Shown here in pieces: positions 1 to 55,955 of a stretch of 55,955 nt of DNA; the stretch's first letter is position 1, and the number at the start of each line of letters is the position of its first letter. The stretch lies in NCBI GenBank assembly GCA_021824625.1, contig JAKAKE010000139.1:1-55955 (forward strand), written 5' to 3'. The notes beneath the pieces were generated by a model that made no database searches, was not told the DNA's origin, and saw only the letters and a list, made by a program, of their open reading frames with translations. The position numbers and the translations under genes are program-made. This DNA is from Bacteroidota bacterium (GTDB taxonomy: Bacteria > Bacteroidota > Ignavibacteria > Kapaibacteriales > UBA2268).

Positions 1-134
1 TCCCTGTGTTGACAGTTCTGTTGGGGTGGCGGAGGACAAAAAAGTTGTTTAGGTTCTGTACGCCATGTGCCGCAACCCGAAAAAATAATCAATGTTATTA
101 GTAGAATAAAGCCGTTTAAATTTTTAACAGTCAT
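1..134 (-). CDS. Lipoprotein, 5' part only (runs off the window)
   Basis: An open frame starts at the ATG at 134 and is still open at base 1, so only about 44 residues are visible. The N-terminus reads as a lipoprotein signal peptide: short charged start (MTVKNLNG), hydrophobic core (FILLITLII), then the lipobox FSGC at about residues 18-21. A Pro- and Gln-rich stretch (CPPPPQQ) follows, typical of a flexible linker after the lipidated Cys. The mature domain lies outside the window, so function cannot be assigned. It is too short for the ORF track. The lipobox makes a real gene likely. Confidence 0.6.
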   Translation of the reverse strand, partial: MTVKNLNGFILLITLIIFSGCGTWRTEPKQLFCPPPPQQNCQHR

Positions 135-313
135 AATCACCAGCCAATCAATAAAGTTTGCTCATAATAACCTGAACTGCAATTTATACAATTTTTAAGA
201 TTAAGTAAAATGGAAATAAAGAGATTTTATTGAAATATATTAAAAACTTAAGAAACAAAATGAACGTTTGGGGTATATGAACTTATTGAATTGGTATAAC
301 GATTGAAAATAAA

Positions 314-781
314 TTATTTAGTACCAAATTGTTGATACATTTCTTTAATCTCATTCTTGTACTTATCAGACCATAAATAATCTTTGAATTTACGATGAAA
401 GGTTCCACATACTAAATAAGCTAAACTTTCATCAGGACCATGCGTATCCGGGTGACTTATCCAGCACTTTTCCTCCACCCATTGATTGTGTACCTCTGGA
501 AACCACTCATTAATATTACTTCTCAACTCCAGAAAATCATTCCATTGATTTTCATAATCAGTACTATCCTCAAAATTATTTTCTTTATCAAGTTCAGTTT
601 CATCTTCAAAAATTCTAAAGGATAGCTTGAATATTTCACTCCATAACAACATATTTGGTGGAGATCTTCTTATAATATCCTCAAATTGTTTATTACCACT
701 CGGTTCACCACTAACTGTTTCACTGAAATATCCAGCAAGTGAAGGTAAAATTGATATTATAAATTCTATATTCTGATTCAT
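314..781 (-). CDS. Small acidic protein of unknown function
   Basis: A 155-aa protein with no signal peptide or obvious membrane segment, so probably cytoplasmic. It is rich in Asp, Glu, Trp and Phe, with an acidic centre (about residues 60-80) and a Lys-rich C-terminus. I do not recognise the family. Its ATG lies 10 bp downstream of the stop of the 1266-aa T9SS protein gene, so the two are probably co-transcribed. Small acidic cytoplasmic proteins directly behind large exported proteins can be immunity or chaperone partners, but nothing in this sequence proves that here. The plus-strand ORF 440-625 is a shadow. Confidence 0.7.
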   Translation of the reverse strand: MNQNIEFIISILPSLAGYFSETVSGEPSGNKQFEDIIRRSPPNMLLWSEIFKLSFRIFEDETELDKENNFEDSTDYENQWNDFLELRSNINEWFPEVHNQWVEEKCWISHPDTHGPDESLAYLVCGTFHRKFKDYLWSDKYKNEIKEMYQQFGTK

Positions 782-791
782 TAATAAATAC

Positions 792-3700
792 TTATTTAAT
801 AATTACGAATTTCTTTGTGATTACCTCGCTCCCTGCCTGTAAGGTGCAAAAATAAACACCGGATGGGAAAGATGAAACATCAATATTGAATTTATGCCAT
901 CCAGCATATTGAAACTCACCTTCTGTAATTTTTTCTATTGATTCGCCTATTGATGAATTTATACTTAAAGTTACAAAAGCGAATTCAGGTAAATAATAGT
1001 TTATAGAAATATTATTCGAGGAAGGATTTGGTGAAATTGAAAAATTATTTTCACATTTCAAATATTCACTATTTTCTACACTAACAATTGATTTATCTAT
1101 CTGAAATTGATTATTATAATAAAATATTTTTTGATTCTCTGAATTAATTTGGGTTAATATATTAATCAGGCCTAAAGAAGACTTTAATGATAATTTTAAA
1201 CTAATATCAATTTCATCGTTTGTATTTAAACCATTTGAAATAATTGTTGTATCATTTGTTAAAAAATTATATATATCAGCAATTGGGAAAAAGATTATTG
1301 ATATTGATTTCCCAGTACTTGCACCAATATTTTTGATTTTATAATTTATCTGATATTCATCAGAATTATCAAGCTTAATAATATTTGTATTGTAAACTAT
1401 TAAAACTGGATAGATTATTTTATCTAAATTATTATTTAAAAATTTATTTGAATTTTCAATAACCAAGGGCAAATTAAATAAAAAACTGTCAATTTGAGAT
1501 ATTGCAAATTTTTGATTGTCTTCATTTTGTTCAAATTTATAAGATAGTAAGTATGAATTCACTAAATTTCTCATTTGTTTTAATTTTTCTGTTTGTTCAA
1601 TCAAAGTTTTCGCATCAAAATAAAACAATGAGTCATTAAGCAAATCATCAGAATTTATGCCGTCTATTGGAGCAATAAGTTTTGAAAGTTCATTTTTTAC
1701 ATTCTTTCCTGAAGTTAAAATATCATCAAAATATTGATTGACAAAAATTGTGTCCAAAGATAAAATCCTTTCTTTAAGATTAATTAAAAGGTTTTTATCA
1801 TTTTCAATTATTGTTGAATCAAAATTTGACAAAATAAAATCATTCCCCAATCCAAAAATTTTATCTATTGAGTTATCTTTACTAATAATCCCTTTTGTAA
1901 GGGGGTAGAATACACTTTCTAATGCCCTAAACATTAAATCAGGCAAGGGCTGATACTTTTTCGTTTTTAGTAATCCTTCATCCCAGTAATAATAGGCAGT
2001 ACTACCATTGTAAATGAAATCATTCCTTTGTTTCATTATCAAATAATCACCTAATAATTTAGGACCAGTTGTTGCTAAACCAGCTTGAATAGATAATAAA
2101 GGAGCAAGGTAATTGGAATTAAAATAACTTGCAGCTTCTCTAATAACTGCTGTTAGATCAATCAAATTGCATAAAGCTTCATATACCGAAAACCATTTTT
2201 TTAAGTTTTGAGTAATTGCCCGAACTGTATCTATTTTCTTTAGATAGTTTTGTTGAGCTTCATGATTTGTTCCATCAAAAGAATAATCCCTTGTATATAT
2301 TGCTCCTTTGGGTAATATATTTGATAATGATAAATATGCTGCTAATCCAGTGTTTAACATATATGGTTTAATAACTTCACTTATAACTTCAATTGCAGCA
2401 GAAAGACCCTGCTCTGATAGATTTGAGAGTGACAAATCATCTTTATCAATTCCGGTTGTAGATAGTAATAATGATAATTTGGAAAGTACTTTAATAACCT
2501 CTATATCTGCACCTGTTTTATCTGCTATTTGAATAGATAAATCGAAGATATAATTATTAATCTCATTTACAAGCATTCTGAAAGATTCATTTTTATTTAC
2601 CCATTGATATACAACATTTTTATTGTTTTTCCATTCCCAAACTAACAATCCTAAAGAAACGGCATCATTCATAAGATTACCTAATGCCTCAGTACCCTCG
2701 TATGCAATTTCCTTTGCACCAGGAATACTATAAGCTTCATTATTGAAACATTCAAGAAGTGTATTCTCTATCATCTGAAATCTTAAGACAACATCAATAT
2801 ATTTCTCTAAATCGCATGGAGGAGATTCTATTAAGGAATTCATTATGCTCTTAGCCAAATCAGTTGAGTAGCCCTTATTGTAATCACCCACTATTTTCTT
2901 AATATTATCTGAAAATAGTTTTTGTAAATTATCGAAACCACTCTCATCAATTAAAGTCTCTAATTGAGTTAATTTTTCTTGTGCTACTGAAACTTGGGTA
3001 ATAAAATTATTCAGTTCACTTAAATCTTTTGGTGTAGCACTTACTGTATCTGAAGGGTCACTTTCTTGATTAGTTGACCAATCATAAGCTTTAATATAAT
3101 AGAAATATTCATTACAATTCACAACATTGTAATCAGTAAAGCCATCCTTTCCGGTAATGCCTTCTGATGTTAAAGAAAAATTATTATTTTTACTTTGTGA
3201 CCTATATACATTATATTTAATATTTTCAGAAGTATCTCTATCCCAAGATAAAATAATACTTTGATTTGATTCTGAGATTTCTAGATTTGAAGGTGACTTA
3301 GGTTTAAGGAAATCTTTAATGTTTAAATTAACAATCCAGTAATCTTGCCTTCCATGATTACCGGATACATCGCCATCATTAGATGCTGAAGTTCCGGAAA
3401 CAATATAACAATTATCAGATGATTGTATGATTGAATTCAAATAATCATTGCTAGATCCTCCAAAAGATCTCTGCCAACTAACTAGACCTTCCTTATTTAG
3501 TTTAAGTATCCAAAAATCTTCATTTCCATTGTTTTTTATAACTTCTCCATCATCGGACCTAGAAGTACCTCCAACTATATATCCACCATCTTTTGTCTGT
3601 AGAATTATTGAGGCGACATCATATTCAGATCCACCAAAAGATTTTTGCCATTCAATTGAACCTTCAGTATTCAATTTAACTATCCAATAATCATAATCTC

Positions 3701-4592
3701 CATGTGCCCCTGTTACATCACCATCTGTAGATTCCGAAGATCCAGAAAAGATATAACCACCATCATTTGTTTGAATTATTGAACCATATTGTTCAGAACT
3801 GCTACCACCATATGATTTTTGCCATTCAATTGAACCTTCAGTATTCAATTTAACTATCCAAATATCATAACCTCCATGATTCCCATTAACATCGCCATCA
3901 GTAGATTCTGAAGATCCGAAAACAATATAATCATTATCAGGTGATTGTATGATTGAATACAAATTATCATTGCTAGATCCTCCAAAAGATCTCTGCCAAA
4001 CAACTAGTCCTTCCTTATTTAGTTTAAGTATCCAATAATCTTGATTTCCATTGTTTTTTATAACGTCACCATCATCGGACCTTGAAGTACCACCTACTAT
4101 ATATCCTCCATCTTTTGTCTGTAGAATAGTTGAAGCGCCATCATATTCAGATCCACCAAAAGATTTTTGCCATTCAATTGAACCTTCAGTATTCAATTTA
4201 ACTAACCAATAATCATAACCCCCATGATTTTCAGATACATCTGCATCATTTGACCATGAAATACCAGAAATAATATAACCCCCATCAAAAGTTTGTGCAA
4301 TTGATGTTCCTATATCCCATTGACTTCCTCCTAGAGTTTTTTGCCATTGTATTGAACCTTCAGTATTTATTTTTACAATCCAATAATCAATCTCTCCATG
4401 GTTTCCTGAAACATCGCCATTATTAGATCTAGAATGTCCTACAGCAATATAACCATCATCACTTGTATTAATAATAGTTGATAGTTGATCAGATTCACTC
4501 CCACCAAAGGATTTCTGCCATTGTATGTCCTTTGAAAAACAATAATAGAATGTAATTTGAAATAAAATTGTAATAAATATTACTTTTTTCAT
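792..4592 (-). CDS. Large T9SS-exported repeat protein with FnIII domain
   Basis: A 1266-aa protein. It has a cleavable signal peptide (MKKVIFITILFQITFYYCFS), then seven tandem repeats of about 58 aa (roughly residues 24-430) built around WQKSFGGS, DGGYI, DGDV, NHG and DYWIVKLN motifs, probably beta-propeller blades. A fibronectin type III-like domain follows (about 432-525), then a long mostly helical region (about 530-1100), and finally a T9SS type A sorting domain (SPNPSSNNISI ... FPSGVYF ... KKFVIIK). The C-terminal domain is known to direct transport through the type IX system and anchoring at or release from the cell surface. Role is unknown; adhesion or surface binding is an inference. 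An AGGA ribosome-binding site precedes the ATG. The 155-aa ORF follows 10 bp downstream. Confidence 0.88.
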   Translation of the reverse strand: MKKVIFITILFQITFYYCFSKDIQWQKSFGGSESDQLSTIINTSDDGYIAVGHSRSNNGDVSGNHGEIDYWIVKINTEGSIQWQKTLGGSQWDIGTSIAQTFDGGYIISGISWSNDADVSENHGGYDYWLVKLNTEGSIEWQKSFGGSEYDGASTILQTKDGGYIVGGTSRSDDGDVIKNNGNQDYWILKLNKEGLVVWQRSFGGSSNDNLYSIIQSPDNDYIVFGSSESTDGDVNGNHGGYDIWIVKLNTEGSIEWQKSYGGSSSEQYGSIIQTNDGGYIFSGSSESTDGDVTGAHGDYDYWIVKLNTEGSIEWQKSFGGSEYDVASIILQTKDGGYIVGGTSRSDDGEVIKNNGNEDFWILKLNKEGLVSWQRSFGGSSNDYLNSIIQSSDNCYIVSGTSASNDGDVSGNHGRQDYWIVNLNIKDFLKPKSPSNLEISESNQSIILSWDRDTSENIKYNVYRSQSKNNNFSLTSEGITGKDGFTDYNVVNCNEYFYYIKAYDWSTNQESDPSDTVSATPKDLSELNNFITQVSVAQEKLTQLETLIDESGFDNLQKLFSDNIKKIVGDYNKGYSTDLAKSIMNSLIESPPCDLEKYIDVVLRFQMIENTLLECFNNEAYSIPGAKEIAYEGTEALGNLMNDAVSLGLLVWEWKNNKNVVYQWVNKNESFRMLVNEINNYIFDLSIQIADKTGADIEVIKVLSKLSLLLSTTGIDKDDLSLSNLSEQGLSAAIEVISEVIKPYMLNTGLAAYLSLSNILPKGAIYTRDYSFDGTNHEAQQNYLKKIDTVRAITQNLKKWFSVYEALCNLIDLTAVIREAASYFNSNYLAPLLSIQAGLATTGPKLLGDYLIMKQRNDFIYNGSTAYYYWDEGLLKTKKYQPLPDLMFRALESVFYPLTKGIISKDNSIDKIFGLGNDFILSNFDSTIIENDKNLLINLKERILSLDTIFVNQYFDDILTSGKNVKNELSKLIAPIDGINSDDLLNDSLFYFDAKTLIEQTEKLKQMRNLVNSYLLSYKFEQNEDNQKFAISQIDSFLFNLPLVIENSNKFLNNNLDKIIYPVLIVYNTNIIKLDNSDEYQINYKIKNIGASTGKSISIIFFPIADIYNFLTNDTTIISNGLNTNDEIDISLKLSLKSSLGLINILTQINSENQKIFYYNNQFQIDKSIVSVENSEYLKCENNFSISPNPSSNNISINYYLPEFAFVTLSINSSIGESIEKITEGEFQYAGWHKFNIDVSSFPSGVYFCTLQAGSEVITKKFVIIK
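3300..4540 (-). repeat. Intragenic tandem repeats with a three-unit higher-order period
   Basis: The first third of the T9SS gene is seven about 174-bp units. Units 3-4 and 6-7 are much more alike than neighbouring units: a ctagatcctccaaaagatct block occurs near 3451 and again near 3973, 522 bp apart, which is three units. This points to recent duplication of a three-blade block inside the gene. Confidence 0.75.
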
Positions 4593-4898
4593 TTTTGATT
4601 CCTAAAAATAATTATTAATTATTTCTTTCCAAAATCATAGAAAATGACACTCTTCAAATAAACAATATGTTCCTCTTTACTACCGTACTTGCTTTTGCAC
4701 GCCTAATCGAGAAATTTATGGAATTATTCTCTGTTTCGGTGTATGCATTCATAATGATGTTCTCCAAGACAATTCAATTGGTAATATTGAGGTAATAAAT
4801 TTTATCATTTATATTTGAACAAAAGTACAAAAAAATGAATATTCCTTATATAAAGGATGACTTATTAATTATCTAATTTAGCAATTATTAATTTATTT
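4593..4898. other. 306-bp spacer without a gene
   Basis: AT-rich spacer between the T9SS protein gene and aat, both on the minus strand. I see no coding frame longer than a few residues. A short inverted repeat at 4843-4857 (TCCTT/AAGGA) is followed on the minus strand by a run of seven T, a weak candidate terminator for aat. The promoter for the 1266-aa protein must also lie here, but no convincing motif stands out. Confidence 0.4.
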
Positions 4899-5492
4899 TC
4901 AAAACCTCACATTTAACTTAATCGCTTCTTTCAATATCCTCAAATAATGCTCTTTCGGTATTTCAACTGCTCCGAGTGATTCGGTAAACTCATTTATAAA
5001 TTGTGTGTCGAGTAGTATGAATCTTTTTTTGATTAAATGATTCGCAAGATGATAAAATGCTGCTTTAGATGAATTGCTGACTGTAGTGAACATTGACTCG
5101 CCGAAGAATGCACCGCCCAGAGCTACTCCGTATAAACCCCCGACAAGAATACCATCCTTGTATGTTTCAACCGAATGTGCATAACCTGCTGAATGAAGAA
5201 TTACGTAAGAATCAATAATTTCCTGAGAAATCCAGGTATCTTCCCTCTGACTGCACGCTTCGATGACCTGTCGGAATGCAGTATCAATCCTAAATTCAAA
5301 GTTTTTCTTTTTTATTGATTGTTTAACTGAGCGGGGCATTTTGATTTTGTCCAAAGGAATAATCGCCCTCGGGTCAGGTGAGTGCCAGAGAATAACACTC
5401 TCCCTGCTTTCTGCCATCGGAAAGTACCCGCTTGAGTATGCATTCAGCAGGAACTGTGGCTCGATAATCGTTCTTAATGCGTCTTCTCTCAT
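4899..5492 (-). CDS. aat: Leucyl/phenylalanyl-tRNA-protein transferase
   Basis: The 197-aa product attaches Leu or Phe from aminoacyl-tRNA to the N-terminus of proteins starting with Lys or Arg, creating an N-degron read by ClpS/ClpAP. Family signatures are clear: the GYFPM motif near residue 18, WHSPDPR near 36-42, the central GGLYGVALGGAFFGESMF block around 117-135, and LLDTQF with a C-terminal GAVEI. It is shorter than the Escherichia coli enzyme (234 aa) because the N-terminal part is reduced, as in many members. The ATG start fits the beginning of the conserved LLNAYSSGYFP region. It is alone, divergent from the MerR-octaheme cassette. Confidence 0.93.
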   Translation of the reverse strand: MREDALRTIIEPQFLLNAYSSGYFPMAESRESVILWHSPDPRAIIPLDKIKMPRSVKQSIKKKNFEFRIDTAFRQVIEACSQREDTWISQEIIDSYVILHSAGYAHSVETYKDGILVGGLYGVALGGAFFGESMFTTVSNSSKAAFYHLANHLIKKRFILLDTQFINEFTESLGAVEIPKEHYLRILKEAIKLNVRF

Positions 5493-5642
5493 ATTATCTT
5501 TTTATATTTTTTTACATTTGACGAAAGAAGTTAGTAGTTTCTTGCAATTGCAAGGTTGTTAATTTCAACTAAATGTTATTCAATTCCAATCTAATAAAAA
5601 TATTTGCTTAATCTAATATATCTTTTTTATTTTCAATGATTT

Positions 5643-5662
5643 AACAAAAATAATAATTTGTT
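5643..5662. promoter_or_regulatory. Candidate operator/promoter dyad upstream of the MerR gene
   Basis: An inverted repeat AACAAA-8 nt-TTTGTT lies about 65-85 bp upstream of the MerR ATG, directly before a TATAAT-like stretch (ttataataat). Dyads overlapping or preceding the -10 are where MerR regulators usually bind. This is inference from position and symmetry only. In such AT-rich sequence a chance dyad is quite possible. Confidence 0.3.
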
Positions 5663-5725
5663 ATAATAATCCATTGTTCGTAATTTTGTGTATTAATAAA
5701 GTTGATATTTATAAATCTCAAGTTT

Positions 5726-6172
5726 ATGGAAAATACTGAAAAACAAAATATTGATAAACCTATTTACAGCATAGGTTCTGCCGCAAGGGTTCTTAACATT
5801 TCAGTACACACAATCCGAAAGTATGAAAAAGCAGGATTAATCATTCCTAGAAGATTTGCAGGCAAGAACAGACTTTATTCTGAGCTTGATATAGAAAGAT
5901 TGAGATGTATCCGAAAGGAAATCAGCAATAAAAAATATTCTATACCTGCGATTCAAGTTATTTTATCACATAATCCTTGCTGGGCAGTGATTAATTGTTC
6001 GGATGAAGAAAGAAATAAATGCCCTGCATATCAGAACGGGGATAAACCCTGCTGGACATACAAGCATTCTGCCAATAAATGTGCCGAACTCGAATGTTAT
6101 TCCTGCACTGTATACAGGGACTTTCAATGTAATAAGATTAAAGATAATATTGTAAAATATACAAAGAAATGA
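5726..6172 (+). CDS. MerR-family regulator with Cys-rich (two-CW-like) C-terminus
   Basis: The protein has 148 aa from the ATG (MENTEKQ...). The ORF track starts 24 bp earlier at a TTG, but MerR-family similarity begins only at YSIGSAARVLNIS, so I prefer the ATG. Residues about 12-80 form a winged-helix HTH with the typical TIRKYEKAGLI ... NRLYSELDIERL motifs. The C-terminal half has eight Cys in a pattern CW..C..CPAY..CW..C..C..C..C, resembling the two-CW motif of some signalling proteins, so it probably binds a metal or Fe-S cluster and senses redox or sulfur state. It stands 23 bp upstream of the octaheme cytochrome and is likely the cassette's own regulator. Ligand and cluster type are inferred. 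Confidence 0.85.
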   Translation: MENTEKQNIDKPIYSIGSAARVLNISVHTIRKYEKAGLIIPRRFAGKNRLYSELDIERLRCIRKEISNKKYSIPAIQVILSHNPCWAVINCSDEERNKCPAYQNGDKPCWTYKHSANKCAELECYSCTVYRDFQCNKIKDNIVKYTKK

Positions 6173-6195
6173 ATTTTAAAAAGGATTAAAAATAT

Positions 6196-7773
6196 ATGAA
6201 AAAAATAGTCATCAGTTTAACTCTTTTCTTTTTTATCATTGTATTTGTGATTAGCTCTCTTATACCAAAGGAGAGGGAAGAATCAAAGCTGAACTTGCTT
6301 AAAGAAAAAATCGCACAAAAAAAGGCTATAGTTCATCACGATCATTCTAGATACGATATACTGAAGAAGAAATTCAATTCTCCGAAGGAAGTTACTGAAG
6401 CATGCATGACCTGCCACGTCGAAGAAGCAAGAGAAGTAATGAAATCAAATCACTGGAATTGGGAAAGCCCTCAATACATAAAAGGCAGAGGTGTTGTTTA
6501 CATCGGTAAAAAGAATGCCATAAATAATTTCTGCCTTGGTACAGAAGGCAACGAACTCGCATGCGCTAAATGCCATGTGGGATTTGGTATGACATCATCA
6601 AAAACATTTAACTTCAAAGATTCAACTAATATTGACTGCCTAATTTGTCATGACAATACAGAAACATATGCCAAGGCTCCCGAAAAAGGCGGTGCGCCTG
6701 TGGCAACTCTTGATTTATCATTTGTTGCACAAAATGTTGGAGCACCCAAACGCACAAATTGCGGTGTATGCCATTTCTTTGGAGGTGGTGGAAATAATGT
6801 GAAACACGGTGACCTGGAAAAATCCATGTTTGAACCAAATAAAGAAATTGATGTCCATATGGCTGCAGAAGGCAGTAATTTAACTTGTGTTGATTGCCAC
6901 ATAACTAAGGAACACAACATAAGCGGCCAAATGTATTCACTGGCTTCGTCAAACAGAAACAGGGTTTATTGCGAAGAATGCCATACCGAAACTCCACATG
7001 AGGATGGAATTTTAAACAAGCATACATTGAAAGTCGCATGCCAGACTTGCCATATCCCGATATATGCCAAGGTGAATGCAACCAAAACCTTTTGGGATTG
7101 GTCAACTGCAGCAAAACTAAAGAACGGGAAACCTTATGAAGAAGATGACGCAGATGGCAATCACACCTATCTTTCCACTAAGGGAAGTTTCAAGTGGGGT
7201 AAAAAACTCAAACCCGAATATATTTGGTTTAATGGAACTGCAAGTCATTATTTGGCAGGAGACAGGATAGCCGATACCACTCAACCCTTAATTCTTAACC
7301 CTCTAAATGGAGCATACTCCGATTTGGATTCTAAAATAATTCCGGTCAAAGTTATGATAACCAATCAATGTTTTGACCCAGTGTATCAGATTCTATCTTT
7401 ACCTAAACTTTTTTCTCCAACGCCCGGTGAGGGAGCATTCTGGACAGATTTCAATTGCCTTCGGGCATTGGATGTCGGAATGAAGGAGATTGGACTGCCA
7501 TTCAGTGGTAAATTATCTTTTATAGAAACGAAAATGAATTGGCCCGTCAATCATATGGTTTCCACAAAAGAAAATTCCGTTAAGTGCAATGAATGTCACA
7601 CGCAAAATCACAGCAGGATTGCCGGTGTAAAAGGTTTTTACATGCCGGCAAGAGATAGCAACTCTATTATTGAGACAGCGGGTTTCGGATTGATTTTACT
7701 CTCACTGTTAGGTGTTTTTGTTCATGGTATAGTCAGAATTTATTCATCTTACAAATTGAAAAAAAGAGGTTAA
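6196..7773 (+). CDS. Membrane-anchored octaheme c-type cytochrome (tetrathionate reductase-like)
   Basis: The 525-aa protein has eight CXXCH heme sites: CMTCH, CAKCH, CLICH, CGVCH, CVDCH, CEECH, CQTCH, then after a gap of about 190 aa CNECH. It has an N-terminal hydrophobic segment (about 3-22) and a C-terminal transmembrane anchor (about 493-513), so the hemes face the periplasm. Heme number, the long spacer before heme 8, and the neighbouring cytochrome b fit the octaheme tetrathionate reductase (OTR) family. That family is known to reduce tetrathionate, nitrite and hydroxylamine in vitro, and its true substrate here is unknown. The C-terminal anchor suggests electron exchange with the cytochrome b encoded 3 bp downstream. 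An AAAGGA site precedes the ATG. Confidence 0.88.
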   Translation: MKKIVISLTLFFFIIVFVISSLIPKEREESKLNLLKEKIAQKKAIVHHDHSRYDILKKKFNSPKEVTEACMTCHVEEAREVMKSNHWNWESPQYIKGRGVVYIGKKNAINNFCLGTEGNELACAKCHVGFGMTSSKTFNFKDSTNIDCLICHDNTETYAKAPEKGGAPVATLDLSFVAQNVGAPKRTNCGVCHFFGGGGNNVKHGDLEKSMFEPNKEIDVHMAAEGSNLTCVDCHITKEHNISGQMYSLASSNRNRVYCEECHTETPHEDGILNKHTLKVACQTCHIPIYAKVNATKTFWDWSTAAKLKNGKPYEEDDADGNHTYLSTKGSFKWGKKLKPEYIWFNGTASHYLAGDRIADTTQPLILNPLNGAYSDLDSKIIPVKVMITNQCFDPVYQILSLPKLFSPTPGEGAFWTDFNCLRALDVGMKEIGLPFSGKLSFIETKMNWPVNHMVSTKENSVKCNECHTQNHSRIAGVKGFYMPARDSNSIIETAGFGLILLSLLGVFVHGIVRIYSSYKLKKRG

Positions 7774-7776
7774 AAA

Positions 7777-8463
7777 ATGAAAGAGAAAATATATATTTAC
7801 AGGGCGTTTGAAAGATTCTGGCATTGGATGCAATCATTGTTAATAATCTTTCTCGGTTTAACCGGTTTTGAAATTCATGGTACAATTTCATTTTTCGGTT
7901 ACAGGAATGCTGTTGCATACCACAATATTGCAGCTTATAGCTTTATTGTTTTAATAATTTTTGCGATTTTCTGGCATTTTGCAACCGGGGAATGGAAGCA
8001 GTATCTGCCTACTGCAAAGAATTTGAAAGCACAAATCAATTTTTATCTTTTCGGTATATTTAAAAATGCACCGCACCCGACAAAAAGAATTGTTCTAAGC
8101 AAATTAAATCCACTCCAAAAATTAGTTTACCTTGGTCTCAAACTCCTTGTAATTCCTGTGATGGTATTTTCAGGTTTAATTTATATGAATTATCGTTATC
8201 CCCAAGAAGGAGGAGGAGTTGAGGGATTAAATATCGGCTCAATTGAGCCGGTTGCACTTTTTCATACAGCCGGTGCTTTTTTACTCTTAGCATTTGTAAT
8301 TGTTCATTTATATCTTATAACAACAGGAACTACGATTACATCAAATTTAAAAGCAATGGTTACCGGATTTGAAGAAACTGAAAACAATGAAGAAACCGAA
8401 CGATTGAAAGAAACTGAAAATTATAATGATAATAAACAACTATCAGAGGTTACAAATGGATAA
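7777..8463 (+). CDS. Cytochrome b561-type membrane subunit
   Basis: A 228-aa membrane protein with about four transmembrane helices. Histidines placed for heme b ligation are visible in FERFWHWMQ near the N-terminus, VAYHNIAAYS in helix 2, ALFHTAGAF and VIVHLYLITTG in the last helices. This is the pattern of the Ni-hydrogenase/thiosulfate-reductase cytochrome b family. It likely passes electrons between the quinone pool and the octaheme cytochrome encoded immediately upstream. The C-terminal tail (about 195-228) is hydrophilic and rich in Glu, Asn and Thr. The stop codon overlaps the next gene's start by 8 bp, supporting one operon. Confidence 0.88.
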   Translation: MKEKIYIYRAFERFWHWMQSLLIIFLGLTGFEIHGTISFFGYRNAVAYHNIAAYSFIVLIIFAIFWHFATGEWKQYLPTAKNLKAQINFYLFGIFKNAPHPTKRIVLSKLNPLQKLVYLGLKLLVIPVMVFSGLIYMNYRYPQEGGGVEGLNIGSIEPVALFHTAGAFLLLAFVIVHLYLITTGTTITSNLKAMVTGFEETENNEETERLKETENYNDNKQLSEVTNG

Positions 8464-8971
8464 CAACAATTACATGAACCCTTATCTTGCCGGATTCTTT
8501 CTCGGATTATTACTACTGGGAACGATTTATATTACGGGAAGGGGGCTTGGAGCCAGTGGAGCAATAAAAAGTGTTGTCGTTACTGCTGTCGAAACAGTTG
8601 CACCCTCGCATACAGCAAATACCAAATTTTACAAAGAATATTCCGAAGAACATTCCGGCAGCCCATTGAAGAACTGGCTCGTTTTCGAAATGGCAGGAGC
8701 TTTAATCGGTGCCTTTTTCTCTGGGTTAATATCAAACAGATTGAAATTCACATTGGAACACTCACCAAAAATCAAGAGCAGAACAAGAATTGCAGGTGCA
8801 TTAATCGGGGGTACTTTATTTGGATTCGGTGCTCAATTGGGCAGAGGGTGTACAAGCGGAGCTGCTTTGAGCGGGATGGCTGTTCTTTCGACTGGCGGAT
8901 TGATAACAATGGCATTTATTTTCGGTGGTGCTTATGCTTTTGCATATTTTTTCAGAAAACTTTGGATTTAA
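8456..8971 (+). CDS. YeeE/YedE-family transporter, first half
   Basis: The protein has 171 aa from the ATG at 8456 (MDNNNYMNPYL). The ORF track opens at 8426, but an AGAGG site 6 nt before 8456 and the 8-bp overlap with the upstream stop decide for 8456. It has about four hydrophobic segments. The YeeE/YedE signature GRGCTSGAALSGMA lies around residues 130-145; its Cys is the conserved thiosulfate-relay residue of the characterised YeeE transporter. This is one half of the usual repeat; the next gene encodes the other. Together they probably import or channel reduced sulfur compounds for the octaheme system. Substrate is inferred. Confidence 0.86.
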   Translation: MDNNNYMNPYLAGFFLGLLLLGTIYITGRGLGASGAIKSVVVTAVETVAPSHTANTKFYKEYSEEHSGSPLKNWLVFEMAGALIGAFFSGLISNRLKFTLEHSPKIKSRTRIAGALIGGTLFGFGAQLGRGCTSGAALSGMAVLSTGGLITMAFIFGGAYAFAYFFRKLWI

Positions 8972-8990
8972 GGAAGTGAGGAAATAAAAA

Positions 8991-10193
8991 ATGGGACCTT
9001 TAGTACCTGAAATAATCGGTAATGAACTCAATTTTATAGTTGCTTTTCTTATAGGAATTGCATTTGGATTTATTTTGGAACAGGCAGGATTTTCTACATC
9101 AAAAAAATTAGTCGGTTTATTCTATGGTTACGATTTTACTGTTTTGAGAGTGTTCTTTACAGCCGGAATAACTGCAATGCTCGGAGTGATTGCACTAAAC
9201 CACTTCGGATTGCTGGACGTATCTTTAATATACATTAATCCAACATTCCTGTGGTCTGCAATTATTGGCGGAGCTATAATGGGATTGGGTTTTGTAATCG
9301 GTGGTTATTGCCCCGGGACGAGTGTGGCTGGAGCGGCAATCGGCAAAATTGATGCAATGTTCTTTATTCTCGGTTCTGCAGTTGGGGTTTTGATTTTCGC
9401 TGAAGGATATCCTGTTTTCGAGGGTTTATATAAATCTGCAGACTGGGGAAATGTAAGAGCGTTTGATTCGCTTGGCATCTCTCAATCATTATTTGCATTT
9501 CTTCTGACTTTTATAGCTGTCTTTGCATTTTGGGTAACAACGATTATTGAACAAAAAGTAAATGGTAAACCTAATCCTGAATTTAAGTCAAAGCCGCTTT
9601 ATGCATCGCTTGCAATATTAGCCATCCTTATGGGATTAACAGCGTTTATAATGCCTGACAGAAAAGAATCAATGATGAATAAAATAAATGACACCGGATT
9701 TGTAAAATCATACACAATGAATTCAATGGATTCCGATGAACTTGCATTTCGATTGATGTATGATGATAACAAATTGCGGATTTGGGATTTACGTTTAAAA
9801 AAAGATTATGATAAATTATCACTGCCTGGTTCGCATAATATTACAATGCAAAATCTATTTGATAATGCAACATCCAAATTGTTGTATATAGAAGGGAAAA
9901 TAAATATTTTTATCGCTGAAGATGAACTTCTATCCAAAAAAGCAGGTGTTTTGGCTTCTGAGCTTGGTTTGAATAATGTTTATTACCTCAAGGGAGGAAT
10001 GAATGAATTTTATTCATCAATCCTCAATTTTAAATGTCCGGTATTAAATCCAAATGAAAAACTATCGGATACCGATAGATTCAGGGCAGAAGCCTGTAAT
10101 GCTGTGCCTCAGTTAATAAAAGATTATAAGAAAAAACATTCTGCTGATTCAGAAGGCAATAAAAAATCAAAAAGAGCTTTGGGCGGTTGTTGA
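8991..10193 (+). CDS. YeeE/YedE transporter half fused to a degenerate rhodanese domain
   Basis: A 400-aa protein. Residues about 1-225 form a YeeE/YedE half with several membrane helices and the signature GGYCPGTSVAGAA near 103-115. A further helix (about 207-224) leads into a soluble rhodanese-like domain (about 245-345: IWDLRLKKDYDKLSLPGS, a later YYLKGGMNEF). At the active-site loop, where active rhodaneses have CxxGxR, this protein has IFIAEDELLSKKAG, so the catalytic Cys is absent. The C-terminus has further Cys residues, including a final GGC. It is last in the cassette, 19 bp after the other half. The domain may bind sulfur carriers or be structural; that is inference. Confidence 0.85.
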   Translation: MGPLVPEIIGNELNFIVAFLIGIAFGFILEQAGFSTSKKLVGLFYGYDFTVLRVFFTAGITAMLGVIALNHFGLLDVSLIYINPTFLWSAIIGGAIMGLGFVIGGYCPGTSVAGAAIGKIDAMFFILGSAVGVLIFAEGYPVFEGLYKSADWGNVRAFDSLGISQSLFAFLLTFIAVFAFWVTTIIEQKVNGKPNPEFKSKPLYASLAILAILMGLTAFIMPDRKESMMNKINDTGFVKSYTMNSMDSDELAFRLMYDDNKLRIWDLRLKKDYDKLSLPGSHNITMQNLFDNATSKLLYIEGKINIFIAEDELLSKKAGVLASELGLNNVYYLKGGMNEFYSSILNFKCPVLNPNEKLSDTDRFRAEACNAVPQLIKDYKKKHSADSEGNKKSKRALGGC

Positions 10194-10219
10194 AGTAGTT
10201 TCTTAGTGTTATAAAAAGT

Positions 10220-10242
10220 ATATATTTTCTATAAAAATATAT
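10220..10242. terminator. AT-only hairpin between convergent genes
   Basis: A 9-bp inverted repeat (ATATATTTT/AAAATATAT) with a 5-nt loop follows the sulfur cassette stop by 26 bp and faces the convergent caspase-like gene. It has no G-C pairs, so it is a weak terminator at best. Confidence 0.3.
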
Positions 10243-10361
10243 TAAGCAAGTAGAAGATAGTATATATTCTAATAGACTTTTTAATTTGATTGTTGATTTA
10301 TTCGTTCAATCCATTTACTAAACCTTGGACACTTATTGATAACACTTGAAATTCAATTCAA

Positions 10362-12119
10362 TTACTTCCTCGGTGTGTCCGGTATCAACTCAAACATCTG
10401 CCAGTCGCCGATTTGGTCTGCATCTGCTTTTAATCCGAAGCCTCCGCCCCCGACTGCTGTAAGGTATTTACCATTGTTTGCCTTGAGAGCGAATTTGTTG
10501 TTTTCCAATTCAATATATTCAAATATTTCGTTGCTCCCTACACCCCTGCCGACGGCATTAGCAATACCTTTGTCAATTGATATATAGTTCCCGTTAAATG
10601 TTTTGAGTGCAACTTTATTTTTATTCACTTTCACAAATTCGAAATTTTCAAATTTTTCGGTTTTGCCGGCATTTACTAAAATCTTTTCACCGCCTCCGTT
10701 AATTGCACTGATATAATATCCATTGAATGATTTGAGCCATGCACGCCGTAGTTTGAGTATCTCGAATACTTCCCATTCGAGGATTTTATCACGGTTAGCC
10801 GATACCTCATGCTCACCGCCGCGAATTGCAGTGATATACTTGCCGTTTGCTCCTTTCAGAGCAATTTTGTTATTATCCAAATCTACGATTTCGAAAATTT
10901 CAGAAGCACCTATTATGTCTTTATTAGCCCTTATTATTTCAATGTTATCGGCAATACTGACATATTTGCCTTTTAGTGTTTTGAGTGCAATCTTATGGTC
11001 TCCTACGGGAATAACATAAAAAATTTCCAAGCCTCCTACACTTTCCCTGTCAGCAAGAATATTTCCTCCAATTTTGTCATCGGCACAAAGGTAAAAACCA
11101 CCTGAAGTGCGTAATGCAACTTTTGCAAATATAGTTTGCATATCCTGATACTCATCCTGCCAGGGGAGCTCTGCTTTCTTTGGAATGTCCAGAACCGGAT
11201 TACTCCTGTCTGCCATACCCCTCGATGCAATGTCCTGCTCACCTGATTGTGTAGAAGTAACCTTCTGAGTGTTAGTCGAAAGGAAAACAAAATCACCCTT
11301 ATCGAGATGAGGATTACGGATTTTCCCATACTGGGGATGCTGATTATTCCTTGAATAATTGATTACTTTTTCAGTCAGAAACTCGCCAAGCTCTGTACCA
11401 GTGATGAAACCATCGCGGTTGACATCCGCATCTCCGTCCAGCCCTGATACAAGCTGTTGACTAAAAACACTTTCATCGGGAACAGTCTCTTCTGCACTTC
11501 CGGAAGAGATAAATTGCCGTACCGGTTTTGCTGTTCTATATGAAATATTTTCAGGTATTGCCCTTGTGATAGCAAATATTGAACCTGAAAAACAGGCATC
11601 AAAAAGGAACAATGCGTGCTTTGCCTGAATCTGCTTTGCATAAACTTCAATCTGTTGCATTGTCATAGCACGTGAAAGAAATGATGCTTTGTCGACGTTC
11701 GGATTTGCCGCATCAACAGGAACGATGTAGCCCATCTCCTCTCCGTAGGATGTCTTGATTGTATGTCCATGCCCTGCAAAGTAGAATATAAGACGGTTTT
11801 CGGGGTCCATGCCGTATTTATTGATGAAATCCCTGTATGTTGCATCAATTTGCTTGTGGTCAACATCCACAACAGTAAAAACAATGAAGCCCTGCTTTTC
11901 GAGCGACTGTCTGACAGCATCAATATCTTTCTGAACACCTCGCAGTGCGGGCCATCCATTATTATAATTCACTTCACCGATAATCAAAGCATAGCTTTTG
12001 TTGTAAAGCTGTACGTTTTGCCCCTGCTCATCCGGCAATACAATTTGTGAAAATGTTATTGAATAAGCGAATAATAAAAACGCTATTAAAGCCGATGAAA
12101 AGTAGTATTTCGTTTTCAT
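10362..12119 (-). CDS. Secreted caspase-fold (C14) protein with EF-hand and fascin-like repeats
   Basis: A 585-aa protein with a signal peptide (about 1-24). A peptidase C14 domain covers about 40-280, with the catalytic His in YFAGHG (His117) and Cys in LFDACFSG (Cys176), the two residues expected of an active caspase/metacaspase-type protease. A Ca-binding EF-hand loop (DGDADVNRDGFIT, 228-240) lies inside it, which could confer calcium dependence. From about 330 to the end come six repeats of about 42 aa with a KIALKTLKGKYVS-like core, matching fascin/beta-trefoil repeats, probably two trefoils. No T9SS domain is seen, so it is likely periplasmic or released. A GGAGG site lies 8 nt before the ATG. 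Substrate unknown. Confidence 0.87.
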   Translation of the reverse strand: MKTKYYFSSALIAFLLFAYSITFSQIVLPDEQGQNVQLYNKSYALIIGEVNYNNGWPALRGVQKDIDAVRQSLEKQGFIVFTVVDVDHKQIDATYRDFINKYGMDPENRLIFYFAGHGHTIKTSYGEEMGYIVPVDAANPNVDKASFLSRAMTMQQIEVYAKQIQAKHALFLFDACFSGSIFAITRAIPENISYRTAKPVRQFISSGSAEETVPDESVFSQQLVSGLDGDADVNRDGFITGTELGEFLTEKVINYSRNNQHPQYGKIRNPHLDKGDFVFLSTNTQKVTSTQSGEQDIASRGMADRSNPVLDIPKKAELPWQDEYQDMQTIFAKVALRTSGGFYLCADDKIGGNILADRESVGGLEIFYVIPVGDHKIALKTLKGKYVSIADNIEIIRANKDIIGASEIFEIVDLDNNKIALKGANGKYITAIRGGEHEVSANRDKILEWEVFEILKLRRAWLKSFNGYYISAINGGGEKILVNAGKTEKFENFEFVKVNKNKVALKTFNGNYISIDKGIANAVGRGVGSNEIFEYIELENNKFALKANNGKYLTAVGGGGFGLKADADQIGDWQMFELIPDTPRK

Positions 12120-12248
12120 ATAATAGCCTCCGTAATGAAATCATCAATACTGCAACAAAAAAGAATAATTTATATCATATTAAATTATAATCTAATACTA
12201 AGGTTTCCAAATAAAATTTTGTAAAATCGATTAGAAATAATTAGTTAG

Positions 12249-12276
12249 ACCATTTTGTCCTTATGGACGAAATGGT
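12249..12276 (-). terminator. Strong hairpin downstream of the Fic gene
   Basis: A 12-bp stem (ACCATTTTGTCC against GGACGAAATGGT, one G-T wobble) with a TTAT loop lies about 59 bp past the Fic stop and about 130 bp before the caspase gene start. It could end Fic transcription or be a leader structure of the caspase mRNA. There is no clear T-run after it on the minus strand, so factor-independent termination is uncertain. Confidence 0.45.
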
Positions 12277-12334
12277 AATTGTGTATCTGTTTCTCTATAC
12301 AGAAATTTGAATTGAACAAATCTTGAAGTACAAA

Positions 12335-13207
12335 TCAAATCCCATTTTCATTTTTCAATTTATTAATCAATTTATCCACATCTTCATATACTTCAATAGT
12401 CTCTCCTTTTGCAGCTCTCAAGGCTAATTCAAGCGATGATATTTCTTGTACACCTATATATTCTATGAATTTTTCTAAATCCCCGGAATCTGCATAAGCA
12501 AGAGATTGCAAATACCCATACCTGTCATCAGTCGAAATAATGGCAGGTGGAAAATCGTGCATCATCAGAATAAAATTCATTAAAATTCTTGCCATTCTTC
12601 CATTCCCGTCATCAAACGGATGTATCCGGACAAACTGATAGTGAAATGTTGCCGCAGTGAGCAAAGGATGTTGCTTCTCATCATTTTTTCTGTACCAATC
12701 CATCAAATCTATCATTTTTGCAGGAGTTTCTTCAGGTGTTGCAAAATAGAATATACTTCCGTCTTTTGTTTTTACATGGTTAGGTAATTGTTTATATCTT
12801 CCCGGTACTACTTTCTTCTTAGTTGGCTGTCCGTCAGAAGTGATTGCATCAATATCATAAGGTTCACCGATTATTATTTCATGCATTTCCCTAATGAATT
12901 GCTCGGTAAGCGGCCTGTTTTTTTCCTTGACTATTTCATATATTGACTGAACTACCTTGTCATGTCCTCTCATTTCGATAATATCTTTTATAGGCTTTCC
13001 ACCTGCGGTTATACCCCAAAACAATAAGGCTTTTGTCTCACCATAAGTTAGGGTGTTTCCTTCAATATGACTTGAATGATAATTCCAGTCAAGCCTCATC
13101 TTCTGCATGAGTCTTTGTTCTTGTTCAGGTTTCAGGGGTTTATATTTTTCAACCTCAGCTTTTAACCGGTCAATACTATCAAGTAATTGCTTCAATTCAG
13201 ATTTCAT
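12335..13207 (-). CDS. Fic-family AMP-transferase, class II auto-inhibited
   Basis: A 290-aa protein. The Fic core motif HPFDDGNGRMAR starts at His196, the catalytic base, with all conserved residues present. Known Fic enzymes usually transfer AMP to a protein side chain. An inhibitory helix motif SSHIEGN (Ser45-Glu49) lies N-terminal to the Fic core, which defines class II enzymes whose Glu blocks ATP until relieved. The N-terminal 35 residues look like a coiled coil. No partner antitoxin gene is adjacent, as expected when inhibition is intramolecular. An AGGTG site precedes the ATG. Target protein unknown; it may be a housekeeping regulator or a mobile-type defence gene. Confidence 0.92.
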   Translation of the reverse strand: MKSELKQLLDSIDRLKAEVEKYKPLKPEQEQRLMQKMRLDWNYHSSHIEGNTLTYGETKALLFWGITAGGKPIKDIIEMRGHDKVVQSIYEIVKEKNRPLTEQFIREMHEIIIGEPYDIDAITSDGQPTKKKVVPGRYKQLPNHVKTKDGSIFYFATPEETPAKMIDLMDWYRKNDEKQHPLLTAATFHYQFVRIHPFDDGNGRMARILMNFILMMHDFPPAIISTDDRYGYLQSLAYADSGDLEKFIEYIGVQEISSLELALRAAKGETIEVYEDVDKLINKLKNENGI

Positions 13208-13280
13208 TATTACACCTGATTATTAACAGAAAATAAAATCAAATATATAAATAATTCAATTATAATCTTAATTCCCACTA

Positions 13281-13316
13281 AAAAAAATCCCACCTTGCTC
13301 ATTGCAAAATGGGATT
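13281..13316 (-). terminator. Rho-independent terminator of glnA
   Basis: Read on the minus strand, a stem AATCCCA/TGGGATT with an inner TTGC/GCAA pairing is followed immediately by a T-run (seven A on the plus strand at 13281-13287). It lies about 200 bp past the glnA stop. This is the best intrinsic terminator I see in the window. Confidence 0.7.
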
Positions 13317-13320
13317 ATAA

Positions 13321-13380
13321 TCAATTAAAATTTACAATTTATAATTTTCAATTTTTAATAAATTTTAAAATTTATAATAT
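13321..13380. repeat. AT-rich dispersed repeat, copy 1
   Basis: A stretch of alternating AATTTTAAA/ATTTTCAATTTTTAA words, resembling 13440-13492, 15001-15171 and 53226-53285. Composition is over 90 percent A+T, with word usage unlike random spacer. No function is evident. Confidence 0.45.
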
Positions 13381-13439
13381 CAAATGATGAAACAATAACA
13401 ATGAACAAGAAAAATTTATCTTGCTGTTTTAAATTTCAA

Positions 13440-13492
13440 TTTATTTCATAGAAAATTCATTTTCAATTTTAAATTAAAAATTGAAAATTTAA
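13440..13492. repeat. AT-rich dispersed repeat, copy 2
   Basis: Contains TTCATTTTCAATTTTAAATT followed by AAAAATTGAAAATTTAA, so it is partly self-complementary. Shares the ATTTTCAATTTT and AATTGAAAATTT words with the other copies. Confidence 0.45.
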
Positions 13493-13519
13493 TCAATCAC
13501 AACTATTATCTTTATAAAA

Positions 13520-14881
13520 TTAAGTATCCAGATACCTGTCAAGCTCCCATTCGGTTACCTGCAAACGGAAATCATCCCACTCACTTGTTTTAGCTCTTAC
13601 ATATTTCTTCATAAAATCTTTGCCAAGTGTAGAGGCTATTACTTCATTCTTCTGAATTGCCCTGATTGCATGCCATAGTGAGTAAGGCAAAACTTCAATG
13701 CCGTGCTTTTCCAATTGAGCCATATCAAATTCAAACACATCCTCCTCGACAGGTTTTGGTGCAGTCATTTTCTTCTTAATGCCGTCCAATCCTGCTTTGA
13801 GCAATACAGCAAATGCAAGATAAGGATTCGAGCTAGGGTCCGGACACCTTATTTCGAGCCTGGTTGCTTTATCCTTACCGGGACTATATTTCGGGACCCT
13901 GATGAGTGCAGAACGGTTTATTTGTGCCCAACATACATAAGTCGAAGCTTCATACCCCGGAACAAGACGCTTGTAAGAATTTACAAGAGGATTCAGAATG
14001 GCACACATACCTTTGACATGATGCATCTGTCCTGCAAGATAATGATATGCAATTTTAGACAGTTTATATTTATCCTTAGGGTCAAAAAACAGGTTAGTTT
14101 TTCCATCTAATGAAAAGAGGCTTTGATGAACATGCATTCCTGTTCCGTTAACACCCGTAATCGGCTTTGGCATGAATGTAGCATGAATACCATGCATCTC
14201 TGCCACTGCCTTCAGCGTAGATTTCATAGTCATTACCCTGTCGGCAGTCCTCAAAGCATGCCCATACTTGAAATCAATTTCGTGCTGTCCGGGAGCTACT
14301 TCATGGTGGCTCGCTTCAACATCAATTCCCATCAACATAAGTGCTTTCATCATATCACGCCTTACGTCGAATCCCAAATCCAGAATCAGGTCGAAGTACT
14401 GACCCCTGTCATGTGTTTCAATTTTTTTATTAGCAGTGGTTTTTAAACCTCCATTCTCTTTCTTAAACAGAAAAAATTCAAGTTCAGGACCTGTATTAAA
14501 CATATAGCCCATATCTTCTGCTTCTTTCAATACTTTTTTAAGAATATATCTTGGGTCGCATTCGTAAGGTTTACCTTCGGGAGTATAAACATCACAAATT
14601 AATCTTGCTATGTTTTCACCGTCATTATTCAGCCATGGAATGACTGCATAAGTTGATAGGTCAGGCTTCAAAAGCATATCGCTTTCGAATATTCTTGTGA
14701 AACCTTCGATTGAAGAACCGTCGAACCACATCCCGAATTCCATAACATCCGGCATCTTCCCGGTAGGAATCGTTACTACTTTCGATTGTCCCATCATATC
14801 GGAAAACTGAAGGTTTACGAATTCTACTTTGTCTTTCTTAAACCTTTCAATTAATTCTTTGACTTTGTCGTTTTTTGCCAT
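13520..14881 (-). CDS. glnA: Glutamine synthetase type I (GSI-alpha-like)
   Basis: A 453-aa enzyme that makes glutamine from glutamate, ammonia and ATP. Visible motifs are the N-terminal latch FDGSSIEGF, metal/glutamate site GPELEFFLF, SHHEVAPGQHEIDF, the ATP-region KPITGVNGTGMHVHQS, and RLEIRCPDPSSNPYLAFA. Length and absence of the NLYDLPP adenylylation loop before the C-terminal segment (here VFEFDMAQLEKHG) fit the GSI-alpha subtype, so control is probably by feedback rather than adenylylation. A strong AGGGGA site lies about 6 nt before the ATG. It is a single transcription unit with a leader of up to 290 bp after nuoB and its own terminator. Confidence 0.96.
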   Translation of the reverse strand: MAKNDKVKELIERFKKDKVEFVNLQFSDMMGQSKVVTIPTGKMPDVMEFGMWFDGSSIEGFTRIFESDMLLKPDLSTYAVIPWLNNDGENIARLICDVYTPEGKPYECDPRYILKKVLKEAEDMGYMFNTGPELEFFLFKKENGGLKTTANKKIETHDRGQYFDLILDLGFDVRRDMMKALMLMGIDVEASHHEVAPGQHEIDFKYGHALRTADRVMTMKSTLKAVAEMHGIHATFMPKPITGVNGTGMHVHQSLFSLDGKTNLFFDPKDKYKLSKIAYHYLAGQMHHVKGMCAILNPLVNSYKRLVPGYEASTYVCWAQINRSALIRVPKYSPGKDKATRLEIRCPDPSSNPYLAFAVLLKAGLDGIKKKMTAPKPVEEDVFEFDMAQLEKHGIEVLPYSLWHAIRAIQKNEVIASTLGKDFMKKYVRAKTSEWDDFRLQVTEWELDRYLDT

Positions 14882-14934
14882 GTAATTTCCCCTTAATTAA
14901 CAAGTAAATGGTAAATTGTCCTTACGTTTGCATT

Positions 14935-14956
14935 GCACCATTTTTCAAATGGTGGC
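14935..14956 (-). promoter_or_regulatory. Hairpin in the glnA leader region
   Basis: A perfect 8-bp stem CACCATTT/AAATGGTG with a 3-nt loop lies about 55-75 bp upstream of the glnA ATG. It may belong to the glnA 5' leader or end the nuoAB transcript. No T-run follows on the minus strand. No known riboswitch pattern (for instance the glnA RNA motif) is recognisable. Confidence 0.35.
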
Positions 14957-15000
14957 AGGAGATTATTTAATTACTCACACAATAAATAATGTATTAGTAA

Positions 15001-15171
15001 TAATTATAATTTCAATTTTTTAATTTTTAATTTTTAATTTTTAATAAAATTCTAATTTTCAATTTTAAAAAACCCAATAATGCTGTATCTTTTTTTGATA
15101 AACTAATTAAGCTTTTAAAAATGTATTATTTAAAATTCATTTTAAATTTAAAATTATAAATTGAAAATTCT
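15001..15171. repeat. AT-rich dispersed repeat, copies 3 and 4
   Basis: First block (15001-15075) carries four tandem TTTTTAA words, then CTAATTTTCAATTTT. Second block (about 15124-15171), abutting the nuoB stop, contains ATTTAAAATTCATTTTAAAT and then AAATTGAAAATT. The 22-nt core of the second block recurs, inverted, at 53226-53285 just upstream of the radical SAM gene. Confidence 0.55.
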
Positions 15172-15729
15172 TCAAATAACAATCTTATCAAGTGTTGATT
15201 CAAACGGTACTCCCTTTGGTACCGGCGAAACATTCTGACCGAGATTTAATATTTTGGGTTTGTAATTCCTGTCCTGTATTTTTTCCTGCAGGAGCATCAG
15301 TCCTCTAAGAATGCCCTCAGGCCTTGGAGGACAGCCTGCCACGTAAACATCAACAGGTAAAAACAGGTCTATCCCCTGGACAACAGAATAGCTCCTGAAC
15401 ATACCACCAGTCGAAGCACATACGCCCATTGACATAACCCACTTCGGGTCGGGCATCTGGTCATATATTTTCCTTACAACCCAAGCCATTTTATATGTAA
15501 CAGTACCGGCCACCAGTAAAAAATCAGACTGTCTTGGTGTCATTCTGAAAACCTCCGAGCCGAACCGTGATATATCGAATCGCGAACAGGCAGCACCCAT
15601 CATCTCTATTCCGCAGCAGGAAATTCCGAGCGGCATGGGCCACATAGAATTTTTCTGTGCCCACTTGACAACCGATTCCACTGTCGTGGTAACGAAGCCC
15701 TGTCCGTCAAACATTTTTTCTAATCCCAT
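15172..15729 (-). CDS. nuoB: NADH-quinone oxidoreductase subunit B
   Basis: A 185-aa complex I subunit that carries the terminal Fe-S cluster N2 next to the quinone site. The four ligands are visible as the paired CC in ISCCGIEMM, the Cys of GVCASTGG, and the Cys of [10 protein letters not shown]. The family stretch [27 protein letters not shown] is fully conserved. The gene overlaps nuoA by 10 bp. nuoC and nuoD, which usually follow, are absent: the next gene is glnA. The C-terminus has an about 25-aa extension past the usual end. Confidence 0.96.
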
Positions 15730-16076
15730 TTCAATGCACCCTTCCTGATTACGTAAATGTATCCTGCGAGCAGAAGCACAATAAATAAAATCATTGCAAC
15801 GAATGCTGTCGAGCCAAGCTCCTTGAACTGCACAGCCCAGGGGTACATAAACACAATCTCAATATCGAACAAAATGAAAAGAACTGCAACCATATAAAAC
15901 TTGACGGAAAATCTTTCCCTTGCAGTCCTGACGGGCGGCATACCGCTTTCGTAAGTCGAGGCTTTCTCTTTGGTTCTGCGTCTTGCTCCGAGCCATTCTG
16001 CCGCCAGCAGAAAAACCACTCCGATAGCAAAACCAAACACAACCATAAAAATCAGCGGAACATAATCAGAAAGCAT
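15720..16076 (-). CDS. nuoA: NADH-quinone oxidoreductase subunit A
   Basis: About 118 aa, three transmembrane helices, with the conserved YESGMPP loop and the [12 protein letters not shown] motif of NuoA. The ORF track begins at an ATG at 16082, but AAGGG lies only 1 nt before that codon and about 7 nt before the next in-frame ATG (16076), so I prefer [10 protein letters not shown]. Part of the membrane arm of complex I. It heads a two-gene unit nuoA-nuoB. The rest of complex I is not adjacent; nuoG, H and I lie 17-20 kb away in this window. Confidence 0.94.
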
Positions 16077-16195
16077 ATACATACCCTTTTTAAAAAAATT
16101 TTCATTTCATCCAGTATCAAAATTATCCACTTTTGCAATCAAAACCAATTTATCGCATTAATAAACGCTAAAATGTGGAAAAAATTTGAGATGTA

Positions 16196-16239
16196 GTCTG
16201 AACTTTGGTTTTTGTGATTTTTGTGATTATGATGATTTG
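16196..16239 (+). repeat. Dispersed GTCTGAACT...GTGATTATGATGATT repeat, left copy
   Basis: Begins GTCTGAACTTTGG and runs into repeated TTTGTGATT words, ending ATTATGATGATTT. The same phrase recurs at 16437-16470. From memory, similar phrases are common in Bacteroidota spacers; that cannot be checked here. Confidence 0.55.
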
Positions 16240-16245
16240 GATTAA

Positions 16246-16326
16246 CCTCACACTTTATTGTGAGGTGGCTCGAAAGTAGCACCCGGACTGGTCTCGTCTC
16301 TCCCCCCATGCTGAAGCATGGGGTTA
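16246..16326 (+). repeat. Multi-hairpin repeat unit, copy 1
   Basis: Three potential hairpins in order: CCTCACA/TGTGAGG (loop CTTTAT), GGTGGCT/AGCACC (loop CGAAAGT), and CCCCATGCT-GA-AGCATGGGG, followed by TTATTC. A 50-bp core matches copy 2 at 48 positions, with a 90-bp period. The G-C rich core stands out from the AT-rich surroundings. Confidence 0.7.
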
Positions 16327-16336
16327 TTCTAATTCC

Positions 16337-16414
16337 ATTACACTTTAGTGTGAGGTGGCTGGAAAGTAGCACCCGGACTGGTCTCGTCTCCCCACATACT
16401 GAAGTATGGGGTTA
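16337..16414 (+). repeat. Multi-hairpin repeat unit, copy 2
   Basis: Same plan as copy 1. The last stem reads CATACT-GA-AGTATG where copy 1 has CATGCT-GA-AGCATG: both sides of one base pair changed together (G-C to A-T). The paired change suggests the hairpin itself is maintained. Confidence 0.7.
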
Positions 16415-16436
16415 AACTTATGCAGAGACGCAAGTT

Positions 16437-16470
16437 GTCTGAACTATGATTTGTGTGATTATGTTGATTT
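16437..16470 (+). repeat. Dispersed GTCTGAACT...GTGATTATGTTGATT repeat, right copy
   Basis: GTCTGAACTATGATTTGTG followed by TGATTATGTTGATTT, near-identical to the left copy at 16196. It is preceded by AGAGACGCAAG, possibly the remnant of another repeat. Confidence 0.55.
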
Positions 16471-16517
16471 TACTTTTTACACCTACCTTGCCCTTCCTCA
16501 ATAATTAAGAGTTCTTC

Positions 16518-17627
16518 TCAGTTCACTTTGTCAAAATGGAGGCTGAATATGACTTCAGTACCAATTTGAACCTGGCTTTCGATTTTAAAAGTGCCGTCAT
16601 GGAGTTCGACAAGTTTCTTGGCTATTACCAAGCCTAACCCGATTCCCTGTTGCTCGTACACACTTCTGTCAAATTGTGAAAGGGCGGCTATGCTCGATAT
16701 TTGCTCCTGTGACATCCCTCTGCCGTTATCTTTGATTGAAATAAAAAATAAGTAGTCTTCAATCCATGAATTGATAAAGATTTTCGAGCCTTTCTCAGAA
16801 AATCTCAAAGCATTTTCAATTAACTCATCAATGATTTTGTGATAACTTTCGGAAGCAATTTGAGCTTTTATACCTGTTACATTGTTAAGGATATTCAAAT
16901 CACCCCTTCTGTCATATTTATCGGCTTTAAGGTGGGCAATATCCTCAACCATAGCTATTGGTTCAGGAGTTGAAAATGAGCGTAACATTGTTTTCTTTTG
17001 AGGACTCGATATTATTGATTCCAGGCTGACGTAAAAAAGGAAATTTTCTGTAATTTTCATTAAACGCATTGCTGATGATATTATATCGCCTGCAAGTTCT
17101 TTCACTTCTTTCGGTTCAATAGCTGCTTCCGAATTATTCAGATATCTTGCAGAGTTAATAACTTCGTTTAAAACAGTACGAAATTCATGGGGGAGGGCAT
17201 AAATAACGCTTTTACCTACCTTATCAACCTTGTCCTGCACGTGCTTCTCAATCAGCGTATGTCTTTTCCATTGAGCATCTATTGCCGCGATGAGTTCATT
17301 TCTTGTGTAAGGTTTTACGATGTAATCATCAGCACCCTTCTCCATGCCTGCCCTCATATTCTTCTTCTCGGTCAATGCTGTCAGGAATATAAACGGGGTG
17401 GTCGCTGTATTCGGTAAATTCCTGACTTTTTCCAATACACCATATCCATCCAAACCGGGCATGGAAATATCACATAAAATAAGGTCGGGTGTTACATTAT
17501 AAGCTATTTCAATACCGGTTAATCCGTCCGAAGCAGTGAAAACTTCGTATCCTTCAAAACGTAACAGCGTTGATGTACTATCGAGTATATATTCTGCATC
17601 ATCAATCACTAATATTTTTTTTGTCAT
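16518..17627 (-). CDS. Receiver domain-histidine kinase hybrid protein
   Basis: 369 aa from the ATG at 17627, chosen because AGGAAA lies about 9 nt upstream and MTKKILVIDD starts the receiver domain; the longer track start would overlap the mrdA stop. Residues about 1-120 are a receiver with phosphoacceptor Asp53 in LILCDISMPG and the KPY motif. A kinase part follows: His147 in ALPHEFRTVLNE (H-box), IDELIENALRFS (N-box), DNGRGMS (G1) and GIGLGLVIAKKL (G2). There is no membrane or sensor segment, so it is cytoplasmic and presumably works with a separate input or output protein. It follows PBP2 by 23 bp, suggesting a link to cell-wall growth. Confidence 0.92.
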   Translation of the reverse strand: MTKKILVIDDAEYILDSTSTLLRFEGYEVFTASDGLTGIEIAYNVTPDLILCDISMPGLDGYGVLEKVRNLPNTATTPFIFLTALTEKKNMRAGMEKGADDYIVKPYTRNELIAAIDAQWKRHTLIEKHVQDKVDKVGKSVIYALPHEFRTVLNEVINSARYLNNSEAAIEPKEVKELAGDIISSAMRLMKITENFLFYVSLESIISSPQKKTMLRSFSTPEPIAMVEDIAHLKADKYDRRGDLNILNNVTGIKAQIASESYHKIIDELIENALRFSEKGSKIFINSWIEDYLFFISIKDNGRGMSQEQISSIAALSQFDRSVYEQQGIGLGLVIAKKLVELHDGTFKIESQVQIGTEVIFSLHFDKVN

Positions 17628-17650
17628 TACATATTTCCTATAATTATTAA

Positions 17651-19522
17651 TCAATGTCCCGGGAATATCTTATCAGTTATCTGATTACTAATCGAATCCA
17701 AAGGGTCAGTAAAAGTTGAGGAGGGAGGACTAATTATTTTATATGAATCCGGGTAGAAATAAGCCATAAGAAAATTTCTTGCTATAGGAGCAGCGACTAC
17801 ACCTCCAAAACCTGCATTTTCAACAAATACACAGATAGCAATTTGTGGATTTTTCATGGGAGCAAAACATATAAACCAGGAATGGTCCCTTCCGTGAGGA
17901 TTTTGTGCTGTACCGGTTTTTCCGCATACTTCAATACCGGGAATATATACCGAACTTGCTGTTCCTGCCCCCGAATTGACAACATCCCACATGCCCTTTT
18001 GCACTATGTCAAAATACTTTTTATCAATTGGAATTTCTTTTTTATCGTAGCTTATCGGTTCAATCTTATTTGTAATATTATTATGTATATACCTGACAAC
18101 ATGAGGCTGGAACATCGTTCCTTTTGTGGCAATCGCAGCGGAATACAGAGCCATCTGAATAGGAGTTGCAGCTATTTCACCCTGGCCGATACCGTAATTG
18201 GCAAGATATCCTGCGGGTATTTCATCAAATGAACCAAAGGTTTTAATGAGCCATTCTTCTGAGGGAAATTTGCCCTTGCTTTCGCTCGGTATATCAACAA
18301 AAGTTTTCTCACCGAATCCAAATATCCTTGCCCATTTCAGCATCTTTTCAAATCCAAGTTTTATTGCAGTTTCATAAAAGAACACGTTACATGAAACTTT
18401 AATAGCATTTCTAACACTTATATTTCCATGAACACCATGGCATTTGAAATTTTTAAAACCAAGTTGAATCGAACCTCTGCAATTAAAAGTTGTATTTTCA
18501 TTTATTATCCCTTCTTGCAGAGCAGCCAAAGCAACAAGCATTTTCCATGTTGAACCGGGAGGATAAGCTGACATAATTGACCTGTTATACATAGGAAAGG
18601 CAGGGTCCTTAATGAGATTTTGAAACAAATCAGAAGGAATTTTACCTGCAAAATCTCTTGGATTGTAATCAGGTTTACTTACAATTGCAAGTATTTCACC
18701 ATTATTTGGATTTATTGCGACAAGAGATCCTCTTTTACCTTTTAATAATGTTTCGGCATGAGCTTGAAGCTTCTTATCAATGGTCAAAAACATATCGAAT
18801 CCGTTTCTGGAGGGTATGTCGTTTCTTCCATTGTCAAAACTTGCCACCTTTTTTCCAAGTTTATTAATTGTTACAAACTTAATTCCCTTATTACCCCGAA
18901 GTATATCCTCATATTCTTTTTCTAATCCGGTCTGTCCGATTACATCACCGGAATTGTAATATGGGTATTGCTTCAATTGTACATCGGACACTTCACGGGA
19001 ATAGCCAAGTAAATGTGCCATATTACCATAAAAATTATATAGCCTTTTGAAATCAACGACAATTTCCACTCCCGGCAAAAGGTCGTTGTATTCTTCTATT
19101 AAAGCTGTTTTTTGAAAATCAAGGTCACGGAATAATTTAATCGGTGTAAATTTTGAAACACTCTTATATGGCTGTAATGCTTCATTGATTTCCGAAGTAT
19201 CCATATCCAGAATTGAAGACAGCAATATTAGAGATTCTTTTGTGAAGTCGTTTTTAGTTATTGCTAATGTGAATGATGGTTCATTGTTGACAATAATATC
19301 TCCGTTTCTATCATAAATATCACCTCTGAACGGTTCGACAACTACCTGCTTGATAGCTTGTGATTCACTCTCAAGTTTGTAGGAACTGCCCTGAATAATT
19401 TGCATGTATCCTAATCTGCCAATAAAAACGATTGCCAGCAAAACGATAATCGTTCTGAAAATGTTCCTTCTTTGCTTAGAGGCAAAGTCCGGATTAGTAT
19501 CTATTAAGGATTCAAATGCCAT
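17651..19522 (-). CDS. mrdA: Penicillin-binding protein 2 (peptidoglycan transpeptidase)
   Basis: A 623-aa class B penicillin-binding protein with one N-terminal transmembrane helix (about 24-42), a PBP dimerisation domain (VVVEPFRGDIYDRNGDI ... YGNMAHLLGYSREV) and a transpeptidase domain. The catalytic motifs are YPPGSTWK (SxxK), SCN (SxN) and KTGTAQNPHG (KTG). It crosslinks peptidoglycan during cell elongation with RodA and MreBCD, none of which is in this window. The receiver-kinase gene follows on the same strand 23 bp downstream. Confidence 0.94.
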   Translation of the reverse strand: MAFESLIDTNPDFASKQRRNIFRTIIVLLAIVFIGRLGYMQIIQGSSYKLESESQAIKQVVVEPFRGDIYDRNGDIIVNNEPSFTLAITKNDFTKESLILLSSILDMDTSEINEALQPYKSVSKFTPIKLFRDLDFQKTALIEEYNDLLPGVEIVVDFKRLYNFYGNMAHLLGYSREVSDVQLKQYPYYNSGDVIGQTGLEKEYEDILRGNKGIKFVTINKLGKKVASFDNGRNDIPSRNGFDMFLTIDKKLQAHAETLLKGKRGSLVAINPNNGEILAIVSKPDYNPRDFAGKIPSDLFQNLIKDPAFPMYNRSIMSAYPPGSTWKMLVALAALQEGIINENTTFNCRGSIQLGFKNFKCHGVHGNISVRNAIKVSCNVFFYETAIKLGFEKMLKWARIFGFGEKTFVDIPSESKGKFPSEEWLIKTFGSFDEIPAGYLANYGIGQGEIAATPIQMALYSAAIATKGTMFQPHVVRYIHNNITNKIEPISYDKKEIPIDKKYFDIVQKGMWDVVNSGAGTASSVYIPGIEVCGKTGTAQNPHGRDHSWFICFAPMKNPQIAICVFVENAGFGGVVAAPIARNFLMAYFYPDSYKIISPPSSTFTDPLDSISNQITDKIFPGH

Positions 19523-19636
19523 AATATTATTTTATGCAAGTAAAAACAGTATTACTCAGAAGTTTCAAAAATAAAAAAAATAATGTTATTAATCTATTCA
19601 TCCTTTAGGCAAGAAAAATATTCACAATATATTTCA

Positions 19637-21268
19637 TTACAAATCTTTCTTTTTTATTAGGAACCAATCTTTATTATAGAATCTATTTTTTATAATAGAA
19701 AAACTATCTGTGGAAAATTTTATATAATAATATTTTGTTTTTAGAATATTTTCTTTTTTAGTTGAATATGTGCTATCAAAATCCACTAATATTGACTTTC
19801 TCAATGATAATTGAGCAAGAATATTTATTTTAGAATTATTCGGATTGATTTCATTTCTATTTGAAGGATGTTCTTTTATCTGGTAGGATATTAATTTAGA
19901 ATACCTGTCAAGATAATCACCGATAATCCATGGTTTATTCAAAAATAATACAACATTTGCGTTATAATATATTTTTTGAATTTTAATGGTTTCCTGATAA
20001 TAATAATCATTATTGATATTATTAGTTAACCTTATGCAAAAAAACCAATTAATGAAAAATAAAACAAGAACTAAAATAATCAAAATTGTTTTTAACAATC
20101 TTGTATTTAATACTTCATTAGTGATTATCGCAAGTGATAGCCACATAAAAATTGATTGAGGAATCCAAAACTCCTGATTCGTCGAATCCCAAAAAGAAAA
20201 GAAAATACTATAAACAAAAATAAAAATAATTAAATAAATCAAATTCGTTTTATTTTCTTTATATATTTTGAGAATATTTTTTAAAATTTTTAATAATAAG
20301 AAGATAATTATTGATATAAAAGTGAACAATAATGTTAAATAAATGATAAAATATCCTGAATTTAAATTTCTTACAATAAATGTATCATCCACTAAATTTT
20401 TATTTGGGAACATATTAAAAAATATGTTTTGAAAATAATCTGATATTAATAATCCGTGTGGTGTTATGAAAGCCCTTGATAAACCAGTTAAATCTTTAGG
20501 TATTATATTTAGGTTTATTGAATTCCAATAGTTTAACTCATGTGAATAGGTTGTTAACCAGTAAAACATATCATTAAAAGTTCTTAGATTCATATTATAG
20601 TGCATTATTATAAAATATGGAATTACAATTATGATGGTGAATGTAGTTCCAAATAGAAGAACAAATTTACTTAAGGATTTAACATCCTTTTTATATTTGA
20701 ATATTAAACTAATTATAATTGAAATTCCAAATAGTAAATGTGCCTGATGAAATAAAACAGATAACCCCGAAAAAATAGCTAATGGAAAAATATATAATTT
20801 ATTAACATCCAACTTGAAATAAAAAATTGTACTGAGCACAATGAAAAAAACTGGAAGTATATAAACCTCGACACAGATACTGTAGAACCAAAATCCAAAG
20901 GAGAATCCAATTAATAAGGTAAAAACAATTGATTTCAATAGCTCCATATTTAAAATTTTGTTTAAGAAATAGTAAAGAAAGCTTAGTGTCAAAGCACCAA
21001 AAAAGCAGTTAAAAGATGTTACTAAGATATAAGTAGGAATACTAAAATGAAAAAGTAAAAGAAATTTCATCCATAAAATATTGACTACTTGATATAGAAG
21101 GTGATGAGGATGGTACAAATAAATACTTTTTTCTATATCATTTAGATATTTAACACTATCATGTGATATAGATAAAACATGTGAAATACTTAAATTGTAA
21201 AGAATAAAAAAAAAGGTGAAGATTAAAACATAGATTAATTTGTCATATATTATTCTAATTGTTTTCAT
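19637..21268 (-). CDS. Polytopic membrane protein, GT-C glycosyltransferase-like
   Basis: A 543-aa protein with about ten to twelve transmembrane segments and a soluble C-terminal tail (about 430-543). A short first periplasmic loop contains ISHDSVKYLNDIE, an acidic motif placed like the catalytic Asp of GT-C enzymes that use polyprenyl-phosphate sugars, and a following YHPHHLLY stretch. It is very AT-rich (Ile, Phe, Tyr, Asn, Lys dominate). It lies downstream of wzz-like and O-antigen ligase-like genes, so a role in surface polysaccharide or protein glycan assembly is likely. Family assignment rests on topology and motif, not on clear homology. Confidence 0.6.
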   Translation of the reverse strand: MKTIRIIYDKLIYVLIFTFFFILYNLSISHVLSISHDSVKYLNDIEKSIYLYHPHHLLYQVVNILWMKFLLLFHFSIPTYILVTSFNCFFGALTLSFLYYFLNKILNMELLKSIVFTLLIGFSFGFWFYSICVEVYILPVFFIVLSTIFYFKLDVNKLYIFPLAIFSGLSVLFHQAHLLFGISIIISLIFKYKKDVKSLSKFVLLFGTTFTIIIVIPYFIIMHYNMNLRTFNDMFYWLTTYSHELNYWNSINLNIIPKDLTGLSRAFITPHGLLISDYFQNIFFNMFPNKNLVDDTFIVRNLNSGYFIIYLTLLFTFISIIIFLLLKILKNILKIYKENKTNLIYLIIFIFVYSIFFSFWDSTNQEFWIPQSIFMWLSLAIITNEVLNTRLLKTILIILVLVLFFINWFFCIRLTNNINNDYYYQETIKIQKIYYNANVVLFLNKPWIIGDYLDRYSKLISYQIKEHPSNRNEINPNNSKINILAQLSLRKSILVDFDSTYSTKKENILKTKYYYIKFSTDSFSIIKNRFYNKDWFLIKKKDL

Positions 21269-21387
21269 TAATATTATTTTATATTTCGAATACTAAAATA
21301 ATTAAATTTTAAAGGTACATATTTTTTTTTGTCAAACAAAATGGCAATAATATTGATTAATAATTATTTATTTGATTATAAAATTAC

Positions 21388-22827
21388 TCACGTTGTCACG
21401 ATTTGATTTTTATTTAATTTTTGCCAAGAAATACTATAAAAGGCTAGAGAAAAAGCAATTATAATTACTCCGTCTCTTGAACAAAACTGAGTACTTGTAA
21501 AATTGGATACAATTATTACAATTAAACTGCTAAAAGAACCAAGAGACAATATTTTATATAAATTTACCTTACACTTTAAATAAACAACGAACGAATTAAT
21601 TGTAAAATATATTAAAAAAAATAAATAAAATAAAGAAAGAGGAATTCCAATTCTATGGAATAAATAAAAATATCCATTATGTATTGTAGTAGTATTTTTT
21701 GCTTCATTTTTAATTGGTTCCATAAATCTTATCTTGTTTGATAAACCATTACCACTAAATGGATAATCTGATATTTTATTAAGTACGGCTTTATATTCAG
21801 CAAATCTTGATTGTACAGATGGATCTTTCCTGCCTTTTGTAGAAGTTTCAAGCCTTCGTTCAATTGCTTGTAAAGCAACAAAAGCACCACCTCTAAAAGC
21901 AATCATGACTGTCAAAGTTATTACTGATGAAAATATTATCAAATAAGTAGCAAGTTTAAATTTTTGTTTAACGGGAAGAATAATAAAAAATAGCAATATT
22001 TCGAAAATTAATATAATCCAATATGTTCTTGAAAATGAGCTTATTAATGCTAAAGTATTAAGAGTTGTAAAAGCCATAAGAATCATTTGTCTATTGAATT
22101 TCTTTTCAGACAGGAGAAATAATATTCCAAAAGCGGAAGCACTTGTAAATAGGGTTTGATTTATATTCCTTGTTATTAATATCTGATAGGCATATACAAT
22201 ATTTATTTTGCTTATTTGATAGTAATCGTAGAATTGTTGTAAGTCTGTTAAAATACAAACAACAGCCAATAAAATTAATAATCTTTTTAAATATTTTTCC
22301 TCAGAGAAATAATATCGAATAGGTAAATAGAAAAGAACTAAAGACATAATAGAGTATTCCCGAATCCAGTCAAAAAATGAAACTCCATTCATAACTGCAA
22401 TCAGGGAATTTCCGAGTAATAATATGAAAAAAGCAAGGATAAACCAATCGCCAATGTTAGTGACTAATGTATTTCTTTTTATTGCTATTTGCCATAATAA
22501 CCAGGAAAATAAAGTAAATACATACAGAAAACCTGATATGACATCCAGGACAGACACACCTTCGCCACTATTTCTAAAAAAAATAAATAAGCTGAAAGTT
22601 ATTGTATAGAGCCAAAAACGAGGGTATTTTATGAAAAAATAAATTAAAATAGAGCTGCAAATAAATCCTAATATATAGTAATGATTTTGTAAATAGATGC
22701 CAAAGTAAAACAAGACGATTGAAATAAATGCGAAAATTGCAATTGCAATTGGTGGGAGTTTAATGTTGCTTGAAAACAAAGGAAATTGTCCGAACGTTTC
22801 AAGACTTAATGTATTATTCTGCTTCAC
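21388..22827 (-). CDS. O-antigen ligase / polymerase family membrane protein
   Basis: A 479-aa protein with about twelve transmembrane helices. The Wzy_C-type periplasmic loop lies around residues 300-390, with FRGGAFVALQAIERR, SRFAEYK and the TIHNGYFYLFHRIGIP motif containing the conserved His. SSFSRTYWIILIFEILLF precedes it, as is usual in O-antigen ligases and polymerases. It transfers or polymerises lipid-linked polysaccharide at the periplasmic face. The start codon is GTG. The gene lies 4 bp downstream of the Wzz-like gene, so the two are co-transcribed. Ligase (WaaL) and polymerase (Wzy) functions cannot be told apart from sequence. Confidence 0.82.
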   Translation of the reverse strand: MKQNNTLSLETFGQFPLFSSNIKLPPIAIAIFAFISIVLFYFGIYLQNHYYILGFICSSILIYFFIKYPRFWLYTITFSLFIFFRNSGEGVSVLDVISGFLYVFTLFSWLLWQIAIKRNTLVTNIGDWFILAFFILLLGNSLIAVMNGVSFFDWIREYSIMSLVLFYLPIRYYFSEEKYLKRLLILLAVVCILTDLQQFYDYYQISKINIVYAYQILITRNINQTLFTSASAFGILFLLSEKKFNRQMILMAFTTLNTLALISSFSRTYWIILIFEILLFFIILPVKQKFKLATYLIIFSSVITLTVMIAFRGGAFVALQAIERRLETSTKGRKDPSVQSRFAEYKAVLNKISDYPFSGNGLSNKIRFMEPIKNEAKNTTTIHNGYFYLFHRIGIPLSLFYLFFLIYFTINSFVVYLKCKVNLYKILSLGSFSSLIVIIVSNFTSTQFCSRDGVIIIAFSLAFYSISWQKLNKNQIVTT

Positions 22828-22831
22828 CGTT

Positions 22832-24013
22832 TTAGTATTTGTTTTTGCTGTTAATAATAAAACTTTTATAATTGTTTTTCAGATTATAATAACCATTGAC
22901 AAGTAAGATGAGCAATATTGATATTAAAAACCCTCCAAACGCTGCCCCAATAACAATCAAGGACCTTTTAGGTTTTGATTTTTTATCCGGTCTGACAGCA
23001 GGGTCAACAACAATCAGAGACATAGTCTGTCTTGATTCATCCAATTTGGCATCTTCGAGCATTGGTTGCAGAAATCCTTTCACTTTGGAAAAAGTTTCAT
23101 ATTCAGCATAAAGCCTCAAGTATTCAATTCCAACCGAAGCCGCATTTTTCAGGGGGAAATTCCCTGCAAACCCAGGCTTAGTCTCGACTTCTGATAATTT
23201 ATTACGAATCTTTCCGATTAAGTCCTTTTGAATTTTAGAATATGGGTCATTCTCCCCGTATTTATTTTTTAAAAGCTCGTGCATGATTTCCTGTTGAATC
23301 AATTCAGCTTTAATATCGGTGTAGGCTGAACTGACCGACGAGGCTTGCTCCAAAGGAGAGAATATAAATGTTTTTCGTGAAAATTTTTGTAATGAGTCTG
23401 AAATAACCATAATTGTTGAATCAACCGTTCTCAATCTATTTTCAATATATTCCCTGCTTTTCGTAGCCTCCAGATGTAGAATTCTTTCTGAAAGGCTATT
23501 AGTGATTTTAATGAAAGTATTAGCCATATCGGCAACACGGCCGCGATTTTTATCTGTAATGGTAATTGAATAATTACCTTCAGATTCATATTCGATTTCA
23601 ACATTTTCTTCAACTGCATTTAGAAGTTCTGTGTGTAATGAGTCCGGTATATCGTACTCTTTTGCCAAATCGTACTTCTTTATAAGGGAATCTTTAACTG
23701 TTCTGCTGTTAAGAAGTACTAGGTAACTATAACCTTCAGTTTGGCCTCCCCCAAGCTTGGTTAAACCAAATTCTCTTAAAGTTGAGGAAATGTTGGTCAT
23801 TGCATTTTCGAATAAAGAACCGATTGATTTTTTTGGTGGCACAGCATTCACAGTTGCGGAATACCAGTTTGGCATCAGTAGTGTAAAGATGACAGCAGCC
23901 ACACAAGACAATGCCGTTACAATTAGAATAAAAATTTTATGCTTTAACAATAAAGCAATGTAAAATACAGCATCGAAATTCTTATTATCTTTTTGATTAT
24001 TATTTGTTTCCAT
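22832..24013 (-). CDS. Wzz-type polysaccharide chain-length/co-polymerase protein
   Basis: A 393-aa protein with two transmembrane helices, one near the N-terminus (about 28-52, HKIFILIVTALSCVAAVIFTLL) and one near the C-terminus (about 346-367), enclosing a periplasmic coiled-coil-rich domain. The first periplasmic residues (YSATVNAVPPKK) and the pre-helix motif VVDPAVRPDKKSKPKRSL are classic for Wzz/polysaccharide co-polymerases. There is no cytoplasmic tyrosine-kinase domain, so it resembles PCP-1 or PCP-2b types. It sets glycan length together with the polymerase-like protein encoded 4 bp downstream. It heads the three-gene polysaccharide unit. Confidence 0.88.
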   Translation of the reverse strand: METNNNQKDNKNFDAVFYIALLLKHKIFILIVTALSCVAAVIFTLLMPNWYSATVNAVPPKKSIGSLFENAMTNISSTLREFGLTKLGGGQTEGYSYLVLLNSRTVKDSLIKKYDLAKEYDIPDSLHTELLNAVEENVEIEYESEGNYSITITDKNRGRVADMANTFIKITNSLSERILHLEATKSREYIENRLRTVDSTIMVISDSLQKFSRKTFIFSPLEQASSVSSAYTDIKAELIQQEIMHELLKNKYGENDPYSKIQKDLIGKIRNKLSEVETKPGFAGNFPLKNAASVGIEYLRLYAEYETFSKVKGFLQPMLEDAKLDESRQTMSLIVVDPAVRPDKKSKPKRSLIVIGAAFGGFLISILLILLVNGYYNLKNNYKSFIINSKNKY

Positions 24014-24092
24014 CGTCTAATTGGCATTAATTAACAAAAATCTTATTGGAAAAATTTCTAAATGCAATTTAATAAGAATAATATAAACCAAA

Positions 24093-25865
24093 TTATTTAC
24101 TTTTGATTTCAGTTAATGGATTTGGTAAATATGGTTTATTTGGGAAATCATCATCTCTTACTTTAATTTCACCATCTTCAAATAATAGTGAAGGACTGAT
24201 AACCGATGACCCGACATATAATTCACCTCCTGTTATATATGGAGATGTTATGGATGGAGCCAGCAAATTTAGTACATATGATTTATTTCCGACATTAAGA
24301 ATATCCTTAAAAGATTGTGCTGTGAAACTGTTTGCATCGCATCCCCGAACCAGTTCTTCTTTCCCATTATTATAAACCTTGTAAACCTGGATTAAATTAA
24401 AAGCCAGAGGATTGAAATTCATGTTGATATGCGTTGGTGCAATTCGTTGTAAAGTAGTATAAAAAATATTTTGGTTTGCCGCCTTCTTAACAATTATACC
24501 GAATGGGAGTTCCCTGTCTTTACATAGTTTAAGCATCTGGTTGATAAGTTCCGTATGAGATTTACTATGTTTTTTGTCTGATGACATTTCTATAACACTT
24601 AGCATTGCGGCACCACCGCGTTTATGTCCATTACTTGTATGTACTCTTTTCGAGGGTATTCTTGAGGAAAGTAAGTTTTTCAAATAACCATCTTTAACAA
24701 GATTAACAGGTTGAGCAAGAACTCCTTCGTCATCTATTTTGAAACTCCCGAGAAGCGGAGTTTTATCAAAATATGTTTTGTTTGGTTCAGCATTTACAGA
24801 TAGGAATTCGGGTAATACCCTTCCACCTAATTTATTTTGGAATGCGGTGTACCTGTCACTTTCCTGTACACCCGATTCTGTCATGGGAGAACGTTGTAAT
24901 ACAAGATTGGGTGCAAATACCTGAGCGAACAGTTCGGCAGCAGCATTGTCTTCAAACAATACAGGGCCAGAATATGTTTCTTCGAGTATCGGAGATTTTT
25001 CAAGTAATGTCAAATTTTCTGCGATTGCAAACGCCGCTCTCATTAATGAGTCTTCTCTCGGCAGTTCATAAGGAGATTTAGAATACGCGGAATACATATC
25101 GTACAGGGGCATTCCGTCATCAGCCTGTGTCGCGGCTATTATTTCGATACCACTATAAAGGTTGGTTTTAATAAATTCTCTCCCTTCGCTGTTTGCATAA
25201 TAAACCGTTTCCGGTATATATTCCAAGCCTACATAAGATATTTGAAGATTTTTAAATGTATTAAATTTTGATGATACATTCCTGCATAATTCTTCAAATT
25301 TATTAACATTGAAGGACGGTATGGATATTGTATCGTAATTTTTTTCAGGAGCTAACTTTATGAAATCAGGCGTACTGTCTTTTCTTGTCTTATTCTTGAG
25401 AGTTGCAATTTTCTTTGATAATATCTCGGAAGCCTGCTTGTAAGCGGCATCGGAGGCAAGCCAAAGCTCCCGCCTAAGACTTTTATAATCAATCTCATAA
25501 GGAACAGGCCGATTTTTAAAGTTTTCTTCCTCGTCTGTGCTCCCAAACAATCCAAGGCTGATGTCGAAGAAATTTGTATTATCAAATGAATAGTCTCCAA
25601 CTCTGAAATTCACATTTAATTCAGCTTTTTTGTCATTTGCTGAATTTGTAATTGTTCCGAGAGCTGAAGTAATATGATAAGAGTCATATATTTTCAAAGT
25701 ATATTCGATGTAATACGGTTTTTGGAGAGATTCAAGATGCAATTCATTCATTGACCTGTTGATTTCATCTCTCATTGCTTTCATTATCTCATCGGTGTTA
25801 GCTGCCTTTAATGTAACACAAAACACAGCAAATACAAGTGTTATAATAATATAATTTTTTTTCAT
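24093..25865 (-). CDS. Exported TldE-like (PmbA) protein, catalytic motif lost
   Basis: A 590-aa protein with a signal peptide (MKKNYIIITLVFAVFCVTLKA). It is collinear with the TldD-like protein encoded just upstream: shared features include the N-terminal YYIEYTLKIYDS, LNVNFRVGDYSFDNT, TQADDGMPLYDMYSAY and GHKRGGAAMLSV blocks. At the position where the partner has HEIFGH, this protein has AAAELFAQVFAP, so zinc ligands and the catalytic Glu are missing; the C-terminal Cys ligand is missing too. This mirrors TldD/TldE heterodimers, where TldE lacks the zinc site. Most TldD/E pairs are cytoplasmic; this pair carries signal peptides. It lies 28 bp downstream of its partner. Confidence 0.87.
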   Translation of the reverse strand: MKKNYIIITLVFAVFCVTLKAANTDEIMKAMRDEINRSMNELHLESLQKPYYIEYTLKIYDSYHITSALGTITNSANDKKAELNVNFRVGDYSFDNTNFFDISLGLFGSTDEEENFKNRPVPYEIDYKSLRRELWLASDAAYKQASEILSKKIATLKNKTRKDSTPDFIKLAPEKNYDTISIPSFNVNKFEELCRNVSSKFNTFKNLQISYVGLEYIPETVYYANSEGREFIKTNLYSGIEIIAATQADDGMPLYDMYSAYSKSPYELPREDSLMRAAFAIAENLTLLEKSPILEETYSGPVLFEDNAAAELFAQVFAPNLVLQRSPMTESGVQESDRYTAFQNKLGGRVLPEFLSVNAEPNKTYFDKTPLLGSFKIDDEGVLAQPVNLVKDGYLKNLLSSRIPSKRVHTSNGHKRGGAAMLSVIEMSSDKKHSKSHTELINQMLKLCKDRELPFGIIVKKAANQNIFYTTLQRIAPTHINMNFNPLAFNLIQVYKVYNNGKEELVRGCDANSFTAQSFKDILNVGNKSYVLNLLAPSITSPYITGGELYVGSSVISPSLLFEDGEIKVRDDDFPNKPYLPNPLTEIKSK

Positions 25866-25893
25866 AATTCTTTCCGATTATTCATTATAAAAA

Positions 25894-27567
25894 TTAGGGA
25901 GCATCTAAAATAGGCGGTTTTGCCTGAGACTTCGCTTTCTTCTGTACTTCAATTCTTGATATCAAAAGATTGGGTGAACTTGCCGAAACAGGCACCGAAC
26001 CCGATTCTGCCCCACATATACCGTTGAATGTTTCTAAATTATTTGCCGAGGCAATAATATTAGAAAATGTTGTTAGTGGAGTTCCGATAAGGTCAACGCC
26101 GCGAACTATTTCATCCGGTTTGCCATCAACATATATTTTATAAACAATCAAAGGATTCACATTGAATGAATTTGGAATTGAACGTGATGTGAAGGTGAAT
26201 CCGCCTTCGACTTTTTTGAAGAACAATCCAAATTCCAAACCCTGCTTCCTGCATTCTTCTTTAAGCATTTCCTTTAATGTGTCAACCGGTACTGATTTAG
26301 TAGTTTCGACAATAAGGTTTGACTGCCTCGATACAGCACTCATGCCTGCCTGCTTTCTCCCATGTCCGTTTGATACAGGGAAATTTTCTACCGGTGAGCG
26401 TGACATTAAAAAGTTTTTGAATACTCCGTTTTCAACGCACTCAATTTTTTGGGCTGGAACTCCTTCGTCATCAAACTTATAATAGCCGGAAAGGGGAAAA
26501 TGATTCAAATAATTAATTGTCGGGTCGAAAATAACACTTAAGAAATCAGGTAAAATTTTTGTGTTAATAAAGTTTTTGAATGTCTGCGAATTATCAGGGT
26601 CTTTAAGCCGATGACCTTCTACTCTATGTCCGAATATTTCATGAAAGAATACACCTGCGGCTTCGCCGGACAAAATAGCAGGGCCTGTATAAGTGTTCAT
26701 CACGGACGCTGTTTTGAGTTCTGAAAGAGTTTTTACAAGCTGTCTTGCTCCATTCAGCATGGTATTTTCGTCAGGCAGACTATCGGGGCTAAAGGCAAAA
26801 TATACTTTGTATAATGGCAGTGCCATACCGTCATCGGCTTTTGTTGATGCTGTCAATATCACATTTGCTCTCATTTCCGACTGTGTTATGGATGAACCTT
26901 CCGAATTAATAAAGTATTTCATAACATTGCTGATTGTCAGGTAGGTTTTATTTTTAAATAGCCATTTTTCGGAAGAAAGTATTTCCGATATTTTTCTTAA
27001 TCTCTCCTCCCACAATTTTTTATTTATGTTTAGTTTTTTTGGTTCCTCAGAATAGATGTAAGGTTTTTCCTTTGTGAAATCGGCAGACGTGTCTTCTTCC
27101 TGCACTTTAATAGTTGTATTTGTCAGCACTCTTTCATAACTCTCGATTGCTTTTTTATAGTGCTGGTCTGTTGCAAACCATATAGCATTTCTAAGGGCTG
27201 TCTCATTATCATCCAAAGGCAGGTCATAAGCGTTTCTTTGCGAGCCCATGTTGAAGGCTTCACCTCTGACAATATGTGTATTGTCAAATTTGTAGCTGCC
27301 TACTCTTAAATCTATATCCAATGTCCTTGATTTATCATCGGAATTTTTCAGAATTTTTCCATTCACAGCTTCAATTCTTAGAACGTTTGAATCATAAATA
27401 TAGTAGGATAAATAATAAGGCGGAAGTTGTTGTTCTTTCAATCCTTCCATTGTTCTTGTTAGCTCTTTCCGAGCTGCATCGAGAATAATTGAATTAGTTT
27501 CAGAATAAATTAATTTAGGAATTAAAAATAAAATGTATAATGTGATAATAAATTTTGTTAATCTCAT
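25894..27567 (-). CDS. Exported TldD-like metalloprotease
   Basis: 557 aa from the ATG at 27567. I chose this start because MRLTKFIITLYILFLIPKLIYS is a signal peptide and GGGAAA lies just upstream; the track's start adds 28 residues. The TldD active site is intact: GVFFHEIFGHRVEGHRL provides HExxxH, and GICGAESGSVPVSAS near the C-terminus provides the third zinc ligand Cys, as in E. coli TldD. Known TldD/E proteases degrade unfolded peptides and process modified peptides such as microcin B17. Here the enzyme should work outside the cytoplasm with the TldE-like partner encoded next. No modified-peptide gene is adjacent. Confidence 0.88.
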   Translation of the reverse strand: MRLTKFIITLYILFLIPKLIYSETNSIILDAARKELTRTMEGLKEQQLPPYYLSYYIYDSNVLRIEAVNGKILKNSDDKSRTLDIDLRVGSYKFDNTHIVRGEAFNMGSQRNAYDLPLDDNETALRNAIWFATDQHYKKAIESYERVLTNTTIKVQEEDTSADFTKEKPYIYSEEPKKLNINKKLWEERLRKISEILSSEKWLFKNKTYLTISNVMKYFINSEGSSITQSEMRANVILTASTKADDGMALPLYKVYFAFSPDSLPDENTMLNGARQLVKTLSELKTASVMNTYTGPAILSGEAAGVFFHEIFGHRVEGHRLKDPDNSQTFKNFINTKILPDFLSVIFDPTINYLNHFPLSGYYKFDDEGVPAQKIECVENGVFKNFLMSRSPVENFPVSNGHGRKQAGMSAVSRQSNLIVETTKSVPVDTLKEMLKEECRKQGLEFGLFFKKVEGGFTFTSRSIPNSFNVNPLIVYKIYVDGKPDEIVRGVDLIGTPLTTFSNIIASANNLETFNGICGAESGSVPVSASSPNLLISRIEVQKKAKSQAKPPILDAP

Positions 27568-27617
27568 AAATTTCCCGGTTTTATTAGAATAAATCTGAAC
27601 ATCAAAGTCTTTTATAA

Positions 27618-27806
27618 CGGAAAAACTGTTTTTATATTGCCATTTTACCATTTTACAGTAATCAACTAAATATTTATAAACCCTGCATTGATGAATTTAC
27701 TTCGGATTGCTTCGAATGTGTTCATCAAAGAATAGTATCAACCGGAAGAAAAGTTGCTAAGGAGAAGTATGGCGATTCAAGGTATTATTTTAATAAAATG
27801 CAATAA
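27618..27806 (+). pseudogene. Possible 3' remnant of an unidentified gene
   Basis: Between the divergent side of the TldD gene and rpe, the plus strand stays open for about 62 codons ending at TAA 27804-27806, with a protein-like tail (DCFECVHQRIVSTGRKVAK ... YYFNKMQ) but no ATG, GTG or TTG where a start is needed. Codon use resembles real genes, which suggests the end of a lost gene. It partly overlaps the 5' side of the TldD region. I do not recognise it. It could equally be chance. Confidence 0.25.
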
Positions 27807-27855
27807 AACCTTTTTGAATTCCTTCTTTAAAAAAAGAATGACAATCAGCAGGAAA

Positions 27856-28536
27856 TTATTTCACGGCACTTTCTGCATTGGTTCTGAGCTGCTTAATGTT
27901 TGACACGACATCACCTTCGAATATACCGGAGCCGCACACAATCATATTTGCACCTGCAGAAACAATGTCGGCAACATTGTCTATTTTTATACCTCCGTCA
28001 ACTTCGATATCAATATTTTCAAGTTTATTTTTGTCAAGATAATTAGCAAGTTTTTCACATTTTTTTAAAGTGGATTTTATAAATTTCTGTCCTCCGAATC
28101 CGGGATTGACAGACATCAACAAAATAAAATCGCAATACTCAGCCGCATCAAAAGCATAATCCAGAGGTGTTAACGGATTGAGAGCTATGCCTGCATTTAT
28201 TTTATGGCTCTTTATCAACGATAAAGTTCGGTGCAAATGTTTCTGACATTCAACGTGCACGGAAATATAATCAGCCCCGGCGTTAACAAATTCATCAATA
28301 TATTTTTCAGGCTTTTCAATCATCAGGTGACAGTTCAGTGGGAGTTTGGTAATCGGCTTTATTGCCCTTACAACAAGAGGCCCTATTGTGATATTCGGAA
28401 CAAAGTGCCCGTCCATTATATCGCAGTGTAATAGGTCTGCACCGCCTTTTTCACATTTTTTAATGTCATTAGCTAAATTAGCAAAGTTTGCCGATAGCAG
28501 AGAAGGTGCAATTTTTATTTGTCTTTTCATATTCAA
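27856..28536 (-). CDS. rpe: Ribulose-phosphate 3-epimerase
   Basis: The 226-aa TIM-barrel enzyme interconverts ribulose 5-phosphate and xylulose 5-phosphate in the pentose phosphate pathway. Signatures are IAPSLLSANFANL, HCDIMDGHFVPNITIGP (metal ligand His and catalytic Asp), NCHLMIEKP, LLMSVNPGFGGQKF, and IEVDGGI (second catalytic Asp) with CGSGIF at the phosphate site. Starts at residue 1 or 3 (MKRQIKIAP) are both possible; the second fits the family better. It lies 26 bp downstream of the LonB-type protease gene, probably in the same transcript. Confidence 0.96.
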   Translation of the reverse strand: MNMKRQIKIAPSLLSANFANLANDIKKCEKGGADLLHCDIMDGHFVPNITIGPLVVRAIKPITKLPLNCHLMIEKPEKYIDEFVNAGADYISVHVECQKHLHRTLSLIKSHKINAGIALNPLTPLDYAFDAAEYCDFILLMSVNPGFGGQKFIKSTLKKCEKLANYLDKNKLENIDIEVDGGIKIDNVADIVSAGANMIVCGSGIFEGDVVSNIKQLRTNAESAVK

Positions 28537-28562
28537 TACATATTATTTTACGAATTAATGTC

Positions 28563-31103
28563 CTAAACAGGTTTTACCCTGTAAATTGTTTTACTTTTCG
28601 ATTTCTTCTTTTTCTTTTTTCCAGTTTGTTCCCTCGCGGCTTTTCTTAATTCATCGAGCCTTGCGTCAACCTTTCCGAATATTGTATTAGGGGGATATGT
28701 GCCATCTTCTTTCATTTCACCTGCAGGCAAACCCAATAGTAAGTCAATTCCATCCTCTATTTTTTCTATGGAGTATAGGTGAAACCTCCCTGCTTTAACT
28801 GTATCAATTATATCCTGTCCAAGCATCAGGTCGCTAACGTTTTGTACAGGTATAATAACCCCCTGGCTGCCTGTCAAACCGCGTTCTTTACATATTTCAA
28901 AGAAGCCTGTAATTTTTTCATTTACTCCGCCAATGGGCTGCATATCTCCTTTTTGGTTAACCGAGCCGGTTATTGCTAACGATTGCTTAATCGGGATTCT
29001 GCTGATTGCCGAAAGAAGGGCATATATCTCAGCCGCAGTGGCACTATCTCCGTCAATACCGCCATAGTTTTGTTCAAATGCAATCGAGGCAGATAGATTC
29101 AGAGGTTTATTCTGTGCGAACCTGTCCCGGAAAATTCCCGAAAGGATCAAAACACCTTTGTTATGTATTGAGCCGCTGAGGTCTGCCTCCCGTTCAATAT
29201 TAATTATCCCCTGGTTGCCTACACTTATTGAAGCTGTGATTCTTGACGGCTTGCCGAATGAAACCATCCCCGTGTCTATGATTGTTAATCCGTTTATCTG
29301 TCCGACTCTTTCACCATCTGTGTCTATCAGTGTACTGCCATCGAGAATGTAGAATTTATATTTATCGTCGAGCAGGTCGTTTCTCTTGCGTCTCCATTCA
29401 ATAGCTTTTTCAACATCAACTCTGTTGATATATTTTTCCTTGCTGTTGCGGTCATAAAATGCCGCTTCCCGTAAAATATCGGCTACGTCAGAGAATTTAA
29501 GTGTAATTCTTTTTTGTGAACCCGCGTGTTCAGCCGCCCATTCTGCAATAGCCGCTACACCATCGGGTGTGCAGTGGGGGAGTTTGTCTTCGATGCAAAT
29601 CTTACTGATGAATCTTGCAAGATTGTTAATCATTTCATCTGTTTTTTCGGTTTCATAATCGAACTGTGCATTTACCTTAAAAATTTTCTTAAATCCTTTT
29701 TCGTTCTCATAGAGATAAGAATATAATGATAGTCCTCCGATAAGAATCACCTTCACATTGACTTCAAAAGGCTCCGGCTTTAAATGCAGCTGAGAAAGCT
29801 GAAAAAAAGATTCGTAGGGCTGAATTTCTAATGTATCATCAATAAGTACGCGTCTTAAAGCCACCCACACTCCTGCTTCGTTGAAAGCATCTAAGGCATT
29901 CATCAGAATATACCCCTGGTCAGCTTTTAAAATCGAACCGGCTTTAATTTTTGTGAAATCTGTTTTCCAGTACCCGCTCGAATCATAAGATCGCTCTATT
30001 GTGCCGAATAGATTTGTGTAAGTTGGCGACCTTTCAATTATTACGGGGGCGCTGTCTGTGTTGGAATTGTCGAGTATTACATTAACTGAAAACAGTTTAA
30101 ATTTATCAATATCCTTTTCTGTTTCATCCGTTGAGGCTAACTGAGGCTGAGTCTCCATTTGTACAAAGAAATGAACATTTTCCATTATGAATTTCTTTAC
30201 TTCTTCAATGTAAATACTAACTTTCTCATTTGGGAATCTGTCCTTCATTGTATTAAAAATTGTTTCAATCTCGATTTTTGCGGCAGCTTTATCGTTATCA
30301 ATCAAAGCCTGCCTCATGTCGAGAACAAGCTTCATCCCCGAACGTGAAAGGTCGTAAAGCTCAGAATGAAGTCTTTTGTAATTATTGTGAAAAGCTTGTG
30401 CCTGTTTCTTTGTGATTTTTCCTTCGGTTGCTTTTGCATCCACTTCGTCAATCTGAACTGCATCTCCTTCAACAACAGGGAATATTTCCACCTGGCTGAC
30501 ACCCTGTTCATTTTCGATTTGCCCTCTGACAAAATCGTTCTTTCGTATTCTTTCATCGAAATCATGTAATATGTCCCGTTCTTTCCGTTGGAAATGGTCA
30601 AGAATTTTTTTTCTGGATTGCTGGTATCTCTCTTCCTCGAAAAGTTTAGGCAGTCTTTGACGCAGAAAAGATATCGCATCGGACATTGATTTTGACAGTT
30701 CTTTGCCTTTTCCTGCGGATAATTTTATCAATCTCGGTGAATCAGGGTCCTCAAAATTATTAACATAACAATAATCGAAAAGCTCCGGTTTATGTGAAGT
30801 TACTTCCTCCAGTATTTTCTTAACGGTATATGAGCGTCCTGTGCCTGAAATTCCGGTAACAAAGATATTGTAGCCTTTTGAAAATAGTTCTGCACCAAGT
30901 CTGATGGCTTCTACAGCTCTCGGCTGTCCTACGATTTTATCGAGAGGCTTAAGTTCTCCCGTTGTTTTGAACTTAAACATAGATTCCGGGCAAGACCAGC
31001 GAAGCTGTTTATAATTAAGCTCCTGATATTTACTGTTATTTAATTTATTTGCTTTTGCCCCTTTTCCCACCCTTGACTGAGTGACAGATGTTTTTTTTAC
31101 CAT
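28563..31103 (-). CDS. LonB/YcbZ-type ATP-dependent Lon protease
   Basis: An 846-aa protein. The N-terminal part has a Walker A motif GISGTGRSYT (about 84-93) within an AAA module, with a large helical insert (about 150-330). Further on come EAGVWVALRRVLIDDTLE and sensor-like stretches, then a C-terminal Lon proteolytic domain (about 590-810) with catalytic Ser in YGGIDGDSATAAE and Lys in GGVNEKITGFFEIC. This order fits the Lon-related family that lacks the LonA N-domain. It would degrade cytoplasmic proteins. The Lys-rich N- and C-termini (KKKKKKSKSK) are unusual and may bind nucleic acid; that is inference. rpe follows. Confidence 0.92.
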   Translation of the reverse strand: MVKKTSVTQSRVGKGAKANKLNNSKYQELNYKQLRWSCPESMFKFKTTGELKPLDKIVGQPRAVEAIRLGAELFSKGYNIFVTGISGTGRSYTVKKILEEVTSHKPELFDYCYVNNFEDPDSPRLIKLSAGKGKELSKSMSDAISFLRQRLPKLFEEERYQQSRKKILDHFQRKERDILHDFDERIRKNDFVRGQIENEQGVSQVEIFPVVEGDAVQIDEVDAKATEGKITKKQAQAFHNNYKRLHSELYDLSRSGMKLVLDMRQALIDNDKAAAKIEIETIFNTMKDRFPNEKVSIYIEEVKKFIMENVHFFVQMETQPQLASTDETEKDIDKFKLFSVNVILDNSNTDSAPVIIERSPTYTNLFGTIERSYDSSGYWKTDFTKIKAGSILKADQGYILMNALDAFNEAGVWVALRRVLIDDTLEIQPYESFFQLSQLHLKPEPFEVNVKVILIGGLSLYSYLYENEKGFKKIFKVNAQFDYETEKTDEMINNLARFISKICIEDKLPHCTPDGVAAIAEWAAEHAGSQKRITLKFSDVADILREAAFYDRNSKEKYINRVDVEKAIEWRRKRNDLLDDKYKFYILDGSTLIDTDGERVGQINGLTIIDTGMVSFGKPSRITASISVGNQGIINIEREADLSGSIHNKGVLILSGIFRDRFAQNKPLNLSASIAFEQNYGGIDGDSATAAEIYALLSAISRIPIKQSLAITGSVNQKGDMQPIGGVNEKITGFFEICKERGLTGSQGVIIPVQNVSDLMLGQDIIDTVKAGRFHLYSIEKIEDGIDLLLGLPAGEMKEDGTYPPNTIFGKVDARLDELRKAAREQTGKKKKKKSKSKTIYRVKPV

Positions 31104-31427
31104 ACCGAATAACCTTTCAATTTCAATTTTGGAATTTATTAAGATTCAATATCAGAAAATTATAATATAAATTCAGAATAGCAAAGAAATAAATTTAAAA
31201 GTGTAATAATTTTCGGGAAATATCACTTGATTAGCCACTATCTTCAGATAGTGGAGGTTTATGAACGTATAGCTTCGACTTTAGTCACGTACTCATTCTG
31301 GGTTAAATCCCGATTTATGATGATGAACAATCACCACTATTTAAAAGTAGGGGTTATTCATTTACAAATTAGACAAAAAAAAAGGCAGACAAAGAAAATG
31401 ACTGCCCTTTTTAAAGCTTATTTTATT
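31104..31427. other. 324-bp spacer with an IS200/IS605-like hairpin element
   Basis: Upstream of the LonB-type gene and downstream of the metallopeptidase gene. The plus-strand ORF 31227-31541 overlaps the peptidase and is not credible. The notable content is the two-hairpin element at 31235-31355. The rest is plain AT-rich sequence. Confidence 0.5.
31235..31355 (+). repeat. Two-hairpin element, IS200/IS605-like ends (non-autonomous)
   Basis: Left hairpin CCACTATC-TTCA-GATAGTGG (perfect 8-bp stem) is followed by AGGT. About 80 bp later comes a right imperfect hairpin (CCACTAT against GTAGGGG) followed by TTATTC. The GGGGTTATTC end is shared with copy 1 of the 16-kb repeat unit. Subterminal hairpins of this kind are what TnpA of IS200/IS605 elements recognises, but no tnpA or tnpB is present here. 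Confidence 0.45.
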
Positions 31428-33143
31428 TTACTTAACAAACTGCTTTGCATAGTAATTAGCAGTAAGTTTTTCACCGGTTGCTTTTTCAATCATATCGTTC
31501 CATTGGTACTTTGCACCGGGTTTGAAAACGTTTTCAATTAAGAATTTTCCAACCTCGGGTTTGTTTACGAAACTAACTTTCTCATTATTTTTTGCTTTTA
31601 GAACTTTATTTTCGATTGTGAAATAAAGCTGTGAAGCGAGAAGTTCGCCAAGATGATAATTATGATAATAGCATGGAGAAGTTGCAATATGAGTTTTGGT
31701 TGCCCAATCGGGTTCAATCCTGTCTTTTGGCTTTTTGAGCATCTGATATTTTTCAACGAGTGTCCACCATAAAGCATTGAGGTCCTGGTCGGGGTTTTCA
31801 TACATGCTCTTTTCGAAACGGTACATAACTTGTGACCAGCGGCTGAATACAAGCTGTTGAAGCCTTAAGGTTTTGAAACAAGCATCTGCAATTTTTTCTT
31901 TCTCTTCAGGTTTAATAATAATTACTTCCTGCATCCATGCCGGGTCGGATGCCAACCTGCCGAACATCATAGCAATTGCTTCGGTTGTAAATATATGTGC
32001 AGGAGATTTTATAATCCAGGGTAATTCCTTGTCGAGATGTTTTTCGTACAATGCATGTCCAAATTCGTGGAGCATGGTTTCCATCCATCTTGAATTTGGC
32101 TTGATATTGCAGAGAACCCGAATGTCGTGGGCATCTCTGTCAATGTCTATGCAGTATGCATGCTGATTCTTTTTCGGTTTTTCATATAAGTCACTATTTG
32201 CAACCATATCACTGATAGGTAAATCTAATCCCTGATAGAATCCCTCTGCCGTTTTGGCTATATCAATGTTTTTGTAATATGTGTCTAAATCAACGTCATA
32301 AATTTTCGGTGCCTCCTGGAAAAACCTGTTCTGGTAATGCCAGGGCATCATTTCTTCGGTTTTAATGTTGCAACCTACTGCAAGTATTGAATCCATTTTT
32401 GCTTTCTCGGATTTGAAAGTGTCTTTTGTAAGAACATCAAGTTCGTCGAATAACTTGCTTATTTCATCCGGGTCTTGTTCGCTAAGCCTCAAGCTCATAT
32501 CGTGAAAATTTTTAAAACCTAATTCTTTAGCCGCTTCATTTCTCATCTTAACAAGTTTTATTATATCTTCTGCAACCACAGGCCCCAGCTTCTTTTGTGC
32601 AGTCCATACCTGCTCGAGATATTTTGAATCTTTTGATGTTTTGAGGGCTTCTTCCACTTCATTATCTGTCATTTCTTTTTTGCCGACTTTTGCACGGAAG
32701 TTATTATACTTCTGTGAAATTTCGGTTTGGAGCTTTGTCATTGCATTCAGCTTAGCAGTGTCAATCTGCATTCCGAGAAGTGTATTGTATGTTACCTGTA
32801 ATTCTCTCGCTTTTAGCATGTCCTGGATTAATCCCGATTCTTTGAATTTCTTGATTTTTGCAAAATTTTCCTTATTGGAAAGAATTGAATTTAGTTCCAT
32901 TTCATATTTGGCACTTTTATCCCAATCGGCAGGCTCTCCGCTGATTGATGCTTCAAAGTAAGCAAGCGACATGTTTTTATAGGCAGGCTTAACTACGCTA
33001 AGCAATGAATCAATGAATTTTGAATATTCTGCTTCCATCTTTTTTACTTCCTCCGTATTTGCTGTTTCTCCCTGTTTCCCACAGGCAGAAATTAATACCA
33101 CAATAATAATAATTGAAAAAATTAGTAACATACTTCTTTTCAT
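31428..33143 (-). CDS. Zinc metallopeptidase lipoprotein (M2/M3 type)
   Basis: A 571-aa lipoprotein with signal peptide and lipobox ISAC (Cys21), so anchored to a membrane facing the periplasm or surface. The zinc site is METMLHEFGHALYEKH (HExxH at 359-363) with the third ligand Glu in FTTEAIAMMFGR (Glu388), the spacing of M2/M3 gluzincin oligopeptidases related to angiotensin-converting enzyme and thimet oligopeptidase. An all-helical fold with a deep cleft is expected; the role is probably breakdown of imported peptides. The GAGGA site 5 nt from the ATG supports this start. M2 and M3 membership cannot be separated by eye. Confidence 0.88.
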   Translation of the reverse strand: MKRSMLLIFSIIIIVVLISACGKQGETANTEEVKKMEAEYSKFIDSLLSVVKPAYKNMSLAYFEASISGEPADWDKSAKYEMELNSILSNKENFAKIKKFKESGLIQDMLKARELQVTYNTLLGMQIDTAKLNAMTKLQTEISQKYNNFRAKVGKKEMTDNEVEEALKTSKDSKYLEQVWTAQKKLGPVVAEDIIKLVKMRNEAAKELGFKNFHDMSLRLSEQDPDEISKLFDELDVLTKDTFKSEKAKMDSILAVGCNIKTEEMMPWHYQNRFFQEAPKIYDVDLDTYYKNIDIAKTAEGFYQGLDLPISDMVANSDLYEKPKKNQHAYCIDIDRDAHDIRVLCNIKPNSRWMETMLHEFGHALYEKHLDKELPWIIKSPAHIFTTEAIAMMFGRLASDPAWMQEVIIIKPEEKEKIADACFKTLRLQQLVFSRWSQVMYRFEKSMYENPDQDLNALWWTLVEKYQMLKKPKDRIEPDWATKTHIATSPCYYHNYHLGELLASQLYFTIENKVLKAKNNEKVSFVNKPEVGKFLIENVFKPGAKYQWNDMIEKATGEKLTANYYAKQFVK

Positions 33144-33200
33144 GTTAATCCTCAGTAAAATGAATAAAAATTTATGAGAAAAAAAATTTCGATTGAATGT

Positions 33201-33698
33201 TTATCTGTATTGCCTTAAAAATTCTAACCTGTCTTGTAATTTTGCAATAGGGACCTCAAGTTTGTCTTTGCCAAGAATTGCTTCCTCCTGCGACTGGAAC
33301 ACAAGATGGTAATCCTTACTCATAACGATTGCTTCTTCGGGACATACCTCTTCGCAGAAACCACAGAAAATACATCGGAGCATATTTATTTCAAACTTGA
33401 CGGGGTAGCGTTCCTTATCTTTTTCGGTTTCACTGGCATGTACTTCGATTGCAAGTGCGGGACATACCCTCGAGCATAATCCACATGCGACGCATCTCTC
33501 GCCTGTCTCATCTTTGACAAGCACAGGCCTGCCGCGGTATGAACCTTCGGGTTCCCATACTTCTTCGGGATATTGTCTTGTGAACTTTGGCTTAAATACC
33601 TGGTTTAATGTTAATCCGAGACCTCTGGCTATTTCCGGAATATACATCCTTTCCCAGAAATTCATCCTTTCGGCTTCTGTATTTTTTGTAATATTCAT
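33201..33698 (-). CDS. nuoI: NADH-quinone oxidoreductase subunit I
   Basis: A 165-aa ferredoxin-like complex I subunit carrying clusters N6a and N6b. The two 4Fe-4S motifs are [12 protein letters not shown] and [12 protein letters not shown]. The amphipathic N-terminal helix and [13 protein letters not shown] lead-in are normal for the family. It is third in the block nuoG-nuoH-nuoI, 28 bp after nuoH. nuoJ, expected next, is missing: a metallopeptidase lipoprotein gene follows instead. Confidence 0.96.
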
Positions 33699-33726
33699 AT
33701 TTTTATCCGATTTCTTATTTCATAAT

Positions 33727-34818
33727 TCAAGAGATTATCATCAATACAATTCCTGTAATCACGATATTCAATAAGGCTAATGGAAGCATGACTTTCCAGC
33801 CGAGATTCATCAATTGGTCATACCTGAATCTGGGGACTGTCCAACGCACCCAAATGAAAAATATTGCAATTAAAATTATTTTCAAAAGGAATGAGGAGAA
33901 CTGAGCCAAAGCAAGCCATATAGAGCCTTCCGTCAATCCCAGCCAACCCGCAGGAAATGGCAATTGCCAGCCTCCAAGAAATAATAATGTAATTAATGCA
34001 GCCGATGTTGCCATATTTCCATACTCGGCAAGGAAGAACATTCCGAACTTCATTCCGGAATATTCAGTATTAAAACCACCGACAAGTTCAGGTTCTGCTT
34101 CGGGTAAATCGAATGGAGCCCTGTTTGTTTCGGCAAATGCTGAAACCAAAAATATTAAAAATCCTAATGGTTGAAAAATAATATTCCACTTCCATCCCGA
34201 TTGATTCAATACAATGGTGTTCAGGCTTAATGCGTTTGTCCAAGAGTCGTTTTGTGATGTTGTGAAATAATTTGATACCAGCAGCACACCAATTACGGAT
34301 AGTCCCATAGAAAGCTCATACGAAATCATCTGTGCTGATGAGCGCAATCCGCCCAGCAAAGAGTATTTATTATTTGAAGACCATCCGGCAAGTGTAATTC
34401 CATAAACTCCGACTGAAGTCATAGCAAGTATAAATAAAAAGCCAATATTTACGTTGGGGGCTATTCCAAAATATATTTTTCTTGCCGTATCGCCTGTGCC
34501 GATTGTGAAATAATTTGCAAGCGGAATAACCGAAAATACCGCTATCGTAACTCCAAGAGAAATAATCGGGGCTATCCTGTGGAACCGCTTATTTGCTGCT
34601 TTAGGCACCAGGTCTTCCTTCAGGAATAATTTAAATACATCTGCAAAAGGCTGTAACAGTCCGAAGGGACCAACACGGTTAGGCCCGTAACGATTTTGTA
34701 TCAAAGCCGAAATTCTTCTTTCAAAGTAAACTAATGTCGCTGCTGCAAGCATTATCATTGTCAAAATAAATACTGCTTTTATCAGCGTTTCAATCAATAT
34801 CCATACAAGTTCAGACAT
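33727..34818 (-). CDS. nuoH: NADH-quinone oxidoreductase subunit H
   Basis: A 363-aa membrane subunit with about eight transmembrane helices that forms much of the quinone chamber. Signature stretches are ERRISALIQNRYGPNRVGPFGLLQPFADVFKLFLKED, SSNNKYSLLGGLRSSAQMISYEL, and the acidic loop AETNRAPFDLPEAEPELVGGFNTEYSG. It follows nuoG by 34 bp. Everything needed for function appears intact. Confidence 0.96.
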   Translation of the reverse strand: MSELVWILIETLIKAVFILTMIMLAAATLVYFERRISALIQNRYGPNRVGPFGLLQPFADVFKLFLKEDLVPKAANKRFHRIAPIISLGVTIAVFSVIPLANYFTIGTGDTARKIYFGIAPNVNIGFLFILAMTSVGVYGITLAGWSSNNKYSLLGGLRSSAQMISYELSMGLSVIGVLLVSNYFTTSQNDSWTNALSLNTIVLNQSGWKWNIIFQPLGFLIFLVSAFAETNRAPFDLPEAEPELVGGFNTEYSGMKFGMFFLAEYGNMATSAALITLLFLGGWQLPFPAGWLGLTEGSIWLALAQFSSFLLKIILIAIFFIWVRWTVPRFRYDQLMNLGWKVMLPLALLNIVITGIVLMIIS

Positions 34819-34852
34819 AAATATATTTAATTTTCTTTCACATATTTTTAAA

Positions 34853-36625
34853 TTAATTCGGTTTCATAACATGAGATTCATAATTAACAACTTTCGGGTC
34901 GGGCTGGACAGCTTTCCCTAAAGTTAATCCCTGATACTCGATAAGTTTTTCATAGCTCATACCTGCAAAGGATGGAATTTTTTCGGTGATTTCCTTAAAA
35001 ACATCCTTAGCTGATTTAAAGTTCCATTTTACAGCAAATTGTTCGGCTAATTTTGTCAGAATTTTCCAGTGAGGCAGTGTGTTTCTTAATTTATGCTGTG
35101 TCCATCTGTCATTTGATGCACCAAACTTATCGAGACGGCTCATTTTCATTCCCATGAATCTCATATTTTCTGCTGTAACTAATGCCGGGGATAAATGCTG
35201 AACTCTTTTATCAATGTTCAGATATGTACCCTCGATTTCAGCATAAGTTGATGCGGCAAAAACAATATCGGCTTTACTTGTAAGAGGAGTATGATTATAA
35301 GCATGAACGATGATTAATTCCAAATCATCGAGCTCATCCAGAATAGGCCTGAAATCAACAATCCGGTCGGTAATAATATAAAGAGCCTTGATATTTTTAT
35401 ACCTCATTTTTTCCGGCAGATTTTGAACATTAACTCCGTCTTTACCGGGGACAATTCCAACTTCGACTGCACCAAAATGATTGGGCTTGCTATCGCTCAC
35501 TTTAAGAAAATCATCTTTGAATGATTCGTCAATATCCCTGAATAAATCAATGTTGCCCGAATTAAAAACTTCTTTTGCAAATTTTGACAAAACGTAATTA
35601 TCTTCATTGGTTGCCCTGCCGGAGCCGATGAACATAATTTCTTCCGGTTTAAATTTTTTCAGTGATTCTTCTGCTTTGGCAAAAGCTTCGTCCCAGGAGC
35701 AAGGAATGAGTTCGTCCTTCCAGCGAATCATTGGCTCTGTAACCCTGTTTTCATTTACAAATTTATATTGAGTCAGCCTGCCGTAATCACACATCCAGTA
35801 TTTATTGACATAAGGATTTGTTCTTGGTTCAATGCGGAGGATTTCATTATTCCTGACACCAAGTTTAATATTACAACCCCTGGCACATCCCGGGCATATC
35901 GAGTCATTGAAGCTCATGTCCCAAACCCTGGCTTTAAATCGGAAATCTTTGCTCGTCAATGCACCGACAGGGCAAATATCTATTACATTCATTGAATATT
36001 GATTATCGAATTGTGTCCCTTCAAATAATTCGATTTTTACATGGTCTCCGCGGTTTACAAAGGTCAATACGTCTTGCTTTGCGACTTCCTGTGCAAACCT
36101 GATACATCGGGAACATTTGATACATCTTTCGGCATCGAAAACGACTGACGGCCCCCATGATTGCCGCTTTGGTGCATGCACCTTTTCTTCTTCAAACCTG
36201 CTTTCACCTGTTGAATGTTTATATCCGTATTCCTGGAGTTTGCATTGTCCCGCTTCGTCGCAAATAGGGCAGTCGAGAGGGTGATTTATTAACAGAAATT
36301 CCATAACGGCTTCTTGTGCCTTAACGACATTATCTTTCTTTGTGTTTATATGCATTCCTTCTGCTATTGTGGTAGCACATGCTATTTGCAGTTTCGGGAA
36401 ATATGAAATTACAGGATTGCCCTCGTTATCCATTTGTATGGAGCCGTCCGGCATTCTCTTGGGCATACCGATTTCGACAAGGCACATACGGCAGTTGCCG
36501 GACACGGAAAGTTCGGGATGCCAGCAGAAATGTGTGATTTGAAATCCGTTTTGGTATGCCGCTTCGATTACTGTTTTACCTGCGGCGGCTTCAATTTTCT
36601 GACCATCTAATACTATACCTGGCAC
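34853..36625 (-). CDS. nuoG: NADH-quinone oxidoreductase subunit G, short form
   Basis: A 590-aa peripheral-arm subunit. It has an N-terminal 2Fe-2S domain (CWHPELSVSGNCRMCLVEIG), a His-Cys3 4Fe-4S motif (HPLDCPICDEAGQC), a second 4Fe-4S site (CIKCSRC, later ICPVGAL), and the molybdopterin-type Fe-S motif CPGCARGCNIKLGV. The C-terminal part is shorter than in E. coli NuoG (about 900 aa), as in several other phyla. The start codon is GTG, directly behind the stop of a 14-codon frame (MIQRKQ...GDSE) and 11 nt after AAAGGAGA. nuoE and nuoF are not found beside it. Confidence 0.94.
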   Translation of the reverse strand: MPGIVLDGQKIEAAAGKTVIEAAYQNGFQITHFCWHPELSVSGNCRMCLVEIGMPKRMPDGSIQMDNEGNPVISYFPKLQIACATTIAEGMHINTKKDNVVKAQEAVMEFLLINHPLDCPICDEAGQCKLQEYGYKHSTGESRFEEEKVHAPKRQSWGPSVVFDAERCIKCSRCIRFAQEVAKQDVLTFVNRGDHVKIELFEGTQFDNQYSMNVIDICPVGALTSKDFRFKARVWDMSFNDSICPGCARGCNIKLGVRNNEILRIEPRTNPYVNKYWMCDYGRLTQYKFVNENRVTEPMIRWKDELIPCSWDEAFAKAEESLKKFKPEEIMFIGSGRATNEDNYVLSKFAKEVFNSGNIDLFRDIDESFKDDFLKVSDSKPNHFGAVEVGIVPGKDGVNVQNLPEKMRYKNIKALYIITDRIVDFRPILDELDDLELIIVHAYNHTPLTSKADIVFAASTYAEIEGTYLNIDKRVQHLSPALVTAENMRFMGMKMSRLDKFGASNDRWTQHKLRNTLPHWKILTKLAEQFAVKWNFKSAKDVFKEITEKIPSFAGMSYEKLIEYQGLTLGKAVQPDPKVVNYESHVMKPN

Positions 36626-36852
36626 TTATTCCGAATCTCCTTTCACTTGCTTCTGCTTCCTTTGAATCATCTTCAATGTATAACTAATACAAAAAGTAAA
36701 TTAAAATCAATTTTCATCTTAATATAATCTTCCAAATTACAAATTTTTTATTTTATAAAGAAGATTTAGGCAATGATTGGCATATTATTTAATCGTATGT
36801 TTTGAGTTAAATAGTTCAATCTTTGTTGCTTATTGAATATTGTAAATTGAGG

Positions 36853-37605
36853 TTATTCCCCTTCCAACTCTGCTTCTGCCATACGCCAGATTTTCTGGCA
36901 GGGGAATGCGTTCTGATAGAGTGGTTTTCCGATTATTACCGAGTCAATACCAATCTTTTCATAATTCTGTAAGTGCCAGAGCTGTTGGGGATTTTTCACC
37001 ATTCCGAAGACTGTGATTTTAATTCTTTCAGGGTCGCTTATTCTTTTGAGCAGGTTAATATCCACTCCTTCCATGGAGTCGAACCTTGCTTCATCACGGA
37101 TAATTATGCGTGTGGCTCCCAGTTCTTTCAGGTAATTGACATAGTCAGTATCACCGATGTTAAATTCACTGTTCCAGAACCTGATTTTTCCGTCGAGTGA
37201 ATTTATTAGAAAAGCTATTCTGGATGGAGTATAATCCCTCAGCAGTTCCTTCACACCATCCGGATTGCGGTATGCCAGTTCAAACATTATGACTCGGTAT
37301 ATGCCGCTATCTAATACTCTCCTGCATTCTTCGGAGCTTTTAAATTCAGTAAGTATTTGCACAGGAATATCAACTGATTTTGCTATGGATAATATTAGTT
37401 CGAGATTACTTTCATTTTTGCCGCCGAAAAGGACGTCCAAATCTGTAATATGAATTGTTTTTGCGTTTTCCCTTCTCAGCAATTTGCATAACTTTTCAGG
37501 CTGGCCGGAATACTGAATATAAGTCTGCTCGGTTCCTTCTTCTCCCTGAACAAAGAAAGTGCATTTACCATTATGAAGAGCTAATGAAGGAATAACAAGG
37601 AGCAT
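36853..37605 (-). CDS. HisA/HisF-like TIM-barrel protein lacking the catalytic Asp
   Basis: A 250-aa protein with the HisA fold pattern: IPSLALHNGKC at strand 1, TIHITDLDVLFGG at strand 2, and a C-terminal IDSVIIGKPLYQN phosphate-site motif. True HisA begins IPAIDLxxGK, where the Asp is the catalytic acid/base; here the position reads SLAL, so the Asp is replaced. The second HisA Asp region reads NSLDGKIRFW. It is therefore unlikely to be an ordinary histidine-biosynthesis isomerase, and no other his gene is nearby. It starts 2 bp after ruvA and is probably co-transcribed with it. Real function unknown. Confidence 0.75.
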   Translation of the reverse strand: MLLVIPSLALHNGKCTFFVQGEEGTEQTYIQYSGQPEKLCKLLRRENAKTIHITDLDVLFGGKNESNLELILSIAKSVDIPVQILTEFKSSEECRRVLDSGIYRVIMFELAYRNPDGVKELLRDYTPSRIAFLINSLDGKIRFWNSEFNIGDTDYVNYLKELGATRIIIRDEARFDSMEGVDINLLKRISDPERIKITVFGMVKNPQQLWHLQNYEKIGIDSVIIGKPLYQNAFPCQKIWRMAEAELEGE

Positions 37606-37607
37606 AA

Positions 37608-38207
37608 TTAACTCATAGCATGTTTTAAAGCAGATTTAATCAACTGTTCTGCTGTGAGCTTATCCGTGCTTAAATCATTCAATGCGGATTTAATTGCTTT
37701 ATCTGCATTGAGCCTTGAATAACCTAATGTACCAAGTGCAGACAAGGCTTCCTGAACGATGAGGCTGTATTTGAGCTGAACATCTGAGATTTCGGAAGGA
37801 ATAATTTTTGTTATTTTATCCCTTAGTTCAAGCAAGAGTCTTTCCGCTGTTTTTTTGCCGACACCGGGTAGTTTCTGCAAAGAATGGAGATTGCCTGATA
37901 TAACAATGGACTGTAAATCATCAACTGTAACTGAGGATAATATGCCGAGAGCAATCTTAGGCCCTATTCCTGAAATTGAGGTAAGTAATTTGAAGGTTTC
38001 CCTTTCAGCTTCGGATGCGAAAGCATATAAATTGAGAGAATCTTCCTTTGGAATCAACAACGTAATCACTTTAACATTTTTACCAACCTCAGGAAGGGAT
38101 TCCGATGTGTTGACAGAAACAAAAGCGAGGTAACCCACTCCACCGCAGTCAATAATTATTTCTGTTGACGACTTATTTACTAATGTTCCGTTTAATTGTC
38201 CTATCAT
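37608..38207 (-). CDS. ruvA: Holliday junction branch migration protein RuvA
   Basis: A 199-aa protein. The N-terminal OB domain (MIGQLNGTLVNKSSTEIIIDCGGVGYLAFVS) is followed by two helix-hairpin-helix motifs (ISGIGPKIALGIL and LPGVGKKTAERLL), then a flexible acidic-pin linker and a C-terminal domain III (VQEALSALGTLGYS) that contacts RuvB. It binds Holliday junctions and loads RuvB for branch migration. ruvB and ruvC are not in this window. The HisA-like gene follows with 2 bp between. Confidence 0.96.
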   Translation of the reverse strand: MIGQLNGTLVNKSSTEIIIDCGGVGYLAFVSVNTSESLPEVGKNVKVITLLIPKEDSLNLYAFASEAERETFKLLTSISGIGPKIALGILSSVTVDDLQSIVISGNLHSLQKLPGVGKKTAERLLLELRDKITKIIPSEISDVQLKYSLIVQEALSALGTLGYSRLNADKAIKSALNDLSTDKLTAEQLIKSALKHAMS

Positions 38208-38226
38208 AATTCTAATGTTTTGAATT

Positions 38227-38332
38227 TTGTCATTCTGAACTTGGTTCGATAACTAATTTGATTTATAAAACTCCGTGTCTGGAGTTATTCCTGCACGGAT
38301 AAATGGATGCTGAAATAAATTCAGCATGACAA
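38227..38332. mobile_element. MITE-like element with terminal inverted repeats
   Basis: Ends TTGTCATTCTGAA (38227-38239) and TTCAGCATGACAA (38320-38332), inverted repeats matching at 12 of 13 positions over a 106-bp unit. Inside are an AACTCC/GGAGTT hairpin, a CCGTG/CACGG inverted repeat and, next to the right end, ATGCTGAA/TTCAGCAT. It is too short to code for a protein and sits between ruvA and the T9SS gene. Only one copy is visible in this window. Confidence 0.55.
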
Positions 38333-38344
38333 TTTATAAATTTA

Positions 38345-41300
38345 TCACTCTTTCACAATTTTCTGAATTATCCTCTGTGAACCGAACTTCACAGTTAGAT
38401 AATAAACACCTGCGGGTAAAGATTGTATATTAATTTCTTTTGTCAGTTCATTGCCCTCTTCTTCTGTTTTGAACGACCAAACCTCGATGCCTATCAAATT
38501 AGTCAATGTCATCTCGATTGAAGACGGTATTTGCAAAAATATTTTCACATTATACAATCCGGCACCTGGATTCGGTTGAATTGTTACTGAATGAGTTGAA
38601 TAATTAATTTCATCAACACCAACAATTACATCAATTGAATCTGATTCATTTGTACAACTGTCAGTGTCAAACACAACAACTTTATAAACACCTGCTGATG
38701 TTATTTTATAGCTTTGCTGAGTTGCCCCCGTTATCTTGTTACCATTGAGATACCATTGATAACCAGCCGATTCGCTGGCTGTTAATGTGTTTCGGTATCT
38801 TGAAATAGTAGGTTTAGCCGGAGAAATTTCAACCAGAAATTCTGCATAAGCCGGGCAGCCTCCTGCCGTTGTTCCAGTAACTGAATATAGTCCGGGATTG
38901 GTCACCGTGATTTTTCTTGTTGTTTCGCCTGTTGACCATAAATAAGACTGAAAACCAAGAGAAGCACTTAACTGAACTGAATCACCAAAACACATTGGGT
39001 GTTTCCCGACAGGAGTAATATTAAGATTATTAACTGTCTTGACTAAGACATCAATTGCTTTTGATTTTGCCTTGCATCCACTTGGGTCATTTATTAAAAC
39101 GGAATAAGTGCCTGATTGTTTAATTGTTATTCGTTTTGATGTTTCACCATTAGACCAAATATAATCGGAGAAACCATTTGCAATCTCTAAAATGACACTG
39201 TCACCATCGCAAAATGATGTTTCACCAATCACATTAACCTGCGGTTGAGGAAGGTTGCAGTCCATCAAATCTGCTTCCCATATACCTCTGCCGAATGTTG
39301 CGGCTCTAAGTTTATTGGCTGAATATTGAATTTCAAGTTCCTGAACTATCACATTGGGTAATCCGATGCCAAAAGGTTCCCAATAACTTGAACCATAATC
39401 AGAATAAAACACACCTATATCAGTGCCTACATATAGCCTGTCAGGAGAACCATTTTGATAGACAACACAATTTACTGGAACATTAGGAAGGTTCCCGGAT
39501 ATATTTTTCCATGTTGCTCCATCATATTCAAACACTTTATTTCCTGAAGAGTAATTCGATTTAGTAATCCAAACTCTGTTGGGATTAGCTGGGTCAACTG
39601 CAATATAGGATATTGGACCGCCTGAATATATTTTTTTTGTCCAGTTTTTGCCACCATCTTTTGTAACATGTAAATCACCAATTGAAGCAGCATATAATGT
39701 GTTAGTATCAGAAGGAGCAATTGCCAGAGAGAAAAGATTTTGATTGCCGCCGAAATTTGAAATTTTTTGGTGCCCGGTGCCATAATTTGTTAGTCTCCAG
39801 ACATCATTATAACCTGCATAAAGTACTGAAGTGTTGACAGGATTAATTATAAATGGCGTTATCCAATCACCTTTATCATCTGTTTCGGCTTCTCCAATCA
39901 TATGAGAGAAGTAATCTCCTCCGTTTGCCGAACGTTTTAATTCACCATTAGGATTTGAAGCATACATCCTGTTCTCATTGGTTGGGTCAATTGCTGCTTC
40001 CATTCCATCCCCGGCATAAACACCCATCCATCCGTCATTTTTAAACCTGCGTGTGCCGTTGTCTTGTGAACCTGCTATAATTAAATTAGGATTAGTAACA
40101 GAACATCCAAGCCGATAAAACTGTGAAATGGATAATCCGTCAGACAGGTTTGTCCAGTTAAAACCGCCGTCTGTGGATTTATCAATACCGCCGTCATGTG
40201 CTGCAAAAAGGACATTCGAACTATTTGCGAAAACGAGGTCATGCTGGTCTGCATGAATAAACGGTTTTTGATAACCTCCATACCAGTGAGTCGTTAATGT
40301 AAAAGTTTGGCCTCCATTCTGAGATTTCCAAACATTTACACCTCCGACATAAACTTCGTATGGATTATTTGGTGATACGGTGATGCACAGGTCGTATTCT
40401 CCCTGTCCATATGACGACTCGTAATGGTCATTAGGCCCTCCGTCCTGCCATCCGAGAATATTTTTGGCAGTCTCCCTATTTGATACAATGTCCCAGTTTT
40501 CACCTCCGTCAACTGAAACAGATAATTGCTTAAATCCTCTGTCTAATGATGCAACAACAGCATAAACAAAAAGAGGTTCGAATCGGGTAACAGCTAAAGC
40601 AACTCTTAGCGAACCCTGGTATGTCTGTACAATTTTCCATGTATCTCCGTTATCGCTCGATTTATAAATATAATTGTTTCCCGACCAGGATTTTGTAGAA
40701 GAATAAACAATATTTGGATTACCAGGCATAAATTCCATATCTATGAAAAACTTTCCTCCTTCTTTAAGTCCCCATGAATTGCCGCCATCGGTTGATTTGT
40801 AAATACCTTTGTTTGTACCGGCAATAACAATATTAGGATTATCGGGATGTACGAGTACTCGGTTAACATTATTCAAATTGTCAAGTGAATATTTAAGGTT
40901 AGTAACTTCCCAATTGGTTCCGCCATTGGTTGTTTTTATCAGTCCTATTGAATAATAAGCGGAATATGATGGTTCGCAGTCACCGGTGGCAACATATACT
41001 ATATTCGGATTTCTTTCAGCTATTGCAATATCTGAGACTCCAATGGATAAGAACTGTGTGAATGGGGGAGACCACCAATTCTTTCCCCCGTCAACTGATT
41101 TCCATACACCCCCCGCTGCCGCACCTGCCCAAATAATATTATCGTTATCAGGTTGAAATCTGATTCTGTTTATTCTTCCTATTCCCTGGTTACGTGTATT
41201 ACCAACTGAAGAGGGATTCAGGATTGGCCCCAATAATTTCCATTCCTCAGTTGCCTGAATTGTATTATTATTTTTCTTTCCCTGAAATTTCTGCCACTCC

Positions 41301-41575
41301 TGAAGAATTTTTGTTGCATCGGGAAATTCACCGGTCGGATAAACTCGTCTTTCCCAGAATGATTCCCAACGTTTAAAGTTCTTCCATCCTTTTCTTTCGG
41401 ATTCAGGAATTTGTTCCCAGTAGCTGTTCATAGCTTTCTGTATCTCGTAGAAATTAGGGTTTGCTGATTTTTCTATTTCCAGAATGTATTTCTGCTGGCC
41501 GAATGAAATTCCATTTATAAAACTAATAAGTATGATTATTAGAGATGTTCTTAATAAAATATTTGTTGTTTTCAT
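38345..41575 (-). CDS. T9SS-exported sortilin/BNR-type beta-propeller protein, paralogue 1
   Basis: 1076 aa from the ATG at 41575 (MKTTNILLRT); the track's start adds six residues before the signal peptide. After the signal peptide, a large beta-propeller region (about 120-800) carries many copies of GVWKSVDGGKNW/DGGxxW with NPNIVYVATGD spacers, the VPS10/sortilin-like BNR pattern. Two Ig/PKD-like domains (SFCDGDSVILEI, MCFGDSVQLSA) follow, then a T9SS type A sorting domain (QPNPGAGLYNVKI ... LPAGVYYLTVKFG ... IIQKIVKE). It is probably a cell-surface or secreted protein, with ligand binding or hydrolysis unknown. It lies 70 bp downstream of its tandem paralogue. Confidence 0.9.
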   Translation of the reverse strand: MKTTNILLRTSLIIILISFINGISFGQQKYILEIEKSANPNFYEIQKAMNSYWEQIPESERKGWKNFKRWESFWERRVYPTGEFPDATKILQEWQKFQGKKNNNTIQATEEWKLLGPILNPSSVGNTRNQGIGRINRIRFQPDNDNIIWAGAAAGGVWKSVDGGKNWWSPPFTQFLSIGVSDIAIAERNPNIVYVATGDCEPSYSAYYSIGLIKTTNGGTNWEVTNLKYSLDNLNNVNRVLVHPDNPNIVIAGTNKGIYKSTDGGNSWGLKEGGKFFIDMEFMPGNPNIVYSSTKSWSGNNYIYKSSDNGDTWKIVQTYQGSLRVALAVTRFEPLFVYAVVASLDRGFKQLSVSVDGGENWDIVSNRETAKNILGWQDGGPNDHYESSYGQGEYDLCITVSPNNPYEVYVGGVNVWKSQNGGQTFTLTTHWYGGYQKPFIHADQHDLVFANSSNVLFAAHDGGIDKSTDGGFNWTNLSDGLSISQFYRLGCSVTNPNLIIAGSQDNGTRRFKNDGWMGVYAGDGMEAAIDPTNENRMYASNPNGELKRSANGGDYFSHMIGEAETDDKGDWITPFIINPVNTSVLYAGYNDVWRLTNYGTGHQKISNFGGNQNLFSLAIAPSDTNTLYAASIGDLHVTKDGGKNWTKKIYSGGPISYIAVDPANPNRVWITKSNYSSGNKVFEYDGATWKNISGNLPNVPVNCVVYQNGSPDRLYVGTDIGVFYSDYGSSYWEPFGIGLPNVIVQELEIQYSANKLRAATFGRGIWEADLMDCNLPQPQVNVIGETSFCDGDSVILEIANGFSDYIWSNGETSKRITIKQSGTYSVLINDPSGCKAKSKAIDVLVKTVNNLNITPVGKHPMCFGDSVQLSASLGFQSYLWSTGETTRKITVTNPGLYSVTGTTAGGCPAYAEFLVEISPAKPTISRYRNTLTASESAGYQWYLNGNKITGATQQSYKITSAGVYKVVVFDTDSCTNESDSIDVIVGVDEINYSTHSVTIQPNPGAGLYNVKIFLQIPSSIEMTLTNLIGIEVWSFKTEEEGNELTKEINIQSLPAGVYYLTVKFGSQRIIQKIVKE

Positions 41576-41645
41576 AAAGAGTCCGTTAAACATTAATCAA
41601 TCTATAATTATGACGTATAATTAAATTAAGTATTTATTAATTAGC

Positions 41646-44600
41646 TTATTCCTTTATTAACTTTTTATTGAATAACTTTTCTCCAAGTTTCAGTTTAACA
41701 AAATAAATACCCGCAGGATATTTACTCAAATCAATAGTCTGGCGATAGATTCCGCTCATATCAATATCATCAATTGCGAATAATTTCACACCCTGGATAT
41801 TTGTAATTTCAATTGATGCCCGATTATAATTTCCATTGTTAATTATCAAATTGAAGCTGCCTCTTGTCGGATTTGGCCGGAGCATAAAAATTTCGCAGTC
41901 AGGATTATCATTAACACCAAGAATCACATCAATAGGGTCAGAGTCAGTCCGGCAATCGTTCTCATTAAATACTTTAACAGTATATCTGCCTTCTTGTTTT
42001 GCCTCATAAGCCTGATGAGTGGCTTTAAAAATTAGTGTATCATTTCTATACCACTGATATTTGAATGCTAATGATGATGTTAGTACATTTCCTTCCCTTG
42101 TTATTGTTGGTTTTGGAGGTGCGGGATTTACAATCACTTCTACGGGTGTGGATGTGTTTTTACACCCATATTGCGTAGTTCCGGTAACAGTGTATGAACC
42201 AGATTCCTTAACTATAATTGACCTGCTTGATTGTCCGTTTGACCAATTCCAGGAAGTAAAGGTAATGAAGGGATTACCCTGAAGAGTAACGCTGTCGCCT
42301 TCACAGAATGTTGTGTTGCCCGTAACTTTAACAGATATATTTGGAATTACATGAACAATAATTTCAACAGGTTCAGACGTATATATGCAATTGGCTGTAT
42401 CGGTAACAGTTACCGAATATGTTCCTTCTGTTTTAACCCAAATACTATTAGTAGTCTGCCCTGATGACCAATTGTATGATTTATATATGGCAGGAACTTC
42501 CAGCTTAACACTGTCCCCCTGGCAAATATCTTTTTTTGCATAAATTATATTAGGTATAGGAGAATTACATTCAATAAGGTCATTTTCCCAAAGTCCCCTG
42601 CCATAAGTTGCCGCTCTGATTTTCTTGGAAGCATAATGTATATCAATTTCGCTAATCACAACATTTGGTAAGCCGTTATTAAACAATTGCCAATCTGTAA
42701 GCCTGTTATCGCGATAAAATACACCTACATCGGTACCTATGTAAATCCTATCGGGAGAATTATTCTGATAGATAATACAGTTAGCCGGTACGTTCGGCAA
42801 TGAACCTGAAATATTAGAAAAGTTATTCCCATCGAGCATATAAACTTTTGCACTGTCAGTATAACCTGACGAAGTAAACCAAATCTTATCGGGATTATTC
42901 GGAGCAACCGCAATACTTGTTATAATACCGCCAGTAATTACCTGGGTCCATGTTTGTCCTCCATTATCTGATTTCCAAATTCCACCCTGCTTTGAAACAT
43001 ATATAATATTTGAGTTCGATGGTGCAACGGCAATTGACCAGATAATATTATTTGTGGGCATAAGACCGAGACGGCTCCAAGTCAATCCCCGATTTGTTGA
43101 TTTCCAAACATTTTGAAAGCCGGCATATAATATAGAAGGGAACTTAGGGTCAATAACAAATGGGGTTACCCATCCCGTCTGTTCATTAGTAGTAGTCCGG
43201 CTAAGCATTGGGTTAAACGAATTGCCTCCATTTGTTGACTTCCTGAAATCGCCATAATACAAAGATGTGTAAACAATATCATAGTTTGACGGGTCAACGA
43301 GACATTCCATTCCGTCACCGCCAAGCACGTTTTTCCATTCCTTAGCGAGTAACCTGTGAGTGCCGTTGTCTTGTGTGCCTCCGTAAACGATTCCTTCGGA
43401 TGAAGGCGCGGAGCTTATTCTATAAAATTCTGTAACCTGTAATCCATTATTTATTTCTGCCCAGGCAAGTCCTCCGTTTGTAGATTTGCTTATTCCTCCG
43501 TCATTAGCAGAATAAAGTACACCGGATGGTGAAAATGCGATTTCGTGCTGGTCTGCATGTATCCAGGGAACAATATGTTGTCCTGTCCACTCGGCATTTA
43601 AAGCCCAATTTGTACCACCATCTGTCGTTTTCCATATATTAACACCGCCGATATAGACTTCATTTGCATTTGTCTTCGACACTCCAATTGCAAGGTCATA
43701 ATGTCCCTGGCCTCCGTTTCCCGTTCCTGCCCAATTTTCATGTAAATAGTTTGGTGATGTATTCCTTTGAGCCATAATACTCCAGTTTGCTCCTCCATCA
43801 GTTGATTTTATAACAGAATGAAATCCCATGTCGGAAGCTGTGCTTAATGCATAAATGTAATTCGGGTTTGCCGGAGTTACCGCAACTGCCATTCTAATAA
43901 CATCGTTGGTTGAGAAAGAATAATTATAACTGTATTGCCCCGCAATTAAATCAATTTTTAATACAGCATAAAGCTGCTGATTATTTTGACCGGTTACAAC
44001 ACCTGAACCATAAATTATATTTGGATTGTCGGGTTTGAATTCCAAATCCCTGATATAAGCATTAATCATTTGAAACCAGTTTACACCTCCGTCATAAGTT
44101 GCGTATAATCCGCTTGTCGTTGCGGCAAAGACTGTATCAGGTTTAGCCGGATGTACAATAATTCTGTTTATAATTAAACCATCGGCAATTTGTCTCTGAA
44201 GGCCTGTGGCAGCCCAAGTTGTTCCTCCGTCCGTTGTTTTCAGAACACCGATGCTGTAGCAAGTGCTTCCGCTTAAAGAGCCGTCTGCATCACCCGTAGC
44301 GACATAGACAATATTCGGATTAGATGTTGAAACAGCAATATCAGTAATCCCGATTGACATAAATTCGGTAAAGGGATAAGTGAACCACGATGTACCTTCG
44401 TTTGTTGATTTCCAGACACCTCCATAAGCCGCGCCAGCCCAAAGTATGTTTGGATTTGTCGGGTCGAAGGTAATGCAATTCATTCTACCTATACCAACAC
44501 CCTGCGGATTCTGCGGACTACTTTTAATGGGTGGGGAAGAAGGCCCTAAAAATTTCCATTGATTTGATGCCAATATACTGTTCTGCTTTTGATTATTTTT

Positions 44601-44906
44601 AGCCATGTAATGGTTCCAGCTTTGGTATATTTTAACCATGTCGGGTGGCTTTGCAGTTGAATCAAGTCTTTGTTCCCAGAAATATTCCCACCTTTTGAAT
44701 ATTTTCCAGCCGCTCCCTTTTGTTGGTGTTTTATCTTTCCAATATTCGTTGAAAGATTTTTGGATTTCAAAGAAATTATTTTTATTTGCAGGTTCAACGG
44801 CAGTGTACCATGACTTCTGAGTAACCTGAGAAACGGCATCAGAAGCCGAAAAAATAACAAATACTATAAAACTTAATATCAAAGAAATTCTTGTAATTAG
44901 CTTCAT
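41646..44906 (-). CDS. T9SS-exported sortilin/BNR-type beta-propeller protein, paralogue 2
   Basis: A 1086-aa protein, collinear with paralogue 1 over its whole length: signal peptide, the FKRWEYFWEQR pre-domain, propeller with GGVWKSTNEGTSW repeats, two Ig/PKD-like modules (DICQGDSVKLEV, TFCEGDSVTLQG) and a T9SS type A tail (RPNPTRGSFNLII ... YPAGIYFVKLKLG). Conserved stretches such as ADQHEIAFSPSG, QDNGTHR and NGLPNVVISE recur in both. It is the promoter-proximal member, divergent from the GT2 gene. Both proteins presumably share a function and diverged after tandem duplication. Confidence 0.9.
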   Translation of the reverse strand: MKLITRISLILSFIVFVIFSASDAVSQVTQKSWYTAVEPANKNNFFEIQKSFNEYWKDKTPTKGSGWKIFKRWEYFWEQRLDSTAKPPDMVKIYQSWNHYMAKNNQKQNSILASNQWKFLGPSSPPIKSSPQNPQGVGIGRMNCITFDPTNPNILWAGAAYGGVWKSTNEGTSWFTYPFTEFMSIGITDIAVSTSNPNIVYVATGDADGSLSGSTCYSIGVLKTTDGGTTWAATGLQRQIADGLIINRIIVHPAKPDTVFAATTSGLYATYDGGVNWFQMINAYIRDLEFKPDNPNIIYGSGVVTGQNNQQLYAVLKIDLIAGQYSYNYSFSTNDVIRMAVAVTPANPNYIYALSTASDMGFHSVIKSTDGGANWSIMAQRNTSPNYLHENWAGTGNGGQGHYDLAIGVSKTNANEVYIGGVNIWKTTDGGTNWALNAEWTGQHIVPWIHADQHEIAFSPSGVLYSANDGGISKSTNGGLAWAEINNGLQVTEFYRISSAPSSEGIVYGGTQDNGTHRLLAKEWKNVLGGDGMECLVDPSNYDIVYTSLYYGDFRKSTNGGNSFNPMLSRTTTNEQTGWVTPFVIDPKFPSILYAGFQNVWKSTNRGLTWSRLGLMPTNNIIWSIAVAPSNSNIIYVSKQGGIWKSDNGGQTWTQVITGGIITSIAVAPNNPDKIWFTSSGYTDSAKVYMLDGNNFSNISGSLPNVPANCIIYQNNSPDRIYIGTDVGVFYRDNRLTDWQLFNNGLPNVVISEIDIHYASKKIRAATYGRGLWENDLIECNSPIPNIIYAKKDICQGDSVKLEVPAIYKSYNWSSGQTTNSIWVKTEGTYSVTVTDTANCIYTSEPVEIIVHVIPNISVKVTGNTTFCEGDSVTLQGNPFITFTSWNWSNGQSSRSIIVKESGSYTVTGTTQYGCKNTSTPVEVIVNPAPPKPTITREGNVLTSSLAFKYQWYRNDTLIFKATHQAYEAKQEGRYTVKVFNENDCRTDSDPIDVILGVNDNPDCEIFMLRPNPTRGSFNLIINNGNYNRASIEITNIQGVKLFAIDDIDMSGIYRQTIDLSKYPAGIYFVKLKLGEKLFNKKLIKE

Positions 44907-45065
44907 CTTATCAGTCTCCTTTTTATATCAATAACATTGATATTATATATATTGCAAACTTACAATTTATATAATATTAGATTATTAAACAAAAATATTG
45001 AAGAACAAAATTTATAGCATAATTTTTGATTTACTTTAAGCGGTTAATTAATAAAAAGGTATGCT

Positions 45066-47366
45066 TTGGATAAAAATATTTCAGCGTGTATAATTGCAAA
45101 GAATGAAGAAAAACATCTCTCTGAATGTCTTGATTCTATTGTTTCTTATGTTGATGAAATAATAGTTGTAGATACAGGTTCTACTGATAAAACTGTTGAA
45201 ATAGCCGAGCGATTCGGATGTAAAGTTATAAGGTCGGATTGGCAGGACGATTTTTCAGTTGCAAGAAATACCGCACTCGATTCCGCTACAAAAAAATACA
45301 TCCTCGTTATAGATGCTGACGAGAGGTTTTTGAATCCAGAAGAAGTCAGTAATGTCATTGAAAACAGAAATCCCGAAACAGGCGGCTGGCTCATTAATGT
45401 TGTATCCGAAGCAACAAGGGAAGATGGAAGTGTTGACACTTATTCCTCGGGTTTATTGCGTTTATTTGTCAATCATCCTTCTGTCAGATTCCAAGGGATA
45501 ATTCATGAACAGGTGCTTGAACCATTGCTTCGGGCTGGGTATAGACTCGAACAGTCACCTCTCAAATTTAATCACTTAGGATATGGCCATTCATCCGAAC
45601 AAATGAAGTTGAAACAGGAACGGAATCTTCTTCTTTTAAATAAAGCTCTTGAAAAAAAACCTGAAGATGCCTATTCGCTTTATCAACGGGCAAAAACTTA
45701 TCTTGCTCTAAAAAAATTGAATGAGGCTGAAAAGGATATTAGTAAAACTCTCAAAGTTGTAAATCCGAATAGTGCGGTAAAGCCTCAGGCACTCAATTTC
45801 GGAGCCGTTATTGCTTTCCAGATGGCTAACTATGACCTGGCAATCGAGAGAGCAAAAGAGTCCTTGAAAATTTTGCCTAATCAGTCTTTTGCGAATTACA
45901 TTATTGGAGATACATACACTCAACTCGGTAATTTCCCGGACGCACTCGATTCATACCTGAGTTTGGAAGAAGCAGAAACAAAGGAAGATTTGACAACAAA
46001 AATTGTTGGTGATTATCATTTACCAAAAGAACAACTTTATTTCAGAAAGGGTAAATGTCTGATTGGACTGAAACAGTGGGATGCGGCTTTGATTGAATTT
46101 GAAAAGGGATATAAAATAAATAATCAGGATGTGGGGAATCTTGTCGGAATGGCAAATGTCGCTTTCCAGTGGAAAAAATTTGATGAAGCAAAAAGCTTCC
46201 TTAATAAGGCTCTGGGCATTGCTCCAGGCAGGGAAGACATAAAGAATTATCTAAAACAAATTGATTCGGCATTGCTCAAAATTGAAGGTATAAAATCAGA
46301 AAATGTTGTAAAAACAGGTGGTAATGGTTATAAACCATTTTTAACGTTGAGTATGATTGTAAAAAATGAAGAAGATAATTTACCGGGTTGTCTGGATAGT
46401 GTAAATGATGTTGTTGATGAGATTGTGATTGTTGATACCGGCTCGACAGACAGGACAAAAGAAATTGCAAAAAAATTTAATGTTAAAATTTTCGATTTTG
46501 AATGGGGAAATGATTTTGCGGCAGCAAGGAATGAAGCATTAAAACATTCAACAGGTGAATGGGTATTATATCTCGATGCAGATGAAAGGTTAGATGAATT
46601 TTCAAAAGCAAACATCAGGAACTTGTTAATGAATTCCAATGATGAAATCGGAGGATTCATCTGCACAATAGAAAGCGACCACTTCCAGCTTAACGGCTCT
46701 ACGGAAAGGCACCGGGGAGGATATCCGCGTATATTCAGGAATTATGGATTCCCAAAAATATCATTCCAGGGACGTGTGCATGAGCAAATAACTCCCTCGA
46801 TATTTGCACTCGGGAAGTTAATTAATTTTTCGGATATACTTATTGAACACCTTGGCTATAATCAATCAAGGGAAGTGATGGAAGCCAAGGTGAAAAGGAA
46901 TTATGCCATGCTGATTGAACATGTGCAGGAAGAACCCTTGAATGCTTATGCATGGTACCAGCTTGGGCAGACTCTTGCCCAGATGAAATTAATTGAAGAA
47001 GCTGAAAAAACAATTCGTTTCGCTCTTCAGCTTGGCAATCTTTCCGATTCAGTTTATTCAAGTGCAACATCAACTCTTGCACAGCTTGTCGGTAATAAGA
47101 AAAATTTTGATGAATGTTTATACTGGGCTGATAAATCATTGGAAAAAGCACCGGGGCAGGTTTATGCACTTCATCTGAAAGCATATGCTCTGCTTTATCT
47201 GAATAGATTCGATGAAGCAGAACAACTCTTCAACGAAGTATTAAACAGATTGAGAGCTAAGAAGGGAGTGCCTCATTCAGGATTCGACATTGTCATCCCC
47301 GAAGAAATAGTTATGAAAGGTCTGAATCAAGCGAGGGAGAGGAAAATAATAGACAAGATTTCCTAA
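45066..47366 (+). CDS. Double GT2 glycosyltransferase with TPR repeats
   Basis: A 766-aa protein with an internal duplication: family-2 glycosyltransferase domains at about 5-110 (ACIIAKNEEKHLSECLDSI, VVDTGSTDKT, DADER) and about 425-530 (LSMIVKNEEDNLPGCLDSV, VDTGSTDRT, DADER), each followed by a conserved GRVHEQI/IIHEQV segment and TPR helices (about 195-410 and 640-745). The DxD-like DADER motif in each suggests both are active. There are no membrane segments. The start codon must be TTG: no ATG fits the frame, and AAAGG lies 6 nt upstream. It probably decorates lipid or protein glycans. It faces hicBA convergently, 11 bp apart. Confidence 0.88.
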   Translation: MDKNISACIIAKNEEKHLSECLDSIVSYVDEIIVVDTGSTDKTVEIAERFGCKVIRSDWQDDFSVARNTALDSATKKYILVIDADERFLNPEEVSNVIENRNPETGGWLINVVSEATREDGSVDTYSSGLLRLFVNHPSVRFQGIIHEQVLEPLLRAGYRLEQSPLKFNHLGYGHSSEQMKLKQERNLLLLNKALEKKPEDAYSLYQRAKTYLALKKLNEAEKDISKTLKVVNPNSAVKPQALNFGAVIAFQMANYDLAIERAKESLKILPNQSFANYIIGDTYTQLGNFPDALDSYLSLEEAETKEDLTTKIVGDYHLPKEQLYFRKGKCLIGLKQWDAALIEFEKGYKINNQDVGNLVGMANVAFQWKKFDEAKSFLNKALGIAPGREDIKNYLKQIDSALLKIEGIKSENVVKTGGNGYKPFLTLSMIVKNEEDNLPGCLDSVNDVVDEIVIVDTGSTDRTKEIAKKFNVKIFDFEWGNDFAAARNEALKHSTGEWVLYLDADERLDEFSKANIRNLLMNSNDEIGGFICTIESDHFQLNGSTERHRGGYPRIFRNYGFPKISFQGRVHEQITPSIFALGKLINFSDILIEHLGYNQSREVMEAKVKRNYAMLIEHVQEEPLNAYAWYQLGQTLAQMKLIEEAEKTIRFALQLGNLSDSVYSSATSTLAQLVGNKKNFDECLYWADKSLEKAPGQVYALHLKAYALLYLNRFDEAEQLFNEVLNRLRAKKGVPHSGFDIVIPEEIVMKGLNQARERKIIDKIS

Positions 47367-47377
47367 AAAAAAATTCT

Positions 47378-47599
47378 TTAATAATAATTAATAAATTGTT
47401 CAATTGATAATCCTGCTTGTCGCAATATTGCTCTCAGGGTTCCTTTATCAAGTGTTTTATGGTTTGGAACTACAATTTGACAAAAAGGTTCGGATTTTCT
47501 AATTATGATATGACTTCCAGTTTGACGTCTAACAGTATAACCAAATTTTTCTTATACTTTAATACATTCTTTACCTGATATTTGAGGTAGATGACTCAT
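47378..47599 (-). pseudogene. hicA: HicA-type mRNA interferase toxin, interrupted by a stop
   Basis: Missing from the ORF track because it contains a stop. Read from ATG 47599, which overlaps the hicB stop in ATGA, it gives MSHLPQISGKECIKV-stop-EKFGYTVRRQTGSH, continuing to a normal HicA end (PNHKTLDKGTLRAILRQAG, FINYY). Relatives usually have Leu at the stop position, so one base change (TTA to TAA, 47552-47554) would explain it. The double-stranded-RNA-binding-like fold and the catalytic His in GSH are otherwise intact. HicA cleaves mRNA when not blocked by HicB. As written, only a 15-aa peptide would be made. Confidence 0.85.
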
Positions 47600-47802
47600 A
47601 AAACAATAGTCATGGCTTCATATTTTTCTTCGGGAACTTCAATTCCATCTTCGAGCAAACATTCCGTATATAATTGAATTGCTTCTTTTATATTTATAAT
47701 CGCTTCTTCTTTGGTTTCCCCCTGGCTTATACAACCCGGTAAGCTTGGACATTCAACTACCCAAAAACCATCTTCTCCTTTTGTTAGAATTATCTGTCTC
47801 AT
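47596..47802 (-). CDS. hicB: HicB-type antitoxin
   Basis: A 68-aa protein with the HicB partial RNase H-like fold: ILTKGEDGFWVVECPSLPGCISQGETKEEAIINIKEAIQLY. It is short, without a C-terminal DNA-binding domain, as in many HicB proteins. It lies upstream of hicA with a 4-bp ATGA overlap, the usual co-translated arrangement in the HicB-first class. It should bind and block HicA. With the toxin interrupted, the antitoxin may be a remnant or may act on a HicA elsewhere in the genome. Confidence 0.9.
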   Translation of the reverse strand: MRQIILTKGEDGFWVVECPSLPGCISQGETKEEAIINIKEAIQLYTECLLEDGIEVPEEKYEAMTIVL

Positions 47803-47865
47803 TTTAATTGCTTATAAAATTGTACATTTTAAATGGTAACGCTTGTACTTAAAAATTAGTTTGAA

Positions 47866-48423
47866 TCAATTTTTCCTAATCCAAACATCTCCGTTAACAG
47901 CGTCCATACGTCTCATACCTCTGCTTTTGCTATAAAACCATTGATAGTATTTATCGCTCGGGGATATATCATGATTAGATACTATATAAATATCAGAATA
48001 TCTAATACCATCTATAAATAATGGGATATTTGTTTGATTGCTCATATAATACTCCCCCAAACCTTCCCAATAAATATTTAAATTAAATTGATTTGAATAT
48101 TTTGACATACTCAAAAGAAGGAATGTTGTATCGGTTTTTGGAAGTTTTTGGGCATATACAGAGATATTAAGATTATGATTATTGTCGCATCCGAAACTGA
48201 ATTTTTCAAAAGAAGGAGTCGTATCTCTGACAACTGATTCTATTATATAGTACCTCATCTCTCCGCTCTGATTGACAAACTTCATGGTATCATTTGCTTT
48301 GTATATCTGCCAGTCTTTTTCATCGGAATTGAACTCATAAAAGGCATCATGTTCGCCATCAATACAACAACCTCCCAATAGGATTAGAGGTAATACAAAT
48401 AATATTGAATACAATATTTTCAT
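47866..48423 (-). CDS. Lipoprotein of unknown function
   Basis: A 185-aa protein. The N-terminus is a lipoprotein signal peptide (MKILYSILFVLPLILLGGC, lipidated Cys19) followed by a second Cys and an acidic linker. The mature part is rich in Tyr, Asn and Ser with beta-strand-like alternation. I recognise no domain. It is last in the tight minus-strand run with argD, 17 bp downstream, which suggests co-transcription but not a shared pathway. Confidence 0.75.
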   Translation of the reverse strand: MKILYSILFVLPLILLGGCCIDGEHDAFYEFNSDEKDWQIYKANDTMKFVNQSGEMRYYIIESVVRDTTPSFEKFSFGCDNNHNLNISVYAQKLPKTDTTFLLLSMSKYSNQFNLNIYWEGLGEYYMSNQTNIPLFIDGIRYSDIYIVSNHDISPSDKYYQWFYSKSRGMRRMDAVNGDVWIRKN

Positions 48424-48440
48424 TCAATCAAACGATAATG

Positions 48441-49622
48441 TTATACAATTTCTTTAAGCGATTTTCTTAATGCATCAATGAATATACAAACATCACTTTC
48501 ATTTATAATAAGAGGTGGTATAAGCCTGAGAACTTTGCCTGAAGCGGCATTTGTGATTACCCTCCTGGAAAGCATTGCTTCTACAATTTGAGAAGCATCG
48601 AAATCAAAAAGTATTCCCTGCATTAAGCCTTTTCCTCTTAATTCAAGCAGGGTATTCGGCATTTCCATTTGCAGTTCAAGCAGCTTATTTTTCAGATAGC
48701 AGCCAACTTCCTCTACATGCTCAATTAAACCATTTTCAAGTAATTGCAGGACGGCATATCCTGCCGAACAGGCAACAGCATTACCTCCGTAAGTTGTGCC
48801 GTGCATCCCTTTCTGAAAAACATCTTCCAATTTTTCGCTTATAAGAATTGCACCGAGAGGTAAGCCTCCCCCAAGTCCTTTTGCCATAGTAACAATATCG
48901 GGCTTGACTCCATAATGCTCATAAGACAGGAATTTTCCGGTTCTTCCGGCACCGGTTTGAACTTCATCTCCGATTATCAGGAAATTAAATTTCTTTTTCA
49001 ATTCAAATAATGCATTAATAAAATTCTGATTGGCAGTAATGATTCCGCCTTCACCCTGTAAAAATTCAATAATTATGGCAATTGTTTTTTCATTGAGGGA
49101 TTTTTCTAAAGCTGATATATCATTATATGGAATAACATTCATTCCGGGCAGGAAGGGTCCCATTCCATCTTTTTTAAGCGGTTTGTCCATCAATGACAAT
49201 GCTCCGTAAGTTCTGCCGTGGAAGCCTCCCGTGAAGCCGAACATCCCGGTTTTACCTTGTGCATTTCCCCATCTTCTTGCAAGTTTAATGGCACCTTCGA
49301 CTGCTTCTGTACCCGAATTTGAGAAAAATATTTTAGAAAAGCCGGTCATTTCTTTCAATTTTTCAGCAAGCTTGATTTGAGGTTCCTGGTAAAAGTAATT
49401 AGAGACGTGCATGAACTTATCAAGCTGAGTCTTTATAGCATGAATGATTGCAGGGTGGCTGTGTCCCAGGGCATTTACGGCTATGCCGCCGAGGAAATCC
49501 AGATATACGTTTCCTTTAGTATCATATATTCTGCATCCTTCTGCTTTGCTAATTTCAATCGGTAATCTTTTATAAGTCTGTAGAATCGCTTCCTTTTCGC
49601 GTTCGGTCAAATTATTTCCCAT
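48441..49622 (-). CDS. argD: Acetylornithine/ornithine-type aminotransferase
   Basis: A 393-aa class III PLP-dependent aminotransferase. Visible motifs are the N-terminal GxDVYLDF-like KGNVYLDFLGGIAVNALGHSHP, the substrate/PLP segment FFSNSGTEAVEGAIKLAR, the GFTGGFHGRTYGALS loop, IIGDEVQTGAGRTGKF (Asp binding the PLP ring) and the Schiff-base Lys in MAKGLGGGLPLGA. Length and motifs fit ArgD; ornithine or 4-aminobutyrate aminotransferases are close relatives and cannot be excluded. It lies 3 bp after umuD and 17 bp before the lipoprotein gene. No other arginine gene is present. Confidence 0.88.
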   Translation of the reverse strand: MGNNLTEREKEAILQTYKRLPIEISKAEGCRIYDTKGNVYLDFLGGIAVNALGHSHPAIIHAIKTQLDKFMHVSNYFYQEPQIKLAEKLKEMTGFSKIFFSNSGTEAVEGAIKLARRWGNAQGKTGMFGFTGGFHGRTYGALSLMDKPLKKDGMGPFLPGMNVIPYNDISALEKSLNEKTIAIIIEFLQGEGGIITANQNFINALFELKKKFNFLIIGDEVQTGAGRTGKFLSYEHYGVKPDIVTMAKGLGGGLPLGAILISEKLEDVFQKGMHGTTYGGNAVACSAGYAVLQLLENGLIEHVEEVGCYLKNKLLELQMEMPNTLLELRGKGLMQGILFDFDASQIVEAMLSRRVITNAASGKVLRLIPPLIINESDVCIFIDALRKSLKEIV

Positions 49623-49625
49623 TTG

Positions 49626-50078
49626 TTAAGCCAGGTTATGTATCACATTAGTTACAACACCCCACACTTCGAAACTCATCTCGGATGTAATTTCGATTGG
49701 TTTGTAATTCTTATTTTCAGGAAGCAGGTAAACATGTGTCTTTTGAGTTCTGAGTCGTTTGACGGTAAGCTCGCCGTCAATAACTGCAATGACAATATTG
49801 TTATCCTTTGGATTTAATGAACGGTCAACGACAAGTATATCGCCGGAATGAATGCCTGCTTCAATCATGGAATCGCCGGTTACACGTACAAAGAAAGTTG
49901 CCGCAGGATTTCTGACGAGATGGTCATTCAAATCAAGTCTGTCCTCCATGTAGTCGTCGGCAGGAGACGGGAATCCTGCCGAAACGGCTTCGAGAAACAT
50001 AGGAAGTTTGACGGATACTCTCTTGTCAGGTTTGAGTATCCTGGTAACTCTCAGGGTATTTGACTTAACCTTTTTCAC
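49626..50078 (-). CDS. umuD: UmuD-type LexA-fold autoprotease
   Basis: A 150-aa protein matching UmuD throughout: cleavage site AVSAGFPSPADDYMEDRLDLN (Ala34-Gly35), catalytic Ser70 in RVTGDSMIEAGI and Lys107 in GELTVKRLR. Positions are shifted by +10 relative to E. coli UmuD (24/25, 60, 97). UmuD self-cleaves on RecA filaments and then joins UmuC as the translesion polymerase Pol V. No umuC gene is in this window. The gene sits 2 bp after the prohibitin-like gene and 3 bp before argD, an unusual location. Confidence 0.92.
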   Translation of the reverse strand: MKKVKSNTLRVTRILKPDKRVSVKLPMFLEAVSAGFPSPADDYMEDRLDLNDHLVRNPAATFFVRVTGDSMIEAGIHSGDILVVDRSLNPKDNNIVIAVIDGELTVKRLRTQKTHVYLLPENKNYKPIEITSEMSFEVWGVVTNVIHNLA

Positions 50079-50080
50079 GA

Positions 50081-50995
50081 TTATTTCCCTTCACCTCCGA
50101 TAATAAATGGTGTTGTACCTTTTGAATTTCCAAGAATTATAATTTTTGCATTTGGTGAGGTTACAAGCTCTTTTTGAATCTTTATTGTTTCGAACTGCAA
50201 AACTCTGTCAGATAAACCTTCGTTGACAATTTTCTGAGCATCAGCGACACCTCTTGCTTCTACTCTCTTACGTTCAGCTTCCTGCTGTTCTTTTTCAAGC
50301 ACGAATTTCATTCTCTGTGCATCCTGTACGGCAGTAATTTTTCTTTCGATGCTTTCCTTGACTGATGCAGGAAGACTTATGTTCCTTACGAGCATTTGCT
50401 CGAGAACCAAACCTCTTTCTTTAAAAGCTTTTTCTATTTGATTACGAATCTTTTGCTCAAAAGCTTCCCGCTTCTCAGCGAACAAATCAGTAGCGTCAAA
50501 ATATGAGGCGCTTTCCCTGATGCCTGTTCTTGCCGTGGGCCTGATTACTTTATCCTGGTAATCCACGCCGATTGACCTGTATATTTGCGGTGCTGATGTG
50601 GCTACTACTCTGTATAAAATAGTTAAATCAATAACAACTTCCAATCCGTCATTGCTAAGAACACGGATGGCATCATCACCTGATTTTGCACCTTCATCAT
50701 AAGTGCCGGACATCGTGTAATTCTGAGTTTGTGTACTCATTTCGGTTACATCAATCAAAGGATTTACCAAACTTAATCCTTCATAAAGGACTTGTTTTTG
50801 TACTTGTCCAAATAGAACCTGCACTCCTACATGGCCGGGGCTTATCTGCCTGATTGATGCAGTTCCAAGGCCAATAATAAATACCAAAGCACCCCCTATA
50901 AGAATCAGACTTTTAAAACGATGCAGTGGACTATCCGGCTTGGTTCCCCAAAAACCAATTGCCAGAATAATCAAGCTTACTATAATCAGTGTCAT
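50081..50995 (-). CDS. Prohibitin/SPFH (band 7) family membrane protein
   Basis: A 304-aa protein. Two closely spaced N-terminal hydrophobic segments (about 2-18 and 30-50) are followed by an SPFH domain (about 53-220: RQISPGHVGVQVLFGQVQ, VIDLTILYRV, FERGLVLEQMLVRNISLP) and a charged coiled-coil (about 220-275, EKEQQEAERKRVEARGVADAQKIV). Prohibitin-family proteins form ring-like membrane scaffolds and often regulate membrane proteases. It lies 32 bp after the Cys-tail protein gene. Its inclusion in this run raises the possibility that it shelters or organises the modified protein; that is inference. Confidence 0.92.
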   Translation of the reverse strand: MTLIIVSLIILAIGFWGTKPDSPLHRFKSLILIGGALVFIIGLGTASIRQISPGHVGVQVLFGQVQKQVLYEGLSLVNPLIDVTEMSTQTQNYTMSGTYDEGAKSGDDAIRVLSNDGLEVVIDLTILYRVVATSAPQIYRSIGVDYQDKVIRPTARTGIRESASYFDATDLFAEKREAFEQKIRNQIEKAFKERGLVLEQMLVRNISLPASVKESIERKITAVQDAQRMKFVLEKEQQEAERKRVEARGVADAQKIVNEGLSDRVLQFETIKIQKELVTSPNAKIIILGNSKGTTPFIIGGEGK

Positions 50996-51027
50996 TTTTA
51001 CCTCTTTTATTAAAAAAATAATTTGGT

Positions 51028-52140
51028 TTAATCATTACTGCAACTGCCGCAGGACGAGCAGGAGTTGCAGGAACCATCGCCATAATCAACAGAATCATAA
51101 TCATCGCTCAACCAATCTTTTGAAGATGTGTCGGTTTCACTTCCAACCGAAGTATCTTCGATTAAATTAGCCTCGACAAGATTATCCTGGTATTCATTAT
51201 CACCGAAGTAGGATACATCACCGGTTCCCGGAGGTTCAAATGCCGAATCGGTGTTTAGTGTATTATAATCTCCTGAATTGAAGCCTTTTGTTCCAACATT
51301 CATTACTTCATTCCCCAAACTGTCAACAAGGTAAAAGTCGTTTAGGTAAATACTGTGAGTGAACAGCATATCTGCCCACAGCCATGAATAAAGGAAATAG
51401 TTATCGAAGCCGTAATATCCATAATAAGCCGGTTCGGCATGCCTGTCATGCTTTATTTGTTCCTTTGCGGTTACCTTCTCCTTGGGCCTGATAATCTGAA
51501 CATTTATGCTTTTCTTTATATCGTCAACCTTTACGAATCGTTTGATTGCCTGTTCAAGCTCATCAATGAAATCATTGAAAATTACTTTTTTGGAATTAAT
51601 CAATGAATCATATTTTTCCTGTGATGTGAATAGAGGTTCCAATCTTGCCTTCAATTGTTCAGATGTTTCACCCTCCCGGCATTTAAAATCGGTAATCACA
51701 CCATTGACATTTACCTTTATCGGATATTCTCCGATTTTATGCTTTCTTAGTACTGATATTTCAACAAGGTATTTGATTGATTCATCGTTATGCTCGAGAA
51801 CAAGATAGATAACATTGAAAAACTCAGATTCAATAGGGTCAACCTTTGCCTTAAACTCAAACATGGCTTGTTCCAAATCATCTTCCTCTCCCTTTTCATC
51901 GAGGTAAAAATCATAATCATCAACAGCAAGACGAATAACGTTTTTAATGTTGAGTGTCCTCAAAGCTATGTTTAACTGCTGTAAAATTGCAACCGCAGTG
52001 AACGTTTCGTGCTCCCGCTTTTGAGACAGAGAGCCGAAAGTCAGGGCATCAACAAATTTTGAGAAAAGCTTTGTCGGCTTCACCTTTTTGTAAACAGTAA
52101 TCTGTGAAGGGTCAATATCAATTTTTCCTGTCAGGTACAT
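51028..52140 (-). CDS. Unknown protein with C-terminal CxxCxxCxxC tail (candidate modified substrate)
   Basis: A 370-aa protein with no signal peptide. An N-terminal soluble domain (about 1-235) has mixed alpha/beta character with several acidic patches. Then comes an aromatic segment (about 237-275, YYGYYGFDNYFLYSWLWAD), an acidic Ser/Thr/Asp-rich linker (about 290-353), and a terminal tail GSCNSCSSCGSCSND with Cys358, 361, 364 and 367 exactly three residues apart. I recognise no family. It starts 11 bp after a radical SAM/SPASM gene, and this kind of evenly spaced Cys tail on a long protein is the arrangement expected for a SPASM-modified substrate. An alternative is a metal- or Fe-S-binding tail. 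It could also be a fold with structural zinc. Confidence 0.7.
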   Translation of the reverse strand: MYLTGKIDIDPSQITVYKKVKPTKLFSKFVDALTFGSLSQKREHETFTAVAILQQLNIALRTLNIKNVIRLAVDDYDFYLDEKGEEDDLEQAMFEFKAKVDPIESEFFNVIYLVLEHNDESIKYLVEISVLRKHKIGEYPIKVNVNGVITDFKCREGETSEQLKARLEPLFTSQEKYDSLINSKKVIFNDFIDELEQAIKRFVKVDDIKKSINVQIIRPKEKVTAKEQIKHDRHAEPAYYGYYGFDNYFLYSWLWADMLFTHSIYLNDFYLVDSLGNEVMNVGTKGFNSGDYNTLNTDSAFEPPGTGDVSYFGDNEYQDNLVEANLIEDTSVGSETDTSSKDWLSDDYDSVDYGDGSCNSCSSCGSCSND

Positions 52141-52151
52141 ACCCAGCCTCT

Positions 52152-53219
52152 TTAAGATTGATTGTTAATAATGTCATATATATGTTTTCCTTTTTTTTCA
52201 GATTCAGAGAATGCAGTTTTAATTAACATGCATTCAAGTGCCTTTCCCGCCATCTCACCATCGTAATATCTGTCTAATGGACATCCACTATTACATAGCA
52301 ACTCGTAATCACATTCGGCACATTCAGGATTCTGAAACTCACTAATATAAAGATTTCTTCTTTTATTTACTATTGTTTCAAAAGATTCTTTTTTCCAATC
52401 CGCAAATATTCCGTCATTACTGTATGCCTTGTTGCATGAATAACAATTCCCAAATATATCAAATTCGTACCAAATACACTCATTTCCTCTTTGAATGCAA
52501 TATCCCGGAGTAAGAATCTGACTGAATTGTAATAAATCATTTTCTATTAAAAAATACGAGAAATTTTCCATTTCTGATTCATTTAATGCAAATTCCCCTG
52601 TGGCAAATTTGAATTTAATTTTATAAGGATTACCTGCAATTTTTGATTGAACATTATAATATTTCAACCACTTCCCAAATTCTTCCTTGTGTCTGATTGT
52701 CTTATTTGATACGACACACAAGATTCCGACGGGGAATCCCAAATTAATTGCTTCATCCATATTTTGTATTGCTGTGTCGTATGAATTATTTCGAAGGAAA
52801 TCATGTACTTTCTTTGGCGGGTCAATCGAAAAACTTATTCTCAGCTTTTGGGGACTGTCGAGGTTTTGTTTTAAAATATTCAGATATTCTTTTGTAAACC
52901 TCAATCCATTTGACTGAATTGAAACATTCATGCCCTTTGTTTTATTTTTATTCCAATGTGAATTTACTTTTCTGATAATTTCAGCCATAGTCTTAGCTTC
53001 CATCAACGAAGGCTCGCTGCCGTGCAGACAAAAAGTTCCTATTTGATAATTTTCATTTTCCACTTTTCCAATAAATTGATTAAGTGAATTTAATATTTCA
53101 ATATCTTTTATCTTAGGCTCTTTTTTTATTTCTTCAGGTATATAACAATATCTGCACATCAGGTTGCATGTTCGATGCGTGGCGAAGTACATATTCAATA
53201 TTTTATCTGATAAGGACAT
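52152..53219 (-). CDS. Radical SAM/SPASM peptide-maturase-like enzyme
   Basis: 355 aa from the ATG at 53219. The track's start is a TTG inside the AT-rich repeat and adds eight low-complexity residues, so I prefer MSLSDKILNMYF. The SAM 4Fe-4S motif is CNLMCRYC (Cys18, 22, 25), with LHGSEPSL and ISFSIDPP strand motifs. The C-terminus is a canonical SPASM domain: CIWYEFDIFGNCYSC (CxnGx4C), then CAECDYELLCNSGC (Cx2Cx5Cx3C) and a final Cys in GKALEC, enough for two auxiliary clusters. Such enzymes install thioether or C-C crosslinks or make formylglycine. It heads the six-gene run; the Cys-tail gene follows 11 bp later. Confidence 0.92.
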   Translation of the reverse strand: MSLSDKILNMYFATHRTCNLMCRYCYIPEEIKKEPKIKDIEILNSLNQFIGKVENENYQIGTFCLHGSEPSLMEAKTMAEIIRKVNSHWNKNKTKGMNVSIQSNGLRFTKEYLNILKQNLDSPQKLRISFSIDPPKKVHDFLRNNSYDTAIQNMDEAINLGFPVGILCVVSNKTIRHKEEFGKWLKYYNVQSKIAGNPYKIKFKFATGEFALNESEMENFSYFLIENDLLQFSQILTPGYCIQRGNECIWYEFDIFGNCYSCNKAYSNDGIFADWKKESFETIVNKRRNLYISEFQNPECAECDYELLCNSGCPLDRYYDGEMAGKALECMLIKTAFSESEKKGKHIYDIINNQS

Positions 53220-53225
53220 ATTTTT

Positions 53226-53285
53226 AAAATTTTCAATTTTCAATTTAAAATTTAAAATGAATTTTAAATTTACAAATTTTTAATT
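53226..53285. repeat. AT-rich dispersed repeat, copy 5 (inverted)
   Basis: The reverse complement contains ATTTAAAATTCATTTTAAAT followed by TTTAAATTGAAAATTG, sharing a 22-nt core with the block downstream of nuoB (15124-15171). It abuts the radical SAM start, and the TTG-started extension of that ORF is translated repeat. Confidence 0.55.
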
Positions 53286-53416
53286 ATTTAATATCCTATG
53301 AATAATTTATATCTAACATTTTCACGGAATTAATTTATATAATATAAAAAAACACAAGGAAATTCATAAATAAATAATTCATATTTTTGAAAAATGTTTC
53401 ATTCAGTTGCAAAATA

Positions 53417-53878
53417 ATGAGAACAGTTGTACAAAGAGTCAATCGGGCAAGCGTTACAATTGATGGCAAAGTTACCGGTGAAATAGGCAAGGGATTGTTA
53501 GTATTTCTTGCTATTTCCAATTCAGATAATTCTGAAATTATGAGATGGATGTGCAACAAACTTGTCAATCTCAGAATTTTTCCGGATGAGGAAGGAAAGA
53601 TGAATAAGTCAGTGCTGGACACAGGCGGCGGCATCCTTCTGATTTCCAATTTCACATTATATGGAGATGCGTCCAAAGGTTTCCGTCCCAGCTTCATCAA
53701 ATCCGCTCCGCCAGAAATTTCCAAGCCTCTTTATGAATCAATGGTTCTGTATTTGAAAGAAAATTATCCATTACACATTGCATCAGGCGAATTCGGTGCA
53801 ATGATGGATATTGAACTTGTAAATGACGGACCAGTAACGATAATAATTGAGAAGGAAGTTGATAGCAATTATCAATAA
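53417..53878 (+). CDS. dtd: D-aminoacyl-tRNA deacylase
   Basis: The 153-aa enzyme removes D-amino acids (and Gly) mischarged on tRNA. The start at 53417 (MRTVVQRVNRASVTIDG) matches the family N-terminus exactly; the track's start is ten codons upstream. Motifs are LLISNFTLYGDASKGFRPSF (the SQFTLYG motif, here SNFTLYG) and VNDGPVT (the Gly-Pro cross-subunit motif) near the C-terminus. The last 7 bp overlap the end of the convergent nitroreductase-like gene. Confidence 0.95.
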   Translation: MRTVVQRVNRASVTIDGKVTGEIGKGLLVFLAISNSDNSEIMRWMCNKLVNLRIFPDEEGKMNKSVLDTGGGILLISNFTLYGDASKGFRPSFIKSAPPEISKPLYESMVLYLKENYPLHIASGEFGAMMDIELVNDGPVTIIIEKEVDSNYQ

Positions 53879-54537
53879 ATCTTACACATTTCCTCAAACT
53901 TTTTCTTCTTCAGATTTGGCACTTTCGTTCCTTTCTTGGGATAACCCACTGGAAAAACCAGCACAGGAGCAAAATTTTCGGGCATATCGAGTATATCACT
54001 CAGGAAATTCATGGGTGCCGGGCTGTAAGGCAATGTTACAAGCCCTGCATTATGAATTGCGGCAACAAGGAATCCCATAGCTATGCCCGTTGACTCGGTA
54101 AAATAATTGTTTTTCACAATTTTATCCCCAACCCTCTTATATTTTTCCTTAAAAACCACAATCAAGTAGGGAGCATCTTCAAGAAAAGGTTTTTCGTATG
54201 TTACTTTGAACTTGCTCACTTTATTTTTGAAATCTTCGGAATATCGCTTTTCGTAATTCAGCTTCTCTTCCTTTTCAGAGGCAATTCTGATTTGTTGTTT
54301 TATATCATTATCTTTGACAATGCAGAAAAAGAAAGGCTGGGCGTTCCCTCCTGAAGGAGCCGTTGTCGCAGTTTTAACAATATTCATAATTACTTCTTCT
54401 GGGATATTTTCTGATGAGAACTCTCTCATTGAACGCCGCTTCGACATTTGATTAAGAAATGAAAGAGAATTGTTTAATAAATCCTCATGAGATTGTCTTG
54501 TAAATTCAAAATCAATAAAATCAGTAATCGTTCCCAT
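53872..54537 (-). CDS. Iodotyrosine deiodinase-like nitroreductase-fold flavoprotein
   Basis: A 221-aa protein. Nitroreductase FMN-binding motifs are KRRSMREFSSENIPEEV and TTAPSGGNAQPFFFCIV. It matches the iodotyrosine deiodinase branch closely: the EKLNYEKRYSEDF lid that in IYD supplies the Tyr and Lys contacting the substrate zwitterion, APYLIVVFKEKY, NNYFTESTGIAMGFLVAAIHNAGL, and PVGYPKKGTKVPNLKKKKFEEM at the C-terminus. Bacterial IYD homologues can dehalogenate tyrosines or reduce nitroaromatics. Physiological substrate unknown. It starts divergently from rimM and overlaps dtd at its 3' end. Confidence 0.85.
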   Translation of the reverse strand: MGTITDFIDFEFTRQSHEDLLNNSLSFLNQMSKRRSMREFSSENIPEEVIMNIVKTATTAPSGGNAQPFFFCIVKDNDIKQQIRIASEKEEKLNYEKRYSEDFKNKVSKFKVTYEKPFLEDAPYLIVVFKEKYKRVGDKIVKNNYFTESTGIAMGFLVAAIHNAGLVTLPYSPAPMNFLSDILDMPENFAPVLVFPVGYPKKGTKVPNLKKKKFEEMCKIY

Positions 54538-54624
54538 TCTATTGCCCTAAAAATGATTATTTTAATTATTAGCAAAAATAATTTAATTTGAATTGATATT
54601 CATAATAAATTCCATATTAATACA

Positions 54625-55176
54625 TTGAATAAAGTGAATCTAAGATATATAGGCACTGTTACAGGCACTTTTGGATATAAAGGTGAAATGATTGTGTCCG
54701 AAATTGCTTCGGATATAATAAATATTAAATCCGGGAGTATTATTAAAATCGGTTTTTCTCCCAACTTCACAAAAGATTATGAATTAGAAAATCATTCAAA
54801 GAGAAATAATTCATTCATTGTTAAATTGAAGTTTATTGATTCAAAGGAATCGGCTCTGAACCTGAAAGAAAATGGTGTTTATATTGATGAAAATAATGTC
54901 ATCATAAATGATGGAGAATCTTATTTCATAGATGATTTAATCGGATGTAAGGTCATTGATAAGAAAAACAAAAATACGGTTGGAATCATTAAAGATGTAC
55001 TTAATCTGCCCGCTAATGATGTCTGGCTGATTGATACCGAAAAAGGAGAAATGCCACTGCCATACATAAAGGATGTTGTGAAAAAAGTGGATATTGAAAA
55101 TAAAATTATTGTAATTAATTTGATTGATGGATTGACGGATTTAATCAAAAATGAAAAAGAAAACAAAGGAAAATAA
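54625..55176 (+). CDS. rimM: Ribosome maturation factor RimM
   Basis: A 183-aa protein. The N-terminal beta-barrel opens RYIGTVTGTFGYKGEMIV (the GxxxGTHGLKGE-like motif), followed by a PRC-barrel domain with DLIGCKVID, GIIKDVLNLPANDVWLI and EMPLPYIKDVVKKVDIENKIIVINLIDGL. It acts in 30S head assembly and binds S19. No ATG suits the frame: the start is TTG at 54625 or GTG at 54634. trmD overlaps its end by 26 bp. rpsP, which usually precedes it, is absent; a divergent nitroreductase-like gene is there instead. Confidence 0.93.
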   Translation: MNKVNLRYIGTVTGTFGYKGEMIVSEIASDIINIKSGSIIKIGFSPNFTKDYELENHSKRNNSFIVKLKFIDSKESALNLKENGVYIDENNVIINDGESYFIDDLIGCKVIDKKNKNTVGIIKDVLNLPANDVWLIDTEKGEMPLPYIKDVVKKVDIENKIIVINLIDGLTDLIKNEKENKGK

Positions 55177-55867
55177 AGAACTGTTAAGATTAGACATTGT
55201 TACAGCTTTACCTGATATGTTTAAATCGGTTTTTAATTCAAGCATTATCAAAATTGCTAAGAAGAAAAAACTTGTGAAAATCAAATTGCACAATCTTCAC
55301 GATTATGCTACTGATAAATTCAGGCATATTGACGATACACCTTATGGAGGTGGAGCAGGTATGCTAATAAAGTGCGAACCGGTTTTTACATGTATAGAAA
55401 AATTGAAATCAAAAAGGGATTACGACCAGATTATATACTTAACAGCCGATGGTGAAATGCTAAATCAATCTATTGCAAATGAGCTCTCAATGTGCAGAAA
55501 TATCATCCTGATTGCCGGGCATTATAAAGGTATTGACCAGAGAATCAGGGATGTACTTGTAACACGCGAAATATCTGTCGGTGATTACGTATTGAGCGGG
55601 GGAGAGATTCCGGCTATGCTCCTTGCCGATTCAATCATTCGTTTAATACCGGGTGTTATCGGTGATGCAGAATCTGCTCTTGACGATTCATTTCAGGATG
55701 GCATATTGGAAGCTCCCTACTATACAAAACCTGCCGATTTCAGAGGCTGCAAAGTACCCGAAGTGCTTCTCTCTGGCAATCAAAAAAAAATCAACGAATG
55801 GCGTGAAGAACAAGCATTGTCAAAAACGAAAATGAGAAGACCTGATTTATTAGGTCATTATATATAA
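55151..55867 (+). CDS. trmD: tRNA (guanine-37-N1)-methyltransferase
   Basis: The 238-aa SPOUT enzyme methylates G37 of tRNAs read at CNN and some other codons, preventing frameshifts. The trefoil-knot SAM site is visible as ILIAGHYKGIDQR and EISVGDYVLSGGEIPAM; the N-terminal DIVTALPDMF and DDTPYGGGAGML, and C-terminal LLSGNQKKINEWREEQAL are conserved. It has a Lys-rich N-terminal extension of about 13 residues encoded inside the rimM end, so translation is probably coupled. rplS, the usual neighbour, would lie outside or elsewhere. Confidence 0.96.
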   Translation: MKKKTKENKELLRLDIVTALPDMFKSVFNSSIIKIAKKKKLVKIKLHNLHDYATDKFRHIDDTPYGGGAGMLIKCEPVFTCIEKLKSKRDYDQIIYLTADGEMLNQSIANELSMCRNIILIAGHYKGIDQRIRDVLVTREISVGDYVLSGGEIPAMLLADSIIRLIPGVIGDAESALDDSFQDGILEAPYYTKPADFRGCKVPEVLLSGNQKKINEWREEQALSKTKMRRPDLLGHYI

Positions 55868-55879
55868 TCTAATAATTAA

Positions 55880-55955
55880 TTACACATAAAGCTTTACATT
55901 TTTCATTACTTTTTTGATAGTGTGAGAACATTTGCCAGAACCAAGCCACTCTATC
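55880..55955 (-). CDS. Possible 3' end of a gene running off the window
   Basis: On the minus strand the last 25 codons are open, ending in TAA at 55880-55882, with a protein-like tail (IEWLGSGKCSHTIKKVMKN, LYV). A second frame is also open over the same bases, so coding is uncertain. I do not recognise either. Confidence 0.2.
   Translation of the reverse strand, partial: IEWLGSGKCSHTIKKVMKNVKLYV

Follow-up and report, generated by a model that had tools for sequence, protein, structure and literature searches.

A radical SAM/SPASM enzyme and a 370-residue protein with a conserved cysteine tail as a candidate enzyme-substrate pair

The window, the whole stretch of 55,955 nucleotides that was analysed, carries two adjacent genes on its reverse strand. 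The enzyme gene comes first (52152..53219) and encodes a radical SAM/SPASM enzyme of 355 amino acids. It is followed after 11 bp by the ATG of a gene for a 370-aa protein of cytosolic type (51028..52140). Both positions and the 11-bp spacing had been given in a first-pass annotation made from the window's letters, and both hold. The enzyme most likely starts with the ATG at 53219, because the closest relative has an in-frame stop codon just upstream of the matching ATG. The gene order in the window and in several relatives is dtd, enzyme, protein, SPFH, umuD, argD. On the same strand as the pair, the SPFH/Band 7 (HflK-like) protein is encoded at 50081-50995, and the UmuD/LexA-like S24 peptidase, whose gene is in conserved synteny with that of the 370-aa protein and argD, at 49626-50078. 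A search for ORFs of 60 aa or more found no peptide ORF between the enzyme gene and dtd. A small HicB-like antitoxin-family protein of 68 aa is also encoded on this strand (47596-47802).

The enzyme matches the radical SAM model PF04055 (E=6e-15; 56 bits against a Pfam cut-off of 29.5) and the SPASM model TIGR04085 (27.9 bits against a cut-off of 27, and 32 bits in a genome search). Its radical SAM domain contains the CxxxCxxC motif for the SAM [4Fe-4S] cluster, C18-x3-C22-x2-C25 (53145..53168, reverse strand), which is invariant in all seven homologues. The SPASM region extends from C241 to C330 (52230..52499, reverse strand) and aligns with the SPASM domain of anSMEcpe from C255 onward. Its eight cysteines (C241, C248, C262, C300, C303, C309, C313 and C330) are all invariant in the same seven homologues and make up the set GX4C, CX2CX5CX3C and a final C. 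The complete SAM motif and SPASM cysteine set reported earlier for the window are conserved in these seven homologues. Structure comparison indicates that the fold resembles anSME, ChlB, SkfB and CteB, and anSME is the nearest solved structure both by profile (E=3e-15) and by fold. The highest NCBIfam scores are to DynA, anSME, YhhB and TIGR04083, several of which make other bonds. The named peptide-maturase models of NCBIfam all score far under their cut-offs (58.5 of 340 bits for PapB, 31 of 453 bits for TIGR03906). No N-terminal RRE domain is present, the SAM motif starting at residue 18 of 355. A genome search found this to be the sole SPASM-domain gene. Close relatives of the enzyme occur in 7 of 101 related genomes, and a search of 296 genomes of the class returned only same-genus members at E<=1e-22.

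The 370-aa protein has no match in Pfam, NCBIfam or the PDB, the last also by profile search, and by these comparisons it represents a new family. Of 124 genomes examined from the order, 20 have homologues; sampling of the class and the phylum revealed none outside the order. The named close relatives come from Ignavibacteria and Bacteroidetes metagenome-assembled genomes. No transmembrane-like stretch is seen. The AF2 model, calculated from six sequences, has a pLDDT of 52 and no meaningful PDB match, and is too weak for use. A likeness to Csa5 was weak (E=0.012, under its cut-off) and was set aside, as was membership in TIGR04222, which gave no match. Near the C-terminus, about residues 303-356 (51073..51234, reverse strand), lies a linker that charge, conservation and pLDDT (about 30 in the AF2 model) mark as acidic and poorly conserved. 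The net charge of residues 290-358 is -17, in agreement with the long acidic stretch originally noted ahead of the tail.

The protein ends in the cysteine tail SCNSCSSCGSCSND (51031..51072, reverse strand), which is the proposed modification site and whose core, SSCG[SG]C, is invariant in all seven enzyme-linked copies. Residues 1-350 contain a single cysteine and the final 20 residues contain four, a skew that at the window's cysteine frequency of 1.1% would be expected by chance in about 0.2 of every 3000 proteins. The last 13 residues, CNSCSSCGSCSND, do contain four cysteines exactly three apart, as the first-pass annotation emphasized, but this fixed spacing is not conserved. Both the number and the spacing of the cysteines vary among homologues, with two to five in the seven enzyme-linked copies and two to six among all tailed homologues, and tyrosine takes some of the cysteine positions in relatives. 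This variability weakens the case for a fixed ring pattern. Among same-genus relatives the tail codons differ synonymously and CSSCGSCS[NS]D is retained, while the acidic linker drifts; mean conservation is 0.80-0.88 in the tail and 0.60 in the linker (residues 326-356). This pattern indicates that the tail is maintained by selection.

The enzyme gene lies directly before a gene for a tailed protein in 7 of the 7 genomes with a close enzyme relative, separated by 8-21 bp in six of them and by 205 bp in one. The genomes with this pair belong to a group of uncultured Ignavibacteria. One of these genomes (G009, locus L037) has the pair intact amid different neighbor genes. A tail-less homologue adjoining the enzyme was looked for among the homologues, and none was found. 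The tail is absent from all eight homologues that have no adjacent partner gene, and four of these eight occupy the same gene slot: in G008, G007, G042 and G020 the slot beside dtd has no enzyme and the protein has no tail. The order in G008 (L036) is dtd, protein, SPFH, umuD, argD, with an unrelated flavodoxin-type gene between dtd and the protein gene, and neither enzyme nor tail is present; L040, L042 and L044 show similar, shorter versions of this arrangement. Three distant homologues (G069, G061 and G059), from other families of the order, possess the tail with no close relative of the enzyme. The co-occurrence of tail and SPASM gene, which the first-pass annotation had proposed to check, is supported: enzyme-linked copies are always tailed, and copies without the enzyme are mostly tail-less.

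With the partner gene taken as either the enzyme or the GRDP-like gene described below, tail presence and an adjacent partner agree in 18 of 18 cases; a homologue cut by a contig end (G019) was not counted, and another (G010) is represented only by a 54-aa fragment. These are not 18 independent trials, because the seven enzyme-linked copies sit together in the tree, which contains only about two state changes and 1-2 independent contrasts. The raw Fisher p of 2e-5 assumes independence among relatives and is not to be taken at face value. The SPFH gene, a prohibitin-family gene that had been counted with the pair, was rejected as part of a tail system. It follows synteny: most genomes that encode the 370-aa protein have it next to that gene, whether or not the tail is present, and one enzyme-linked copy and the three whose partner is GRDP-like have no SPFH gene beside them. 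The SPFH protein is possibly linked to the body of the 370-aa protein rather than to its tail.

In G069, G061 and G059 the product of the gene directly before the tailed homologue is about 145 aa long and shows a conserved WHExILCTRxY...C...FGxFIHHxPGG pattern and a C-terminal CGxC. This partner resembles the GRDP-like domain PF07173, weakly by itself and more firmly through aligned homologues: the L034 protein scores 13.2 bits, under the cut-off of 22.7, and the aligned homologue L076 scores 37.1 bits. When the 20 genomes that encode homologues of the 370-aa protein were searched with PF07173, nothing exceeded the cut-off, despite this similarity. D-x2-W-H, T, Y, C and HHxP are common to 13 GRDP-like proteins from several phyla, at least six of which have a Cys-rich tail on the same chain. 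The three distant homologues show that the enzyme is, as judged from gene content, not the sole route to a tailed protein, since the tail is kept there with a different partner gene.

GRDP-like proteins with the shared pattern are encoded at L033 7452-7898, L034 6983-7495 and L035 6614-7042, and at the further loci L074, L080, L083, L088, L093 and L095. The invariant D-x2-W-H...T..Y...C...HH-x-P pattern of the bacterial members is a candidate metal site, and in many of them the same chain ends in a Cys/Gly/Ser-rich tail. Those with Cys tails are not TIGR04222 members, as no match was obtained. A literature search yielded nothing on bacterial GRDP/DUF1399 in combination with radical SAM enzymes. 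A Streptomyces sp. NBC_01220 plasmid (CP108533) has, at L093 198-2833, a row of reading frames that could possibly be a RiPP cluster: a radical SAM gene, an ORF of 42 aa whose product ends in GCGEDNPF, then a hypothetical gene and finally a GRDP-like one. The GRDP-like protein at L099 2348-2923, on a Variovorax sp. PDNC026 plasmid, has three C-terminal AWCSL repeats.

The gene pairing, the full set of cluster ligands, the conserved tail and the joint absence of enzyme and tail in the same gene slot suggest that the enzyme and the 370-aa protein are an enzyme-substrate pair, in which the enzyme would cross-link or otherwise modify the tail. We give this reading a probability of roughly 0.6. The enzyme would cleave SAM and, through hydrogen abstraction from a residue in the tail region, form a radical in the Ser/Gly/Asn/Asp-rich C-terminus. 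The radical residue could then be joined to a tail cysteine positioned at an open SPASM cluster, each thioether ring so formed lowering the mass by 2 Da. This thioether step is the least certain part of the proposed mechanism. The acidic linker would allow the tail access to the active site, and the product would be a ring-locked or a metal- or redox-binding tail on a cytosolic protein. The modified tail might serve in metal binding, in redox reactions or for attachment. Because the enzyme has no N-terminal RRE domain, it probably recognizes the protein body or the tail itself. If the proposed pairing is correct, a large cytosolic protein would be the target of SPASM chemistry at its disordered C-terminus, with neither an RRE nor a short precursor peptide.

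The partner gene of the distant homologues permits a further, more speculative proposal: the tail may be a portable substrate of interchangeable modifiers, the SPASM enzyme in the window and the GRDP-like protein in distant relatives. We regard this as possible but would not presume it. If it were so, the GRDP-like protein would belong to an unrecognized class of proteins that modify Cys tails or load them with metal. The relatives offer a three-way comparison: some copies have both enzyme and tail, some lack both, and some have the tail beside another partner. Through it, the role of Ser/Gly/Cys tails, which have been proposed to be MNIO targets as well, can be tested directly.

The enzyme could act on the tail without forming cysteine thioethers, for example by making a C-C or C-O bond, by oxidizing Cys or Ser to a formylglycine-type product, or by epimerization. 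Its nearest solved relative, anSME, is a Cys/Ser oxidizer, its best NCBIfam scores include several families that form other bonds, and tyrosine replaces tail cysteines at some positions in relatives. We consider such chemistry unlikely, though a serious competitor, as cysteine, rather than an aromatic residue or serine, is the most conserved feature of the tail, and the position of the anSME Asp277 is Asn in 7 of 7 sequences. This residue bears also on whether the enzyme is itself an anaerobic sulfatase maturase, a role for which its closeness to anSME by profile and fold would speak. The aligned residue, Asn263, is invariant in the seven and stands where anSMEcpe has D277, which we take to be its catalytic Asp; in addition, the PF00884 sulfatase was not found in the 96% complete genome, and the enzyme scores 71 bits against the TIGR03942 cut-off of 349. 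Identity as a sulfatase maturase, which the first pass had named as an outcome that would count against its proposal, was rejected on these grounds, and we assign it hardly any weight.

The tail might instead be a metal- or Fe-S-binding arm, and the 370-aa protein an accessory of the enzyme, such as a scaffold, electron donor or chaperone, with the true substrate elsewhere. CxxC spacing is typical of metal sites, the body of the protein has no known fold, and the tail persists in three genomes with no close enzyme relative. A cysteine count ranging from two to six would be unusual for a fixed site, however, and no candidate small substrate of at least 60 aa lies beside the pair, so that we find this explanation doubtful. 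It is also conceivable that the co-occurrence reflects lineage history, the same clades having lost each of the two, tail and enzyme, without any functional connection between them. The few state changes in the tree and the non-independence behind the raw Fisher value both allow for this, but the pair persists when its surroundings differ, selection maintains the tail, and the tail without the enzyme is found only where another partner gene is next door. Shared ancestry as the whole explanation therefore seems improbable to us, and modification of the tail by the adjoining enzyme remains the preferred reading.

The pair was compared with known systems. QhpD is a radical SAM enzyme whose target is a protein subunit of the same operon, much as is proposed for the enzyme described here; it introduces three thioethers between Cys and Asp/Glu into QhpC (PMC7876137). 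QhpC is small and is recognized through an N-terminal leader, whereas here a protein of 370 aa has its candidate site at the C-terminus, and the enzyme falls well short of the TIGR03906 cut-off. PapB, which makes Cys-Asp links with 0-6 residues between (PMC9413430), and other ranthipeptide and sactipeptide maturases share with this locus a SPASM enzyme beside a Cys-rich, Asp-containing target. Their targets, however, are short leader and core peptides, and the maturases usually have the RRE that is missing here. The anSMEs have the same domain layout without an RRE but differ in the Asp277 position and in having a sulfatase to act on, none having been found in this genome.

Large proteins with a C-terminal Ser/Gly/Cys tail and an oxidative metalloenzyme alongside are also known from TIGR04222, whose tailed membrane proteins are proposed substrates of MNIO (DUF692) enzymes; many members have no Cys or no MNIO enzyme (PMC12452194). 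That family is a different one, its members being membrane proteins paired with MNIO, while the protein here is a non-membrane protein paired with a SPASM enzyme; no DUF692 was present among seven neighborhood proteins scanned. The heterocycloanthracins, TOMM peptides with Cys-Xaa-Xaa repeats, likewise have repeated C-x-x units of varying copy number, but these are 88-aa peptides processed by a cyclodehydratase system without radical SAM (PMC2674419). Membership tests on the sequences place the pair in none of the systems compared. Precedents are known on both sides: SPASM-type enzymes act on proteins (QhpD, anSME), and other oxidative enzymes have been proposed for Ser/Gly/Cys tails of large proteins (MNIO with TIGR04222). 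The candidate pair would be a new variant among SPASM maturase/substrate pairs.
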